This document shows, piece after piece, positions 1 through 64,000 of a stretch of DNA of 64,000 nt (the first letter of the stretch is position 1; every line of letters starts with the position of its first letter). The DNA is from Nitrospiraceae bacterium. GTDB taxonomy: Bacteria > Nitrospirota > Nitrospiria > Nitrospirales > Nitrospiraceae. The translations under genes and the position numbers were made by a program. The notes beneath the pieces were generated by a model. It was not told the origin of the DNA and did not search any database. It saw only the letters and a program-made list of their open reading frames with translations. The stretch is taken from the NCBI GenBank assembly GCA_009692155.1, contig SHZW01000007.1:1-64000 (forward strand). The letters run 5' to 3'.

Positions 1-1
1 C

Positions 2-151
2 ACGGCCAACACCTACCTGCACCTGTCTCCTGGGGGGAACCGGAGCGCCGTAGATCTGCTGGACGGAGCCCCGAAAGAGCCTGTTTTAGACGGGAACCGT
101 GACCGGAACCGTGATAGTGAAGGGGCGGTTGAAGTTAAGTCTTTGGTTTAG
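2..151 (+). CDS. Tyrosine recombinase/integrase C-terminal fragment (runs off the window start)
   Basis: Frame 2 reads TANTYLHLSPGGNRSAVDLLDG...SLV*, matching the Y-x-H-L-S-P..RSAV..LD pattern at phage integrase C-termini. Confidence 0.6.
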   Translation, partial: TANTYLHLSPGGNRSAVDLLDGAPKEPVLDGNRDRNRDSEGAVEVKSLV

Positions 152-335
152 TAGCAAATACGGTCGCGTCGCAGGAGACGTACTTGATCTGCTTCATCGG
201 AATGATGGTCACTTCCAGCGCGGTATCCACTTCCAGCACTTCCATGTCCTCGCTGATGGTGTGCCGGATGGCGTCTTTCACCAGCAATTCCTGATTATCC
301 ACGAAAACCACTTTCACCCAATAGGTCACGTCCAA
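135..335 (-). CDS. Hypothetical protein, 66 aa
   Basis: ORF MDVTYWVKVVFVDNQELLVKDAIRHTISED...; protein-like composition. Confidence 0.5.
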   Translation of the reverse strand: MDVTYWVKVVFVDNQELLVKDAIRHTISEDMEVLEVDTALEVTIIPMKQIKYVSCDATVFATKPKT

Positions 336-359
336 CCCCCTTCGTCGTGTGCGTGCGGC

Positions 360-806
360 TTATTCATCCTCTTCCGGATTGATCGGATTCATTCCCAGCG
401 GTTTGCACAATTCAAGAATTTTCCGGTCCGTGCTGACGACTGACAGACGTAACGATCGAAATTCGTACGCGAGCATGAGATGGACGGCCTGGGGCGCGCG
501 CAGCACAGGAAAGTCGAGGAGCAGTTGCTTGGTGGCCGTGAACGTCTCGCTTGTCGGCGTGGCGAAGTGGTAGACCCCGCGCATGGATTCGGCTTCGAAT
601 TTTAAGAGCACCGAGTACCAGTCGTCGCGGGTCAACTGCCCTTCGCGTGCCTTGAGCGCAAACAATGCGTAGAACTCGGTGATTGTGGGGCCTCCGACGA
701 TGATCGTTTTCTCCCGCTTGGTCATCAGGCTGTTGACGATGCGGGAGCCACGTTCGCGGCTGTAGCGCTTGACGAGCGCCGTGGAGTCAAAATAGTAGTA
801 CGGCAT
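360..806 (-). CDS. PIN-domain protein (VapC-like toxin)
   Basis: MPYYYFDSTALVKRYSRERGS... PIN N-terminal motif; start codon overlaps the stop of the upstream small gene (TAATG). Confidence 0.8.
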   Translation of the reverse strand: MPYYYFDSTALVKRYSRERGSRIVNSLMTKREKTIIVGGPTITEFYALFALKAREGQLTRDDWYSVLLKFEAESMRGVYHFATPTSETFTATKQLLLDFPVLRAPQAVHLMLAYEFRSLRLSVVSTDRKILELCKPLGMNPINPEEDE

Positions 807-1060
807 TAGGCTCTCCTCGAGACGATGAACTCTGCAAGGGCTGTGCGGAGCTTGGACAGGCGGTCCTGGATTTCTTCGATGGGCAGCTCCTCGTAGCCCT
901 GCCGCCGGAGAGGGGTCAGCAGACTGGCCTGGTTCACCGCCTCCGTGTCGCGCTTGAGCCGCTCTACGGCCAGTTGCTTGGAGACGCGGCTGGGCATTTT
1001 TCGGCGAGATCCCGTGTCATGGGACTCGGATGAATCGGAACGGGTCGAGCGATTCTTCAT
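806..1060 (-). CDS. Putative antitoxin partner of the PIN protein
   Basis: MKNRSTRSDSSESHDTGSRRKMPSRVSKQLAVERL...; translationally coupled to the PIN gene. Confidence 0.55.
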   Translation of the reverse strand: MKNRSTRSDSSESHDTGSRRKMPSRVSKQLAVERLKRDTEAVNQASLLTPLRRQGYEELPIEEIQDRLSKLRTALAEFIVSRRA

Positions 1061-1067
1061 CGTCTCC

Positions 1068-2228
1068 TCATAGTGGTGGTTTGTGAGCAGCCGGTGTCTC
1101 TTCGCCACGCGTGCTTTGTTGCGGGCAAGCGGCCGGAGGGAGATTTGCCGGCTGGTTCTGGTCCCCGTAGACGTACCCGGCCAGCGTCCTGGCCAGTTCC
1201 GACGAGACTTCTTGTTGCATGACACGGACAGCCTTCGCCGTGGCTTCGGCCTGCGTCAAATGCCCTTCCCGCTCTCCGCGCGAAACGGCCCCGACAACAT
1301 GCTGCGTGCCTGATTCCAGAATGACAAAATCGCTGCACCAACGGACATAGCGGAAGCGAGGATCGGGCACGTCTATATCGAACAGCCGCACCGTGCCTTT
1401 GACCAGTAGCTCCAACGGTTTGCCTCCATCCCGTCCGGCTGCCGGCTCTTCGGCGCCGGCCGGCTTGGCCGTCACCGGCAGCCCTTCCCGGACCAGTCCT
1501 TCGATGACGGCGCGGCGAACCGGCTCAATCTGATCTCCCAGGACCTCCACGCTGACCAACAGGTGAGCAGCCATAAACTGTTCGAGCGCTCCTGTCAACT
1601 CTGCGACGCGATGTCGGGACGGTGTCCCCTGCCCGCTCGCCCTGATCACGCGGAGATCGGCATTGTAGGCTTCCCGGAGCACGAGATTCTTGATTGCGCG
1701 CCGCAGGCTGCGGATTGTGACGAGTGTATCCGCCGTGTGGCGGGATTCCGCCAGATCCGTCTCTGTTGTGCGATCGAGTTCCGTCATCCGTTCGGCGAGG
1801 GCCGTGGTGGCTTGCGCGCGATGCATGCCGGCCAAAACATGATGCTGCCTGCTTGCGGGATTCACCCAGGCATCCAGAATGCGGACGCTTTCCAGGACCT
1901 TGTCCGTGGAGACGCGGGTCAGTTGATCCAGCGTCAGCCGGCGCTCCGTGTTCGCTTGGCCCTTGGCTTCCAACAGGAGGAAGGATTCCCAGTCCTTGGA
2001 CTCCGCTTCAACCTTGGCCGTGAAGACCCGGGCGACGGCACCGTAGGCCCGCTCCTCGGCGGCAGGCCGCGAATCGGCCTGCCCGACGCCCAACAGGTAT
2101 TGGTCGGCGGGATAGTCCCTGCTGTTCCCTTCGACCCAGGCCGGTTGCGTACGGTGGCCCGCGCACCCGGCGAGCACGCCGTTCATGGCCACAAGCACGA
2201 TGATCAGGACTGTGCGGGACTTCAACAT
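1068..2228 (-). CDS. LPP20-family-like lipoprotein
   Basis: Lipobox LAGC after MLKSRTVLIIVLVAMNGV; QPAWVEG..., YLLGVGQA.S...A...A similar to the LPP20 pattern. Confidence 0.6.
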   Translation of the reverse strand: MLKSRTVLIIVLVAMNGVLAGCAGHRTQPAWVEGNSRDYPADQYLLGVGQADSRPAAEERAYGAVARVFTAKVEAESKDWESFLLLEAKGQANTERRLTLDQLTRVSTDKVLESVRILDAWVNPASRQHHVLAGMHRAQATTALAERMTELDRTTETDLAESRHTADTLVTIRSLRRAIKNLVLREAYNADLRVIRASGQGTPSRHRVAELTGALEQFMAAHLLVSVEVLGDQIEPVRRAVIEGLVREGLPVTAKPAGAEEPAAGRDGGKPLELLVKGTVRLFDIDVPDPRFRYVRWCSDFVILESGTQHVVGAVSRGEREGHLTQAEATAKAVRVMQQEVSSELARTLAGYVYGDQNQPANLPPAACPQQSTRGEETPAAHKPPL

Positions 2229-2290
2229 AACCGTCCCTCCATATTCTTTCGTTTTTGACACATCACGCGTCACCCTCACGCATCACGGAC

Positions 2291-3784
2291 TTACGGCATC
2301 ACCCGTTCCGTGAAGAACTTGGTTTCCCCGCCGCGCAACGTGACGGCGTGGACGGCTTCGCGCCCAACCGGCCCGCCGCCCTTGCCGATGGGGCGGATGC
2401 GCAGCTCGTAGGAACCGGGCGGCACCCACAGCCGCGCGACGTGAATTTCATCCGGCAGAGTTTGCCAGATTCGTTTGTCCGCTTCCTCCGTGGAGATCGC
2501 CAGAGCCTTGGCCAGGCTGCCGACCAACAGGCCGATCAGCTGTCCCATGGCATCCCGCCCGGCGGCGGCCCGCGCGCCGCGTGCGAAGCCTTCGGCGGCT
2601 GCATATTTCACCGCGCCGCGCGCCACGGCTTTCACGGCCACGCTGTTGAACTCGTCGGAGAATTGTTTGGCCGCCAGCGCGCTCACATCCTGCACCAGTT
2701 CGGTCCGGGTGCCGTGGGTTCCGTCGGCACCGACCAGGTTCACCTGCCCGAAGGCCACGGCGGTCTTCCTCGGAACCAGCCTCGGCAGCGCGACCCGGAC
2801 GACGCGACCGTTCAAGCCATACAGTGCGCTCTCCACGGCGCGCGCTTCCCGCTGGTTCGTGTTGGGGCCGATTGCCTGCTTGGTCACCAGGACCAGCCGC
2901 AGGGCGTCGAGGCTGATGGGAAGGTCGAGAAACTGGTCCTCCTTGCGCGGCGCGCTGCCATTATAACTGACCACGACGACCTGGGCGAGTTGCTGTAGGT
3001 CGGCGGACGGCTGCCAGGGCGTGTCGGCAAAGGCCTCCCGGTACTGCTCGTGTTCGTCGGTCAGATGGAGCGTGTCGGTGATGCGGAGGAGATCGGTCCT
3101 GAGCATGGGCGGCGTCGGCGTCCGCGACCAGGCCCGCGCGGCCAGATAGGTGTCGTAGGCTTTCCGGTAGGCAATGAAGGCGTCGCTGAATTCGCCCGCT
3201 GCTTCGTACAGGACGCCACTCAGGTACCGGGCCAGGCCGTCGTCCTTGTAGGCGTCCGGCTTGTCTCCCACCCGATCGGCGAGGACATTCAAGCGGTGAT
3301 CCACGCGCCGCGCTTCCACGAGCGCATCCTGGAGATTGCCGCCCACCGCATAGTTGAGCGCCTTGAGCACGTTGAGCATGACCTGCTCGTAAGGGGCTCC
3401 TTCGAAGGGAAGCTCGGTATCGTTGTAGAGAAATGCCCTGGCTTCGGTGGTGATCCGGCGGGTATAGAGCTGTTCGACTTCCTGATCTGCCTTGTCGAGC
3501 ACGGCGGTGCTCTCTTCGTAGCGGCTGGCCAGGTGAAGTGTCATGCCGCGGTCCATGCGATAGAGGACCTGGCTCTTGGCGTCATAGTCTTTATGGGCCT
3601 CTTCGACGATGGCGTCGGCGCGCTGGACATCCCCCGTCCGCAGGCTTTCTTCGATCAGCGCGTACCGGTTGGTGGCCGGACCGCAGGCGCTCAGAAGAAG
3701 CGCCAGCAGAACGATGGGGACAAGCGAGGACGAATGACGCGCGATCACGGGTGGCGCGCTGAGTGGGCTAGCAGGCTTGAACAA
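2291..3784 (-). CDS. Lipoprotein, COG3014-like, TPR-like N-terminal half
   Basis: Lipobox LLSACG; ...YEQVMLNVLKALNYAVGGNLQDALVEARR... typical of COG3014 proteins. Confidence 0.65.
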   Translation of the reverse strand: MFKPASPLSAPPVIARHSSSLVPIVLLALLLSACGPATNRYALIEESLRTGDVQRADAIVEEAHKDYDAKSQVLYRMDRGMTLHLASRYEESTAVLDKADQEVEQLYTRRITTEARAFLYNDTELPFEGAPYEQVMLNVLKALNYAVGGNLQDALVEARRVDHRLNVLADRVGDKPDAYKDDGLARYLSGVLYEAAGEFSDAFIAYRKAYDTYLAARAWSRTPTPPMLRTDLLRITDTLHLTDEHEQYREAFADTPWQPSADLQQLAQVVVVSYNGSAPRKEDQFLDLPISLDALRLVLVTKQAIGPNTNQREARAVESALYGLNGRVVRVALPRLVPRKTAVAFGQVNLVGADGTHGTRTELVQDVSALAAKQFSDEFNSVAVKAVARGAVKYAAAEGFARGARAAAGRDAMGQLIGLLVGSLAKALAISTEEADKRIWQTLPDEIHVARLWVPPGSYELRIRPIGKGGGPVGREAVHAVTLRGGETKFFTERVMP

Positions 3785-3796
3785 GACCCGTGGGGC

Positions 3797-4456
3797 CTAG
3801 AATACTGTTCGTTTACGCTCGACGACTTTCTTGATTTTCTTCTGCCCGAACCACGCCTTGACGTTGCTTTCCAAATCGACCAGTTCCAGGTCCACCTGGT
3901 AAAACACTGCCTTGACCCCGTCTGCTTCATCGAGGATCGTCGAGATGTACCCCTTCATCATGTAGTCGGCGCCGACCTCTTTGCCGGGAGCTTTTTGCGT
4001 ATCTTCACGGGCGTGCATGGCCTGCTCCTCCCGTTCCTGGCGAATCTCTTCCCGCTCGCCGCGGCCGGCGACGAAGGTCACTTTTTGGGAGTTGACCAGT
4101 TCCCGTTGCAGATCGGTCACGAACGTCTGGACATTGATGTGTTCGTGGCTCTTGTTCGTGATCATGCCGACGACGACGACCGGCTGCTTCCCTCGATGGC
4201 TTCTGGTGTAATTGTCCAGCCAGGGCGTGCCAAGGGCTTCCTTGACCATCCCTTCGGCAACCATCCGTGAATCCGTGTCGTTCCACCGCCCGCTCAGGTC
4301 CGTGACGACACCCGCGTCCACGCGGGTGACTTTCGTTTCAGCCCCGCAACCGGCCAGGATGGTCAGCATGGCGAAGGCGAGCATCAAGGAAGTGCTGAGT
4401 GCTGAGTGCTGAGTGCTGAGGGTATACTTTTCTGCGCAGTCTTGTCCCATCGTCAT
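3797..4456 (-). CDS. LpoB-like penicillin-binding protein activator lipoprotein (start may be 4384)
   Basis: MLAFAMLTILAGCGAE lipobox; ...PVVVVGMITNKSHEHINVQTFVTDLQRELVNSQKVTFV... LpoB pattern. Confidence 0.7.
   Translation of the reverse strand: MTMGQDCAEKYTLSTQHSALSTSLMLAFAMLTILAGCGAETKVTRVDAGVVTDLSGRWNDTDSRMVAEGMVKEALGTPWLDNYTRSHRGKQPVVVVGMITNKSHEHINVQTFVTDLQRELVNSQKVTFVAGRGEREEIRQEREEQAMHAREDTQKAPGKEVGADYMMKGYISTILDEADGVKAVFYQVDLELVDLESNVKAWFGQKKIKKVVERKRTVF
4391..4420. repeat. Heptamer array (AGTGCTG)4
   Basis: Exact 7-nt tandem repeat. Confidence 0.95.
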
Positions 4457-4488
4457 TCCTTGCTCCTCATGCCTTACTCCTCACGGTT
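4454..4488. repeat. Degenerate heptamer array (cattcct/tgctcct/catgcct/tactcct/cacggtt)
   Basis: 7-nt phase kept over five units. Confidence 0.6.
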
Positions 4489-5053
4489 ACTTCGGTGCTT
4501 GCTTGGTCTCTTCTTTTTCTAGTTTCTCGAACAGGCGGTCGGCGTTTTTCCGGACGAAGTCACGGACTTCCGCGTTCAGTTCTTTCGACTCTTCGAGCTT
4601 ATTCTTGACGTCTTTGAGATCCAGTTTGGCGAGCACGTAGTAGATGCCGCTGTCTTCATCCTTGTATCGCTCGATGGGCCGGACCCCATTCAGCGTGACG
4701 GCGGAGAACGTCTTGATCGCCCGCTCCACGTTCTGCTCTTCGGTGGATTTGGTGAAGTCGTTGGCAGAGGTGGAAGCTGCGTAGTCCTTCATGAGATAGG
4801 CCGAGTAGGTCTGGAAGTTCTTGGCGATTTCGGCGCGCGCCCGGTTTTCCGCCGCGTCCCAGGCCAGCGGCTCGTTTTTGATGCCGAAGATCGAGCCGAC
4901 GCCGTAGAAAGCCTTGTCGTCCTTGCCGTTCATGACGCCGGAGCCTTGAGTGACCCATTTCGGGGTGCCGCTGCAAGCCACCAGGCCGATGACGAGGATA
5001 GCGGCTAGGCTTCCGCGCATCGCTTGTGAAATCCCGTGGACTGTGGACATCAT
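4487..5053 (-). CDS. LPP20-family lipoprotein
   Basis: Lipobox LVAC; TPKWVTQGSGVMNGKDDKAFYGVGSIFGIKN...AENRARAEIAKNF. Confidence 0.7.
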   Translation of the reverse strand: MMSTVHGISQAMRGSLAAILVIGLVACSGTPKWVTQGSGVMNGKDDKAFYGVGSIFGIKNEPLAWDAAENRARAEIAKNFQTYSAYLMKDYAASTSANDFTKSTEEQNVERAIKTFSAVTLNGVRPIERYKDEDSGIYYVLAKLDLKDVKNKLEESKELNAEVRDFVRKNADRLFEKLEKEETKQAPK

Positions 5054-5235
5054 GGGTGCATCCTCCTTGGTGTGAAGCTCGATCGGGCTGCTGGAGCCGT
5101 GTTCACTGTTGTGTCCTCATCTAAAAATAATGCTAACATGCACCCCCAGACCTGTCAACGCGACGGAGCAGAGCGGGTTGATACGGAAAATCAGTCGTTC
5201 CCAGGTATGGGAGGTTTTTTACGAAGGGGGTGCTT

Positions 5236-5406
5236 GTGGCTGACGTCAAGGTGGAGGATGGCATCATTTCCGTCAAAGACCTGGTGGTGCAGGACCCAAA
5301 GGCGGCTGCCGTGCTGATGGAATATCCGGAGGCCAAATGGCCGGAGATTACGCGCCGGGCGTTGAAGATCGGGCTGGGCTATTTGAAAGGCGGCGCTCAG
5401 GGCTAA
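5236..5406 (+). CDS. Hypothetical small protein, 56 aa (GTG start, possibly 5230)
   Basis: VADVKVEDGIISVKDLVVQDPKAAAVLMEYPEAKWPEITRRALKIGLGYLKGGAQG*; purine-rich upstream AAGGGGG. Confidence 0.55.
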   Translation: MADVKVEDGIISVKDLVVQDPKAAAVLMEYPEAKWPEITRRALKIGLGYLKGGAQG

Positions 5407-5468
5407 AGAATACAGAGCATATGGCTAATGGCCTCTAGCTATGAAACTTCTTCTGCGCATTCCGTCGG

Positions 5469-5496
5469 AGCTATCAGCTATTTGCTATAAGCTATA
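5469..5496. repeat. Degenerate heptamer array (agctatc/agctatt/tgctata/agctata)
   Basis: 7-nt phase kept over four units. Confidence 0.8.
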
Positions 5497-5502
5497 CGCT
5501 TT

Positions 5503-6849
5503 TCATTTCGTGCCGGCTTTCTCGATGTAGTCCTTGGCCCTGGCTTCCGTCCCGCCGGTTTCCAGATATTTTCTGTACGACTCCAGGGCTTTGTTCTGAT
5601 CCTTCAAATCTTCGGCGTAGAGATCTCCGAGAACCAGCAGCGCGTCCGAGTTGTCCGGATTCAGGGCCAGCGCGCGTTGCATTGCCTGTTCCGCTTCCTT
5701 GTATTGCTGCTTCTTCAGCAGAATGAGTCCCTGTGTGTAGTGCGAGTCCGGATTCTCCGCCGCATACTTGACGGCCTGGTTCGCCGCGATCAGCGCGTCA
5801 TCCTGATTGGACAGATATTCCATCAGCACGTAGCTTTTTAAAATATACGCGTCGCCGTAGGTGGGGTTGTATTCCAGGGCCTTGTTCAGGCTGTTCAGCG
5901 CCTCCTGCGGCGGGCGTTGCTGCTGCAGCGTTGTGAAGGCCAGATCGTACAGTTCCTTGGCCGCCTCGACGCGCTCCGCGTCTGTTTTCGGCTCGCCGCC
6001 GGCCCGGAATGTCCCTCTCTTGCCCTCGACCAGAATCATGTCTCCGTCTCCGTCGAGGCGTACAATTTGGGGATGCTGCTTGCCGGCCGTGGCCTTTTCA
6101 ACCTGCTGCTTGCTATAGGTTCCGAGTTCACTCACCATCAGCCAGCCGTTTTTGTCTGTGTCTGCCGCGCCCTGCAAGCCGGCGGTGAGTGCGCGCAGGA
6201 ACAGGCTCTGCCCGTCCTTTTGTGCAGTGGCCTCCCCTTTATTAGCCGCCGTGAGGACCTGCACGGCCCTCTTGTCCGTCTCTTCTTCCGGCGCGCCGCG
6301 GCCTTCCAGCGACAACTGCTGCGGGGCTGTGATGTCCCATCCACTGACACCGGCATTGATGATAAACAGAATGTGTTTGGACATCACCCTCCGGGAGAAA
6401 TCCTTCAGGTCGTCCAGCGTCACGGCTTTGGCGGCGTTGTTGATCTGGGCATCCCAGGGAACCAGATAGCCCAGGTCCTTGCCACTGCTGTCTCGCGTGA
6501 CGCCGGCGTGGCCGGCATAGAAGATCACGACACGGTCCTGACGTCCGACCTTGCGCAGCAGCACATCATTGAGAATATATTGCATGCTCTTGAAGCTGGC
6601 CTGTTTGTCGTATACCTCGACCACTTCTTCGAATCCGAGTTTACGCAGGGCCGCAGCCAGGACTTTGCCGTCGGCGACCGGTGTCGTCAGTTTGGGAGCC
6701 AGAAGATAATCGTTGATGCCGAAGATGACGGCCCAGGATTTGTAGTACAGACCTTCGGGGCGGCCGAGCTGGGCGTCTGCTGCAGTGACGGCAAGAAAAA
6801 CGGCGGCTATGGCGGAAAGAAGAGTCCGTGTCGTCCGGCCGGGATTCAT
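5503..6849 (-). CDS. Secreted caspase-like (C14) domain plus TPR protein, apparently lacking the catalytic Cys
   Basis: Signal peptide; SWAVIFGINDY, VVIFYAGHAG (His); expected DAC[FH]SG reads INAGVSG; C-terminal TPRs. Confidence 0.8.
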   Translation of the reverse strand: MNPGRTTRTLLSAIAAVFLAVTAADAQLGRPEGLYYKSWAVIFGINDYLLAPKLTTPVADGKVLAAALRKLGFEEVVEVYDKQASFKSMQYILNDVLLRKVGRQDRVVIFYAGHAGVTRDSSGKDLGYLVPWDAQINNAAKAVTLDDLKDFSRRVMSKHILFIINAGVSGWDITAPQQLSLEGRGAPEEETDKRAVQVLTAANKGEATAQKDGQSLFLRALTAGLQGAADTDKNGWLMVSELGTYSKQQVEKATAGKQHPQIVRLDGDGDMILVEGKRGTFRAGGEPKTDAERVEAAKELYDLAFTTLQQQRPPQEALNSLNKALEYNPTYGDAYILKSYVLMEYLSNQDDALIAANQAVKYAAENPDSHYTQGLILLKKQQYKEAEQAMQRALALNPDNSDALLVLGDLYAEDLKDQNKALESYRKYLETGGTEARAKDYIEKAGTK

Positions 6850-6951
6850 GGGCGCATGCTACAGCCCGGTTCTCAAAAGTGTCAAGGGAACCATCTTGCA
6901 GATCGTCAGGCGAGTTGAGCATAATGGCGCGCACGCAAGCGAGGGAATCCC

Positions 6952-8850
6952 ATGACAGAGCCGGCAGAGAAGTTCGAATCACTCCTCCACGAGAAACGGG
7001 TCATCCACCCGACCGCAGAAACCAAAGCACGGACCTACATCAAAGACTACGAGTCCGCTTATAAGCAGTCCATTGCCGATCCGGAGGCTTTTTGGAGCCA
7101 GGCGGCGAAGGAATTGGAATGGTTCTCGCCCTGGTCCAAAGTCCTGGAGTGGAACTATCCCTGGGCCAAGTGGTTTATCGGTGCCACCTGCAACATCTCC
7201 TATAACTGTCTCGACCGGCACGTCAAAACCTGGCGCAAGAACAAAGTCGCAGTCATCTGGGTTGGCGAACAGGGCGAGGAACGCATCTTCACCTATGCGG
7301 AACTCCATCGCCAGGTGAACCGCTGCGCTAATGCGCTGAAGGCCCTTGGTCTCAAAAAAGGCGACCGGGTCACCATCTACATGCCGAAGATTCCCGAACA
7401 GATCGTCGCCATGCTGGCCTGTGCTCGGATCGGCCTCATTCATAGCGTGGTCTATTCCGGCTTCAGCGCGCCTGCCTTGCAGTCCCGGATTCAGGATTGT
7501 GAAGCGCGGCTGGTCATCACGGCCGATGTCGGCTATGACCGCAGCAAGGTCATCAATCTCAAAACTGTCGTGGATCAGGCCGTGGCCAAGTGTCCGACCG
7601 TGGAGAAAGTCGTGGTGGTTCGGCGCCAGCAGCCAGCTGTTCCCCTCTCAGCGCTTAAGGAAATTGACTGGCACGACTGGCTGAAGGACCAAAAGGCGAC
7701 GTGCGAGCCGGAAAAGCTGGATGCCGAAACGCCGCTGTATATCCTGTATACCTCCGGTACGACCGGCAAACCCAAGGGTGTCGTGCACGTCCATGGTGGC
7801 TACATGGTCGGGACTTATCTCACCGCCAAGTATGTCTTCGATCTGCACGATGACGATATCTATTTCTGCGTGGCCGATCCCGGCTGGGTCACCGGACACA
7901 GCTATATTGTCTATGGTCCGTTGCTCAACGGCGCGACAATTTTGACCGCCGAAGGCAAGCCGGACTATCCAAACCCAGGCCGCTGGTGGAGCATCATCGA
8001 GCAGTACGGTGTGACGGTGTTTTACACGACGCCGACTGCGATCCGGCTGCTGATGAAATACGGCGAGGATTGGCCGAAGAAGTACGATCTGTCCTCATTG
8101 CGAGTGCTCGGCAGCGTCGGCGAGCCGATCAATCCGGAAGCCTGGGAATGGTTCTATCACGTGACCGGCAGCAAGTATCCGATCATGGACACTTGGTGGC
8201 AGACGGAAACTGGCGCGATCCTGATCACGCCCCTCCCCTCCGTCATGCTGAAGCCGGGTTCGGCCACGCGGCCCTTCCTGGGCATCGAAGCTGACGTGGT
8301 GGATCGTGAGGGCAAGAGCGTGCCGGCCAATACCGGCGGATTCGCCGTGATCAAGACGCCCTGGCCCTCGATGATGCGCACCATTTACAAGGATCCGGAG
8401 CGGTACAAGACCTATTGGAATACGATCCCTAACTGCTACACGGCGGGCGACGTCTGCCGGAAGGACGAAGACGGCTACATGTGGTTCATGGGTCGGGCTG
8501 ATGATGTGATCAAGGTTGCGGGCAACCGGATCGGGACTGCCGAGGTGGAGAGCGCCTTAGTGAGTCACCATTCGGTTGCGGAAGCGGCGGTGATCGGCGT
8601 GCCGCACAAGACAGCCGGTGAAGCCATCAAGGCGTTCGTGATTCTGAAGCAGGGCGAGAAGGAAAGTGAGGAACTGATCAAGGAACTCATGGAGCACGTA
8701 GGCAAGGAACTGGGCAAGATCGCCGTGCCGAGGGCGATTGATATCGTGCCATCGCTCCCCAAGACGCGCTCCGGCAAGATCATGCGGCGGGTGCTGAAAG
8801 CCAAGGAACTGGGCCAGGATCCGGGCGATATTTCAACGCTGGAAGAATAA
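6952..8850 (+). CDS. acs: Acetyl-CoA synthetase
   Basis: YTSGTTGKPKGVVH, WWQTETGAILITPLP, GRADDVIKVAGNRIGTAEVE, KTRSGKIMRR motifs; 632 aa. Confidence 0.95.
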   Translation: MTEPAEKFESLLHEKRVIHPTAETKARTYIKDYESAYKQSIADPEAFWSQAAKELEWFSPWSKVLEWNYPWAKWFIGATCNISYNCLDRHVKTWRKNKVAVIWVGEQGEERIFTYAELHRQVNRCANALKALGLKKGDRVTIYMPKIPEQIVAMLACARIGLIHSVVYSGFSAPALQSRIQDCEARLVITADVGYDRSKVINLKTVVDQAVAKCPTVEKVVVVRRQQPAVPLSALKEIDWHDWLKDQKATCEPEKLDAETPLYILYTSGTTGKPKGVVHVHGGYMVGTYLTAKYVFDLHDDDIYFCVADPGWVTGHSYIVYGPLLNGATILTAEGKPDYPNPGRWWSIIEQYGVTVFYTTPTAIRLLMKYGEDWPKKYDLSSLRVLGSVGEPINPEAWEWFYHVTGSKYPIMDTWWQTETGAILITPLPSVMLKPGSATRPFLGIEADVVDREGKSVPANTGGFAVIKTPWPSMMRTIYKDPERYKTYWNTIPNCYTAGDVCRKDEDGYMWFMGRADDVIKVAGNRIGTAEVESALVSHHSVAEAAVIGVPHKTAGEAIKAFVILKQGEKESEELIKELMEHVGKELGKIAVPRAIDIVPSLPKTRSGKIMRRVLKAKELGQDPGDISTLEE

Positions 8851-9032
8851 GTGAAGCGTCGTGCGGGATCGAAGGTTCGTGCCAAGCCGACACGCAGGAG
8901 CCAGCGGAAGAGGGTTGTCCCTAGCAAGGTGAGCAGCAAGTTTGCGGCGGCGGCTCGATTTGCTTCCAAGTTGAAGGATGCGGAGACTACCCCTGACGAT
9001 CTTTTCTCTAAACTACCGCTAAAACTGCCCTG

Positions 9033-9875
9033 TCAAGGGCGAGATTCTAGGAACTCGATGGCGGCATCCATAACCATTGGAGCGGTGCTGGTCAGCCATT
9101 TGTTTTTCTCAGGATCGTTGCGCGGGACATCGAATTCCACCATCACGAAATACGTTCCGATGATTGTCCATGATCGCAATCCTTTCCACTTGATGGTCGG
9201 GTCGGTAAGATTTTCCGTTGGGTCGTAACTCGCAACTTTTTCTCCGTGGTTTGTTGTGCGTTCGGGCAAAAAGGCAATCGGCTTCTGTCCTCTTTTATCG
9301 GCATCTTCCTGCAAGATGCGGGGCAGTGTGTCGAAGGCGTTCTGAGCGGATGGTCCATATGCCCCACGCCAGACCCCCACGGTAACGCAGTACCCAACGT
9401 TGGTTTGAGCAAATCTGTCTGCACAGAAGATACCTTTCTCTCCAAACCTCACCGCGGCTGTCACTGCAGAGTGACCGGAAATGAGGTTGAAATTATCCGA
9501 GGGAGATCTGGAGGGCCAGACAGAGACCTTCTCTGAATCCTTAAAAATCTTATCCTGAAGGAATGTCCAAAGCTGGTCGAGGTCTGGCAAGCTACTTTGC
9601 TGCCTCACCTCGAGGACTCGTCTCCTGCGCTCGGCGCTGTCATCTGATAAGTTGCTGGATGTGCCTGTGGAGCTTCTGGACTCCTCATGACGGATGCAGT
9701 AGTTTTCGGTTTTCGTTTCTGTTGTGGAATAGGCGCAATTACTTCCTGAGTAGCGCGCGCAGCGTTGTTAGGTGACGTTCCTCGTGCCCCACTGTGCGCA
9801 AGGGGTGCAACTAGATGACAGGCTCAGGATGAGAATTCCGGTTATGAGTGCGGAGGCGGCCAACAGTGTTTTCAT
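9033..9875 (-). pseudogene. Putative lipoprotein gene with one in-frame TAA (9768-9770); intact C-terminal part is ORF 9033-9608
   Basis: Same frame from MKTLLAASALITGILILSLSSSCTPCAQWGTRNVT* through QRCARYSGSNCAYSTTE...VLEVRQQSSLPDLDQLW... with no other stop. Confidence 0.6.
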
Positions 9876-9921
9876 GAAATACCCTCAACTCTCATGTGTT
9901 TTCCTATGACTATGGGCAGCG

Positions 9922-10220
9922 TTAGTTTTCCAGAGAGATCAGTAACCCGCCTGTGCGCTTGGTCGTGGCGTTGAAGAGCCAGGTGATCAGCCAGGAGAGG
10001 ATTGCGCCGTAAAACGCTGCGAACGTTGGTATCAGGATCAGAATCATCCCCGGGCCATAATGATGCCGGGCAGCCCATCCCCGACCGTAATCGACGCCAC
10101 ACCGACGGTGTACAAGAGCCAGGCCACCCACCCTACTGCCCCGATAGTTCCCAGTAGCCCGCAGAGCGTCCCGCCGACCAAGGCTGCTGATTTCGGCTCA
10201 ACTTGCATTAATTTTTGCAT
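9922..10220 (-). pseudogene. Small two-TM membrane protein gene split in two frames (10044-10220 and 9922-10047)
   Basis: MQKLMQVEPKSAALVGGTLCGLLGTIGAVGWVAWLLYTV...GIIMARG* then ATGA-overlapping MILILIPTFAAFYGAILSWLITWLFNATTKRTGGLLISLEN*. Confidence 0.6.
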
Positions 10221-10337
10221 CGTGTCTCCTCCCCTACTTCGCGCCGTGTTTGATCCGGGTTCAGATCAATCCGCGTTTCTGCAGGTAGTCCCGATCAATC
10301 ACGATCTCTGATTTTGGCGGGAGTTGTTCCCTATTTC

Positions 10338-10841
10338 TCATCTGGCCTTCTCCTGCGGGTCATGACGCCAGAGCGAACCTTTGATGACCGAGAGGTTGAC
10401 CGTCGTATTTTCAACAGAATAGTTCTGGCATCCAGCAAAATTGTTGCCCCCCCCGCCCGTCATATCGTTGCTGGTGGATAGCAAGTCAAGGCAAGTTTTG
10501 GTTGTTTCATTGCCTGTTTGGGATGAGATGTCGACCTTGATGAGATCTGCGCCTTTCCCGGCCGCCTCGTGTTTAATGTCATTGATGTCGGGCGGCTTCA
10601 CCGACGATATGTCGATTGCGCCAATAGGGGCATAGCCTTTTTGCGAGAGTTCGTCATCGGTGAGCGTTGTCTCGTCCGCCAGTTTGTCGCGCGCGGAAAA
10701 TGCCCCTGAGGCAGTGATGCGGTGGTATTCCTGGTAGTTCTTGGTGGTGTGCCCGCAAGCGGCCAGCGTGAACAGAATCGGCAGCCCAAGCAGGAGAGAC
10801 CATCGGACTGGCCAGCCGTGCACCACAGTGAGCATAGGCAC
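10338..10841 (-). CDS. Hypothetical lipoprotein
   Basis: Signal with LAACGHTTKNYQEY lipobox. Confidence 0.6.
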   Translation of the reverse strand: MPMLTVVHGWPVRWSLLLGLPILFTLAACGHTTKNYQEYHRITASGAFSARDKLADETTLTDDELSQKGYAPIGAIDISSVKPPDINDIKHEAAGKGADLIKVDISSQTGNETTKTCLDLLSTSNDMTGGGGNNFAGCQNYSVENTTVNLSVIKGSLWRHDPQEKAR

Positions 10842-10887
10842 CTCCGTGGGAACGAGAACGATGTCAGGAATCCTTTAGCGCCGTCTG

Positions 10888-11544
10888 CTAAATCAGCCCC
10901 CGCTTCTGTAGATAATCCCGGTCGATCACGATCTCTGATTTAGGCAGGATTTGTCCCCGTTCCTGCAACAGCCGCTCGACGTATTTACCGATCACATCCG
11001 ATTCCAGATTGACTGTATCGCCCTGCTGCTTGAGGCCAAGCGTCGTGACCTTTGCTGTGTGCGGGATGATCATGACGGAGAAGGATCGGCCCGAAACCTC
11101 GTTGATTGTCAGACTCACTCCATCCACCGTGATCGAGCCTTTCGGAATACAGTAGCGAAGAATCTCCGGCGGCGCTTCAATCGTGATGACGGTGCCGTTT
11201 CCCTCCTGCTGCCGCTCTCGGATCGTCCCGACCCCGTCCACATGGCCTGCGACCAGGTGTCCGCCGATCCGTTCATTGAGTTTCATGGCTCGTTCCAGAT
11301 TGACCGGTGAGCCGGCTGACAGCTTACCGAGGTTCGTCACACCCATCGTTTCCGGAGACACGTCCACGGTGAATTCCTTGTCGTCCCGTTTCACGACAGT
11401 CAGGCAGGTTCCGTTCACGCTGATGCTGGCGCCAATGGGCAGATCGTCCATGACGGTCGAGGCGAGGACGGTCAGACGTGTGCCAGCCAGAGTTTTCTCC
11501 AGCGACTTTACGGCTCCCGTTTCCTCGACTATTCCGGCAAACAC
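10888..11544 (-). CDS. ribE: Riboflavin synthase alpha chain
   Basis: MFAGIVEETGAVKSLE..., lumazine-binding repeats (SVNGTCLTV..., GVSLTINEV...). Confidence 0.95.
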   Translation of the reverse strand: MFAGIVEETGAVKSLEKTLAGTRLTVLASTVMDDLPIGASISVNGTCLTVVKRDDKEFTVDVSPETMGVTNLGKLSAGSPVNLERAMKLNERIGGHLVAGHVDGVGTIRERQQEGNGTVITIEAPPEILRYCIPKGSITVDGVSLTINEVSGRSFSVMIIPHTAKVTTLGLKQQGDTVNLESDVIGKYVERLLQERGQILPKSEIVIDRDYLQKRGLI

Positions 11545-11545
11545 G

Positions 11546-11671
11546 CTACTCCCCTTCTTTCTTCAGCAACATGTTCCGCACGACGTAGACAAACAGCACG
11601 ATCAGGACGACGACGCCAATTGTGCCCAGGACGCCGACAATAATATCGCCCGTTCCGATCTCAGATTTCAT
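11546..11671 (-). CDS. Small single-TM protein, 41 aa
   Basis: MKSEIGTGDIIVGVLGTIGVVVLIVLFVYVVRNMLLKKEGE*, read directly from the sequence; not in the supplied ORF list. Confidence 0.5.
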   Translation of the reverse strand: MKSEIGTGDIIVGVLGTIGVVVLIVLFVYVVRNMLLKKEGE

Positions 11672-11700
11672 GGCGTGAGCGGCATTATAGCACTGGCAAG

Positions 11701-11875
11701 CCCGGATTATTTATGAATGCCGTTGCGAGGCAACGGAGACCGAAGGCCGCCGTGGCTTCTAGCAAGTGAGGCGACGGAGACGTACTCTCTGCAGTACGTC
11801 GAGGAAGCCGAGCGAGAAAAGCCGCGCCGGACGAGAGTATCTGCTGCCGCAGTAGGTATTCATGAATAGTCCGGG
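11701..11875. repeat. Structured dispersed repeat, copy A (175 bp)
   Basis: Termini CCCGGATTATTTATGAATGCC / inverted CCCGGACTATTCATGAATACC; central hairpin GACGTACT-ctctgc-AGTACGTC. Confidence 0.85.
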
Positions 11876-13042
11876 TTAGTATCTCCGCATAGTTAGCCAG
11901 AACAATCCAGCCGCCAGGATTTGCAGCGAGGCGATAATTACGAAGGCGTTCTGATAGTTCATGCTGGCGATCAGGACGCCGGCCAGCAATGGTCCACTGG
12001 CGTGGCCAATGTCGCCGATAGTCCCCTGCATGCCCATCCCTGCTCCGAGCGTCTTGAGCTCCGACAGATCGGCGACGAATGCGGAGGTGGATGACGTGAC
12101 CACCGCTTCGCCGTAACCGAATCCGGCTGACAGCAGAAGCAAAGCGGGGAACCATGTCGCATGTGGAATGAGTACGAATGTGCCGGCGCAGATGAACAGC
12201 CCGGTCAGGATCAGCGGTTTTCGTCCAACACGATCGGACACGCGCCCCATGATCGGCTTGGAAAAGAACGACGTGATGCCCTGCACGCCAAACAGGAGGC
12301 CGATCTCGCCGGGGTTGAGTCCGACCGACAGACCATAGATCGGCAGGAAGGCCATCAAGGCGCCGTTCGCGATCATTTTGGCTCCATCGGTAGTGCTGGT
12401 CGCCAGCACCCGTGTGTTTTTGGCGACAACACGGAAGCCCTTGAGCATGTCGGCGATTAATGGGCCCATCCCCTTCTCGCCTCGCGGTGGTGGCGGGTTG
12501 AGTTGCAGGCTGAAAAAGATCACGAGCGCGACGCTGCCGAAGATACCCGCAGTCACAAAGGTCGCCGGAAAGCCGGCTTGATAGTAAAGCCAGCCGCCGA
12601 TGACCGGTCCCAACAATGAACCGGCCTGCGTGCAGGCTGTGTAGGTGCCCAGGGCTGCGCCTCGCCGTTCTTTGTACAATTCTGCAACAGTCGCCAATGC
12701 GCTGGGCGCGAAGATGGCCGTTGCCAGTCCGTGCATGAATCGCAGTGCAGTCAGCGTGGCGGTATCGCTGACGAAGGGATAGAAGAATGGCGGGATGCCA
12801 AAGGCCAGCACCCCGATGCGCAGCAACATCCGTCGGCCATAGAGATCCGACAGGGCGCCGGACGGCAATTTCAAAAAGACGCCAGTGAGCGTGGACGCCG
12901 AGACAATCAGCCCAATGGCCTCCGGTTCCGCACCGAGCGATTGCGCGAACAGCGACAGCACCGGCATGCGGACGAGGTTGTAGCTGAGAAAGCAAAAGAC
13001 CCCGATGCTGCACAGGAGCACGTAGCTCTGGCGGGTTGTCAC
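11876..13042 (-). CDS. Major facilitator superfamily transporter
   Basis: 12-TM MFS pattern, GALSDLYGRRMLLRIG and GRVSDRVGRKPLIL motifs. Confidence 0.85.
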   Translation of the reverse strand: MTTRQSYVLLCSIGVFCFLSYNLVRMPVLSLFAQSLGAEPEAIGLIVSASTLTGVFLKLPSGALSDLYGRRMLLRIGVLAFGIPPFFYPFVSDTATLTALRFMHGLATAIFAPSALATVAELYKERRGAALGTYTACTQAGSLLGPVIGGWLYYQAGFPATFVTAGIFGSVALVIFFSLQLNPPPPRGEKGMGPLIADMLKGFRVVAKNTRVLATSTTDGAKMIANGALMAFLPIYGLSVGLNPGEIGLLFGVQGITSFFSKPIMGRVSDRVGRKPLILTGLFICAGTFVLIPHATWFPALLLLSAGFGYGEAVVTSSTSAFVADLSELKTLGAGMGMQGTIGDIGHASGPLLAGVLIASMNYQNAFVIIASLQILAAGLFWLTMRRY

Positions 13043-13877
13043 GGCGAGGCCTGCATGGGGAGCGGTGCGGGCATCTCCGCTGTCGGTGTGGCGGCAGCAC
13101 GCTGCGGCACGGTATAGAGCCAGCCGATGAGTGTCTGGAGATCCGTGATGGACAGCCAGGGCACGAGCGAAGCCTGCTGCACGACGCGGTCACGGTCCCG
13201 CGCGATCGCTGTGCCTAACTGATTGGTCACCTCGAAGCCGCGTGAGAGTTTGCGGGTGACGGCCTCGCCGATGAGGGGCCGCAGGATGCGAACCAATCCG
13301 GCCAGCAGAGTCGTATCCAGCCGCGTATAGGCGATGAGCGAGGTCTGCACGGCCGGCAGGCCGTCGGTCGTGGTGACGGGCAGGATGTTCATGAAGACGA
13401 CCGCCTTCGCGCGCACCATCGGGAACACCTGTCCCTCGTGGTAGCCGTCGATGTGATAGATGCGATGCGCGGAATCCTGGTAGACGAGCGAGAGCAGGCC
13501 CTGCGTGCCCTCCACGTCATTGACCCAGAACTGATTCGGTTCCCGCGCCGTGAATTGGTAGGCACCCAGACCGAGCCGCTCCGTGAGCGCGGCGATAGTG
13601 GCGGCCGGTCAAGCAGATATTCGTAGAGCTGTGGAGTGACGGGTGTCTGCACCGGACCGATGAGGCCTGTCGTGGTGTATCCGCTGATGACGGCGCCGAG
13701 CTGGCAACGGGTGGAGACCTCCAGCTTGTCTACCGGAAACAGGATGCCGCCCTGCTCGGCCGCGATGGTGCACTCGTCGATGGATGGTGAGGCGGTAGCC
13801 GTTGTCGATCCAAACAGCCAACAGCCAATCAGCAGCCAGGCAAGGGTTAGGTGGAAGACGATGGACGTGGCGCGCAC
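13039..13877 (-). pseudogene. Exported hypothetical protein gene interrupted by a 1-nt frameshift near 13603
   Basis: ...TPQLYEYLLDRP | ATIAALTERLGLGAYQFTAREPNQFWVNDVEGTQGLLSLVYQD... continues in the adjacent frame. Confidence 0.65.
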
Positions 13878-13923
13878 GGCGTCACGGTAGCATCGTCACG
13901 GAGAGCTTGTCAAAACAGAGGGG

Positions 13924-14622
13924 TCAGGCGGCGTGAAACAGGCTGTTCAGCGCGGTGCTGGTGCTGGCCGCGCGTCGGACTTCCTGCCACTGAGAAGACG
14001 GCAGAGCGGTGAACATGTCCACGATCTCAGGATCGTACTGACAGCCGCGCTCGGATTGGATGTAGTTGCAGGCGTCCTCAACGCTCATGGGCGTCCGATA
14101 CGGGCGGATTGACGTGATGGCATCGAAGGTGTCGGTGATGGCGCAGATGCGCGCGCCGAGCGGGATGTCATCCCCTTTCAGTCCCAGGGGGTAGCCGCTG
14201 CCGTTGTAGCGCTCATGATGGGTCAGGACGATTTCAGCGGCGTCGGTCAGCAGCGGATTGTGGCGCAACATTTCGTAGCCGATTGATGGATGCTGCTGCA
14301 TGACGGTCCGTTCCGTGTCCGACAGCAGTCCGGGTTTCAGGAGCACGGAGTCAGGCATGTGAATTTTTCCGATATCGTGCAGGAAGACACCCCGTTCGAG
14401 CGTAACCAGTTCATCCTCCGACAAACCCATGATCCGACCCAGCGTCAGGGAATAATAGATGACGCGCTGGCAATGTGTATGGGTGCAGATGTCACGGGCT
14501 TGCAGAGCGGCATCGAGCGCCCGCAGCGTCGATCCGAGGATCGCGCCCGATACAGAAGCTGTGCTGGAAGAGGTGGAAAGCCCGAGAGATGGCGGCGGAG
14601 CGAGTTGTTCGAGCGCTTGCAT
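13924..14622 (-). CDS. HD-GYP domain phosphodiesterase-like protein
   Basis: LHDIGKIHMPDSVL...HPSIGYEML...HHERYNGSGYPLGLKGDDIPLGARI. Confidence 0.9.
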   Translation of the reverse strand: MQALEQLAPPPSLGLSTSSSTASVSGAILGSTLRALDAALQARDICTHTHCQRVIYYSLTLGRIMGLSEDELVTLERGVFLHDIGKIHMPDSVLLKPGLLSDTERTVMQQHPSIGYEMLRHNPLLTDAAEIVLTHHERYNGSGYPLGLKGDDIPLGARICAITDTFDAITSIRPYRTPMSVEDACNYIQSERGCQYDPEIVDMFTALPSSQWQEVRRAASTSTALNSLFHAA

Positions 14623-14804
14623 AACGTGCGACAGGATAGAGCAAGCTCAATGCCGAGATTCTCAGATTTGTCAAATTCAGCATAACTACTTGATATTAAT
14701 TAGATATATTTCTATTCAAAGCTGTCTATGGATTTGTACAGTTTTGTACGGATGTATCCGAAGGCGTACAGCACAGCCAAATGCTTACGGGAAAGAGCTG
14801 GAGA

Positions 14805-15907
14805 TCAGAGTGTGCCTTCAATCAAGAGATCGGGGCCTATTTTCTTCACACTTAGGTTGGAAACTGAAAAGGCACGGGCGAGGTGAGGTGGACAGGAACC
14901 CCCGATTGCACCCTTGGCATTGGTGCCTCCGAGAAGCCGAGGCGCAACATAGAGGTGCAGGCGGTTTACTACACCGGCCTGTAGGGCCGAGGCGGCAAGT
15001 TCACTGCCTCCTTCGATCAACAGGCGGTTGATTCCTATCCGAGCCAATTGCATGAGGCACGCGCGCAGAGAGACTCTCCCCTTTTCACCAGGCAGGACCA
15101 GTACGGAGATCCCACGCTGGCGAAGACGGGCGAGGCGCGCGTGCGGGGCGCGGCTTGTGGCGGCGATGACGGTGCCCTTCCGCAGCCGGCGAGATAACAC
15201 TCTCGCGCTCAGCGGAATTCTGAGTGAACTGTCCATAATGACGCGAAGGGGCTGGCGGGCAATCGGTTTGTCGAGTCTGACCGTCAGTTGTGGGTCATCC
15301 GCCAGGACAGTATTGATCCCGACCATAATGGCATCGGCCTGGCTGCGGAGACGGTGGGCATGCCGGCGGGCGTCTGGACCGGTAATCCATTGCGATTCAC
15401 CGGCGGCTGTCGCCGTTTTGCCGTCAAGCGTCATCGCCATCTTCAAGACGACCAACGGCCGGCCTGTCCGCATCCGATGCACGTAGCTGTCGTTCAATTG
15501 CGCGGCCTGCCGTTCCAGGCATCCGGTCGCGACGCTGAGTCCGGCACGTGTCAAACGCCGGAGTCCCTCCCCGTTCACCTGAGGGTTGGGATCGCGCATG
15601 GCGACCACGACACGGCGGATGCCGGCGGCCAGGATGGCGGGGACGCAGGGCGGCGTGCGTTTGCGCGTATGGCTGCAGGGTTCCAGAGTGATGTAGAGTG
15701 TTCCGCTTTTCGCTCGAGGCCCGGCAGCGTGCAGGGCGATCGCTTCGGCGTGCGGGCCGCCGGCGTTGTGGTGAAATCCCTCCCCGACGATTCGCCTGCC
15801 GGACACCACCACTGCGCCGACCATCGGGTTGGGACTGGTGCGCCCTCTGCCTCGAGCGGCGAGTTGCAGCGCCCGAGTCATGTAGCGGATGTCGTGTGCG
15901 GCGGTCT

Positions 15908-15911
<4 letters not shown>
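14805..15911 (-). CDS. ribD: Bifunctional riboflavin deaminase/reductase
   Basis: MTRALQLAARGRGRTSPNPMVGAVVV...HAEAIAL...LEPCSHTRKRTPPC; reductase domain. Confidence 0.95.
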
Positions 15912-18667
<2,756 letters not shown>

Positions 18668-18700
18668 GCTGTCCCTTCTAACGAGATTCGCCTCGATGCG

Positions 18701-19207
18701 TCACAATGGTTTGGTACGGCTCATGGCCTCCAGCCGCAGGCGGTAGCGCGCGATCAGGAACTTCGACAGGGCCATGCCCAGTGCCAGCACTGTACCGGCA
18801 AAGGCTAGCAGGACAAACAAGCGTGCGTCCACCCATCCGCCCTGTTCGTAGTGCAGTTTCCCGTCCGCTCCGAGCACGATATCGGTATCTTCCTGAAACG
18901 TATGGGTGTTGCCGGTCGGATCGGATAAGTTGATCCATTCGTAGCACAGTCGCACCGGCTGTTGCACCCCTGAAACTTTGTGCCAATTGTGTCGGACGCA
19001 CTCGTCCCGCCCTGGATTGAAACGATCCGGAGCATGAAACAGGCTGTCCAGGGTGATCCCGCTCGCCCAGATGCTGAGGAGGATGATGGCGTTGCACAGG
19101 ACGATCAGCGCCAGCGTGATCAGCACGGAGAAGCGACGCACGCGTTTCTGGCGCAGGGCCTCGGCCGTGCCCGCGTCTGTGTCCTGCTCGTTGCGCGTAT
19201 CTGTCAT
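18701..19207 (-). CDS. Hypothetical membrane protein, two TM segments
   Basis: Two hydrophobic stretches; protein-like composition. Confidence 0.6.
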   Translation of the reverse strand: MTDTRNEQDTDAGTAEALRQKRVRRFSVLITLALIVLCNAIILLSIWASGITLDSLFHAPDRFNPGRDECVRHNWHKVSGVQQPVRLCYEWINLSDPTGNTHTFQEDTDIVLGADGKLHYEQGGWVDARLFVLLAFAGTVLALGMALSKFLIARYRLRLEAMSRTKPL

Positions 19208-19224
19208 GCCTGTTCACCGGGCAG

Positions 19225-19434
19225 CCCGCATTATTCATGACGGTTCGTTGCGAAATCACGCAGTCGCGTCGCGAGACGGGCGCGTGGAGCAGGGAGAACC
19301 CGAGGCGTACTTGAAACAGTACGTCGAGAGGGCGAACGGCGAGCCCGCCCGCCTGCACGCCCGGCAAGCCGCGTGCAGGCTTGTCGTAGCAGCGAATCCG
19401 TGATTGCAGTAGAAGCGTTCATGGATAATGCGGG
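19225..19434. repeat. Structured dispersed repeat, copy B (210 bp)
   Basis: Termini CCCGCATTATTCATGA / inverted CCCGCATTATCCATGA; central hairpin GGCGTACT-tgaaac-AGTACGTC; extra hairpin CCTGCACGC-N10-GCGTGCAGG. Confidence 0.85.
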
Positions 19435-21588
19435 CTAGGTTCCCTGCACGATAATCTGAGAAAAGTCGGCAAAGCCCAGAAACAGCTGATCGATCTCGTA
19501 GAGCAGGGCGAGGCGATTGGCGCGCAGCGCCTGATCCTGCACGTTAACCATGACACCATCGAAGAAGGCATCGATGGGTGTTTTTATGCCGACCAGCGCG
19601 TCCAGCAGGGCCCGGTAATCGCCTTTCGCCAGGTGCGTCAGGGACCCGTTGCGGCTCTCGACAAGCGCCTTGTACAGCTCGTGCTCGGCCGGATGCTTGA
19701 ACAGCGAGATGTCGATCTTGCGGCGCTCCCACTGCTCCTTTTCGATCAGGCGGTGGGCGCGCTTGAATCCGATGATGAGCGGATCGAACTCGTGCCTGGT
19801 CGTGATCTGTTGCAGGGCCTGCATGCGGGCCAGGAGGTCGAGCGGATCGAACGCGTTTCGCTGAGCCGCCTTGAGCACGGCCTCGATGACGTCGTCCCGG
19901 AAGCGATGGGCGGTCTTCACGTAGAACCGAAGGCGATCGGCGATGAACGCCAATGCCGAGACGTCGCTGGTGGCCTTGAATCCGTCCTGCTGAATCAGCC
20001 GCTTGGCCTGGGCTTCCAATTCCAGCAGGTCCACGCGCAACCGCCCTTCGATCAGGATGCGGATGATGGCCGTCGCATGGCGGCGCAGCGCGAAGGGATC
20101 TTCCGAACCGCTTGGGACGAGCCCGACGTGGAAGAATGCCACGATGGTATCGAGCCGGTCCGCAAGTGACAGGATCTTTCCAAGCATGGACGGCGGAATC
20201 TCGCCTTCCATGGCCGGCGGCAGATACTGCTCCTGGATGGCGTGGCAGACCTCATCCGGTTCTCCGTCGTGCCTGGCGTATTCCCCGCCCAGGATGCCCT
20301 GCAAGCCGGGAAACTCGCCGACCACGCCGGTTAACAAGTCAGCTTTACTGAGCAGCGCCGCGCGGTCGGCTGCGCGACCGAGATCCGGCCGGTTCAAGGC
20401 GTCTGCCAGCTTGACGGCCAACTGGCGGACACGGGAAGTTTTTTGTTTGAGCGTGCCGAGCCGTTGGTGCAGCGTCATCTGCGAGAGCCGCTCGGCGCGA
20501 TCCGCAAGCGTCATTTTCCTGTCTTCATCGAAATAAAACCTGGCATCGGCCAACCGGGCGGCCAGGACGCGTTCGTTGCCCTTCTGAATCAGCGCCATGC
20601 CAGGCACCTTCATGTTGGCGACCGACAGAAATTGCGGCAGCAATCCGCCGTTCTTATCGATCAGCGGGAAAAACCCCTGGTGCTCCTTCATCGCCGTCAT
20701 GGGGATTTCTTTCGGCAGCGACAGGTATTGGGGATTGAACGAGCCGAGAATCGCATGCGGATATTCCACGGTAAAGACCGCTTGTTCGAGCAGCGCGTCG
20801 TCCCGATGGAGGTGGCCCCGTGCGGATGCGGCCAGGCGGTTCAGTTGCGTCAGAATCAAGGCCCGGCGCGCGTCCTGATCCGGAATGACACCGTTGCGCT
20901 CGAGCGTCGTGACGTAGGACTTCCAATCCTTGACGGCCAAACCCCTGGAGTTTCCGGATCCGAGAAAACGGTGCCCCCATGTGCGATTGCCCGCTTTGAT
21001 TCCCCCCCACTGAACCGGCACGACTTTGCCGCCGTACAATGCCGTCAGCCATCGAATCGGACGGGCAAACCGCACTCCCGAGGCGTTCCACTTCATGGAT
21101 TTGGGGAAGGACAAGCCACCGATCAGTTCCGACAGAAGACCGGGAAGCAGCATCGAGGTCTGCCGCCCCGGCTCACGTTTGACGGCAAAGACGTATTCGC
21201 CTTTCGCAGTGGTGCGAACTTCCAGATCGGTCACGGCCAGGCCCTGCGATGCGGCAAATCCGAGTGCGGCTTTCGTCGGCTGTCCGGCCGGATCGAATGC
21301 CACAGCTTTGGAAGGACCCATCGCTTCCTTTTCAGCCGGGGTCTGGCGGGTGGCCAATTGCTGGATCACCAGCACCAGCCGCCGTGGAGTCCCGACGGTT
21401 TTGACGGTTCCGTGAGCCAGCCGCTGTTCTTTGAACAATCGTTCGGACGATTCGGCAAGTGCGTGCAGGGCCGGTGCGACGAACTGGTACGGCAACTCTT
21501 CGACTCCGATTTCCAGGAAGCACTCGGCCCCTGCTGCCGCGGCCGGTTTTGAAGTGCCGGTGCGGGAGGATTGTTTCGCGCGCGCCAT
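19435..21588 (-). CDS. glyS: Glycyl-tRNA synthetase beta subunit
   Basis: FLEIGVEELPYQF..., GLSFPKSMKWN...RFARPIRWL; adjacent to glyQ. Confidence 0.95.
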   Translation of the reverse strand: MARAKQSSRTGTSKPAAAAGAECFLEIGVEELPYQFVAPALHALAESSERLFKEQRLAHGTVKTVGTPRRLVLVIQQLATRQTPAEKEAMGPSKAVAFDPAGQPTKAALGFAASQGLAVTDLEVRTTAKGEYVFAVKREPGRQTSMLLPGLLSELIGGLSFPKSMKWNASGVRFARPIRWLTALYGGKVVPVQWGGIKAGNRTWGHRFLGSGNSRGLAVKDWKSYVTTLERNGVIPDQDARRALILTQLNRLAASARGHLHRDDALLEQAVFTVEYPHAILGSFNPQYLSLPKEIPMTAMKEHQGFFPLIDKNGGLLPQFLSVANMKVPGMALIQKGNERVLAARLADARFYFDEDRKMTLADRAERLSQMTLHQRLGTLKQKTSRVRQLAVKLADALNRPDLGRAADRAALLSKADLLTGVVGEFPGLQGILGGEYARHDGEPDEVCHAIQEQYLPPAMEGEIPPSMLGKILSLADRLDTIVAFFHVGLVPSGSEDPFALRRHATAIIRILIEGRLRVDLLELEAQAKRLIQQDGFKATSDVSALAFIADRLRFYVKTAHRFRDDVIEAVLKAAQRNAFDPLDLLARMQALQQITTRHEFDPLIIGFKRAHRLIEKEQWERRKIDISLFKHPAEHELYKALVESRNGSLTHLAKGDYRALLDALVGIKTPIDAFFDGVMVNVQDQALRANRLALLYEIDQLFLGFADFSQIIVQGT

Positions 21589-21595
21589 GCCCGTG

Positions 21596-22489
21596 CTACC
21601 GCGCCTTCGCCGCCGGTGTGCGTGTCTTGAGCAAGGGATGCCCCATCGATTCGCGCTCGTGCAGATAGTGTTCTGCGCAGAGGCGCGCCAGGCCGCGTAC
21701 GCGCGCGATGTAGCCGGTTCGGTCCGCGACACTGATGGCTCCGCGCGCGTCGAGGAGATTGAACAGGTTCGACGTCTTGATGCAGTAGTCGTAAGCCGGC
21801 AGCGTGAGGCCTTTCCCGATCAACCGCTTCGCTTCGGCCTCGAACGCCTGGAATGTCGCCATCAGCATCGGCACATCGGCTTCTTCGAAGTTATATTTCG
21901 AGAACTGCACTTCAGTCTGGCGATGAATGTCGCCATACGAAACCGTGTCGTTCCATGCCAGATCGAAGACCGAGTCGACTTGCTGGAGATACATGGCGAT
22001 CCGCTCCGTGCCGTAGGTCAGCTCGACGGTAATCGGTTTCAATTCGATGCCGCCGATCTCCTGAAAGTAGGTGAATTGCGTGATTTCCATGCCGTCCAGG
22101 CGGACTTCCCAGCCCAGTCCCCAGGCGCCGAGCGTCGGTGATTCCCAATCGTCCTGGATGAACCGGATATCGTGCTGCCTGGGGTTGATGCCCAGGCATT
22201 TCAGGCTGTCGAGATAGAGAGACTGGATGTTGTCCGGAGACGGCTTGAGGACGACCTGGTACTGGTAATAATGCTGGAGACGGTTCGGATTTTCTCCGTA
22301 GCGGCCGTCGGTGGGACGGCGGCAGGGCTGCGGGTAGGCGGCTTTCCACGGCTCCGGCCCCAGCGCGCGCAGGAACGTGGCCGGATGGAAGGTTCCCGCC
22401 CCCATTTCAAGATCGTAGGGCTGGTGGATGACGCAACCCCGGTCGGCCCAAAATCGGTGAAGGGTCAGGATCAATTCTTGGAGGGTCAC
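21596..22489 (-). CDS. glyQ: Glycyl-tRNA synthetase alpha subunit
   Basis: [48 protein letters not shown]. Confidence 0.97.
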
Positions 22490-22736
22490 GAATGTCCTTT
22501 ATGACAGCTCGGGCAGGATGTGAACGTGCGTAAAAAGCGCGTCAAGCTAACAAGAATTATGCGCAACTGTCAAGGCGCAGCGGAGCGCTTCCAACCATGT
22601 TTTCGCTCGCACAAGACGGTCGACGCCGGGAGGGTTTTTGTTGTTGCCTGTTTCGCAATGCCGGGGAAAGACTTGACGGGTGCCCCCCGCATCCCTTATT
22701 GTCCAAATAGTTTAGTAACTCTGTTTACAATTGACA

Positions 22737-23177
22737 ATGAGATTCTCGAAGAAAAGCGAATACGCCCTGCGCGCGCTGATCGAGCTGACTGAGCAGTACA
22801 ATGGCAAACTGCTCCAGCGGCATGAGATCGGACGGCGGCAGAATATTCCCGTCGAATTTCTCGAACAGATTCTCCTGACCTTGAAGAACGCGGGACTGCT
22901 TGCCAGCCGGCGTGGCGTCGGAGGCGGGTACAGTCTGCTGAAGTCTCCGGACTCGATCACGCTCGGACAGGTTATCCGGATTCTCGACGGGCCCCTCGCT
23001 CCGATCGGATGCGTGAGCAAGACGGCCTACCAGAAATGCAAAGATTGCCCGCATGCGGATACCAGGAACTGTCCGATTCAGCACGTGATGCTGGGGGTCC
23101 GCAACGCCATCGCCGACATTCTCGACAATTACACGCTCAGTGACTTTGCGGCTGGATCCGGAAAGCGGGCTTCATGA
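22737..23177 (+). CDS. Rrf2-family transcriptional regulator
   Basis: MRFSKKSEYALRALIEL...IPVEFLEQILLTLKNAGLLASRRGVGGGY; Cys-rich GC..C..C...C segment. Confidence 0.9.
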   Translation: MRFSKKSEYALRALIELTEQYNGKLLQRHEIGRRQNIPVEFLEQILLTLKNAGLLASRRGVGGGYSLLKSPDSITLGQVIRILDGPLAPIGCVSKTAYQKCKDCPHADTRNCPIQHVMLGVRNAIADILDNYTLSDFAAGSGKRAS

Positions 23178-24013
23178 GCACGGATCTGCTCGTTCTGATC
23201 TCGATTACGTTTCTGGCTGCCACGGTCAACGGAGCATTGGGGTACGGATTTTCCTCCATCACTGTTCCGGTCGCGCTGCTTTTTTATACGAACAGAATTC
23301 TGAACCCGGCCCTGGTGCTGGTGGAGCTGGTGATCAACAGCTATGTGCTGTTGATCAACCGGCATAGTGTGCCGCACATCTGGAAACGGGTATTGCCCAT
23401 GCTGTTCGGCGTGCTGATCGGTGTGGGGGTCGGCAGCTATCTGCTTTCCCTGGTTCAGCCGGGGTGGGCCAAGTTTCTAACATACGTCACGCTCCTGCCG
23501 TTGATTCTTCTGCAGACAGCGGGCATCAGGAGGCCTATCCGCGCCGAGAAAGCCATCGGGGTGCCGTTCGGAACGGGCATCGGCGTGCTCTATTCCGTGA
23601 CGACCATTTCGGGTCCTCCGCTGGCGTTGCTGTTCAATAATCAAGGCTATGCCAAGCAGGATTTCCGGGCGGCGCTCAGCGTCATCCGCACCGCAGAATC
23701 CTCCCTGACGGCCGTCGCCTATTTTTTCATCGGGCTCTACAGCGCCGGCAGCATGGATATCATCCCCTACATCGTTCCGAGCGTGCTGGTCGGCATTCCA
23801 CTCGGGAGCTACCTCATTCGCTGGATGGAACCGGAGACGTTCAGGCGGGTGTGCATGAGCTTCGATGTGGTCATCGTCGGCTTCGGCTTGTCGCGGGTGC
23901 TCGTGGAGCTGCAGCTGGCTCCCGCCGAAGCGGCCTACGCGCTTTTTGCGGCGGTTGTGGCGCTCAATGCCTATTTTCTCTATCAGTTTTTTCGAGCGCA
24001 CCGGCGACAGTAG
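23174..24013 (+). CDS. TauE/SafE-type anion exporter family protein
   Basis: Multi-TM; GALGYGFSSITVPVALLF; ATGA overlap with the Rrf2 gene. Confidence 0.8.
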   Translation: MSTDLLVLISITFLAATVNGALGYGFSSITVPVALLFYTNRILNPALVLVELVINSYVLLINRHSVPHIWKRVLPMLFGVLIGVGVGSYLLSLVQPGWAKFLTYVTLLPLILLQTAGIRRPIRAEKAIGVPFGTGIGVLYSVTTISGPPLALLFNNQGYAKQDFRAALSVIRTAESSLTAVAYFFIGLYSAGSMDIIPYIVPSVLVGIPLGSYLIRWMEPETFRRVCMSFDVVIVGFGLSRVLVELQLAPAEAAYALFAAVVALNAYFLYQFFRAHRRQ

Positions 24014-24156
24014 GTTTGTGCTCATTCGTAGTTCGGCATGCACTTCGTCCCGTGGTTTTCCGGAATTCCGCTCATTGACTCCCTCCGTGCGCCTTTGCTA
24101 GGCTCCCCCGCATCGCACACTCCGCCCGGCGTCCGTTCAACCTCAAAGGAGACTCG

Positions 24157-26013
24157 ATGGCTTCAGCGAATGCTTCCCTGATCACTCTGCTGCGAAATAA
24201 AGCGACGACGCTTCGAATTGAAAGTATCCGTGCCACGTCGGAGTCCGGAACCGGCCATCCGACCAGTTGCTGTTCCGCGGCCGATATCGTGGCCGCGTTA
24301 TTTTTCTCTGTCATGCGCTACGACCCCACGAATCCGCGCAATCCCAATAATGACCGCTTCGTGCTCTCCAAAGGCCATGCCGCGCCCCTGCTCTACGCCG
24401 CCTGGGCGGAAGCCGGCTTATTCGATCCGCGCGAGCTGACCAAACTGCGGACATTGAAGTCGGACCTCGAAGGCCATCCCACCCCCCGCCTTCCCTTCGT
24501 GGACGTGGCGACGGGATCGCTCGGCCAGGGGCTGGCCGCCGGTGTCGGCTTGGCGTTGAATGCAAAGAAAATTGAGAAGACCGGTTATCGTACCTATGTG
24601 CTGCTGGGCGACGGCGAGTCCGTGGAAGGGTCCGTGTGGGAAGCCGTCGAACTGGCGCGCCAGTTCAAGCTCGACAACCTGTGCGCGATCGTGGATGTGA
24701 ACCGGCTGGGACAGAGCGATCCGACGATGCTGCAGCACGACATGACGGCCTACAAATCGCGCTGGGCCGGATTCGGCTGGAACGCGATCGTGGTGGACGG
24801 CCACAGCCATGCGGCGCTGCTGAAAGCCTTTGCCGCTGCGGCCAAGACCAAAGGCCGGCCGACCGTCCTGCTGGCAAAGACGTTCAAGGGCAAAGGGATT
24901 TCGTTCGCGGAAAACAAGGCCGATTGGCACGGCAAGGCCTTGAAGAAGGGCGAAGAATCGCAAAAGGCAATCGACGCATTGATGCGGCAGATCAAGCCGA
25001 CCACGGCGGTCACAACATTCAAGATCCCTGCGACGCCTTCGAGGAGCGCCAAGCCGGCTAAACCCATGGCTCCCCCCGTCTACAAGCTGGGCGACATGGT
25101 CGCCACGCGCGAGGCGTTCGGCGCCGCCCTCGCGGCGCTCGGCGAGGCGAACCCATCCGTCGTCGCGCTCGATGCCGACGTCAAGAATTCCACCTTTACG
25201 GATAAATTCGGCAAGCAATTCCCCGATCGATTTTTCGAGAATTTCATCGCTGAGCAGAACATGATCGGCGCGGCGATCGGCCTGGCTGCGACAGGCAAAA
25301 TTCCCTTCGTGGCGACCTTCGCGGCTTTTCTGACCAGGGCCTATGACTTCATCCGGATGGCGGCGATCAGCCAATCCAACATCAAATTGGTCGGGACGCA
25401 CGTCGGCGTCAGCATCGGCGAAGACGGGCCGTCACAGATGGGGCTGGAGGACATCGCGATGATGGCTGCGCAGCCGGGCGTGGTCGTGCTGTACCCGGCG
25501 GATGCCGTATGCGCGTATAGACTCGTGGAGATTGCGGCGGCCCATCGCGGCATGGTGTACATTCGCGCCGGTCGGCCGAAGTCGCCGGTCCTCTACGGGC
25601 ACGACGAAACGTTCAAGATCGGCGGGTGCAAGGTGCTCCGCCAAAGCGCGTCCGACCAACTCACGATTGTGGCCGCGGGCGTGACGCTGTTCGAGGCCCT
25701 GAAAGCCCATGAGCAGTTGAAATCCGCCGGCATCCCCGTTCGTGTCGTCGATCTCTACAGCGTGGCGCCGATCGACCGCCTGACTTTGCTGGAGAGCGCG
25801 CGAGCCACGAAGAACCGGATTCTCACAGTCGAGGATCATTATGCGCATGGCGGACTTGGCGATGCGGTGCTGGGAGCCGTCGGGAGCGAAGGCGTGCGGG
25901 TTCAGAAGATGGCGGTGCGCGAAATCCCGCACAGCGGGAAGCCCGACGAACTTGTCGACCACTTTGGACTCAGCGCGCGCGTGATTGTTGACACGGTAAA
26001 GAAATTTCTGTGA
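24157..26013 (+). CDS. Transketolase (single polypeptide)
   Basis: SGTGHPTSCCSAADIVAALFF, GSLGQGLAAGVGLALNAK, LLGDGESVEGSVWEAVE; C-terminal pyrimidine-binding domain. Confidence 0.93.
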   Translation: MASANASLITLLRNKATTLRIESIRATSESGTGHPTSCCSAADIVAALFFSVMRYDPTNPRNPNNDRFVLSKGHAAPLLYAAWAEAGLFDPRELTKLRTLKSDLEGHPTPRLPFVDVATGSLGQGLAAGVGLALNAKKIEKTGYRTYVLLGDGESVEGSVWEAVELARQFKLDNLCAIVDVNRLGQSDPTMLQHDMTAYKSRWAGFGWNAIVVDGHSHAALLKAFAAAAKTKGRPTVLLAKTFKGKGISFAENKADWHGKALKKGEESQKAIDALMRQIKPTTAVTTFKIPATPSRSAKPAKPMAPPVYKLGDMVATREAFGAALAALGEANPSVVALDADVKNSTFTDKFGKQFPDRFFENFIAEQNMIGAAIGLAATGKIPFVATFAAFLTRAYDFIRMAAISQSNIKLVGTHVGVSIGEDGPSQMGLEDIAMMAAQPGVVVLYPADAVCAYRLVEIAAAHRGMVYIRAGRPKSPVLYGHDETFKIGGCKVLRQSASDQLTIVAAGVTLFEALKAHEQLKSAGIPVRVVDLYSVAPIDRLTLLESARATKNRILTVEDHYAHGGLGDAVLGAVGSEGVRVQKMAVREIPHSGKPDELVDHFGLSARVIVDTVKKFL

Positions 26014-26023
26014 TTGAGTTTTT

Positions 26024-26721
26024 ATGAAGCCCGATCCTCTCTCAAAAATCCCTCTCTTCGAGCATTTGAGCGATCGCGAACGCCGCAAGGTTGCCGGAGA
26101 AGTCGTCGAGACGCATTATCGAAAAGATGAATTTATCTTCCGCGAAGGCGATCGGGCCACGTCCTTCCACATTCTGAAAGCCGGACCGTCAAGTGCGTGA
26201 AGATGTCTCCCGAAGGCCGGCAGGTCACATTGAAAGTCCTGATGCCGGGCGACCTCTTTTGTTGCGATGCGGCCGCCTTGGATAACGGCACGCATCCCGG
26301 CTGCGCCCAACCGATGGGCGACGTCAGTGTGTTGAGCCTCAGCAAGGACAGCTATTATGAGTTGCTCCGTCGGAATCCAGACGCGGCATTGCAAGTGATT
26401 CAATATCTGGGGGCCCGCCTGAATGAGGCCCAGGAGACGGCCAAGGTGTTGGCCTTGAATCCGGCCGAGCAGCGGTTGGCCGCTCTGCTGGTCAAGCTGG
26501 CGGATCGCGCCGGCCTTCGCGAAGGCAACCACGTGCGGTTGACGATTCGTCTCACCCGCCAGGATATGGCCGATATGGTCGGGATGACGGTCGAAACAGC
26601 CACGCGCATCATGGGCCGCTTCAAGCGGGAGAAGCTTGCGTCCGGCACCGCCAAGTCTCTCATCATCCGAAACCTCGCCAAGCTGCAGCAACTCGCGACC
26701 CCTGTCCATGCGTTGCCGTAA
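26024..26721 (+). pseudogene. Crp/Fnr-family regulator interrupted by a 1-nt deletion near 26186
   Basis: MKPDPLSKIPLFEHLSDRERRKVAGEVVETHYRKDEFIFREGDRATSFHILKAG | VKCVKMSPEGRQVTLKVLMPGDLFCC...; HTH LTRQDMADMVGMTVETATRIMGRFKREKL. Confidence 0.8.
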
Positions 26722-26744
26722 AACGAGCCCACTCCAGCTAATTT

Positions 26745-26772
26745 TAAAAACATGACCCACGTCATGTTTTTA
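26745..26772. promoter_or_regulatory. 12-bp-arm perfect palindrome TAAAAACATGAC-ccac-GTCATGTTTTTA (operator or weak terminator)
   Basis: Perfect inverted repeat between the Crp/Fnr gene and the carbonic anhydrase/nirK cluster. Confidence 0.6.
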
Positions 26773-26846
26773 CAGCACCGGCATGCACTATCCTTACAGC
26801 CTTATGAGAACGATGTCCTTTTACTCTTTCAGCGGTCTCCTGTACC

Positions 26847-27560
26847 CATGCTGAACGGGCGACTGGCCATTGGGGCTACGAAGGAACGAGCGGGTCCGAA
26901 TACTGGGCGCAACTCAGTCAGGAATATGCCGTCTGCGGAGAGGGAAGGGCTCAATTCCCAATTGGCATCACGGATGCGATCCCGTCCAGCCTGGCTCATC
27001 CCCAATTCTTCTATCAGAACATGCCCCTGAGAATTCAGAATATGAGAATTCGGAATACTGGTCATACCTTCAAGGTAGCGGGTAACTCAACCGGTTTCAT
27101 GCAAGTTGGGACAAGCCGCTACGAGCTGGTCGAGTTTCATTTCCACAGACCCAGTGGGCATAAGCTGGATGGGAGGTCCTACGACATGGAAGTCCACTTG
27201 GTCCATCGGGGATTAGATGGGGAACGAGCCGTCGTGGGAGTCTTCATGGAAATAAGCGAGAGAGACAATCCGGTCATCTCAAAGGTGTGGGATTATCTAC
27301 CTGTGAACGAGCGAGAAGAGTACCTGGTTGACCAGGTCTTGATAAACCCGGCGGAATTGCTGCCTTCCAATAGGTCCTTCTACCATTATTCGGGTTCGCT
27401 CACGACACCTCCTCGCGGCGAGGGAGTCAAGTGGTACATCATGAAGCACCCGATCGAGGTCTCCGAAGAGCAGGTTGCCAAGTTTTCGTCGCTTTACAGA
27501 GTTAATGCACGGCCGGTCCAGCCCTTGAACGGCAGGGTGATTCAGTCTAGTAACAGGTAA
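26847..27560 (+). CDS. Alpha-carbonic anhydrase; N-terminus apparently out of frame with any start codon (annotated ORF begins 27021)
   Basis: Frame reads HAERATGHWGYEGTSGSEYWAQLSQEYAVCGEGRAQFPIGI...LVEFHFHRPSGHKLDGRSYDMEVHLVHRG...SGSLTTPPRGEGVKW; upstream stop at 26805 with no ATG/GTG/TTG between. Confidence 0.85.
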   Translation, partial: HAERATGHWGYEGTSGSEYWAQLSQEYAVCGEGRAQFPIGITDAIPSSLAHPQFFYQNMPLRIQNMRIRNTGHTFKVAGNSTGFMQVGTSRYELVEFHFHRPSGHKLDGRSYDMEVHLVHRGLDGERAVVGVFMEISERDNPVISKVWDYLPVNEREEYLVDQVLINPAELLPSNRSFYHYSGSLTTPPRGEGVKWYIMKHPIEVSEEQVAKFSSLYRVNARPVQPLNGRVIQSSNR

Positions 27561-27669
27561 CACGCCGTGCACGGGTACCCTGGACCGCTTCCTTGTTGTG
27601 GGTGTTGGGCATCGATACGGAAGGGTGTCGCCGAGGCACGCGAATCATCATTCAGAAAAGGAGGTGCGA

Positions 27670-28131
27670 ATGGCGATGAGGAAGGTTGGGATGTCGGTCG
27701 TGTTGATGGCATCTGCCCTGATTTTTTCAGGAGGGATGGCTTACTCTGAGGAACCAGTGCCAATGCCTCCAGTTCCAGCAGACTATGCCGACAAACATAT
27801 GCCGGCTGGAGGGTGGACGGATCCTAAGGCCATCGCGGAGGGAGCGAAGATTTTCACCGGCGAGGCTAACCCGCTCGTCAACTGTGCCAGCTGCCACGGC
27901 AAGGATGGTCAACCTGTGAAAAAGGGAGCGCGAGATCTTCGTAATCCGAAGAATACCGCCCGTTTCTCGGACAGCTTCTGGTTCTGGCGAGTGTCGGAAG
28001 GGGTCCCGAAGACGAAGATGAAGGCCTGGAAACAGTTCCTGACTGAGGAGCAGATCTGGCAGGTAATGGCGTACGAGCACCAGTTCTCGCACGGGAACAA
28101 ACCAGCCGAACACACGGATTACAAACCCTAA
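27670..28131 (+). CDS. Exported mono-heme cytochrome c
   Basis: Signal peptide; CASCHGKDGQPV heme motif; VPKTKMKAWKQFLTEEQIWQVMAYEH. Confidence 0.9.
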   Translation: MAMRKVGMSVVLMASALIFSGGMAYSEEPVPMPPVPADYADKHMPAGGWTDPKAIAEGAKIFTGEANPLVNCASCHGKDGQPVKKGARDLRNPKNTARFSDSFWFWRVSEGVPKTKMKAWKQFLTEEQIWQVMAYEHQFSHGNKPAEHTDYKP

Positions 28132-28238
28132 ACAGGAGGAAAATCTGAATGCCCAGATAAGGACTGAAATCATTCGGTACGTGCCAAGAAGATGATAGAA
28201 GAAACTGTCAGAGCAATCCAAAATCAAAGGAGACTGCG

Positions 28239-29291
28239 ATGTCTACTAGCTTTTCGCGTAGCGTACGTAATGCCGGAATGATCGGCGCATTTGTCATGGC
28301 TCCCTGTCTTGCCATCAATCCAGGATTGGTGTCGGCGGCAGAGACCATCAAAGCCATAGTGACGACCGCACCCAATGTTCCCCCTCCCATCACACGAACC
28401 GTGCCCGCCAATGTCATAGTAGAACTTGAAGCTCACGAGTGGGTCGGCAAGCTAAGCGACGATAACAACTATAAGTTCTGGGGTTTTGGAACCGCAGGAG
28501 CGGCTGGAACCGTACCAGGGCCCATGATCCGAGTGATGGTAGGGGATACGGTTGAAATCCGTCTGAAGAATGATAAGAATAGCCAGGAGAGTCACAATAT
28601 TGACTTTCATGCGGTCACTGGACCAGGGGGTGGGGCCGCTATGCTTAATACCGAGCCAGGGCAAGAAAGCCGGCTCAGGTTTAAGGCCCTCAACGTTGGC
28701 CTCTATTTCTATCACTGCGCCACCGCGATGGGTCCTACCACGTCTTCTCCATCCATTCCTGAACACATTGCGAATGGCATGTACGGCGGGATCTTAGTTG
28801 AGCCGGTTGGTGGGCTTAAGAAAGTAGACAAAGAATTTTATGTCGTGCAAAGCGAGTTTTACACCAAGCCTGGTAAGAAGGGCGATACCTTGGAGTTTTC
28901 GTTCGAAAACGGGTTAGCGGAGCACCCCTCCCATGTGGTGTTTAATGGAATGGCTGGCGCGCTTGTCAAAAATCCTCTGCAAGCCAAAGTGGGAGACATC
29001 GTTCGAATGTTCTATGTCAACGCAGGACCGAACCATGTCGCGTCGTGGCACATCATCGGCGAGATATTTGACAGGGTGTACCCCGAGGGTTCCTTGACAA
29101 CAGCTCCATTGGAGGGTCTCCAAACCACCGTCGTGCCTGCGGGTGGCTCATCCATGGCAGAATTTAAGGTGGAAGTGCCTGGAACCTATCTCAATGTGGA
29201 TCACTCAATTTTCCGTATCGCAAAAGGAGCCGTTGGCCTGCTGAAGGTAGATGGCCCAGAGAGTCCGGACATTTACAAAGGCCTGAAGTAA
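28239..29291 (+). CDS. nirK: Copper-containing nitrite reductase, AniA-like
   Basis: SHNIDFHAVTGPGGG, YFYHCA...HIANGMYGGILVEP, WHIIGEIFDRVYPEG, VDHSIFR Cu ligand motifs. Confidence 0.92.
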   Translation: MSTSFSRSVRNAGMIGAFVMAPCLAINPGLVSAAETIKAIVTTAPNVPPPITRTVPANVIVELEAHEWVGKLSDDNNYKFWGFGTAGAAGTVPGPMIRVMVGDTVEIRLKNDKNSQESHNIDFHAVTGPGGGAAMLNTEPGQESRLRFKALNVGLYFYHCATAMGPTTSSPSIPEHIANGMYGGILVEPVGGLKKVDKEFYVVQSEFYTKPGKKGDTLEFSFENGLAEHPSHVVFNGMAGALVKNPLQAKVGDIVRMFYVNAGPNHVASWHIIGEIFDRVYPEGSLTTAPLEGLQTTVVPAGGSSMAEFKVEVPGTYLNVDHSIFRIAKGAVGLLKVDGPESPDIYKGLK

Positions 29292-29593
29292 TCTGCAGGC
29301 AAGTTACAAGGGCGATTTCAAAAGACAACGGCCCCAATAATAATACAGTGTCGGTCAGGTTTTATGGTCTTACTTTAAATCTAAATAGGATCTTATATAT
29401 GGCTCTAATATTTATGGCACGCATATATATCTTTGCCCACTTTCCATGTCAAGATATTTTGGCAACATACAAGTTGATTTGCACAAAATAATTTCACGAC
29501 TTACGCGACGGCAATATGCGTGCCTTAAGACCTCCTGCACAGAACAGCAGAGGGGACCATATGATGAACCGCACTGCCTGGACTTCCTTAGCA

Positions 29594-30880
29594 CTACGGT
29601 CTTTCACGATCGATGACAATGGTGATCCCGTCCACTCCAGATTTCACCGGCTGGCTCGTCCCCTCTAGGTCTCCGCTTTGTGGCATGGCCTGGCCCGACT
29701 TCGACAAACGGGCCACTATCACCACCATCCCTACGTCAGACAGTTTCCTGGACGGCATCGGGCTGGTCGAGTCATCAAGCTGAAACGTGAAGGGCAGATC
29801 CTTCTTCGTCGTCCTCACGATCGACACCGGCATTGGTGGACCGCCCATCTCGCGCGCAAACACAAATAACGTATCCGTCGGAGATCCTTTGCCAGCGAGG
29901 CCCGGCGCCACAGTCACCGTGCCTCTGATCGTACGCGGTTGTCCAGCCTGCCCAGTGGGCTGGGCCGGAGATGTCGATTCCGCAAACATGGGTGCCGGCT
30001 CTTGACCACCGCCCGCTCGACTCCGGGCTTCTGCAATAGCACCCATCAGCTGCTGCCTCATCTCCGGATCTATGTCCGCAGGAAAGTTCGCGCGAGCTTG
30101 CTCCCAGTCCTTGGCCGCACGCGCATAGTTCTTTCGGTTGAACGCCACAGTTCCGGCCAACATCAACGCCTTCACATTGCTTGGGTCGATTTTCAGCGCC
30201 TGTTGAATTAAGGCTTCGGGCTTCCCATCCAACTTGCGGCCATGGACGATGCCCAAGGTATCGGCATAATCGGCCAGCAGCTGAGCATCGTCAGGAATTA
30301 ATGTCACGGCTCTCTCGAAAATCGGCGCGGCCTCGTTATAACGCCCCAGTTCCACGTACGAATGTGCGAGCAAGACCCATCCCTTTCCATCGTTCGGATT
30401 CTGCTCCATTTTCTCCTTGAGCCGCTCAACTAATCCTTCAAGTGCGTCAGCGGGTGGAAGACCATCTTCCGAACTCCTTTGTGCAGCCAACTCCGCAGCT
30501 GATGGCTGCGTCATGGCGAGCGGATTTCCAAGTTGCCAATAAAGCAACACGCTGACAATCGGGACGACAACGGCCAGTGCAACAGCCACTGGTCTGCTAC
30601 TGACCTGACGTGGTGCCCTTGTAGGCGTCGTCTCTGTGGTGCCCGTTTCCTCCAGCAGACGGCGTTCGAGCTCACGTCGCGCCTGCTCATACAATTCGTC
30701 AGTGAGCACGCTGTTGGCGCGGTCTTGCTCTAATTCTGCAAATTGCTGCCTAAAAATAGACAGCGTCTTCTCCTGCTCTCCCGTTGCTGCGGCAACCGTA
30801 CGCTTCAGCAACGGCCACAATAGAAGGCCGAGGATGAGAAGGGTCATGCTCGATGCGATAAGCCAGAATATGATCGTCAA
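29594..30880 (-). CDS. ccmI: Cytochrome c maturation protein CcmI-like (TPR)
   Basis: N-terminal TM segment plus TPR; last gene of the ccm run. Confidence 0.85.
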   Translation of the reverse strand: MTIIFWLIASSMTLLILGLLLWPLLKRTVAAATGEQEKTLSIFRQQFAELEQDRANSVLTDELYEQARRELERRLLEETGTTETTPTRAPRQVSSRPVAVALAVVVPIVSVLLYWQLGNPLAMTQPSAAELAAQRSSEDGLPPADALEGLVERLKEKMEQNPNDGKGWVLLAHSYVELGRYNEAAPIFERAVTLIPDDAQLLADYADTLGIVHGRKLDGKPEALIQQALKIDPSNVKALMLAGTVAFNRKNYARAAKDWEQARANFPADIDPEMRQQLMGAIAEARSRAGGGQEPAPMFAESTSPAQPTGQAGQPRTIRGTVTVAPGLAGKGSPTDTLFVFAREMGGPPMPVSIVRTTKKDLPFTFQLDDSTSPMPSRKLSDVGMVVIVARLSKSGQAMPQSGDLEGTSQPVKSGVDGITIVIDRERP

Positions 30881-31338
30881 GGGCGATTGGCTCTTTCTGA
30901 AAGCAATTTCATGACACGGCTGTGCTCGGCTTCCGATAATATCACGTCAGTAACTTTTTTCTGTCTCCTGCGTAGCGCAAACACCAGTCCCGTTGCGCCA
31001 ACTCCCAGCAAGAGGAACGGCCCCACCCAGAGCAATGTGGTTGTGAGCTTCCACGGCGGTCGATATAAGACGAAATCACCGTAGCGTGAGACGAGGAAAT
31101 CGATGATCTCCTTGTCGGTCATATCTTTTGCGATCATCTCACGCACTTCCCTGCGCAAGTCTTCAGCCAACGGCGCGTTCGAGTCGGCCAAGGTTTGGTT
31201 CTGACAGACCAGACAGCGCAGTTCGACGGCAAGCGCTTTCAATCGCGCCTCCGCCTGCGGGTTCGCGGCAAGCGGCTGGGCCTCGTACGCCGTAGCGAGA
31301 CTGGGAAGGAGCAGCATGAGCACCCACAGCCATCTCAC
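30877..31338 (-). CDS. ccmH: Cytochrome c maturation protein CcmH/CcmL
   Basis: LRCLVCQNQTLADSNAPLAEDLRREVREMI...YGDFVLYRPP. Confidence 0.93.
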   Translation of the reverse strand: MRWLWVLMLLLPSLATAYEAQPLAANPQAEARLKALAVELRCLVCQNQTLADSNAPLAEDLRREVREMIAKDMTDKEIIDFLVSRYGDFVLYRPPWKLTTTLLWVGPFLLLGVGATGLVFALRRRQKKVTDVILSEAEHSRVMKLLSERANRP

Positions 31339-31862
31339 TGGTTTTGCAACTCCCTGACCAGAGGCAAAATCTTTTTTTCTAAAATGTCCTCGCGCAGCGG
31401 GCCGATCTGTTTGTAGCGGATGACCCCGGCCTTATCGATCACATAGGTTTCCGGTACCCCGTAGACTCCATAATTAATGCCGACGCGCCCCGGCTCATCC
31501 ACCGCGACGACCGAATAGGGATTGCCCCACTCCTTCAACCACGCCAGAGCCTCGTTCCGTTGATCCTTATAGTCCATGCCGTAGATGGGCACCACTCCGG
31601 ATTGTGCGAGGTGGATGAGTACCGGGTGCTCGTCCTTGCAGCCCCCGCACCAGGACGCCCAGAAGTTGAGCAGCCAGACCTTGCCCTTGAGATCGTTTGA
31701 CGAAATCGTTTTACCTTGATCGTGGAGCTGCGGCAGCGAAAATTCAGGAGCCGCCTTTCCGACTAAGGGAGACGGCAATTCACGCGGGTTGAGCGTCAGT
31801 CCGACGGCAAGAAAACCGACCACGACGACGAAGAGCCCGAACGGGATGAGAAACCGGTTCAT
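31335..31862 (-). CDS. ccmG: Thiol:disulfide interchange protein CcmG/DsbE
   Basis: LNFWASWCGGCKDEHPVL; GVPETYVIDKAGVIRYK. Confidence 0.92.
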   Translation of the reverse strand: MNRFLIPFGLFVVVVGFLAVGLTLNPRELPSPLVGKAAPEFSLPQLHDQGKTISSNDLKGKVWLLNFWASWCGGCKDEHPVLIHLAQSGVVPIYGMDYKDQRNEALAWLKEWGNPYSVVAVDEPGRVGINYGVYGVPETYVIDKAGVIRYKQIGPLREDILEKKILPLVRELQNQ

Positions 31863-33850
31863 GAGACGGTCGGACGCGCCATCTGCGTCGCCGCCGGTAC
31901 CGCGGCCTCTTTCCGCCGCCACGCCAGCCGATAGCGCCGATCACTGACGGCCAGGACACCGCCCAACGCCATGACCAAACAGCCTCCCCAGATCCAATCG
32001 ATGAACGGCTTATGATAGAGTCGCACGCTCCAGGCTCCACCCTCGATCGGCTCGCCCAACGACACGTACAGATCGCGCAACAACCCCGGCGAAATTGCCG
32101 CTTCGGTCATCGTCTGGTTCTGCACGAAGTACCGTCGCTTCTCGGGATACATCATGGTCACCTCATGACCGTCCCGACTCACATGAAACGTCCCCCTCGC
32201 CGCGACATAGTTCGGGCCATTGACCTGTTGTGTCCCGTCAAAACGGAACGAGTAGCCGCCGAGCGTGGCCGTCTCACCGACATTCATCCGCACGTCTCGC
32301 TCCACTTCAAAGCCCTTCACCATGGTCACGCCGAGAATGAATACGGCCACGCCACAGTGGGCTAGGACCATGCCCCAATAGGCGTGGGGCAGGGCAACCA
32401 CGCGGCCCCCAATACTGCCGCCCTCGGCCTGGAGCAGCCGCTCCCGCAGATCCACCAGGATCGTCGCCAGAATCCAAAAGGCCAGCAGAAGTCCCAGACT
32501 GATCAGCGGCGTCCATTGACCCATGAGCCACGGCACCGCCACAGCGGTCACCAAGCTGACGCCGAAAGCCCAGCGCAGGCGGATGGCCAAAGCCGGCAAG
32601 CTCGCCTGCTTCCATTGGGCCAGCGGCCCGATCCCCATCAAAAAGATGGCAGGGGTCATCAGCGGGAGAAAGACGGTGTCGAAGTACGGCGGACCGACCG
32701 AGATTTTGCCGAGATCCAACGCATCCAAGAACAAGGGATACAAGGTGCCCAAGAGCACCGAGCCCAAGGCCGCAATCAGCAGCACATTATTCGCCAGCAA
32801 CATCCCCTCACGCGAGATAATAGCGAAGCCCCCGCCCAAGCCCACGCGGGGCGCCCGCCACGCGTACAAGACCAGCGAGCCGCCGATCACCACGGCCAGG
32901 AACACAAGAATGAACAGACCACGCTTCGGGTCTGTGGCAAATGCGTGCACTGAGGTCAAGACGCCGGAGCGGACTAAGAAAGTCCCGAGCAGACTGAGCG
33001 AGAACGCCATAATGGCGAGCAGCACGCTCCAGGCTTTGAAACCGCCCCGTTTATCTGTGACCGCCAGCGAGTGCATCAACGCCGTTCCCGCCAACCAGGG
33101 CATGAAGGAGGCGTTTTCGACCGGATCCCAGAACCACCAGCCACCCCAGCCCAGCTCGTAATAGGCCCACCCACTCCCCATCGCCACCCCCACGGTCAGA
33201 AAACACCAGGCGACGGTGGTCCAGGGGCGGGACCAGCGTGCCCAGGCCGCATCCAAGTTGCCTCCCAACAGCGCGGCGATCGCAAAGGCAAAGGCCACGG
33301 AGAAGCCCACGTACCCCATGTAGAGCATCGGCGGGTGGATCACCATGCCGGGATCCTGCAGCAACGGGTTCAGATCGCGCCCATCGAGGGCGGCCGGGAT
33401 CAACCGCTCGAACGGATTGGAGACCGTCAACATAAATAAGAGAAATCCCACGCTGACTAATCCCATCACGCCAAGAATGCGCGCGCGCATCGCCTCCGGC
33501 AGATGAGTGGAGAAGAATGAGACCGCGACCATCCAGATGCTGAGGATGAACATCCAGAGGAGCAGCGAGCCCTCGTGCGCGCCCCAAATGGCCGCGAGGC
33601 GATACTGCAGGGGGAGCTGGGAATTCGACGTGGCCGCGACGTAGAGCACGGAGAAGTCTTTCTCGGCAAAGGCATACCCCAAACAACAAAAGGCCAGCAG
33701 GACCAGGAGGAATTGCCCGCGCGCCGCCGGCTTCGCCACGGCCATCAGCGCCGAGTTCCCCACCGCGGCCCCATAGATGGGCAGACTCCCCTGCACCACC
33801 GCCACGCAGAGCGCAAGGATTAAGGCGTAATGGCCGATTTCAGGAATCAT
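31859..33850 (-). CDS. ccmF: Heme lyase CcmF
   Basis: GAHEGSLLLWMF, WWFWDPVENASFMPWLAGTALMHSL. Confidence 0.96.
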   Translation of the reverse strand: MIPEIGHYALILALCVAVVQGSLPIYGAAVGNSALMAVAKPAARGQFLLVLLAFCCLGYAFAEKDFSVLYVAATSNSQLPLQYRLAAIWGAHEGSLLLWMFILSIWMVAVSFFSTHLPEAMRARILGVMGLVSVGFLLFMLTVSNPFERLIPAALDGRDLNPLLQDPGMVIHPPMLYMGYVGFSVAFAFAIAALLGGNLDAAWARWSRPWTTVAWCFLTVGVAMGSGWAYYELGWGGWWFWDPVENASFMPWLAGTALMHSLAVTDKRGGFKAWSVLLAIMAFSLSLLGTFLVRSGVLTSVHAFATDPKRGLFILVFLAVVIGGSLVLYAWRAPRVGLGGGFAIISREGMLLANNVLLIAALGSVLLGTLYPLFLDALDLGKISVGPPYFDTVFLPLMTPAIFLMGIGPLAQWKQASLPALAIRLRWAFGVSLVTAVAVPWLMGQWTPLISLGLLLAFWILATILVDLRERLLQAEGGSIGGRVVALPHAYWGMVLAHCGVAVFILGVTMVKGFEVERDVRMNVGETATLGGYSFRFDGTQQVNGPNYVAARGTFHVSRDGHEVTMMYPEKRRYFVQNQTMTEAAISPGLLRDLYVSLGEPIEGGAWSVRLYHKPFIDWIWGGCLVMALGGVLAVSDRRYRLAWRRKEAAVPAATQMARPTVS

Positions 33851-33858
33851 GGTGGCTC

Positions 33859-34326
33859 CTAGCGTGGATTGACGATTAGCGTGTTGCTGCTCTGTGCCCC
33901 TGCTGCCTTGGCCTTGGCGAGCGCGTCCGCTGCCTCTGGCGGCATATAATTTTCATCATGCTTCGCCAGCACTTCGCTCGCAATGAATGTCCCATCGGCT
34001 CCGAGTTGACCCTGAGCCACCACTCCCTTCCCTTCCTTGAAGAGGTCCGGCAGGATCCCTTTGAACGTCACGGGCACGCGTTTCGCCATGTCGGTCACGA
34101 CGAAATGCACGGTCAATCCATCGCCCTCGCGTGTGAGGCTGCTGTTTTCGACCATCCCGCCGATACGAAAGCCGCGCCCTGTCGGCACTTCGGCGTTCGC
34201 CACCTGCGTCGGCGTAAAAAAGAACACGAGGTTGCTTTGAAACGCGTTCAGCACCAACATCGACGCCACCGCCAGCGCGACCAGCCCCAGGCCGATGAGG
34301 ACAAACCGTTTCTGTCGCGGTGTCAT
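33859..34326 (-). CDS. ccmE: Heme chaperone CcmE
   Basis: [30 protein letters not shown]. Confidence 0.95.
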
Positions 34327-34341
34327 CGTCTCCGTCTCCTC

Positions 34342-34500
34342 CTACGCCACGTCACGGCGCTCGACGGCTGCCGCGGCCTGCCGGCGCCATACTGCGAGTA
34401 CTTCCCACACCATGCACAGGGCTGTGGCGCCGAACGAGGTCCACACATAGAGACCGTACCCTCCCATCGCCCAAAACTCACTCGGACTCCCCCACTGCAT
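34342..34500 (-). CDS. ccmD: CcmD-like small protein
   Basis: MQWGSPSEFWAMGGYGLYVWTSFGATALCMVWEVLAVWRR between ccmC and ccmE. Confidence 0.85.
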   Translation of the reverse strand: MQWGSPSEFWAMGGYGLYVWTSFGATALCMVWEVLAVWRRQAAAAVERRDVA

Positions 34501-35261
34501 TAGCGCGCCTCCGCCACTTGCTGAATCGAGGCATTCTTGCCCCACGACAGTTGCCGCTCTCGTTCTGCAATCACGCAGCGCACGCGAGCCAGCGTCACCG
34601 CGAAGCTATACATCCAAAAACCAAGCGTCATCACCAGCATCGCGGTCACCATCGTCGCCGCCATTTTCGGCGACGCCGTCATGCTGACTGATGCCCCTTG
34701 ATGCAACGTGTTCCACCAGCGCACGGAAAAATAGATGATCGGGACATTGACCACACCGACCAGCGCAAAGACAGCACTCGCACGATCGGCGCGGCGCAAA
34801 TCGTCAATCGACGCGCGCAACGAGATGATGCCGATGTACTGAAACAGCAGAATCAGTTCCGACGTCAGCCGGGCATCCCACACCCACCAGGCCCCCCAGG
34901 TCGGTTTGCCCCACATCGACCCGGTGAGCAGCGCGAGAAAGGTAAACAGCGCCCCGGTGGGGGCGATGGCCTGAGCCATCATGAACGAGGGGCGCGCATT
35001 CAACCCCAACCCGATGCCGGCCCAGGCGGCCATAATGACGTACAGAAACATGGACATCCAGGCGGCCGGCACATGGACGAAGATAATGCGGTAGGCGTCG
35101 CCTTGTTGAAAATCGGTCGGAGCGACGAAGAATCCGATATACAGGCCGACGCCGATCAAGGCGAGCGCAGCGGCTGAAAACCACGGAATCATCTTCCCGG
35201 CCAGCGGGTGAAAGGCCTGCGGTGACGAATACTTGAACCAGTTGATGCCCATAAAGCTCAT
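34500..35261 (-). CDS. ccmC: Heme export protein CcmC
   Basis: IIFVHVPAAWMSMFLY; GSMWGKPTWGAWWVWDARLTSELIL. Confidence 0.95.
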   Translation of the reverse strand: MSFMGINWFKYSSPQAFHPLAGKMIPWFSAAALALIGVGLYIGFFVAPTDFQQGDAYRIIFVHVPAAWMSMFLYVIMAAWAGIGLGLNARPSFMMAQAIAPTGALFTFLALLTGSMWGKPTWGAWWVWDARLTSELILLFQYIGIISLRASIDDLRRADRASAVFALVGVVNVPIIYFSVRWWNTLHQGASVSMTASPKMAATMVTAMLVMTLGFWMYSFAVTLARVRCVIAERERQLSWGKNASIQQVAEAR

Positions 35262-35271
35262 AAAGAATGTA

Positions 35272-35955
35272 CTATTCCAACGCGATGCGCAATGCAACAG
35301 CCGTGGCCCATGGCGCAAACGCCAGTGAGAGAAGGAAACAGGCTCCGAGTAACGACAGATTTGCTTCGCTGCCGATTCCGGCCAAGCTACTCGTGACGGC
35401 GCCGGCCCCAAAGATCAGCACCGGAACAAACAGGGGAAGCACCAGGAGGGCAACCAGCAAGCCGCTCCCGCGCAACCCAAGAGTCAGCGCGGCACCGATG
35501 GCCCCAAGCATACTCAACGTTGGCGTACCAAGCAAGAGCGATAACGTTAACACCCACAACGAGTCCCCACTCAGGCCGAATTGCAAACCGAGGAGAGGCG
35601 AGAGCAGGACCACCGGCAAGCCGGAAATCACCCAATGCGCGAATACCTTACCAACGACCAGCACCGCCAGAGGCTGAGGGATCAAGAGCGTCTGTTCCAA
35701 CACGCCATCGAGATAATCAGCCGTAAATAAGCGCCCCAGTGACAACAGACAAGCCAGCAGGGCTGTGACCCAGAGCACACCGGAGGCGATCATCCTCAGA
35801 ACCGCCTGCTCGGGCCCGACCCCCAACGGAAAGAGGCTCGCGACGATGACGACGAAGAAGACCGACATCGCCACATCCGAACGGTGCCGCATGGCCAGCA
35901 GAAGATCCCGCCGGACAACCCCGCGCAACGCCTCACTCATGCTGGGCTGGCTCAT
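35272..35955 (-). CDS. ccmB: Heme exporter CcmB
   Basis: LLSLGRLFTADYLDGVLEQTLL; between ccmA and ccmC. Confidence 0.9.
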   Translation of the reverse strand: MSQPSMSEALRGVVRRDLLLAMRHRSDVAMSVFFVVIVASLFPLGVGPEQAVLRMIASGVLWVTALLACLLSLGRLFTADYLDGVLEQTLLIPQPLAVLVVGKVFAHWVISGLPVVLLSPLLGLQFGLSGDSLWVLTLSLLLGTPTLSMLGAIGAALTLGLRGSGLLVALLVLPLFVPVLIFGAGAVTSSLAGIGSEANLSLLGACFLLSLAFAPWATAVALRIALE

Positions 35956-36572
35956 CTAGCCAGCCTCAGGTGCTGGATGGAATCGGTTGGGAGGGCAATC
36001 TCCTGGTGCGTGGCGATGACCACCATGCCGCCATTGCTCAGATGCGCCTGCAGGCGTTGTGTCAAGTAACTTGTGGCCGCAGTATCGAGCGACGCGAACG
36101 GCTCATCCAAAAGCCACAACGGACGTGTGGAAAGCCAGAGCCGCGCCAGCGCCACGTGGCGTTTTTGTCCCTGCGATAGTACCCTCGTCGGTAGACGATG
36201 CACTGATCGCCCGAGACCAACAGCCTCCAACGCCTTTTGCACGATTGCGCCGGAACTTTTATCGCCGGCCAGGCAGGCGGAGAGCTTGAGGTTTTCGACC
36301 GGAGTTAGCTCATCCTTAATTCCGTTGAGATGCCCTACATAGGTGAGCTGGGCAGTATAGAGTTCCTTGAGTTGGCGGATGTCTTCCCCCTGCCAAAGGA
36401 TCGCGCCTCCATCGGGCGATAACAGGCCGCACAGCATGCGGAGGAAGCTGGTTTTCCCACTGCCGTTTTCACCCACCACAGCCAGCAGCGTTCCTGGCTT
36501 GACCGTCACGCTGACGTCGGAGAACAGCAGTCGTTCCCCACGACTGCCACTCAGTGCGACGGTTTGGAACAT
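35952..36572 (-). CDS. ccmA: Heme exporter ATPase CcmA
   Basis: GENGSGKTSFLRMLCGLL, LSQGQKRHVALARLWL, LLDEPFASLD. Confidence 0.95.
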   Translation of the reverse strand: MFQTVALSGSRGERLLFSDVSVTVKPGTLLAVVGENGSGKTSFLRMLCGLLSPDGGAILWQGEDIRQLKELYTAQLTYVGHLNGIKDELTPVENLKLSACLAGDKSSGAIVQKALEAVGLGRSVHRLPTRVLSQGQKRHVALARLWLSTRPLWLLDEPFASLDTAATSYLTQRLQAHLSNGGMVVIATHQEIALPTDSIQHLRLAR

Positions 36573-36778
36573 ATTCTGAGAAATCCCACCGGGACCGAAG
36601 AAAAAGAATTGCCGCAGCGTCGAATCTTTTTGGAGCGTGCTGTTCGTGAGCGTTTTTTCGACACCGTCTGACGTCTCATACGATACAACTGTCGCTGAAG
36701 CGGTGGTCCATTCGCAAGTCGGTGTCACTATAATGGCAATTTGTGGCCTCTTTAAAGGGAACAAACATCACGAATATC

Positions 36779-36818
36779 TGCCAGGATGCCCCGCTCGGAA
36801 GAGCGGGGAGGAATGGCA
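36779..36818. repeat. Hairpin resembling an IS200/IS605 end: TGCCA-ggatg-CCCCGCTC-ggaa-GAGCGGGG-aggaa-TGGCA
   Basis: Nested perfect inverted repeats; no tnpA/tnpB ORF adjacent. Confidence 0.5.
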
Positions 36819-36860
36819 GCCCGTAGCGAAGCGGAGGCAAATTCCCTCTTGGTTTACAAA

Positions 36861-36906
36861 AACCCCGCCTGGAAGACGAAATTCGAGGGGAAGCTCAGGC
36901 GGGGTT
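36861..36906. terminator. Inverted repeat AACCCCGCCT...AGGCGGGGTT, possibly a bidirectional terminator
   Basis: 10-bp arms; T-run on the minus-strand side (GGGGTTTTTG) and T-rich on the plus side. Confidence 0.55.
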
Positions 36907-36964
36907 CTTTACTTTCGCAATTGTTGCCCATCTGACACCGGCGAGTCAAAGACGGTTGGGCGCG

Positions 36965-37260
36965 GTACGGTATGAACGCATCTCAAGGTCTTGTCAATAG
37001 GTGTGTAAATGGAATCAGGCGGCGATCTCCTTTCGAGCGAGGGTGTGCGGTTGCACTCCATCCCCATACCGTGCGCCAGCATAGATGCCCGCAGCAGTTC
37101 GGGGGCATTGAGGCGGCGGAAGGTCCGCTCGGCCACCTGGGGGAGTTTCCAGATCAGCGCGGTGGCGGACTCGACCCGCTTGTACCGTTTGCCGGCGGTC
37201 GTCCGCAGCCGGACCGCCGCGAACGGCGACTCGACCACATTCATAGCCAAAGCGCCAAGC
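36965..37260 (-). mobile_element. IS256-family transposase remnant, C-terminus only, frameshifted
   Basis: MNVVESPFAAVRLRTTAGKRYKRVESATALIWKLPQVAERTFRRLNAPELL then in another frame GIYAGARYGDGVQPHTLARKEIAA*; terminal-like TCCATTTACACACCTATTGACAAGACC on minus. Confidence 0.75.
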
Positions 37261-37339
37261 AAACTTCTCCAAACTCGCGGCGATGGCGGCTCCGGCAAAG
37301 AAGGCCTCATCGCCAAAGCCGGCAAGCCGGTTGCAAGTT

Positions 37340-37545
37340 CGTACCCTTGGAAGAGGCCCGCATGCCTCGCAAGAAGGGCTTGTTGAACGGTCGAGTTGAA
37401 TGGCCTCAGGAAGGACGGCAGCGAATTTCGGCTGGAACTTTCTCTGGACACTTGGAGGACGCGAGAAAGGGCGTTTTACAGCAGGCTGATCCGTGCCATC
37501 ACAGAAAGACGGCGAAGGGAAGAAGCCTTCTGTCAGCATCACACA
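37340..37545 (+). pseudogene. Remnant of a PAS-domain sensor protein
   Basis: LLNGRVE (one frame) then LNGLRKDGSEFRLELSLDTWRTRERAFYSRLIRAITERRRREEAF (adjacent frame) = PAS C-terminal strand pattern. Confidence 0.7.
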
Positions 37546-37560
37546 GACAAGCACTTATCG

Positions 37561-37592
37561 CTCAGGCGACGGGGCTAACCCCGTCGCCTGAG
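37561..37592. terminator. Perfect 14-bp-arm hairpin CTCAGGCGACGGGG-ctaa-CCCCGTCGCCTGAG
   Basis: Inverted repeat just downstream of the minus-strand gene 37614-38174. Confidence 0.6.
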
Positions 37593-37613
37593 CCCGGAAC
37601 AACCAGACCCTAG

Positions 37614-38174
37614 CTACTCCTTCGTCCAATATGCATCGTCCGAGTACCCCAGCGCCTTGCCTTCATAGATGATGCGAATGGTTTTCTGCCCGTGGCTTTT
37701 CCCCTCTTCAACCTCCACCGTAAAGCTGATCGCCGACATGATGGTATCGCCGAAATGCTCGTTCATCCAGCGCTGGATCGCCGGGGCGTAGACATCCGTC
37801 GCCTCATGTATACGATAGATCGAACCAATGTTCCATCGCACCGGAGGAGCGTTCAAGGGATTTAACGTACCGGAACTCAGGTCTAGTTGGTCTTCCAGAC
37901 ATTTCTGCAATTTCTTCTCCAGCGGCGCCTGCCCGCTCAGGACCGACCCGATGCGAACGACCATCGGGCCGCAAGCCTTGGACAGAGACTCCAACGTTGC
38001 TCCCTTTTTTGCCGCCGCCTTATTGGCTATATCCAGCGTCGGCTTCCGCTTGTCATAGCTCTCCTGAGCAATCGCATCCTCCGCGCTGCTTGTTATTGCT
38101 GCGAAAGCCGGGGTACTGAACCATATCCCCATAACAATGAAGATTCCCAGAACCATAACAACCGTTCTTCTCAT
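37614..38174 (-). CDS. Exported hypothetical protein
   Basis: Signal peptide MRRTVVMVLGIFIVMGIWFSTPAFAA. Confidence 0.65.
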   Translation of the reverse strand: MRRTVVMVLGIFIVMGIWFSTPAFAAITSSAEDAIAQESYDKRKPTLDIANKAAAKKGATLESLSKACGPMVVRIGSVLSGQAPLEKKLQKCLEDQLDLSSGTLNPLNAPPVRWNIGSIYRIHEATDVYAPAIQRWMNEHFGDTIMSAISFTVEVEEGKSHGQKTIRIIYEGKALGYSDDAYWTKE

Positions 38175-38363
38175 GATATTATGCCTCCCATTGACCACCG
38201 ATGACCACCGACAGCACATGTACGGCACTCAGAGCTGCCGTCTAGCTCATTGCCTCAGACTGAAGCGATCAGACTTTCCCTCAGGCTATCCCAAGGAGGG
38301 TGCTCACGTAGGCGATCTCGCCGGTGCCATTACCGTCACCGTTCCGTTGAGTGCGCGGTAAAG

Positions 38364-38681
38364 TCAGGGGTTCGGGGCGACAAAGACCAGAACTTTCAAC
38401 CGGGCATTCGTGTGGTTGCGGACGCCATGCTCGTCCCCGGCCGGCGCAATCGTCCCGTCGCCCGGTCCTAGAACCTGCTTCTCGTCCCCGACCTGGAACG
38501 TCCCTTTTCCTTCCAGCACCAGGTAGACCTTGTCCTGTTCTCCGTGAATGTGCCCCTTCTGTTCCTGCCCGGGCTCGAAACAGTAGATATCACAAAAAAA
38601 CCGTGCGGTTTGAAAGATATTGTTCTTCTTCATCTTTTCACTGCTAAACTTCTGATAATCAGCAAGATTAATCACTGTCAT
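38364..38681 (-). CDS. Cupin-domain protein
   Basis: HIHGEQDKVYLVLEGKGTFQVGDEKQVLGPGDGTIAPAGDEHGVRN. Confidence 0.85.
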   Translation of the reverse strand: MTVINLADYQKFSSEKMKKNNIFQTARFFCDIYCFEPGQEQKGHIHGEQDKVYLVLEGKGTFQVGDEKQVLGPGDGTIAPAGDEHGVRNHTNARLKVLVFVAPNP

Positions 38682-39577
38682 GTAGCGGGTGCTCCTTGTT
38701 TTTCCATCCGTTTGAGAATCGACTCAACGGATATGAGATGGTGTGACAGGCCAAGTTCCTTCGCGGGAATGCCCATCGCAAGGCCGATCAGCTGGGGAAG
38801 ATGCAGGATCGGCATGTCCAGCCTGGTGCCGACGGCCTTCCCTGCCCGTTCCTGGTAAATGTCCAGACTCATGTGGCAGAGCGGACAGGGGGTGACCATA
38901 AAGTCTGCCCCTCCATCCTTGGCCTCTTTCATGTTGGCGCCGGCCATCGCCACGGCGATCGCTTCCTTTTCCAGGATGATGGGGAACCCGCAGCACTTGG
39001 TCCGTCCTGCGTAGGCGACCGATTCCCCTCCCACCGCCTGAATGACCTTCTCCAGTGAAGTCGGATTCTCGGGATCGTCGAAGCCGACGTCCCATGAAGG
39101 CCGCAGGATGTAGCAGCCATAGAACGGCGCCACGCGGAAATCCTTGAACGGAACGCGTATGTGCCGCCGCAGCTCCTGGAGTCCGATGTCGCGGACGATG
39201 ATCCAGAGAAGATGCTTCACCTGAACCGTGCCGCGATAGGCCAGCCCTTCGGGCGCCAGCAGTGTGTTGATCCGATCCAGCAAACCGGGTTCCTGTTTGA
39301 GTCGCTTGTTGGCGGCGCCCATCACGCCCTGGCAGGTGCCACAGATCGTCATGACATCCAATCCCAGCTGTTCTGCTTGGGCAAAGGTGCGGGCATTCAA
39401 GGCCAACGCCGCATCGGGATTGGCTTCTGTGACAACCCCGGCGCCGCAGCAGGCCGCAGCCGTCAACTCGACGACATCAATCCCCAACCGGCCGATGATG
39501 GCCATGGTGGATTGATAGAGTTCCGGGGTCGCTCCTTGCGCCGCGCATCCCGGGTAGAGAGCAAATTTGAACGGCAT
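38678..39577 (-). CDS. HdrB/SdhE-like CCG-domain subunit
   Basis: Two CCG-type motifs (AACCGAG; KCCGFPI) with CxxC sites; class-E SDH/heterodisulfide reductase B family. Confidence 0.85.
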   Translation of the reverse strand: MPFKFALYPGCAAQGATPELYQSTMAIIGRLGIDVVELTAAACCGAGVVTEANPDAALALNARTFAQAEQLGLDVMTICGTCQGVMGAANKRLKQEPGLLDRINTLLAPEGLAYRGTVQVKHLLWIIVRDIGLQELRRHIRVPFKDFRVAPFYGCYILRPSWDVGFDDPENPTSLEKVIQAVGGESVAYAGRTKCCGFPIILEKEAIAVAMAGANMKEAKDGGADFMVTPCPLCHMSLDIYQERAGKAVGTRLDMPILHLPQLIGLAMGIPAKELGLSHHLISVESILKRMEKQGAPAT

Positions 39578-39824
39578 AGTCGTGTAATCTTATCAAGAAC
39601 GGACAGTCAGATTCTTCTTCGCGGCAGAGTATAGCGGCACAGGAAAGAGAAGTCACGACCAGGTGTGTGCGCAATGCCTGGCACAGTTGTTGCGTTTACC
39701 GCGCGCAAATTATTTTTCGCAAGGGGTCTTGCGAAGCCGCATCGCAAGGCGTAGGCTTTGACCATCTCACCTAGCATTTCACCGCGCCCGAGCCACTCGG
39801 GCAGATGGAAAGGAGGGTTGGGAA

Positions 39825-39902
39825 ATGACCGAACTCACTCCACCTGACTACTTGGACTTGCCGACGGTTGCCCTTAGCATGCGAGAGGACTCTTTCGCCT
39901 AG
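39825..39902 (+). CDS. Possible 25-aa peptide MTELTPPDYLDLPTVALSMREDSFA
   Basis: ATG preceded by AGGAGGGTTGGGAA; frame stays open after TAG to the downstream terminator. Confidence 0.3.
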   Translation: MTELTPPDYLDLPTVALSMREDSFA

Positions 39903-40090
39903 GCACTGGATCGTGGGGCATTCTGCGGAGCGGTCTTTGGCCGGCTGCCCTTTGGGCATCGTACCCGCAATGAATGCGCCTTAGCCTGCCCCAGTCAGGC
40001 CGTTCCGGTTACAGCCAGGCAGAGTCTGCTCCGAACCGATCGGCAGGCGATGACAGCTCACCATAGGGATCAGGAGACGTCACAAGCGCC

Positions 40091-40131
40091 CACGAGGGGC
40101 CATCGTTCCGGACGATGGCCCCTCGTGTTTT
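40091..40131 (+). terminator. Strong intrinsic terminator, 16-bp perfect stem plus TTTT
   Basis: CACGAGGGGCCATCGT-tccgg-ACGATGGCCCCTCGTG-TTTT. Confidence 0.85.
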
Positions 40132-40230
40132 GAGAACACCGTGATGCTGCCGGACGTTTTCCAGAGCTGTCTTGACTCCTCTGCCTGTTTGACGAAAATC
40201 GTCCGCATTCACCACGTGGAGGAACGCCGC

Positions 40231-40476
40231 ATGCCATCGGTAAGCGTCAACGATTTGGATCTGAATTCTTCGGAAGCGATCCGCGTGACCCTCGAGAAGT
40301 TCCCGGGCGAACGCGTGACGCTGAACTTAATCGGCGGAGGAGAGCTGTAAGGCTTGGTCTCCAGGATCGGCACGACGGCGCTCTGCATCACGGAGCTGAC
40401 AGGCAGGGAGTTTTTCGATGCCGTGGTCCGGCTGGATCACATTAGTGCCGTGACGGTGAAGATGCGGAATAAATAG
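40231..40476 (+). pseudogene. Small protein, possibly Sm-like fold, interrupted by in-frame TAA at 40348-40350
   Basis: MPSVSVNDLDLNSSEAIRVTLEKFPGERVTLNLIGGGEL*GLVSRIGTTALCITELTGREFFDAVVRLDHISAVTVKMRNK*; good RBS GGAGGAACGCCGC. Confidence 0.65.
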
Positions 40477-40510
40477 CTCGGCGCGTCCCCTGCCTGTCAC
40501 GATCAGAACG

Positions 40511-40915
40511 TCACCCGTATTCTTCCTTCAGGCTGGTCCGGGCGACGCCATGCCCATGGCCCAGCCAGTCGCTGGAAAATATCATTTCAATCGCGGTTCC
40601 CCGTTCGTTGATCAGCCGGGAATATCCGAAGACTTGTGCGGCTGTGTGCCGGCCCAGCAGTTCATTTATATTGGCCCCAAAAAACAACGACTCGGCGCCG
40701 ATATCGGCGGCGGTGAGTTTCGTGTATGGGCCCGCCACCGTTTCACCGGTCGGCAGGGAGACGCTCACCGAGCGATGCCACAGACTGCGGGTGCCCGTGA
40801 GGACGGAGCCGCTGTGAAGATCGACGAATTCAACCGTACGGGTGCACGCGACGAAAAGCAGCGCGACGAGCCTACCCGATGACAATGGCGCCGCCACGGG
40901 CGTCCCGCGTGTCAC
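40511..40915 (-). CDS. Hypothetical protein, lipoprotein-like N-terminus
   Basis: ORF with LVALLFVACTRTVEF. Confidence 0.5.
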   Translation of the reverse strand: MTRGTPVAAPLSSGRLVALLFVACTRTVEFVDLHSGSVLTGTRSLWHRSVSVSLPTGETVAGPYTKLTAADIGAESLFFGANINELLGRHTAAQVFGYSRLINERGTAIEMIFSSDWLGHGHGVARTSLKEEYG

Positions 40916-41327
40916 CGAACATCGTCACGACACCGGCGATGCGGCAGAGGTGGGAGGTAATTTCCAGCAGCTGCCCTTTGTGGGTATAGAGTTTGCCCTG
41001 CAGGATTTGCGCTTTGTCACGGTCCGTCACGCTGGCTTCAAGCACGGTGTCCCCCGTTTCCTTATCGTCGAGTTTCAGCCAGGGGGCGCTCCCGTACAGC
41101 GAGGGGGTGGCGGCGGCGGCGCTGAACGCAAACCGATCGTCCATATTGAATTTCCATTCATTGTGGCGCAGGTGGGCGACCTGATGGCCCGATGCATTGT
41201 ACAGATCCATCGTCAGTATGAGCTGATCGTTTTCTGAAACGATCTCCAGCACGATTTGTTCCTTTCCGTGGATCGCCAGGACGCCGTTCGTGTTGCGGAA
41301 GCTATTCGATCCGATCGCCAGGTCCAT
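40872..41327 (-). CDS. Hypothetical protein
   Basis: MDLAIGSNSFRNTNGVLAIHGKEQIVLEI...; start overlaps the sdhB stop (TGATG). Confidence 0.65.
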   Translation of the reverse strand: MDLAIGSNSFRNTNGVLAIHGKEQIVLEIVSENDQLILTMDLYNASGHQVAHLRHNEWKFNMDDRFAFSAAAATPSLYGSAPWLKLDDKETGDTVLEASVTDRDKAQILQGKLYTHKGQLLEITSHLCRIAGVVTMFGDTRDARGGAIVIG

Positions 41328-42298
41328 CAGCCAGCATCCTTCTTCCGCGATGCGGCGGCAAAGATCGCGCGGACCCGCGCGATGCCGGAAATGGCCGGCG
41401 CAAGCGGGTTGGGCACTTTCCCCTTGCGCAGCATCGCCAAACCCAAGGGCAGCACTTGCAGGAAGCGCGGCAGATCGAACCCGACGATCTTGATCGGCAT
41501 CAGCGCTTCGTTGAGCCGTCCATGCTGCCGGATCAGCTCCGTGAACCCTGTGATGTGTCGCGCACCGCCGGTGGATGCCAGGCCTGCGTCTAGCGCCGAT
41601 CGTCGCAATCGGATGATGGCCTCCATCGGCTGGACGTCTTTCGGACAGACCTCCACGCAAAAATTGCAGCGCGTACAGTCCCAGATGCCATGGTCCTGCT
41701 CCAGCACGGTCAGCCGGTGTCGTTTGGCCTCGACCGGCTCACGCGGGTCCGCCACGAAGCGGTTTGCCTTGGCCAGCGCTGCCGGCCCTAAAAATCCTTT
41801 CGAGACTTCATGGACGGTGCAGGCTGCCACGCAGGCGCCGCACATGATGCAGGCATCGACGTTATGAAATTCGTAACTTTCAGGAGGCAGCCTGTGCTGG
41901 GACAGCTTCACAGGGGCTGATGTCTGTGCGGTGGTTGAGAGCCAGGGTGTGACGTCACGGATCTTGTCCCAAAACGAGGACATGTCGACAACCAGATCCT
42001 TGATGACCGGCAGGTTTCGAAGCGGCGCAACGGCCACCCTGCCGTGCCGCTCCCATTCCCTGCGAACCGGGGTACGGCACGCCAGTTTCTCCGATCCGTT
42101 GATGTCCATCGCGCAGGAGCCGCAAATCGCCGATCGGCAGGAATAGCGGACGGCCAGGCTGCCATCACACTCATTATTAATGCGGATGAGCGCATCGAGC
42201 ACGGTGGTGCCCCGCCCGATGTCGAGGTGATATTCCTGCGTGCGGGAGTGGGAATCGATCTCTGGATTGAACCGTCTGACGAGAAAAGCTAGCCGCAT
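41327..42298 (-). CDS. sdhB: Succinate dehydrogenase/fumarate reductase iron-sulfur subunit
   Basis: CRSAICGSCAMDINGSEKLAC; CIMCGACVAAC; CTRCNFCVEVCP. Confidence 0.93.
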   Translation of the reverse strand: MRLAFLVRRFNPEIDSHSRTQEYHLDIGRGTTVLDALIRINNECDGSLAVRYSCRSAICGSCAMDINGSEKLACRTPVRREWERHGRVAVAPLRNLPVIKDLVVDMSSFWDKIRDVTPWLSTTAQTSAPVKLSQHRLPPESYEFHNVDACIMCGACVAACTVHEVSKGFLGPAALAKANRFVADPREPVEAKRHRLTVLEQDHGIWDCTRCNFCVEVCPKDVQPMEAIIRLRRSALDAGLASTGGARHITGFTELIRQHGRLNEALMPIKIVGFDLPRFLQVLPLGLAMLRKGKVPNPLAPAISGIARVRAIFAAASRKKDAG

Positions 42299-42332
42299 GA
42301 TTGTACGTGACGCGCCACAGGGTACGTGACTT

Positions 42333-43463
42333 CTAGCCCAGTTCGAACGTTTTCGGGTAGTTCGTCAGGTTGCGACAGCCGTCCCCGGTGACGAGCACCA
42401 TGTCTTCGATGCGGACGGCGCCGAGCCCCGGATAATAGAGCCCCGGTTCGACTGTGACGACCTCGCCCTCCTGCAGAATGGAACCGTTGCGGCTGATGCG
42501 CGGGTGCTCGTGAATGTCCAAGCCTACACCGTGGCCGGTGCCGTGGAAATACCCCTGCATGTGGCCGTTCACGACGCCGGTTGCGTACCCGGCTGCGTCG
42601 AACCGGTCGCAGATTCCCTGGTGGATCTTCGTTCCGTCGGCTCCGGCTCGAACCTTGGAGATGGCTTCCTCCTGGGCGTCCTTCACGGTCTGGTAAAGCC
42701 GTGTGAGCTCCTGCGAGGCTGCGCCTCTCACGACCGTACGCGACATGTCGGCAAAATAGCGTGTGACAGCCGAGCGCGGAAAGACGTCGAAAATAATGCT
42801 GCGATGTGCCGGAAGCGGACCGCTCCCCTCATCATGCGGGTCGCATGCCTGATCGCCTCCGGCCACGATCGTGTGCTGCGCCACGCAGTCCCGCTCCATC
42901 AGTGCGACGTTGATGAGCTTCTTGATACGCTCGGATGTCAGTGGCTCACTATCGAGCCAGAGGTTTCCATCGCGGATGGTTGAGGCGCGAAGCGCGGCGT
43001 GCGCGGCGGAGACCGCTGCTTCCGTCGCGCGTTGCGCGTCTTCGATGCAGCGGATTTCATCGGCAGTCTTGATCGCCCGGCGTTCGTAGAACGGCTCTTT
43101 CTTTGTTTCCAGTTGATACCCAAGCGCCTGTAATTTGACGGCGTGTCCAAAGGGAAAATTTCCAGGCACAAGCAATTGTTTGATGCCATGGTCCTGCAGA
43201 ACCAGATGCAGGACGTCAACTGAGCCCGGTATGGCGATGCCCTGTGACCGGGCGCGACGTTCCCATTCTGAATACGACAGGACCTGATCGACCGTCGCCT
43301 GGCTTCGCGCGCGATCCATCTCCAGATCGCTCATAAGCAGGATACGTTTCCCCTTCACGTCCATGAATATAAAGGGGTCTGGAGCGATAAATCGGGTGGC
43401 GTAGTAGAGGTTTGAATCAGATTCGCTCGCTGCGATCATGAGAGTCGCGCGATCACTTGCCAT
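42333..43463 (-). CDS. M24-family aminopeptidase (Xaa-Pro peptidase-like)
   Basis: HGTGHGVGLDIHEHPRIS...EGEVVTVEPGLYYPGLGAVRIEDMVLV. Confidence 0.92.
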   Translation of the reverse strand: MASDRATLMIAASESDSNLYYATRFIAPDPFIFMDVKGKRILLMSDLEMDRARSQATVDQVLSYSEWERRARSQGIAIPGSVDVLHLVLQDHGIKQLLVPGNFPFGHAVKLQALGYQLETKKEPFYERRAIKTADEIRCIEDAQRATEAAVSAAHAALRASTIRDGNLWLDSEPLTSERIKKLINVALMERDCVAQHTIVAGGDQACDPHDEGSGPLPAHRSIIFDVFPRSAVTRYFADMSRTVVRGAASQELTRLYQTVKDAQEEAISKVRAGADGTKIHQGICDRFDAAGYATGVVNGHMQGYFHGTGHGVGLDIHEHPRISRNGSILQEGEVVTVEPGLYYPGLGAVRIEDMVLVTGDGCRNLTNYPKTFELG

Positions 43464-43559
43464 CGAGGTCTCCCAGGATCGTGGATTGTTGATGCCGGTG
43501 CTGCGTCGATCGTTTCACGCGTGGAATTGCATTGATGCTAGCATGGGAATTTGAGAGGG

Positions 43560-46500
43560 TCAAGGCAAGGCGGCTGGTGGCTGTGAGCCGGTTGGTGCCG
43601 GAGGAACCGGTTTCGGCGCAGGCTTCTCCTCACTGGGACTGATCATTTCAACCGGAAGCTTGAGCGTGTTGATCAGGACATCGGCGGCCAGGTGCGCCAG
43701 TCCTGTAAGGCCGGCGCCCAGGGATTTGATCGGATGCGATTCGATGCGAGGATCGGCAAACGATCCTCTGATGTCCAGGAACGCGGTCGTAAATCCCTGG
43801 CGCTCCCCCTTGAACAGCATTCCGAACAACGGAATGCTCCGGAGGAGTTTGGTGTAGGAACCGAACGGGCTCACCACAGCCTCCATGTTGAGCTGGTCTG
43901 TCGGGATGTCATAGGAGCCCGCCATGGCAATTTTGACGACGGGGCTGTCAATGAGCAGATTGTCCGTCGTGGCGATGCCGTTTCTGATTGTCACCGTGGC
44001 GGAGTGCATGTCGATTGGTATCCCCTCCCCCGTCAGATCGAGTTTGCCCTGCAGCCGGTTCGGAATGTCGAGAATCGTCAGGATTCTTGGAAGCACGATG
44101 CCTTTCATAACACGGCTGTTCTTGATTTGGTATTCCACCGTTCCATTCAGGGTGTTGGCCACGCCGAGGGGGTTCCGGCCGTTGCCCTGCACGGTCGCCG
44201 TCAGAAACAAATCGCCGGTTGCGACGATGCGTTGTTTGTCATCGAACAGTGGGATGAATTTTTCGTACGGCACGGACGTCAGCTGCACCTTGACTTCAGC
44301 CTCGGCCGGTTTGCGTTGCGGCAGGCGGACGACGAGGCGGCCGTTGAGGGTTCCCTCGCCGACCTGTCCGGCGATCTGATTGATGTCCAGGACTTCGTCG
44401 CCGATGTTCACGCGGCCGCTCAAGTCGTTGATCGTGAGCTGCTTGTATCGTCCGAGCATGATGGCGACCGATGCCGTGAGCCGCCCCTTGGCGGCCAGGT
44501 CTTCGAGCATGTCCCGCACCGGCGAGCGCTCGCCCTTGGGAATCAGGAGGTCCAGATCCAGTTCCGGAGACTCTACCTTGAGGTCCAGCGCCGGTTTGGT
44601 GTGCCAGTTCCGGATCATGCCCGCCAGCCGCACGAAGTTGCCCTTGATGCGGAATTCCAAACGCTTGAGATCGGCGCCGTTGCGCAGCAGCTGCATGCGG
44701 AGATAGATGTCGGTCAGGGGCGTCTCGAATTTTTTACCGGCCAGCAAGCCATCCGTCAGCGCCACCCAGCCCGTCAAGGCCCAAGTCTTCCACTGGGCGC
44801 CTTTCCCGCGAAAGTCCAGCGAGATCTCCAGTGTGCCGGCGTCGATATTGCCCAGGATCATCCCTGGGGGCAGGCCGGCCAGGGGGATCGGGCCGGAAAT
44901 CAGCGACCCCTTGAACGCGACCGGTGTGCCGAACGTCACCGTACCTTTGCCGGACATGCGGACCGGGGGCATGATGAAATCAAGGCGCGAGGCGGTTAGA
45001 GTCCGGTCGCGTGACAGTGCTGCGTCGAATTCGATGGCTGCCGGCTGGCCGGCCGGTTTGTGTAACACGCTTGGAATGGTTACAGAGGCATCGTTGAATT
45101 CGATGACACCCTTCATCTGGGGTGCAGCCGCCGGACCGGCCAACGAGAGTGCGATGCCAAGCGGGCCTTGAACGACCGTGTTATCCTGTGCACGGCTGGA
45201 TATGAGCGAGAGTATCTGATCCGCCGGCGCTCGCGCCCAGACACTGAAGCCTTGAAACTGCGCAGGCTTTTTAATCGTGACGGAGCCATGCAGTTGGAAT
45301 TGTGCTCGTCCAAGATTCCCGCTGACCCGATCGAATTTGAGGACAGTATTTGAATAGACCAGGCGGCCGGTCAGTCCGGTCACGGCTTCCGGAAGCGTGG
45401 GGCTCTTCAAGCTCACATTTCGGAGGGCGATCTCAGCTTCAGAAAATGTCAATCCGTTGGGCTGATTCAGCATCCCGAAGAGCCGGAAGGCGACGTGTGT
45501 CTGCCCCTGGATCTTGCGCAGTTGCGCCAGTGGCTTGGCGACAGTTTGCGACTCGATGGATGCGGCCAGCGTGGTCACCAGATCTGCCGCTGGCATCGTA
45601 CCGCTGACGTCCAAATCGAGCGACGGCCCCTGATCGAGGAACGCGATAGCCAATTTCCCCGCCGTGAGCTGCAAGGGACCGTATTCACCGGTGATGTCGG
45701 TGGCCCGCAGACGATCAGGATCGAGCAGCACGGTGCCGGCAAGGTTCTTCGCGGGGACTTTGTTCCGTCCGAGCAGCGCGTGTCCTTGCTGAATTCGAAA
45801 TTCACCCGTGACCGAGGCGTGGAGGGTGGGCGCTGTGGAGCCGGTGACGGTGGCTGTGACAACTTCGACGCTGCCTTTAATCTCCCGCTCCGTCAACAGG
45901 CTTTGAAGATGTGGCGGAAGCCACTGAGCGGGAAAACGGGAGAGCAGTTCGTCCAGACTCACCGTCGTCGCCGACACCGTCAATGCAAACGTCGACTGCC
46001 GGGTCATGATGCCTGACAGACTGGCCTGGCCGGTGATCGAAAGATTTTCGACGGCGGCCTTCATATCGGAGAGAACCATGTCGTAGCCGGACACACCTGG
46101 AACCAGACGGATCTGGCTTTGAAGGTTGGCGGCGCCATGGACCTGGTCGGGAATCGGTCGAGGCCCGAAGAAGTCCATCATCTGTCGCAGGTCTATGTGC
46201 AACAATTCCAGGGCGCCCTGGAATTGCAATGCGGGGAGCTGGGCCGCGTCAGGCGGGCTGGTGGCACGTGTGACGGTTCCCGTCAGTGACAGGGACGCTG
46301 TGACCGGTCCGGCTGGAATTTTCCCGGCGATGCGGATATCCATGGGGAGGCTACGGGTTTGCGTCATGACGGCGACGTCCAAGTCGGTCAATTCAAGCGT
46401 CCGCAAGCCGTCCGGGCGGAATTCGTCAATGACGGTCACGATTCCCTCGGTCAGTGCCGTTTCCTCGATCAACATGACAAGCCCAAGAGGATTGCCAATC

Positions 46501-46937
46501 GCGCTATCCGGCTCGGCTCCCCCGCCTCCCCCGCTTCCCGGTGCCAGGAAATTCCACTGGCCGGCGCGGTCACGCCGCAGGGTCATCTGCGGGCGTTCGA
46601 TGCGCATGCGCTTGACGACGACCTTCATCTGCAGAAGAGGTGTGGAACGGAGGACGAGATCGAACCGCCTGGCTTTGAGGAACACCTGTGACGTGTCCGT
46701 ATCGCGGATGACGACTTGCGAAAGCTCCAGGTGAGGGCGAGGAAACAACTCGAAAGTTGCTTCCCCTACTTCGATTTTCCGTCCGATGCCGGCTTCGACT
46801 TGCTGAATAATGATGGTTTTGAGGTGGTCCGGGTCAGAAAGAAGTGAAAAAAGAAGTATGAGCAGGCCGGCAACGACAACGAGTGCAAGGCCGTTTAGAA
46901 ACGTCCTGGGGCGAACGGTCACTCTTCCATACCTCAC
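43560..46937 (-). CDS. AsmA-like / AsmA_2 domain large envelope protein
   Basis: N-terminal TM, 1125 aa, C-terminal GIPIDMHSATVTIRNGIATTDNLLIDSPVVKIAMAGSYDIPTDQLNMEAVVSPFGSY. Confidence 0.85.
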   Translation of the reverse strand: MRYGRVTVRPRTFLNGLALVVVAGLLILLFSLLSDPDHLKTIIIQQVEAGIGRKIEVGEATFELFPRPHLELSQVVIRDTDTSQVFLKARRFDLVLRSTPLLQMKVVVKRMRIERPQMTLRRDRAGQWNFLAPGSGGGGGAEPDSAIGNPLGLVMLIEETALTEGIVTVIDEFRPDGLRTLELTDLDVAVMTQTRSLPMDIRIAGKIPAGPVTASLSLTGTVTRATSPPDAAQLPALQFQGALELLHIDLRQMMDFFGPRPIPDQVHGAANLQSQIRLVPGVSGYDMVLSDMKAAVENLSITGQASLSGIMTRQSTFALTVSATTVSLDELLSRFPAQWLPPHLQSLLTEREIKGSVEVVTATVTGSTAPTLHASVTGEFRIQQGHALLGRNKVPAKNLAGTVLLDPDRLRATDITGEYGPLQLTAGKLAIAFLDQGPSLDLDVSGTMPAADLVTTLAASIESQTVAKPLAQLRKIQGQTHVAFRLFGMLNQPNGLTFSEAEIALRNVSLKSPTLPEAVTGLTGRLVYSNTVLKFDRVSGNLGRAQFQLHGSVTIKKPAQFQGFSVWARAPADQILSLISSRAQDNTVVQGPLGIALSLAGPAAAPQMKGVIEFNDASVTIPSVLHKPAGQPAAIEFDAALSRDRTLTASRLDFIMPPVRMSGKGTVTFGTPVAFKGSLISGPIPLAGLPPGMILGNIDAGTLEISLDFRGKGAQWKTWALTGWVALTDGLLAGKKFETPLTDIYLRMQLLRNGADLKRLEFRIKGNFVRLAGMIRNWHTKPALDLKVESPELDLDLLIPKGERSPVRDMLEDLAAKGRLTASVAIMLGRYKQLTINDLSGRVNIGDEVLDINQIAGQVGEGTLNGRLVVRLPQRKPAEAEVKVQLTSVPYEKFIPLFDDKQRIVATGDLFLTATVQGNGRNPLGVANTLNGTVEYQIKNSRVMKGIVLPRILTILDIPNRLQGKLDLTGEGIPIDMHSATVTIRNGIATTDNLLIDSPVVKIAMAGSYDIPTDQLNMEAVVSPFGSYTKLLRSIPLFGMLFKGERQGFTTAFLDIRGSFADPRIESHPIKSLGAGLTGLAHLAADVLINTLKLPVEMISPSEEKPAPKPVPPAPTGSQPPAALP

Positions 46938-47137
46938 TTCGTGTGAGCCAGCGGCTCAGTAAAGCTTTATCGTATCTGGCGCCGACGGAGAAACCCCTCC
47001 AGTGGTCGTCGTATCGTCGCTGTGCGAAGGATTCCTGTATCGCACGTAGGCAGATACTGCATCTTACAAAAAGAATGCGGGGAAAGCTAGAAGGCGGGCG
47101 GTTGCAGCGTAATGTAAAGAGTTGATACAGTGGCGGC

Positions 47138-47659
47138 ATGACGATGCAGTTTCAAAAGAAAAATCCACGCGCGATCATCTCGACCGCGTTCGGAGACATC
47201 CACCTCAAGCTGTATGCCGAGGAAGCACCCCGGCATGTCGACAATTTTCTCAACCTCGCCAAGATGGGGTTTTACAACGGCACGACCTTTCACCGGGTCG
47301 TGCCTGGATTTCTCATTCAAGGCGGCGACCCGTTGAGCAGAAAGCCGGACCGAAGCCTGCACGGCACCGGCGAGCCCGGCTATGCCATGTCTGCGGAGCC
47401 CAACGACCGTCCGCACAAGCGTGGCGCTTTGTCGATGGCGAAGATGCCGAAGGAAACCAATAGTACGCGCAATTTTGACGACAATGGCTCGCAGTTTTTT
47501 ATCTGCGTGGCAGACAGTAGTGGCCTGGACCGTCGCTATACTGTTTTCGGCGAAGTGGTCCGAGGGTTGGACGTGGTGGATAAGATTGTCGCCGCGCCGC
47601 GTGACGAACGTGACAATCCCCTGGAGCCGATCTCGGTAACGGTGACAGTCAAGGAATAA
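47138..47659 (+). CDS. Cyclophilin-type peptidyl-prolyl isomerase
   Basis: NFLNLAKMGFYNGTTFHRVVPGFLIQGGDP...NGSQFFICVADS. Confidence 0.95.
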   Translation: MTMQFQKKNPRAIISTAFGDIHLKLYAEEAPRHVDNFLNLAKMGFYNGTTFHRVVPGFLIQGGDPLSRKPDRSLHGTGEPGYAMSAEPNDRPHKRGALSMAKMPKETNSTRNFDDNGSQFFICVADSSGLDRRYTVFGEVVRGLDVVDKIVAAPRDERDNPLEPISVTVTVKE

Positions 47660-47694
47660 AGCTGGTAGCAAATAGCGAACAGCTAATAGCAAGA
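47660..47694. repeat. Degenerate heptamer array (agctggt/agcaaat/agcgaac/agctaat/agcaaga)
   Basis: Starts at the base following the PPIase stop codon. Confidence 0.8.
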
Positions 47695-47713
47695 ACTGGC
47701 AGATCGCCGCTCG

Positions 47714-48961
47714 CTAATAAAACGCCATACTCGCGTAGGTCACCGTCGAATTAAATTGGTCCGTAATGCTACGGTCATAACGTAAGACCTGTCCCTTCCC
47801 GTCTCCAAGCAGTTTCAGCAACGTATAGATGGCGGCGAAGCCGGAGATGCGACGGACGTCCCCCTCCTTCACGATGAACTGGGTAAAGGCGTTCGCATTC
47901 ATCTCCTCCACGTGTTTCAGCATGGTCAGATCCGTTTGCATGCAACGGTGGAACGAGAAGTCGGTGGGTGGCGACGAATCGCCGTAGCGCATGCCGAGAT
48001 GGGCCAGTTCGGCGCTGGCTATGACGCAGGCCGGTCTCCCCGCTGCGGCTAGGGCATCCCGCAACGCTCCGAGAAATGTTTCGATCCGATCGCGCAGTTC
48101 GCGCATGTGAGGATCGAAGAACGTGGCAGGCGGGAACGCACATAGAACCGGCACAACGGTGATCGCTTTGGTGAGTCCTGAGGCAAACTGAAGAAACGGC
48201 AGCTGAAACTCAATGGAATGTTCGTTCCGGTGGGCCAGTTCTTCGTCAAGACAGAAGCCGGCGGTAGTTTTGAGCCGGTCGAGAATTGCAGGGTCGGTTT
48301 TGACGACGCCAAGCGGCGTCTCGAAATCCTTCCCGGTCACGGCATAGCCGTTCTGTAGCCCGGCGTGGCAGGTGCCGAGGACGACAAACAGATCGGGCGC
48401 CTGCGCGTCCTGCAGCTCCTTATAGGCCCAGGCATAGATCGGCCCCGCGTGCTTGATCTCATAGTGGGGGGCGACGAGCCCCTTGATGGGCTGTCCCTTA
48501 TGTTCGGATTCTTTCCGATCCGGTCCTTCTTTTGAAGAAAAGCACCCCTTGAGTTGAGTCATCAACTTCTCGGGGTCCGCCTCGTAGCTCTTTCCGGCAA
48601 AGACGGCCGTGCGGATCGGTGCCGCCCGGTAGGCGGCCAGAGCGGCGTGGCGCGCCGCATCCACGCGCTCCCCTTCCAGAAACAGTTTGTCGTTCAGATC
48701 GTCGACTAGGCGCTGCAGGCGGTCCGGCACGAGAAACTCGCCGAACTTCCTGAGATACTCGCCGGAGATTTGCTCCAGTGTGTGCTCGCCGTCGAAAAAC
48801 TGAAGCAGAAAAAAGTAGCTCAACGGCACGATCAGCTTCTCCGTACTCAACCCGCTGGGGTCCCACAGGAGGACGTATTGGTCGTCGCCTTCCTTTAATG
48901 GAGAGAATTGGAGATTCCGGAGAAGCTGACATGGCCGTGCGTGTTGGATGGATTCGGTCAT
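47714..48961 (-). CDS. AmmeMemoRadiSam system protein B / MEMO-like protein with N-terminal extension
   Basis: GLVAPHYEIKHAGPIYAWAYKEL, FVVLGTCHAGLQNGYAVTGKDFETPLG, HRNEHSIEFQLPFLQ. Confidence 0.85.
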   Translation of the reverse strand: MTESIQHARPCQLLRNLQFSPLKEGDDQYVLLWDPSGLSTEKLIVPLSYFFLLQFFDGEHTLEQISGEYLRKFGEFLVPDRLQRLVDDLNDKLFLEGERVDAARHAALAAYRAAPIRTAVFAGKSYEADPEKLMTQLKGCFSSKEGPDRKESEHKGQPIKGLVAPHYEIKHAGPIYAWAYKELQDAQAPDLFVVLGTCHAGLQNGYAVTGKDFETPLGVVKTDPAILDRLKTTAGFCLDEELAHRNEHSIEFQLPFLQFASGLTKAITVVPVLCAFPPATFFDPHMRELRDRIETFLGALRDALAAAGRPACVIASAELAHLGMRYGDSSPPTDFSFHRCMQTDLTMLKHVEEMNANAFTQFIVKEGDVRRISGFAAIYTLLKLLGDGKGQVLRYDRSITDQFNSTVTYASMAFY

Positions 48962-49707
48962 TGTGGAGGTTCCGTTCCCTTTCGGCGCGCGTGGAAAACG
49001 ATCAGCGTGGCGATCGTGATCGCCAGCAGCCACCACGTCGCCCGCCCATATTGCGGCTGGGCATATTCGATCAGGTCAGTGAGTCGTCCGATCAGCAGGG
49101 ACATGCGCGCCATGACGGTGTAACCGAAGGCGGCGCCGAACGCGATCATCAGGAAGATGATACCGGTTCGCGCGACGGCTTTTCCAGGCCCGGTATGTTC
49201 GACCGAGAAGAAGAAATAGAACAGGACGGAGACGACGCCGATCAGAAGCACAATGGCGTTCAGGTTGCTGGCCGGGTTGAGCAGGCTATAGGTGAACGTC
49301 GTGCTCCCGTCCGTTGCCAGAAATGCCAGAGGGCGAACGGTATCTTCGATTTGCTTGAGAATATAGGAGGAAATCACCCGCGGGATAGCCAGGCCTGACC
49401 CGACACCGACGACGAAGGCAAATGCGATGCGGGACATCCAGGCGGCTTTCGGAACATAGCGCGTCAGCATCAAGGCGCCGATGGCAAGCGGGATCAGCAG
49501 CCACCAGTCTCCCTGCTTGACCATGGGCTCGTAGATCAGGCGGATGACCACGGTGTCGTAGGTTTTGACGATCGCATAGCCGACGGAGATGCCGACGTAG
49601 AGGTGCTCGGCCAGCTTGAAGAGCGGGTTGTCCTGATAGAGGAATGTCAGGATGAACAGGGTTAATCCCGTTGCCACCCATGCGCCAAGAATGACTTCGA
49701 ATGACAT
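48958..49707 (-). CDS. Multi-TM membrane protein of the GlmL/DUF6754-type cluster
   Basis: LYVGISVGYAIVKTYD...; about 7 hydrophobic segments; 4-nt overlap with next gene. Confidence 0.75.
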   Translation of the reverse strand: MSFEVILGAWVATGLTLFILTFLYQDNPLFKLAEHLYVGISVGYAIVKTYDTVVIRLIYEPMVKQGDWWLLIPLAIGALMLTRYVPKAAWMSRIAFAFVVGVGSGLAIPRVISSYILKQIEDTVRPLAFLATDGSTTFTYSLLNPASNLNAIVLLIGVVSVLFYFFFSVEHTGPGKAVARTGIIFLMIAFGAAFGYTVMARMSLLIGRLTDLIEYAQPQYGRATWWLLAITIATLIVFHARRKGTEPPQ

Positions 49708-49712
49708 GCGCC

Positions 49713-50567
49713 CTAACTCCGACTCTGCTTAGCCCGGTTCTTCGATGTCCGGGTCAGAAGATAGAACACATTGCACAAGATCACCAGCAGGATGATGGCA
49801 AAATGCGTCGCCGACTGCGCATCCATGCCGGCAACGGCGTTGCCATTCCTGCCGATCAAAACTTCATATTCAGCAGCGCCGCGCAATCCCCCGATCAGGC
49901 CGTTGATCTGTCCGCTGCGCAGCAGCGGGTACAGGCCGGGTGCGATCACGCCCGTACAGCCACCGCCCAGCTCGAATTTATATTTGTCCTTGCCGAAGAC
50001 GTACCAGGTTTCGATCCCGGTGCTGCCCGCGGCCAGACTGATGACGTAGTTGACATCCCGCAGGCTCTGCACGCCCTTGAGGACCGGCATTTCCGCCGTC
50101 GGCTGATTGTTGTAATCAGTGGGGAAGGCTTTGTAGAGATCCTGCCCCATATTGATGATGACCGAGCTGGCGCCCGGGCTCCAGCCAAGGAACACATAGT
50201 CTTTTCCGGATACCTTCCCCTCCTCGCGGGCGACGCGTGAGACGACTTCGCTGGCCATGCCGGTGCCGGGCAGCCAGAGCGTCATGCCGATCACGCGCAG
50301 GTTTTTCTTGAATGCATGATGCAACAAGGCGACGGCTTGCGGGTACAGTTCGGGTTTGGAGGCCGGATCGAAGTCCAGCGACAGCAGGAAGACCGAGCCT
50401 TCCGGAAGCGATTCGATATAGTCATAGACGCTTTTGACCTCGGGCGAGACTTTGATGGCGAGGCCGACCGGATACAGCAAGGGAATCAAGGTGCAGAGGC
50501 CGATCATAAAAAAAATGATCCGGCGATCGATGTGCAGCATGCGTTCGGCGAAACTCACGGGATTCAT
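49713..50567 (-). CDS. Membrane-anchored hypothetical protein
   Basis: MNPVSFAERMLHIDRRIIFFMIGLCTLIPLLYPVGLAIKVSPEVKSVYDYIESLPEGSVFLLSLDFDPAS... Confidence 0.75.
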   Translation of the reverse strand: MNPVSFAERMLHIDRRIIFFMIGLCTLIPLLYPVGLAIKVSPEVKSVYDYIESLPEGSVFLLSLDFDPASKPELYPQAVALLHHAFKKNLRVIGMTLWLPGTGMASEVVSRVAREEGKVSGKDYVFLGWSPGASSVIINMGQDLYKAFPTDYNNQPTAEMPVLKGVQSLRDVNYVISLAAGSTGIETWYVFGKDKYKFELGGGCTGVIAPGLYPLLRSGQINGLIGGLRGAAEYEVLIGRNGNAVAGMDAQSATHFAIILLVILCNVFYLLTRTSKNRAKQSRS

Positions 50568-51223
50568 TATTCCTTCCCGCCGCCAAGATATGCCCGTTCG
50601 ACACCAAAAATAATCTTCAGGGACAGGGCCACGGCGCCCAAACTGACGCCGATTAAAATAGCCCGCCGCACGGAGGCATTCAGGACGTTGAGAATCCATT
50701 GCGTGATATCGCCGCTGATCGGGATCAGATGCTCGCCGAGCGGTACACGGCCCATCATGACAATGATGGCAGCGATCAGCAGGACCGCCGCCTCCCGGCT
50801 TCTGGCTCTGAATGAACGGTACGCGGCCGAGGCGATGAAGAAGGCCAGAATGGCGAACATCGTTCCCTGCAGCGGCACCATCATGAATGTATAAATCCAC
50901 CCGAAGGCCGTCGTGACGCCATCCGTCGTTTCCTTCCCGCCATGCCACAGGCCGATCACAATCGTGCCGATCATGCCGGCGTAGAGCACGAAGCTGTAAC
51001 CCCAGCCCGGCTCCTTCCGCCTGATCTTGACGGCGTGGATATGAAAGAGGCTGGTCACGCCCAGGATCAGGGCAAATCCGCCGATAATCTGCAGCCACTT
51101 GGAGACCGAGGTGAGCATCAGTTCGGAAGACGGATGCGGAATGTAGTACTGCGCGGCAAACAGCAGGCCGGTGACGAGCGTAATCAGAAGCGGAAGCTGT
51201 CGCCGCAGAAAGGTCATTTCCAA
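50567..51223 (-). CDS. Multi-TM membrane protein
   Basis: MEMTFLRRQLPLLITLVTGLLFAAQYYIPHP...; overlapping operon. Confidence 0.75.
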   Translation of the reverse strand: MEMTFLRRQLPLLITLVTGLLFAAQYYIPHPSSELMLTSVSKWLQIIGGFALILGVTSLFHIHAVKIRRKEPGWGYSFVLYAGMIGTIVIGLWHGGKETTDGVTTAFGWIYTFMMVPLQGTMFAILAFFIASAAYRSFRARSREAAVLLIAAIIVMMGRVPLGEHLIPISGDITQWILNVLNASVRRAILIGVSLGAVALSLKIIFGVERAYLGGGKE

Positions 51224-52536
51224 TCCTTCACGAGGTCGAGCACGAGCGACACATCCGCATGAAACAGAACGGCGGCCGTGGCGAGGGCGGTTCCGAGTCC
51301 CAGGGCGACCAGGATGCAGGCCTTGCCGATATCCTGCCCGCGCAGCGTGCCGAGCTGAACCGGCTCACGCGACAGATAGGCGCTGGCTGCATAGAGCTCT
51401 TCGCCGATCAGCGTGTAATCGCAAGTGGTGACAAAAAAAGGCATCTGGTGGTCGGAGTCCGTACCGGCAATCTGAATGGCACCCGTGCTGGCGCCGGTTT
51501 CTGTCAGGAGCAGGGATTCGGCAAAGTAGGAGCCCATGAAGAAGTTGGCAGCCGGCTGCTTTCTCAGCATGATGCCGTCCACGGCCGCGGTGTAACTGAA
51601 TTGGTCGGTCGTGATGAAGAAGTTGGAATCATCCTTGAAGGCATCCGGTTTGCCCGCCTCGAGATAGGACTGCTTGGTGATTTCCTGGCAGACAGCCATG
51701 ACGATGGGGTCCCGGTGGGGCACCATCAGTTCGGTCTCATAGGAAGCGACTCGTTTGGCAACCCGTCCGAGAATCACGGCAGCGGCAACCGTTGACGGCT
51801 CGCTCATGTCCCCGGCACCGGTAAGATAAAGAATGGGTTTCCCAAGTTCGGTCGCGCGGCCGATGGCTTCATCCACCGCATCGAGGCCGGGAATGCGGCG
51901 CAGGAAAATTTCCTTTCGCCTGGCAGCCTGGATCGAGCCGAGCACGATAAACCCAAAGATCACGACGATGGCCAGGTTGTTGGCCTGGTTCCAGTTGAAC
52001 CAATTGGGTTCGGGCGTCGCCTGCACCGGCGTTGCAGGCGCCCGCTGCTCCCCTGCAACAGCTGCGACAGTCACGGCATAGGACGTGCCGTCTTTGAGCT
52101 CAATCCCCTTGCCTGACTTGATCGTAAATTGATGCGCGTCGTTCGGGGCCGGCCTGGTCCACCAGGGTGCCTTGGAATCGTGGACGTAATGCGTGTCGGA
52201 TGCAAATTCCGCAATGACTTTCGGCTCACCGGCATTCGGTTCATGGAGCAGGATTTGATATCGAAGGTCTTTGCCCTCTCCGTTCGTTTTGTCCCATATC
52301 ACGGTGAGACTTCCGCCGCCGTCGTTTGGAGTGTCGAAAGCATGAACATGCGGCGGCGGTGTCAGCGGGGTCTGCGCTTGAACGGACAACGGAGTGAGCA
52401 GCAGCAGTACAAACAGTGCTGAGTACTGAGTGCTGAGTCCTGAGTGGTACAGAAAGGGTCTGACCGACCAATGACGTGTTCCGTCATTCATCGCTCCGCT
52501 CTCAGCACTCAGCACTTTTCGCTCAGCACTCATCAT
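51214..52536 (-). CDS. DUF6754-like exported/membrane protein with FnIII-like N-terminal region
   Basis: Signal-like ALFVLLLLTPLSVQAQ; ...GKPILYLTGAGDMSEPSTVAAAVILGRVAKRVASYETELMVPHRDPIVM...; family name from memory. Confidence 0.65.
   Translation of the reverse strand: MMSAERKVLSAESGAMNDGTRHWSVRPFLYHSGLSTQYSALFVLLLLTPLSVQAQTPLTPPPHVHAFDTPNDGGGSLTVIWDKTNGEGKDLRYQILLHEPNAGEPKVIAEFASDTHYVHDSKAPWWTRPAPNDAHQFTIKSGKGIELKDGTSYAVTVAAVAGEQRAPATPVQATPEPNWFNWNQANNLAIVVIFGFIVLGSIQAARRKEIFLRRIPGLDAVDEAIGRATELGKPILYLTGAGDMSEPSTVAAAVILGRVAKRVASYETELMVPHRDPIVMAVCQEITKQSYLEAGKPDAFKDDSNFFITTDQFSYTAAVDGIMLRKQPAANFFMGSYFAESLLLTETGASTGAIQIAGTDSDHQMPFFVTTCDYTLIGEELYAASAYLSREPVQLGTLRGQDIGKACILVALGLGTALATAAVLFHADVSLVLDLVKDWK
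52415..52535. repeat. Inverted pair of heptamer arrays (AGTGCTG type 52415-52447; CTCAGCA type 52494-52535)
   Basis: agtgctg/agtactg/agtgctg/agtcctg ... ctcagca/ctcagca/cttttcg/ctcagca/ctcatca. Confidence 0.85.
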
Positions 52537-53660
52537 TGCCCTTCGATGAGCTCTACGTTCGCCCGTGGGATGACGGCACGAGTCTTATCCGGGAAACCGA
52601 CTTCGAGCACGCGGACATGGCTCTCGGTTTCGATCTGCCGCAGGTCCGCCGGGAGCGCCGCCACCTGGCCGATGCGGCCGAATAATGGATCGCGGATGAT
52701 GCGGACCTGATCGCCCACCCGGATGCCGCCCCGTTCGGCGACGCCCGTGTCCTGGATGGCGCGGGTCCCGTCCACCGTGATGATGATCTCCGGCCGGATC
52801 ACGCCGGCCCTGATCTGCGTCGCACCTGAGACCGATGCCTTCTGTCCCTGGTGTTTTGACAGGAGCGCAAACGTTTTGGCTGCCATTGGGATCGTCCCGA
52901 ACCCTTCAGTCAGGATGATGGTGATGCCGATCTTTTCCGTGCCCGTGATGGCCACGCCCAGATCGTAGCCGAGCAGGGCCCGCAGGTCCTTGTCGTGGAT
53001 TCCGCCGACGATCAATGCCGCCACGCCGATTTCCCGGGCACGCGCCAGCGTGTCGGCGCCGAGAAACGAGCCGCCCACGACAATCTTTCCCTTCATGCCC
53101 GTGGTCAGCCGATCGGCTGCGAGTGTTTCGTCCGGCGATGCGGCCGCCATCTGTATCTCGCCCCAGGTTTCCCCCCCGACCCCGAAGATGCCTTGCACGA
53201 GCGTGCAGGACGTCTCGATGGTGATGCCTTGCTGGGGGTGCACCTCCACGGCCGTTCCGTCAATATATGCGAGCAACTCCAGGCGACGCGGCGGCTCGCG
53301 CAGCAGCACCTGCCCTGTGATGGCGGATACGGTCTCGACCGTGCCCTGGATGGGTGAGCGGACGGCTGTTTTGAGAAATTGGATGAACGGTTTGTTTTCC
53401 GCGATCACGTCATCCTTCCGAACCGGCTCCCCTTCCTTCGTGATCAGATAGTCGTGGATTTCGTCCGGTGCAATACCCAGGAGATTGGCCACATTGATGG
53501 AATGGACCTTGCCGGGCAGTTCCGCCTGGGCGACGACGGAATCAGCCTTGAGCAGGTCTCCCTGTTTGACCATCACGGTTCCGGGAATCGGCAGCAGGCG
53601 TCGTTTCCGAACAGTCGTGCGTTCGGTGACCGTCAGCCCTGGTGTGTACGCGTGTCCCAT
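52533..53660 (-). CDS. Barrel/KOW-like protein (RnfC-barrel-type N-terminus)
   Basis: RKRRLLPIPGTVMVKQGDLLKADSVVAQAELPGKVHSI...; C-terminal GDQVRIIRDPLFGRIGQVAALP... Confidence 0.6.
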   Translation of the reverse strand: MGHAYTPGLTVTERTTVRKRRLLPIPGTVMVKQGDLLKADSVVAQAELPGKVHSINVANLLGIAPDEIHDYLITKEGEPVRKDDVIAENKPFIQFLKTAVRSPIQGTVETVSAITGQVLLREPPRRLELLAYIDGTAVEVHPQQGITIETSCTLVQGIFGVGGETWGEIQMAAASPDETLAADRLTTGMKGKIVVGGSFLGADTLARAREIGVAALIVGGIHDKDLRALLGYDLGVAITGTEKIGITIILTEGFGTIPMAAKTFALLSKHQGQKASVSGATQIRAGVIRPEIIITVDGTRAIQDTGVAERGGIRVGDQVRIIRDPLFGRIGQVAALPADLRQIETESHVRVLEVGFPDKTRAVIPRANVELIEGQ

Positions 53661-53671
53661 AAATAAAACTT

Positions 53672-53751
53672 AGGCTATAGGCGATGGGCTAGAGGCTATA
53701 GGTAAGATTCCTCGTCCCGCCCATGGCCTATCGCCCATTGCCCATAGCCTT
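53672..53751. repeat. Inverted pair of degenerate heptamer arrays (aggctat... / ...tagcctt)
   Basis: aggctat/aggcgat/gggctag/aggctat and tggccta/tcgccca/ttgccca/tagcctt. Confidence 0.8.
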
Positions 53752-55596
53752 CCCTTGCGGATACAACCCCACCGAGTTGTGCCATCTCGTCAGGGCTGCC
53801 ACCCTTGCCCTGGCATCAACGGGCAGTTGAAGAGGGCGACCCCGACCGTCAAGCATCAATCCGGCTGCGCCGCCCCGGGCTTCGCGTGTCACCGTTGTGC
53901 CTTTGCCTTCACCGAGATCAACCTGTTTCGCCGGCTTCATGGTGACCCGTGCCCGCTCGCCGGCACCCAATGAAATCAATCTCAATTCCCCGAACATTAA
54001 TGTTCCACTCTCAGGCTGCCTGTCGCGTTCGAAGGTGATCTGGTACTCGGCGCATTTCTCGCCGTCCTTGCCCTGCCCGATCGGCGCCACGCAGGTTCCC
54101 AGGTAGACCAGGCAGTCGTGGATAAAGACGTCGGTCGCAGCCTTTTCGTTGACGGTCGAAAGGACACCCAGGTGCGGCATCATGAAAATACTGTCCACTG
54201 AGAGTGTGGTGAAGCCGGGGGGTTCGTAGGCATCCACCATCATGAGCATGGATTGGATGCGCCGTGGCGCATGGGACAGGATGCCGCCGCTGCCGACGAT
54301 TAAATCCAGCTTCAACATGTCGATCAGGCTGTCGCCGGATGTCTTTTGCTCGAAAATGTCCGAGATTGTCCGCGCCTGCTGGACGCCCTTGAGGCCGGTC
54401 GCCAACGACTTGTGGTGAATCAGAGCCAGCCGCAGGGCTTCGCGCGCGATAGCCTGCTCGATCTGCAATTCGTCCAGCGTCTGCGGGATGGTCGTCGGAC
54501 GGATCATCTTGTTCTTGATGCGGTTGCGCAAGGTCTGCTCATCCACGTCGAACGGCACCCACCGCATGATATTGGCGAGCCCGGCTTCGGCCAGCACGTT
54601 GGAGATGCTGTAGGACATGCCGAGGTTGGCACTGACCGTGCGGTTGAAGACGCCGTCATACACGGAGAAGACGTCCGTGGTGGCGCCGCCGATATCCACG
54701 CCGATCAAATTGATCTTGTCGCGCTTGGCCAGGGCTTCCATGATGAAACCGACGGCGGCCGGCGTCGGAACGATCGGCGCGCCGGCCCAGGAGATCAGTT
54801 TTTTATAGCCGGGGGCCTGGGCCATGACGTGTTCGAGAAACAGGTCGTGGATTTTATTGCGGGCCGGCGACAGGTTTTCCCTTTCGAGCGTCGGGCGGAT
54901 GTTGTCCGTGACAACCAGCGCCGTTTTTTGGCCGAGAATGGCCGTGACCTGGTCGCGGGCGTTTGTGTTGCCCGCATAGATCAGCGGCAGCGAATAGGTC
55001 ATCCCGAGGCGCGGGCGTGGCTCGGCGGCCGAGATATATTCGGCCATTTCGACGACGTGCGTGACGGTGCCTCCGTCCGTTCCACCCGAGAGGAGAATCA
55101 TGTCCGGCCGCAGCGAGCGGATGCGCTCGATTTTTTCATGCGGAAGCCGGCCGTCGTTCGAGGCCAGCACGTCCATCACGATGGCGCCGGCGCCCAGCGC
55201 GCACCGTTGGGCGCTCTCCCCCGTCATGCTCTGGACAACGCCGGCCACCATCATTTGAAGGCCGCCGCCGGCGCTGCTGGTCGACACGTAGATGTCGACG
55301 CCCGTTTTGGAATGGCCGCCTGCGCCGGCCGGCGTGATGATCTTTTCTCCGTCAAGAATTTTCCGGCCGGACAGTTCCTCCACCTCGGCGATGGCGTTCA
55401 AGACACCGCGGGTGACGTCTTCAAACGGGGCTTCCACGGTCGTGGGCGCTTCACCACGGAATGTTTGCCGGAATGTGTCGCCTTGTTTTTCGATCAGAAC
55501 GGCTTTGGTCGTGGTGCTGCCGCAGTCTGTGGCGATGATGACGGACAGGGGGAGATCGGCGGTCTTTTTGTGCGGGACCTGCACGGCAGCACTCAT
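53728..55596 (-). CDS. GlmL/MutL-type ASKHA ATPase (glutamate mutase L family)
   Basis: IIATDCGSTTTKAVLIEK, AGGGLQMMVAGVVQSMTGESAQRCALGAGAIVMDV, LIGVDIGGATTDVFSVYDGVFNRTVSANLGMSYSI. Confidence 0.85.
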   Translation of the reverse strand: MSAAVQVPHKKTADLPLSVIIATDCGSTTTKAVLIEKQGDTFRQTFRGEAPTTVEAPFEDVTRGVLNAIAEVEELSGRKILDGEKIITPAGAGGHSKTGVDIYVSTSSAGGGLQMMVAGVVQSMTGESAQRCALGAGAIVMDVLASNDGRLPHEKIERIRSLRPDMILLSGGTDGGTVTHVVEMAEYISAAEPRPRLGMTYSLPLIYAGNTNARDQVTAILGQKTALVVTDNIRPTLERENLSPARNKIHDLFLEHVMAQAPGYKKLISWAGAPIVPTPAAVGFIMEALAKRDKINLIGVDIGGATTDVFSVYDGVFNRTVSANLGMSYSISNVLAEAGLANIMRWVPFDVDEQTLRNRIKNKMIRPTTIPQTLDELQIEQAIAREALRLALIHHKSLATGLKGVQQARTISDIFEQKTSGDSLIDMLKLDLIVGSGGILSHAPRRIQSMLMMVDAYEPPGFTTLSVDSIFMMPHLGVLSTVNEKAATDVFIHDCLVYLGTCVAPIGQGKDGEKCAEYQITFERDRQPESGTLMFGELRLISLGAGERARVTMKPAKQVDLGEGKGTTVTREARGGAAGLMLDGRGRPLQLPVDARARVAALTRWHNSVGLYPQGKAMGNGR

Positions 55597-55985
55597 CGGG
55601 CGGGCGCTCCTGCAGGAGCAGATTTGGCAGGAGCCGGCTTGGCAGTAGCAGGCCTGGCTTCGATGAGTTCAATTAAGCGGGGGATGGCATCGCGCCGCTC
55701 GAGCAGACACGCCGCCCGTTCGATCTCGCGCGCGTCACAGGCCAGATCCAGGATAGGAGCGAGAAAATGCAACGCCTGGCTGCTGAGAAAATTCATCGGT
55801 CCGGCTGATTCAAGAAAGAGCAGGGCAGGACCTGCCATGCGCTGATTCACAACGGTGGCGGCGACTTTCTCCAGCAAAGCCTGTTCATCAGCCGAGAGCG
55901 GCTGCCCGTCCGGTTGGAGGGCAAAGGCGTGCCGGAGTGAGGCTTTGAGTTTCTGAAATCGTGGAGAGAAGTCGGTTATATTCAT
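55593..55985 (-). CDS. Hypothetical protein upstream of the GlmL-like gene
   Basis: MNITDFSPRFQKLKASLRHAFALQPDGQPLSADEQ...; 4-nt overlap. Confidence 0.65.
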   Translation of the reverse strand: MNITDFSPRFQKLKASLRHAFALQPDGQPLSADEQALLEKVAATVVNQRMAGPALLFLESAGPMNFLSSQALHFLAPILDLACDAREIERAACLLERRDAIPRLIELIEARPATAKPAPAKSAPAGAPAR

Positions 55986-56046
55986 GGGAAAAGCTAAGAA
56001 ATTCAATCGGAAGGCATTATAGGGAGTGGTTCGACGGAGAGTCAAT

Positions 56047-56940
56047 TCAGGTCATGGCCTGCTGCGCCGCATGGTAGGAGCTTCGCGCCAATGGGCTGGC
56101 CTCCACGTGGCTGAATCCGAGCGCGAGGCCTTCAGTTTTGAATGCTGCGAATTCATCCGGGTGGTAATAACGCGAAACCGGGAGGTGGTGCCTGGTCGGC
56201 TGAAGATACTGGCCGATGGTCAGGATCTCACAATTGGCGGCTCGCAGGTCCTGCATGACCTGTCTAATCTCGTCCGTTGTCTCTCCCATTCCGAGAATGA
56301 GGCCAGACTTCGTTGTCATGCCCATGTGTTTGGCGCGCCCGAGCAGCGCGATCGATCGCTGATATTTGCCTTGCGGCCTGATGTCCGGAAAGAGCCGTTC
56401 GACCGTTTCGATATTGTGGTTCAGGATTTCCGGCCGTTCAGCCGTGACGGTTTGCAGGGCGCTCTCGCTCCCTTCAAAGTCAGGAATGAGAACTTCCACG
56501 GTGCAGGCTTGGTTCAACCGTCTGATCTGCCGGATCGTTTCGGTGAACACTGACGCGCCGCCATCGTCCAATTCATCCCGGTTGACGGAGGTAATGACCG
56601 CGTGCTTGAGGCGCATGGCCTGTACGGCTTGCGCCACACGCAGCGGTTCGTCATAGTCAACGGCCAACGGTTTTCCGGTGGTCACGGAGCAGTAATGGCA
56701 CCGGCGCGTGCAAATATCGCCGAGGATCAAAAATGTCGCTGTACGATTGTTCCAGCATTCCCAGATGTTGGGGCACCGGGCTTCCTCGCAGATGGTATGG
56801 AGGCCGAGATCGTCCACGACTTGCCGGATGTCCCGATAGTCCGGTCCCTGCTGGAGACGGACTTTAAACCAGGGCGGCAGGCGTTGGTGCGAAGAGCTGC
56901 CATCACCCCTCCGAAGGTCTTCAATCGGAACAAAACTCAT
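56047..56940 (-). CDS. lipA: Lipoyl synthase
   Basis: CEEARCPNIWECW; CTRRCHYCSVTTGKP. Confidence 0.96.
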   Translation of the reverse strand: MSFVPIEDLRRGDGSSSHQRLPPWFKVRLQQGPDYRDIRQVVDDLGLHTICEEARCPNIWECWNNRTATFLILGDICTRRCHYCSVTTGKPLAVDYDEPLRVAQAVQAMRLKHAVITSVNRDELDDGGASVFTETIRQIRRLNQACTVEVLIPDFEGSESALQTVTAERPEILNHNIETVERLFPDIRPQGKYQRSIALLGRAKHMGMTTKSGLILGMGETTDEIRQVMQDLRAANCEILTIGQYLQPTRHHLPVSRYYHPDEFAAFKTEGLALGFSHVEASPLARSSYHAAQQAMT

Positions 56941-57302
56941 GCGCGGGGTTCTCCCTGTCGTAGCCATCCGAACAGCCGGGCAATGATTCCGTCGGGCGGT
57001 CGAACGGAGAATTCAGGGTCGGGGTATTCGATCCAGGGCTCCTGGTTGCCGCAATAGGTGTTTTCTCTGAAGCTGAGCTGGCTCCGAAGCTGCCGGAAGC
57101 CTCGCGTGTGCAGCAGGAGGATTAATTCTACCAGGGCATCGGCCTGGGTTGCGCGACTGTCCGTCACAAGAAACGTGGTTTCATACCGGAGCATTGCGCG
57201 GCACATGCCACCGTCACGCTCCAGTTCGACCACCCGGTTAAACCCTCGCTCGTGCTCATCCAATCCGGCCAGCTGATGTTTTTCGACGATGTCTTTCGGC
57301 AT
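56937..57302 (-). CDS. Hypothetical protein
   Basis: ORF overlapping lipA start by 4 nt. Confidence 0.6.
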   Translation of the reverse strand: MPKDIVEKHQLAGLDEHERGFNRVVELERDGGMCRAMLRYETTFLVTDSRATQADALVELILLLHTRGFRQLRSQLSFRENTYCGNQEPWIEYPDPEFSVRPPDGIIARLFGWLRQGEPRA

Positions 57303-57313
57303 CGGCGGGAATG

Positions 57314-57679
57314 TCAGACGGCGCGAAAGACGGCCAGCAGATCGCTCAAGGCAATGGTTTTGTTTCGTAGAATCGCCTGCTCAGCCTTCAGGAGTTCGAC
57401 GTCGGTCGTTTTCCCGCCGCCCTTCAGGCACGCCGAGCCCAGGGTCAGCACCCGGTCGCATTCCTGCTCGACCTTGTTCTTGACGACAGAATTGATGGTC
57501 AGGATCTCGGAAAGCCTGGCTCTGGTTTCCGCCAGGTGTTTTTTGAGTTCTGATTCCGGGTAGGATTGATGCGCCGCCTCGTTGATACAGCGATCGAGAT
57601 ACTGGTTCAGGAAGACGTAGAGCCGGACCAACAACTCGGTGGTTTCAATGTGGTTTCGACTGGTCGGTTGGGAGGTCAT
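57314..57679 (-). CDS. Hypothetical protein
   Basis: MTSQPTSRNHIETTELLVRLYVFLNQYLDRCINEA... Confidence 0.6.
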   Translation of the reverse strand: MTSQPTSRNHIETTELLVRLYVFLNQYLDRCINEAAHQSYPESELKKHLAETRARLSEILTINSVVKNKVEQECDRVLTLGSACLKGGGKTTDVELLKAEQAILRNKTIALSDLLAVFRAV

Positions 57680-57738
57680 ATGATCCTTCCTGGAAACGTG
57701 TACGGACGTGGCGTGCGGTCCACGCCGTACGCACGGAA

Positions 57739-58044
57739 TTAGAGTTGAATCTTGACGTCGGTGCCTTCGACTGTCACCGGATAGGATTGCACGCAGGCCG
57801 ACGGGTTGTTGACGCATCTGCCCGTTTTCACGTCGTAGGTCCAGTTGTGCCAGGGACACATCACCACGTCCCCATCCAGGTCGCCTTCGCCGAGCGGGCC
57901 TCCGCGGTGGACGCACTCGTTATCAATCACATGGTAGGCGCCGCCGACATTGAAGACGGCAAGGGATTTTCCGCCTGCTGCGATCGTCGTGCCGGTACCT
58001 GGTTTGATGTCTGCGGTGCCCGCGATGCGCACGAATTCTGACAT
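57739..58044 (-). CDS. Rieske [2Fe-2S] ferredoxin-like protein
   Basis: CVHRGGPLGEGDLDGDVVMCPWHNWTYD. Confidence 0.92.
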   Translation of the reverse strand: MSEFVRIAGTADIKPGTGTTIAAGGKSLAVFNVGGAYHVIDNECVHRGGPLGEGDLDGDVVMCPWHNWTYDVKTGRCVNNPSACVQSYPVTVEGTDVKIQL

Positions 58045-58067
58045 CAGATGCTCTCCGGGAAGGAAGG

Positions 58068-58937
58068 CTAGCTGCTCGAGGCCGGCCGTTTGATTTTTTT
58101 GAGGAGACTTCCGATCCCGCCGCCGGATGCCTGTGTATTCAGTGCCTCGGCAATCTTCGCCGCGATATCCCTGAACGTCTTGGCTTGCGGCGAGTCCGGG
58201 TTGGCGGCCACGATCGGCATCCCTTCATCTCCACCGGCCCGGATGGCCAGATCGATGGGAATGGCTCCCAGGAACGGCACGCCGAGTTTTTCAGCCGCCC
58301 GTTGCCCTCCCCCATGGGAGAAGATTTCCGCGCGATCTCCGCAGTGCCCGCAGATGTAGTAACTCATGTTCTCGATAATGCCGAGCAGCGGAACATTCAC
58401 CTTCTGGAACATGGTCATGCCCTTGCGGACGTCGTGCAACGCGACTTCTTGAGGTGTGGTGACGGTGATGACGCCGGCCAGCGAGACCAGTTGTGAAATG
58501 CTCAGCTGGGCGTCGCCGGTGCCGGGCGGCAAATCGATGAGGAGATAATCCAATTCTCCCCAGATGACGTCGCGGAAGAACTGCTGGATGGCGGTATGCA
58601 CCATCGGTCCCCGCCAGACGATGGCGGTTTCCTCCGGTACAAAAAATCCCATCGAGATGATTTTGACGCCATAGCTCTCAGCCGGGAGCAATTTGCCGTC
58701 CTGCTGTTCGGGTGGTTTGCGGACGCCCAGCATCATGGGAATGTTGGGGCCGTAGATATCGGCGTCGATCAGACCGACCCTGGCTCCGGACGCCGCAAGC
58801 GCGACGGCCAGATTCGCGGCAACCGTGGATTTGCCGACGCCACCCTTGCCGCTGCTGATGGCGACGATGTGCTTGACGTCGGGTAATAGATTGGGCTTGG
58901 GCTGTTCGTGCTGGTGGCCTGGCGTACTCTCTGCCAT
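58068..58937 (-). CDS. Mrp/NBP35-family Fe-S carrier ATPase
   Basis: SSGKGGVGKSTVAANLAVALA; VITVTTPQEVALHDVRKGMTMF. Confidence 0.93.
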   Translation of the reverse strand: MAESTPGHQHEQPKPNLLPDVKHIVAISSGKGGVGKSTVAANLAVALAASGARVGLIDADIYGPNIPMMLGVRKPPEQQDGKLLPAESYGVKIISMGFFVPEETAIVWRGPMVHTAIQQFFRDVIWGELDYLLIDLPPGTGDAQLSISQLVSLAGVITVTTPQEVALHDVRKGMTMFQKVNVPLLGIIENMSYYICGHCGDRAEIFSHGGGQRAAEKLGVPFLGAIPIDLAIRAGGDEGMPIVAANPDSPQAKTFRDIAAKIAEALNTQASGGGIGSLLKKIKRPASSS

Positions 58938-59058
58938 AGACAGGACCTCATGGCGCCGTTCAAACAGGACGCGCGTACGCACACTCTATACGATGGGTTT
59001 GACCGGTGACAAGTGGCCTGTGGGGCCTGCCGAAGCGGGGGAAAGACCTAGAGCTGCA

Positions 59059-59892
59059 CTAACTCGAGCGGCGTTGCAGATTATACGCGAGGCCGACCCT
59101 GGAGAGGGAGAAGACCAGCCACTTCGATGGATCGAAGTTATACCATTGGGGCCCGTTGCGGTAGTCGCGCAGGTACATGTGGTGATAGTTGTGATAGCCC
59201 TCGCCGAACGTGATCAGCGAAACCCACCAACTGTCCCGGCTGCTGTCCTTCGTGCCGTACGGCTGGTCACCCCAGATGTGACAGACCGAATTGATGCAGA
59301 AAGTGGAGTTGAGCACCAGGAAGGTGCGGCACACGCCGGCGAGCAGGAAGCAACTGAGGCCACCCATCCAGCCTCCGCTGATGGCACCTACGACAAACGG
59401 CAGGCCTAACCCCGAGAGGACCACGGGAATGTAGTAGCGGTGCTGCCACATGATCAGCGGATCCTTGCGCAGCTTCCCGTCATACTTGGCGTTCGCACCC
59501 GGCTCCGCTTTCTCGAACAGCCAGCCGCAGTGGCTGTACCAGAAGCCCCTCAGCGCGTTGTAGGGGTCGTCGTTCTCGTCGCATACAGCATGGTGGCGGA
59601 TGTGGTCGCCGCACCACTTCAGCGCCGAATTCTGCAAGGCCCACCCGCCGGCGAAAAGGAAGCAGACCTTCACCCATCCAGGACAGTCGAAGGCACGATG
59701 CGAGATCATGCGATGGTAGCCGACTGTGATGCCGAGGCCCGTCACGATGTACAGGACGGCGAACATCGTCCAATCCAGCGTGGTGAAGTCATAATGATAG
59801 GCATACAGCGGCACCCCGATCATGGCGCCGAGCGTCACGATGGAAAACAGAATGATAGTCGGATAATCACGCGGACGTGTAACTGCTTGCAC
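59059..59892 (-). CDS. Delta-9-type fatty acid desaturase
   Basis: Three His boxes HRMISH, HIRHH, GEGYHNYHH. Confidence 0.93.
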   Translation of the reverse strand: MQAVTRPRDYPTIILFSIVTLGAMIGVPLYAYHYDFTTLDWTMFAVLYIVTGLGITVGYHRMISHRAFDCPGWVKVCFLFAGGWALQNSALKWCGDHIRHHAVCDENDDPYNALRGFWYSHCGWLFEKAEPGANAKYDGKLRKDPLIMWQHRYYIPVVLSGLGLPFVVGAISGGWMGGLSCFLLAGVCRTFLVLNSTFCINSVCHIWGDQPYGTKDSSRDSWWVSLITFGEGYHNYHHMYLRDYRNGPQWYNFDPSKWLVFSLSRVGLAYNLQRRSS

Positions 59893-60011
59893 GAGTCCCT
59901 CCTGGACAGGCCCTACATGGAACGTTGAACGAATGAGGGGATATTAACAGGCTGTTCGTGATTTATCAAGTGTTTTCAGCTGCGCAGGCATTACGGAGCA
60001 AAGCTTCACGG

Positions 60012-60836
60012 CTATTGCCGGCTTGGTGTCGGGATGGCGGCAGGCAGGGTTTTGACCTCTGCTTCCTCCAGCTCTTCGGTAATCTCGGTGATCCATCCCC
60101 TGTCCGTTGCGGCGGGCGGCATCTCTTGATGCTCGGTGTATTTGACCAGCCCGACTCCCTTCGCGAACCACGCGGTGAGTACATCCGTGCTGACCACGGA
60201 TCGCCTGGATTTCGACAGGTGGATGCGCAGCGACATTCTGGCTTCCATTCGGACGGCATTGGCATAGGAGCCTGCGGGGACTGAGACGGACTCCTTCCCC
60301 GCGACAGTCACAGACGCATCCACGTCCACTTTTTCCTGCGTTCCGTCACCGTCCACATCAGTGCCGAAGTCGACGCCCTTCCGGTCGAACTGCTGAAAGG
60401 ACGATGGAATCGCGATCGGAAATCGAACGATCTGATACGGAATCACCTGCCGTTCGACAGGCGTGCCCGGCGATGAGCCATAATAGACGACCCCGACGGC
60501 ATCCCGGCGAGAGTAGCTGTCAGTCGGGCCGTGGTTGCCCAGGTTTGTATCGTGAAAGACCATGACGGTCACGCCGTTGATCGTCTGGGTGCCGGAGACG
60601 GTGGATACGTTGACGTAACTCTTGGTCTCTGAAATTTTTTGAAGCGGCCATTCTTCAATGCGACCGCGGTAGCGCCACCGGCTCCCGATCGTGTCGGGAA
60701 AATACAGGTGGGCATCTTCAATCGCTTCAGGGTGTGTCTTGGGCTGCGCGAGCGACTCGCCAGCCGGCCAGGCGAAGAGGCCGGCCGCGATCAGCAGCGT
60801 GGCCAGCGTGCAAAGTCTCTGGGGTTGATGAAGCAT
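60012..60836 (-). CDS. Exported hypothetical protein
   Basis: Signal peptide LLIAAGLFAWPAGESLAQ; ...YFPDTIGSRWRYRG... Confidence 0.65.
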   Translation of the reverse strand: MLHQPQRLCTLATLLIAAGLFAWPAGESLAQPKTHPEAIEDAHLYFPDTIGSRWRYRGRIEEWPLQKISETKSYVNVSTVSGTQTINGVTVMVFHDTNLGNHGPTDSYSRRDAVGVVYYGSSPGTPVERQVIPYQIVRFPIAIPSSFQQFDRKGVDFGTDVDGDGTQEKVDVDASVTVAGKESVSVPAGSYANAVRMEARMSLRIHLSKSRRSVVSTDVLTAWFAKGVGLVKYTEHQEMPPAATDRGWITEITEELEEAEVKTLPAAIPTPSRQ

Positions 60837-60982
60837 GGGGCGTGTGACCGTGTGTGCGAGGCGCACCGTATCATAGAGACTGATGGGCTCGCAACATTGC
60901 CGCGCTCTGCCACTCTCTAACATGGGCCACCTTGGGGCCGCCTTGCCATATGTTGAACCGATTGGGATAATGCCATCCACGT

Positions 60983-63262
<2,280 letters not shown>

Positions 63263-64000
63263 GCCCCTTTTGAAAGTCGGGGTCGTTCAAAATCCGTTTG
63301 TGCAATGGAATCGTGGTCTTGATGCCGTCGATCACGAATTCATCCAGCGCGCGTCGCATCCGTGCCATGGCTTCGTCGCGGTTCTGTCCGTGGGAAATCA
63401 GCTTGGCGATCAGTGAGTCGTAATGCGGGACGACGATGCTGCCGCTTTCGATTGCGGAGTCCACACGGATGCCCAGACCGCCGGGCTGATGAAAGCGCGT
63501 CACAGTGCCGGGACAGGGCGTGAATTTTTCAGGACATTCGGCATTGATGCGGCACTCGATGCTGTGCCCGTTCAGCTTGATATCCTGCTGCCTAAAGGCC
63601 AGCGGCAGCCCTGCGGCGATCCGGATTTGCTCTTTAATGAGGTCAATGCCGGTGATCATTTCCGTGACGGGATGCTCGACCTGTATCCGCGAGTTGACCT
63701 CCATGAAGAAGAAGTTATGGTCTTTGTCTAACAGAAACTCCACTGTGCCGGCATTGCGGTAATGCACCGATCGGACGGCTTCAACAGCCGCATTCCCGAT
63801 TTCGCGTCGAAGCCGCTCATCAATGACCGGAGAAGGAGATTCCTCGACGAGTTTCTGGTACCGCCGCTGGATCGAGCAGTCCCGTTCGCCCAGGAAGACC
63901 GTGCGGCCTTTCTCGTCGGCCAGGATCTGCACTTCTATGTGGCGCGGCTCGATGAAAAATTTCTCCAAGTAGACGGCGTCATTACTGAAATTGGCCTTGG

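Follow-up and report, generated by a model that had tools for sequence, protein, structure and literature searches.

MutL/GlmL proteins and Or-4 are encoded beside B12-dependent aminomutases and are thought to be reactivases or maturation chaperones. Another described arrangement, the AMMECR1-MEMO-radical SAM ('AmmeMemoRadiSam') trio, includes a MEMO-family protein. Members of both families lie in the window (the whole stretch of DNA analysed, 64,000 nucleotides) within a row of eight genes on the minus strand at 47714-55985. The sequence-only reading had described this row, and the ORF list agrees with it on all coordinates:

47714..48961, minus strand: MEMO-like protein with an N-terminal PqqD-like region (Pfam Memo); a lineage-specific accessory, not core
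48958..49707, minus strand: TM249 (core membrane module), a polytopic membrane protein (hydropathy)
49713..50567, minus strand: S3, alpha/beta (Rossmann-like) domain flanked by N- and C-terminal TM helices, predicted periplasmic (AlphaFold, positive-inside rule)
50567..51223, minus strand: TM218 (core membrane module), a polytopic membrane protein whose gene begins with TTG (hydropathy)
51214..52536, minus strand: DUF6754 protein (PF20539)
52533..53660, minus strand: barrel-sandwich/KOW protein, the GlmL partner (RnfC_N, Biotin_lipoyl and KOW matches at family level)
53728..55596, minus strand: GlmL/MutL-family ASKHA ATPase (PF13941)
55593..55985, minus strand: P150, small soluble protein of 130 aa upstream of GlmL (adjacency to GlmL)

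Five junctions are overlaps, all as quoted earlier (MEMO/TM249 4 nt, S3/TM218 1 nt, TM218/DUF6754 10 nt, DUF6754/KOW 4 nt and GlmL/P150 4 nt), and the remaining two are gaps (TM249/S3 5 nt, GlmL/KOW 67 nt). Rfam and tRNA scans across the window gave no matches. Genes 2 to 8 of this row probably constitute one ATP-dependent inner-membrane system of two modules. We base this on their shared order and co-occurrence, a GlmL-KOW fusion, the behaviour of the modules, the ASKHA motifs, the lack of a mutase, and the structure model and topology of S3.

The core of seven is maintained in the order P150-GlmL-KOW-DUF6754-TM218-S3-TM249 across at least nine phylum-level lineages, and the set was found in Nitrospirota, Methylomirabilota, Latescibacterota, Elusimicrobiota, Planctomycetota (anammox bacteria included), Gemmatimonadota, Poribacteria, WOR-3 and TA06. 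The carriers include members of Nitrospira that oxidise nitrite, anammox bacteria and nearly all Nitrospiraceae sampled. Same-strand adjacency was observed for P150 and GlmL in 50/51 fetched loci, for TM218 and DUF6754 in 89/91, for TM249 and S3 in 83/85, and for the other neighbouring core pairs in 53/56, 55/65 and 84/88. Because this adjacency recurs in so many lineages, the linkage is far beyond chance. The families also occur together: DUF6754 and the ATPase family were present in the identical 61 of 246 Nitrospirota genomes, and among 119 Planctomycetota both were found in 27 and neither in 82, with 4 and 6 discordant (P = 6.5e-17). The ATPase was encoded in all 43 of the DUF6754 genomes and the barrel/KOW protein in 42 of them. 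The survey found the genes conserved together across phyla, with one correction to the eight-gene operon described earlier: seven are conserved and MEMO falls outside the conserved set.

The two modules behave as units. The four membrane genes relocate and duplicate en bloc, tandem duplication of the block being seen, and at two loci (L202 and L203) the order of the modules is swapped. P150, GlmL and KOW stay together in Brocadia, separated from the membrane genes, and the modules are likewise apart in Poribacteria and some Elusimicrobia. This separation speaks against a single system, as do three planctomycete loci (L186, L189 and L194) that carry DUF6754 and KOW, with or without a nearby GlmL, and in which TM218, S3 and TM249 were undetected in the fetched stretch. 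Also on the contrary side, neighbours outside the core vary by phylum and lineage (chorismate enzymes, a threonine-synthase-like protein, M48 peptidase, LMW phosphatase, GFO/IDH and radical SAM-B12 proteins, among others) and indicate no single substrate. A phage or plasmid origin was considered and rejected, DUF6754 having no match in phage or plasmid collections.

The names given to MEMO, DUF6754 and GlmL from the sequence were borne out by Pfam. The DUF6754 protein matched PF20539 with 384 bits (cut-off 27, E 2.6e-115), and more than 60 columns are invariant among 37 sequences from many phyla; Cys, Asp and Glu are among the invariant residues and might make up an active site. Hydropathy and charge suggest a signal peptide, an exported FN3-like domain, a TM helix, a conserved cytoplasmic domain and a second TM helix. 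The FN3-like fold appears in the structure model, in which confidence for the cytoplasmic domain is low, and a fold search with this model returned FN3/Ig-like matches only, from the exported domain. S3 was modelled by AlphaFold with pLDDT 92.7 and pTM 0.86, and the positive-inside rule predicts a periplasmic location for its alpha/beta domain. None of the top 50 PDB matches in the S3 fold search exceeded a TM of 0.38 of the query; they were generic alpha/beta folds. S3 and the DUF6754 domain resemble each other in the order of their helices and strands, but a profile comparison did not support descent from a shared ancestor. S3, TM218, TM249 and P150, which has a proline/alanine-rich tail, matched no family in Pfam or NCBIfam, and sequence searches of the PDB gave no convincing relatives of GlmL, DUF6754, S3 or the KOW protein. 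DUF6754 was mentioned in no paper in the literature searched, and a search for GlmL with ASKHA or methylaspartate mutase returned nothing useful.

The MEMO gene is a late, local addition outside the conserved system. Its product matched Pfam Memo (1e-42) and TIGR04336 (128 bits), with a weak PqqD-related match at residues 23-89, and it adjoins TM249 in 36 of the 39 loci that have it. Only two families of Nitrospirales, plus a small number of other genomes, have the long form; clusters of other phyla lack MEMO, as do those of Nitrospirales family f4. Metal is bound in human MEMO1 by H49, H81 and C244, of which C244 is an iron ligand (PMC11081632). This set is not conserved in the window MEMO: profile alignment to 7kq8/7m8h places a serine opposite C244, and where the histidine ligands would lie the family itself is variable. 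The reported absence of AMMECR1 stands for the window; AMMECR1 on another contig and a second, canonical MEMO are present elsewhere in the same genome.

How the core might work can be outlined from these parts. P150, the GlmL-like ASKHA ATPase and the barrel/KOW protein would make up a cytoplasmic module, and DUF6754, the polytopic TM218 and TM249, and S3 a membrane module with domains on both sides of the membrane. GlmL, held to its barrel/KOW partner, would bind and hydrolyse ATP, and the pair would dock onto the cytoplasmic domain of DUF6754. Nucleotide-driven opening and closing is typical of ASKHA proteins; such motion could be relayed via TM218 and TM249 to S3 and the FN3 domain and in this way act on a substrate that lies in the inner membrane or crosses it. 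As the actual job we tentatively suggest that an envelope substrate is transported, exported or remodelled. The core is quite possibly an undescribed class of ATP-driven inner-membrane machine, with an ASKHA (actin-fold) rather than a P-loop ATPase and a periplasmic domain that has no close known structure. The gene system itself is well supported by genomics; that its products form a physical complex, and what they do biochemically, we infer.

The ATPase allows other readings. It matched PF13941 (MutL) over profile positions 1-449 of 450 (429 bits, cut-off 27, E 2.1e-128), and the motifs DCGSTTTK, GVDIGGATTD and GSGG(I/V)LSH(A/S)P are conserved among 16 aligned sequences, intact motifs from which we infer that it binds and hydrolyses ATP. 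Relatives sampled outside its clade have glutamate mutase genes as neighbours or belong to a cluster with gene sizes fitting ornithine aminomutase. This family membership and these neighbourhoods, together with the possible DUF6754 active site, would suit an ATP-driven reactivase or maturation chaperone whose client is a membrane DUF6754/S3 enzyme with a renewable cofactor. We consider that unlikely, however: glutamate mutase E (PF06368) was found in 0 of the 43 DUF6754 genomes, including the window's own, which is about 90% complete and with which near-complete related genomes agree. Neither DUF6754 nor S3 matched a cofactor-binding family, and the clade has a C-terminal extension of its own (about 130 residues) and 27-30% identity to mutase-linked GlmL/Or-4. 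The automatic names of relatives and PF13941 could also be taken at face value, as marking a glutamate mutase accessory gene ('glutamate mutase L') that has ended up next to membrane genes unrelated to it. That reading is extremely improbable, given the missing mutase, the obligate linkage to DUF6754 and a separate clade: in a midpoint-rooted tree of 26 sequences the window clade stood apart from five sequences, three of them linked to glmS-L-E. The window protein also fell below the equivalog cut-offs of NF040745 (glutamate mutase accessory GlmL, 231 vs 475 bits) and NF040744 (Or-4, ornithine degradation, 209 vs 600 bits). The lack of a mutase link noted in the window thus extends genome-wide, and with the cross-phylum conservation it supports the earlier proposal of an uncharacterised membrane-associated ATP-dependent complex.

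The barrel/KOW label was weak for the window protein alone (RnfC_N 16.9 bits, under the cut-off of 25.6), but of 28 family members 20 matched RnfC_N, 16 Biotin_lipoyl, 6 KOW and 5 NqrA_N. A GlmL-KOW fusion occurs in two WOR-3 genomes. The RnfC_N and NqrA_N matches could place this protein as the peripheral subunit of an Rnf/Nqr-type energy-coupling or redox complex, and two further features point the same way: two Tll0287-like c-haem proteins within the operon of Nitrospirales family f2 and, in one planctomycete genome, DmsC-like and molybdopterin oxidoreductase genes beside a variant GlmL-KOW. Yet the locus has no other Rnf/Nqr subunit, the barrel protein has no conserved Fe-S cysteine pattern, the haem genes are limited to one family, and an ASKHA ATPase is, to our knowledge, foreign to such complexes, so that we regard this as very improbable. 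A role as accessory machinery of oligopeptide-type ABC transporters is also very improbable. In Elusimicrobia, Latescibacterota and Anammoxibacter, genes for SBP_bac_5, a permease or an oligopeptide ATPase do directly adjoin the cluster, in the same orientation and at differing positions, but Nitrospira, Methylomirabilota and most Planctomycetota have no such neighbours. These transporters are very common, and some adjacency is therefore expected.

For the two-module membrane system, which we prefer, no name or role was found, despite its conservation in nitrogen-cycle organisms and uncultured phyla. Since glutamate mutase E is absent from all 43 carrier genomes tested, the routine annotation of its ATPase as 'glutamate mutase L' is misleading. 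If ASKHA ATP turnover does power membrane work, a bacterial membrane machine would here draw on an unusual source of energy. The seven-gene, two-module parts list makes the system directly testable.

The locus departs from each of the known systems it resembles. PF20539 is a domain of unknown function, of which the DUF6754 gene is a clear member. The MEMO protein has its family in common with the AmmeMemoRadiSam trio but has no AMMECR1 or radical SAM neighbour and carries the PqqD-like N-terminal extension. The KOW protein shows weak barrel-sandwich similarity to RnfC/NqrA subunits, from which it differs in an extra central region and KOW motif and in lacking Fe-S motifs and redox partners. 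GlmL and Or-4 share with the window ATPase the PF13941 family and the ASKHA nucleotide-binding motifs; the window family is longer (about 590 vs about 465 residues) and, unlike them, is tied to a membrane module and not to mutase genes.

Eight consecutive minus-strand genes occupy positions 47714-55985, with overlaps exactly as the sequence-only reading had quoted; at the two non-overlapping junctions the ORF list leaves 5 and 67 nt between genes. From 5' to 3' they encode P150 (a small soluble protein), a GlmL-like ATPase, a barrel/KOW protein, DUF6754, the polytopic membrane protein TM218, S3 (a predicted alpha/beta domain flanked by transmembrane segments), the polytopic TM249 and MEMO. Pfam confirmed MEMO, DUF6754 and MutL/GlmL, and profile searches gave no family match for TM249, S3, TM218 or P150. 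The gene for the lipoyl synthase LipA (56047-56967, same strand) lies 61 nt upstream of P150, and this linkage recurs in several Nitrospirales; transcription may therefore extend beyond the eight genes. In the closest relative (genome G001, same genus) an apparent frameshift at L053:9039-10260 splits DUF6754, and the frame reads on into TM218; this is probably an assembly error.

Conservation of the cluster reaches far beyond the genus. DUF6754 is present in 32 of 41 near relatives; besides the window's own family, two families of the order have it and a third (f3) lacks it. A species-genome scan (at least 80 loci) placed it, among the matches listed, in Nitrospirota (where the named relatives are Nitrospira and other genomes), Methylomirabilota, Latescibacterota, Elusimicrobiota, Planctomycetota (including Brocadia and Anammoxibacter), Gemmatimonadota, Poribacteria, WOR-3 and TA06. 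Profile searches of fetched loci gave the order P150-GlmL-KOW-DUF6754-TM218-S3-TM249, successive genes being adjacent on one strand in 50/51 (P150/GlmL), 53/56 (GlmL/KOW), 55/65 (KOW/DUF6754), 89/91 (DUF6754/TM218), 84/88 (TM218/S3) and 83/85 loci (S3/TM249).

Two modules are visible, P150-GlmL-KOW and DUF6754-TM218-S3-TM249. The former is intact in Brocadia though apart from the membrane genes, and two loci (L202 and L203) have the membrane block first, then GlmL-KOW. The membrane block is tandemly duplicated in three loci and partly in a fourth, which could mean heteromeric complexes:

L135:3303-11183, tandem membrane block
L192:6223-13580, tandem membrane block
L193:6602-13114, tandem membrane block
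L199:7811-12384, partial tandem membrane block

Two WOR-3 genomes encode GlmL together with a divergent KOW protein in a single open frame of at least 856 codons, which argues for a direct GlmL/KOW partnership. Beside the main copy, some planctomycete and WOR-3 genomes have another GlmL-KOW pair or fusion that is divergent and has unrelated neighbours, its GlmL 45-47% identical to that of the window:

L184:1995-5014, second GlmL-KOW
L205:8390-11328, second GlmL-KOW
L179:1764-4331, second GlmL-KOW
L180:5200-8169, second GlmL-KOW

MutL was found in all 43 DUF6754 genomes tested and KOW in 42; because these were picked for having DUF6754, co-occurrence is better tested on unbiased draws. Among 246 Nitrospirota, DUF6754 and above-cut-off MutL occur in one and the same set of 61 genomes, all from the window's own family; these genomes are related and do not count as independent events. 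Of 119 Planctomycetota, 27 had both, 4 only DUF6754, 6 only MutL and 82 neither (Fisher p = 6.5e-17), and all 29 KOW-bearing genomes also had DUF6754 or MutL.

MEMO follows TM249 directly in 36 of the 39 loci having its long form, an arrangement confined to families f1 and f2 of the Nitrospirales; among fetched loci it was not at the locus in f4 or any other phylum. The window MEMO has an N-terminal PqqD-like region (weak match). In the profile alignment a serine stands opposite C244, an iron ligand in human MEMO1 (PMC11081632), and histidine positions vary within the family, which makes a simple iron-binding role unlikely. The genome also has a second, canonical MEMO and, on another contig, AMMECR1. 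The uncharacterised membrane-associated ATP-dependent complex proposed from the sequence is supported, as an ATP-dependent inner-membrane system, by the joint conservation of seven genes; MEMO, limited at the locus to f1 and f2, falls outside it. We consider it likely that the seven genes specify one such two-module system or complex.

From hydropathy and charge, the S3 domain is predicted to be periplasmic and the conserved DUF6754 domain cytoplasmic, the latter preceded by a signal peptide and then an FN3-like domain that would be exported. The S3 structure prediction is confident (pLDDT 92.7, pTM 0.86), and none of the top 50 PDB entries covers S3 with a TM score higher than 0.38. For DUF6754, confidence in the model is low over the conserved half. 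Profile comparison gave no support for a shared origin of S3 and DUF6754. The KOW protein family resembles barrel-sandwich domains (RnfC_N in 20/28 members, Biotin_lipoyl in 16/28) and shows a KOW motif at the C-terminal end.

Surroundings outside the core agree on no one function and serve as leads only. In three phyla, represented by Elusimicrobia, Latescibacterota and Anammoxibacter, oligopeptide-type ABC genes adjoin the cluster, on the same strand at differing positions (L097, L110, L096, L101, L125, L126). Some Elusimicrobia have radical SAM-B12 and large membrane proteins inserted, and family f2 has two tandem Tll0287-like c-haem genes between KOW and DUF6754:

L049:7889-9428, Tll0287-like pair (equal-sized gap in L055)

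Downstream of a TM249-GlmL-KOW variant, and in the same orientation, lie DmsC-like and molybdopterin oxidoreductase genes (L183:3703-12418). We prefer transport, export or remodelling over maturation of a membrane enzyme, as a preference and not a result. No description of the system, and no mention of DUF6754, was found in the literature searched, subscription journals and preprints aside.

The absence of glutamate mutase, first read from the window, extends beyond it: PF06368 (glutamate mutase E) occurs in 0 of 43 DUF6754 genomes, and glutamate mutase is not involved in the system. The window's genome (1.93 Mb, 27 contigs, about 90% complete) has one MutL gene. Its product scores below the cut-offs of the GlmL model (231 against 475 bits) and of that for the ornithine-degradation relative Or-4 (209 against 600), and all 16 aligned clade members match the same three models. 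Three ASKHA motifs are kept across these 16 sequences, so that, from family knowledge, ATP binding would be expected. Identity to the window GlmL is 45-81% within its clade; most of the members from other phyla that are linked to DUF6754 fall at 64-72%. In contrast, GlmL proteins of glmS-glmL-glmE clusters (Peptoclostridium, Rhizobium, Prevotella) are only 27-30% identical to this clade, as are two further relatives, one of them from a cluster with genes of the sizes expected for ornithine aminomutase.
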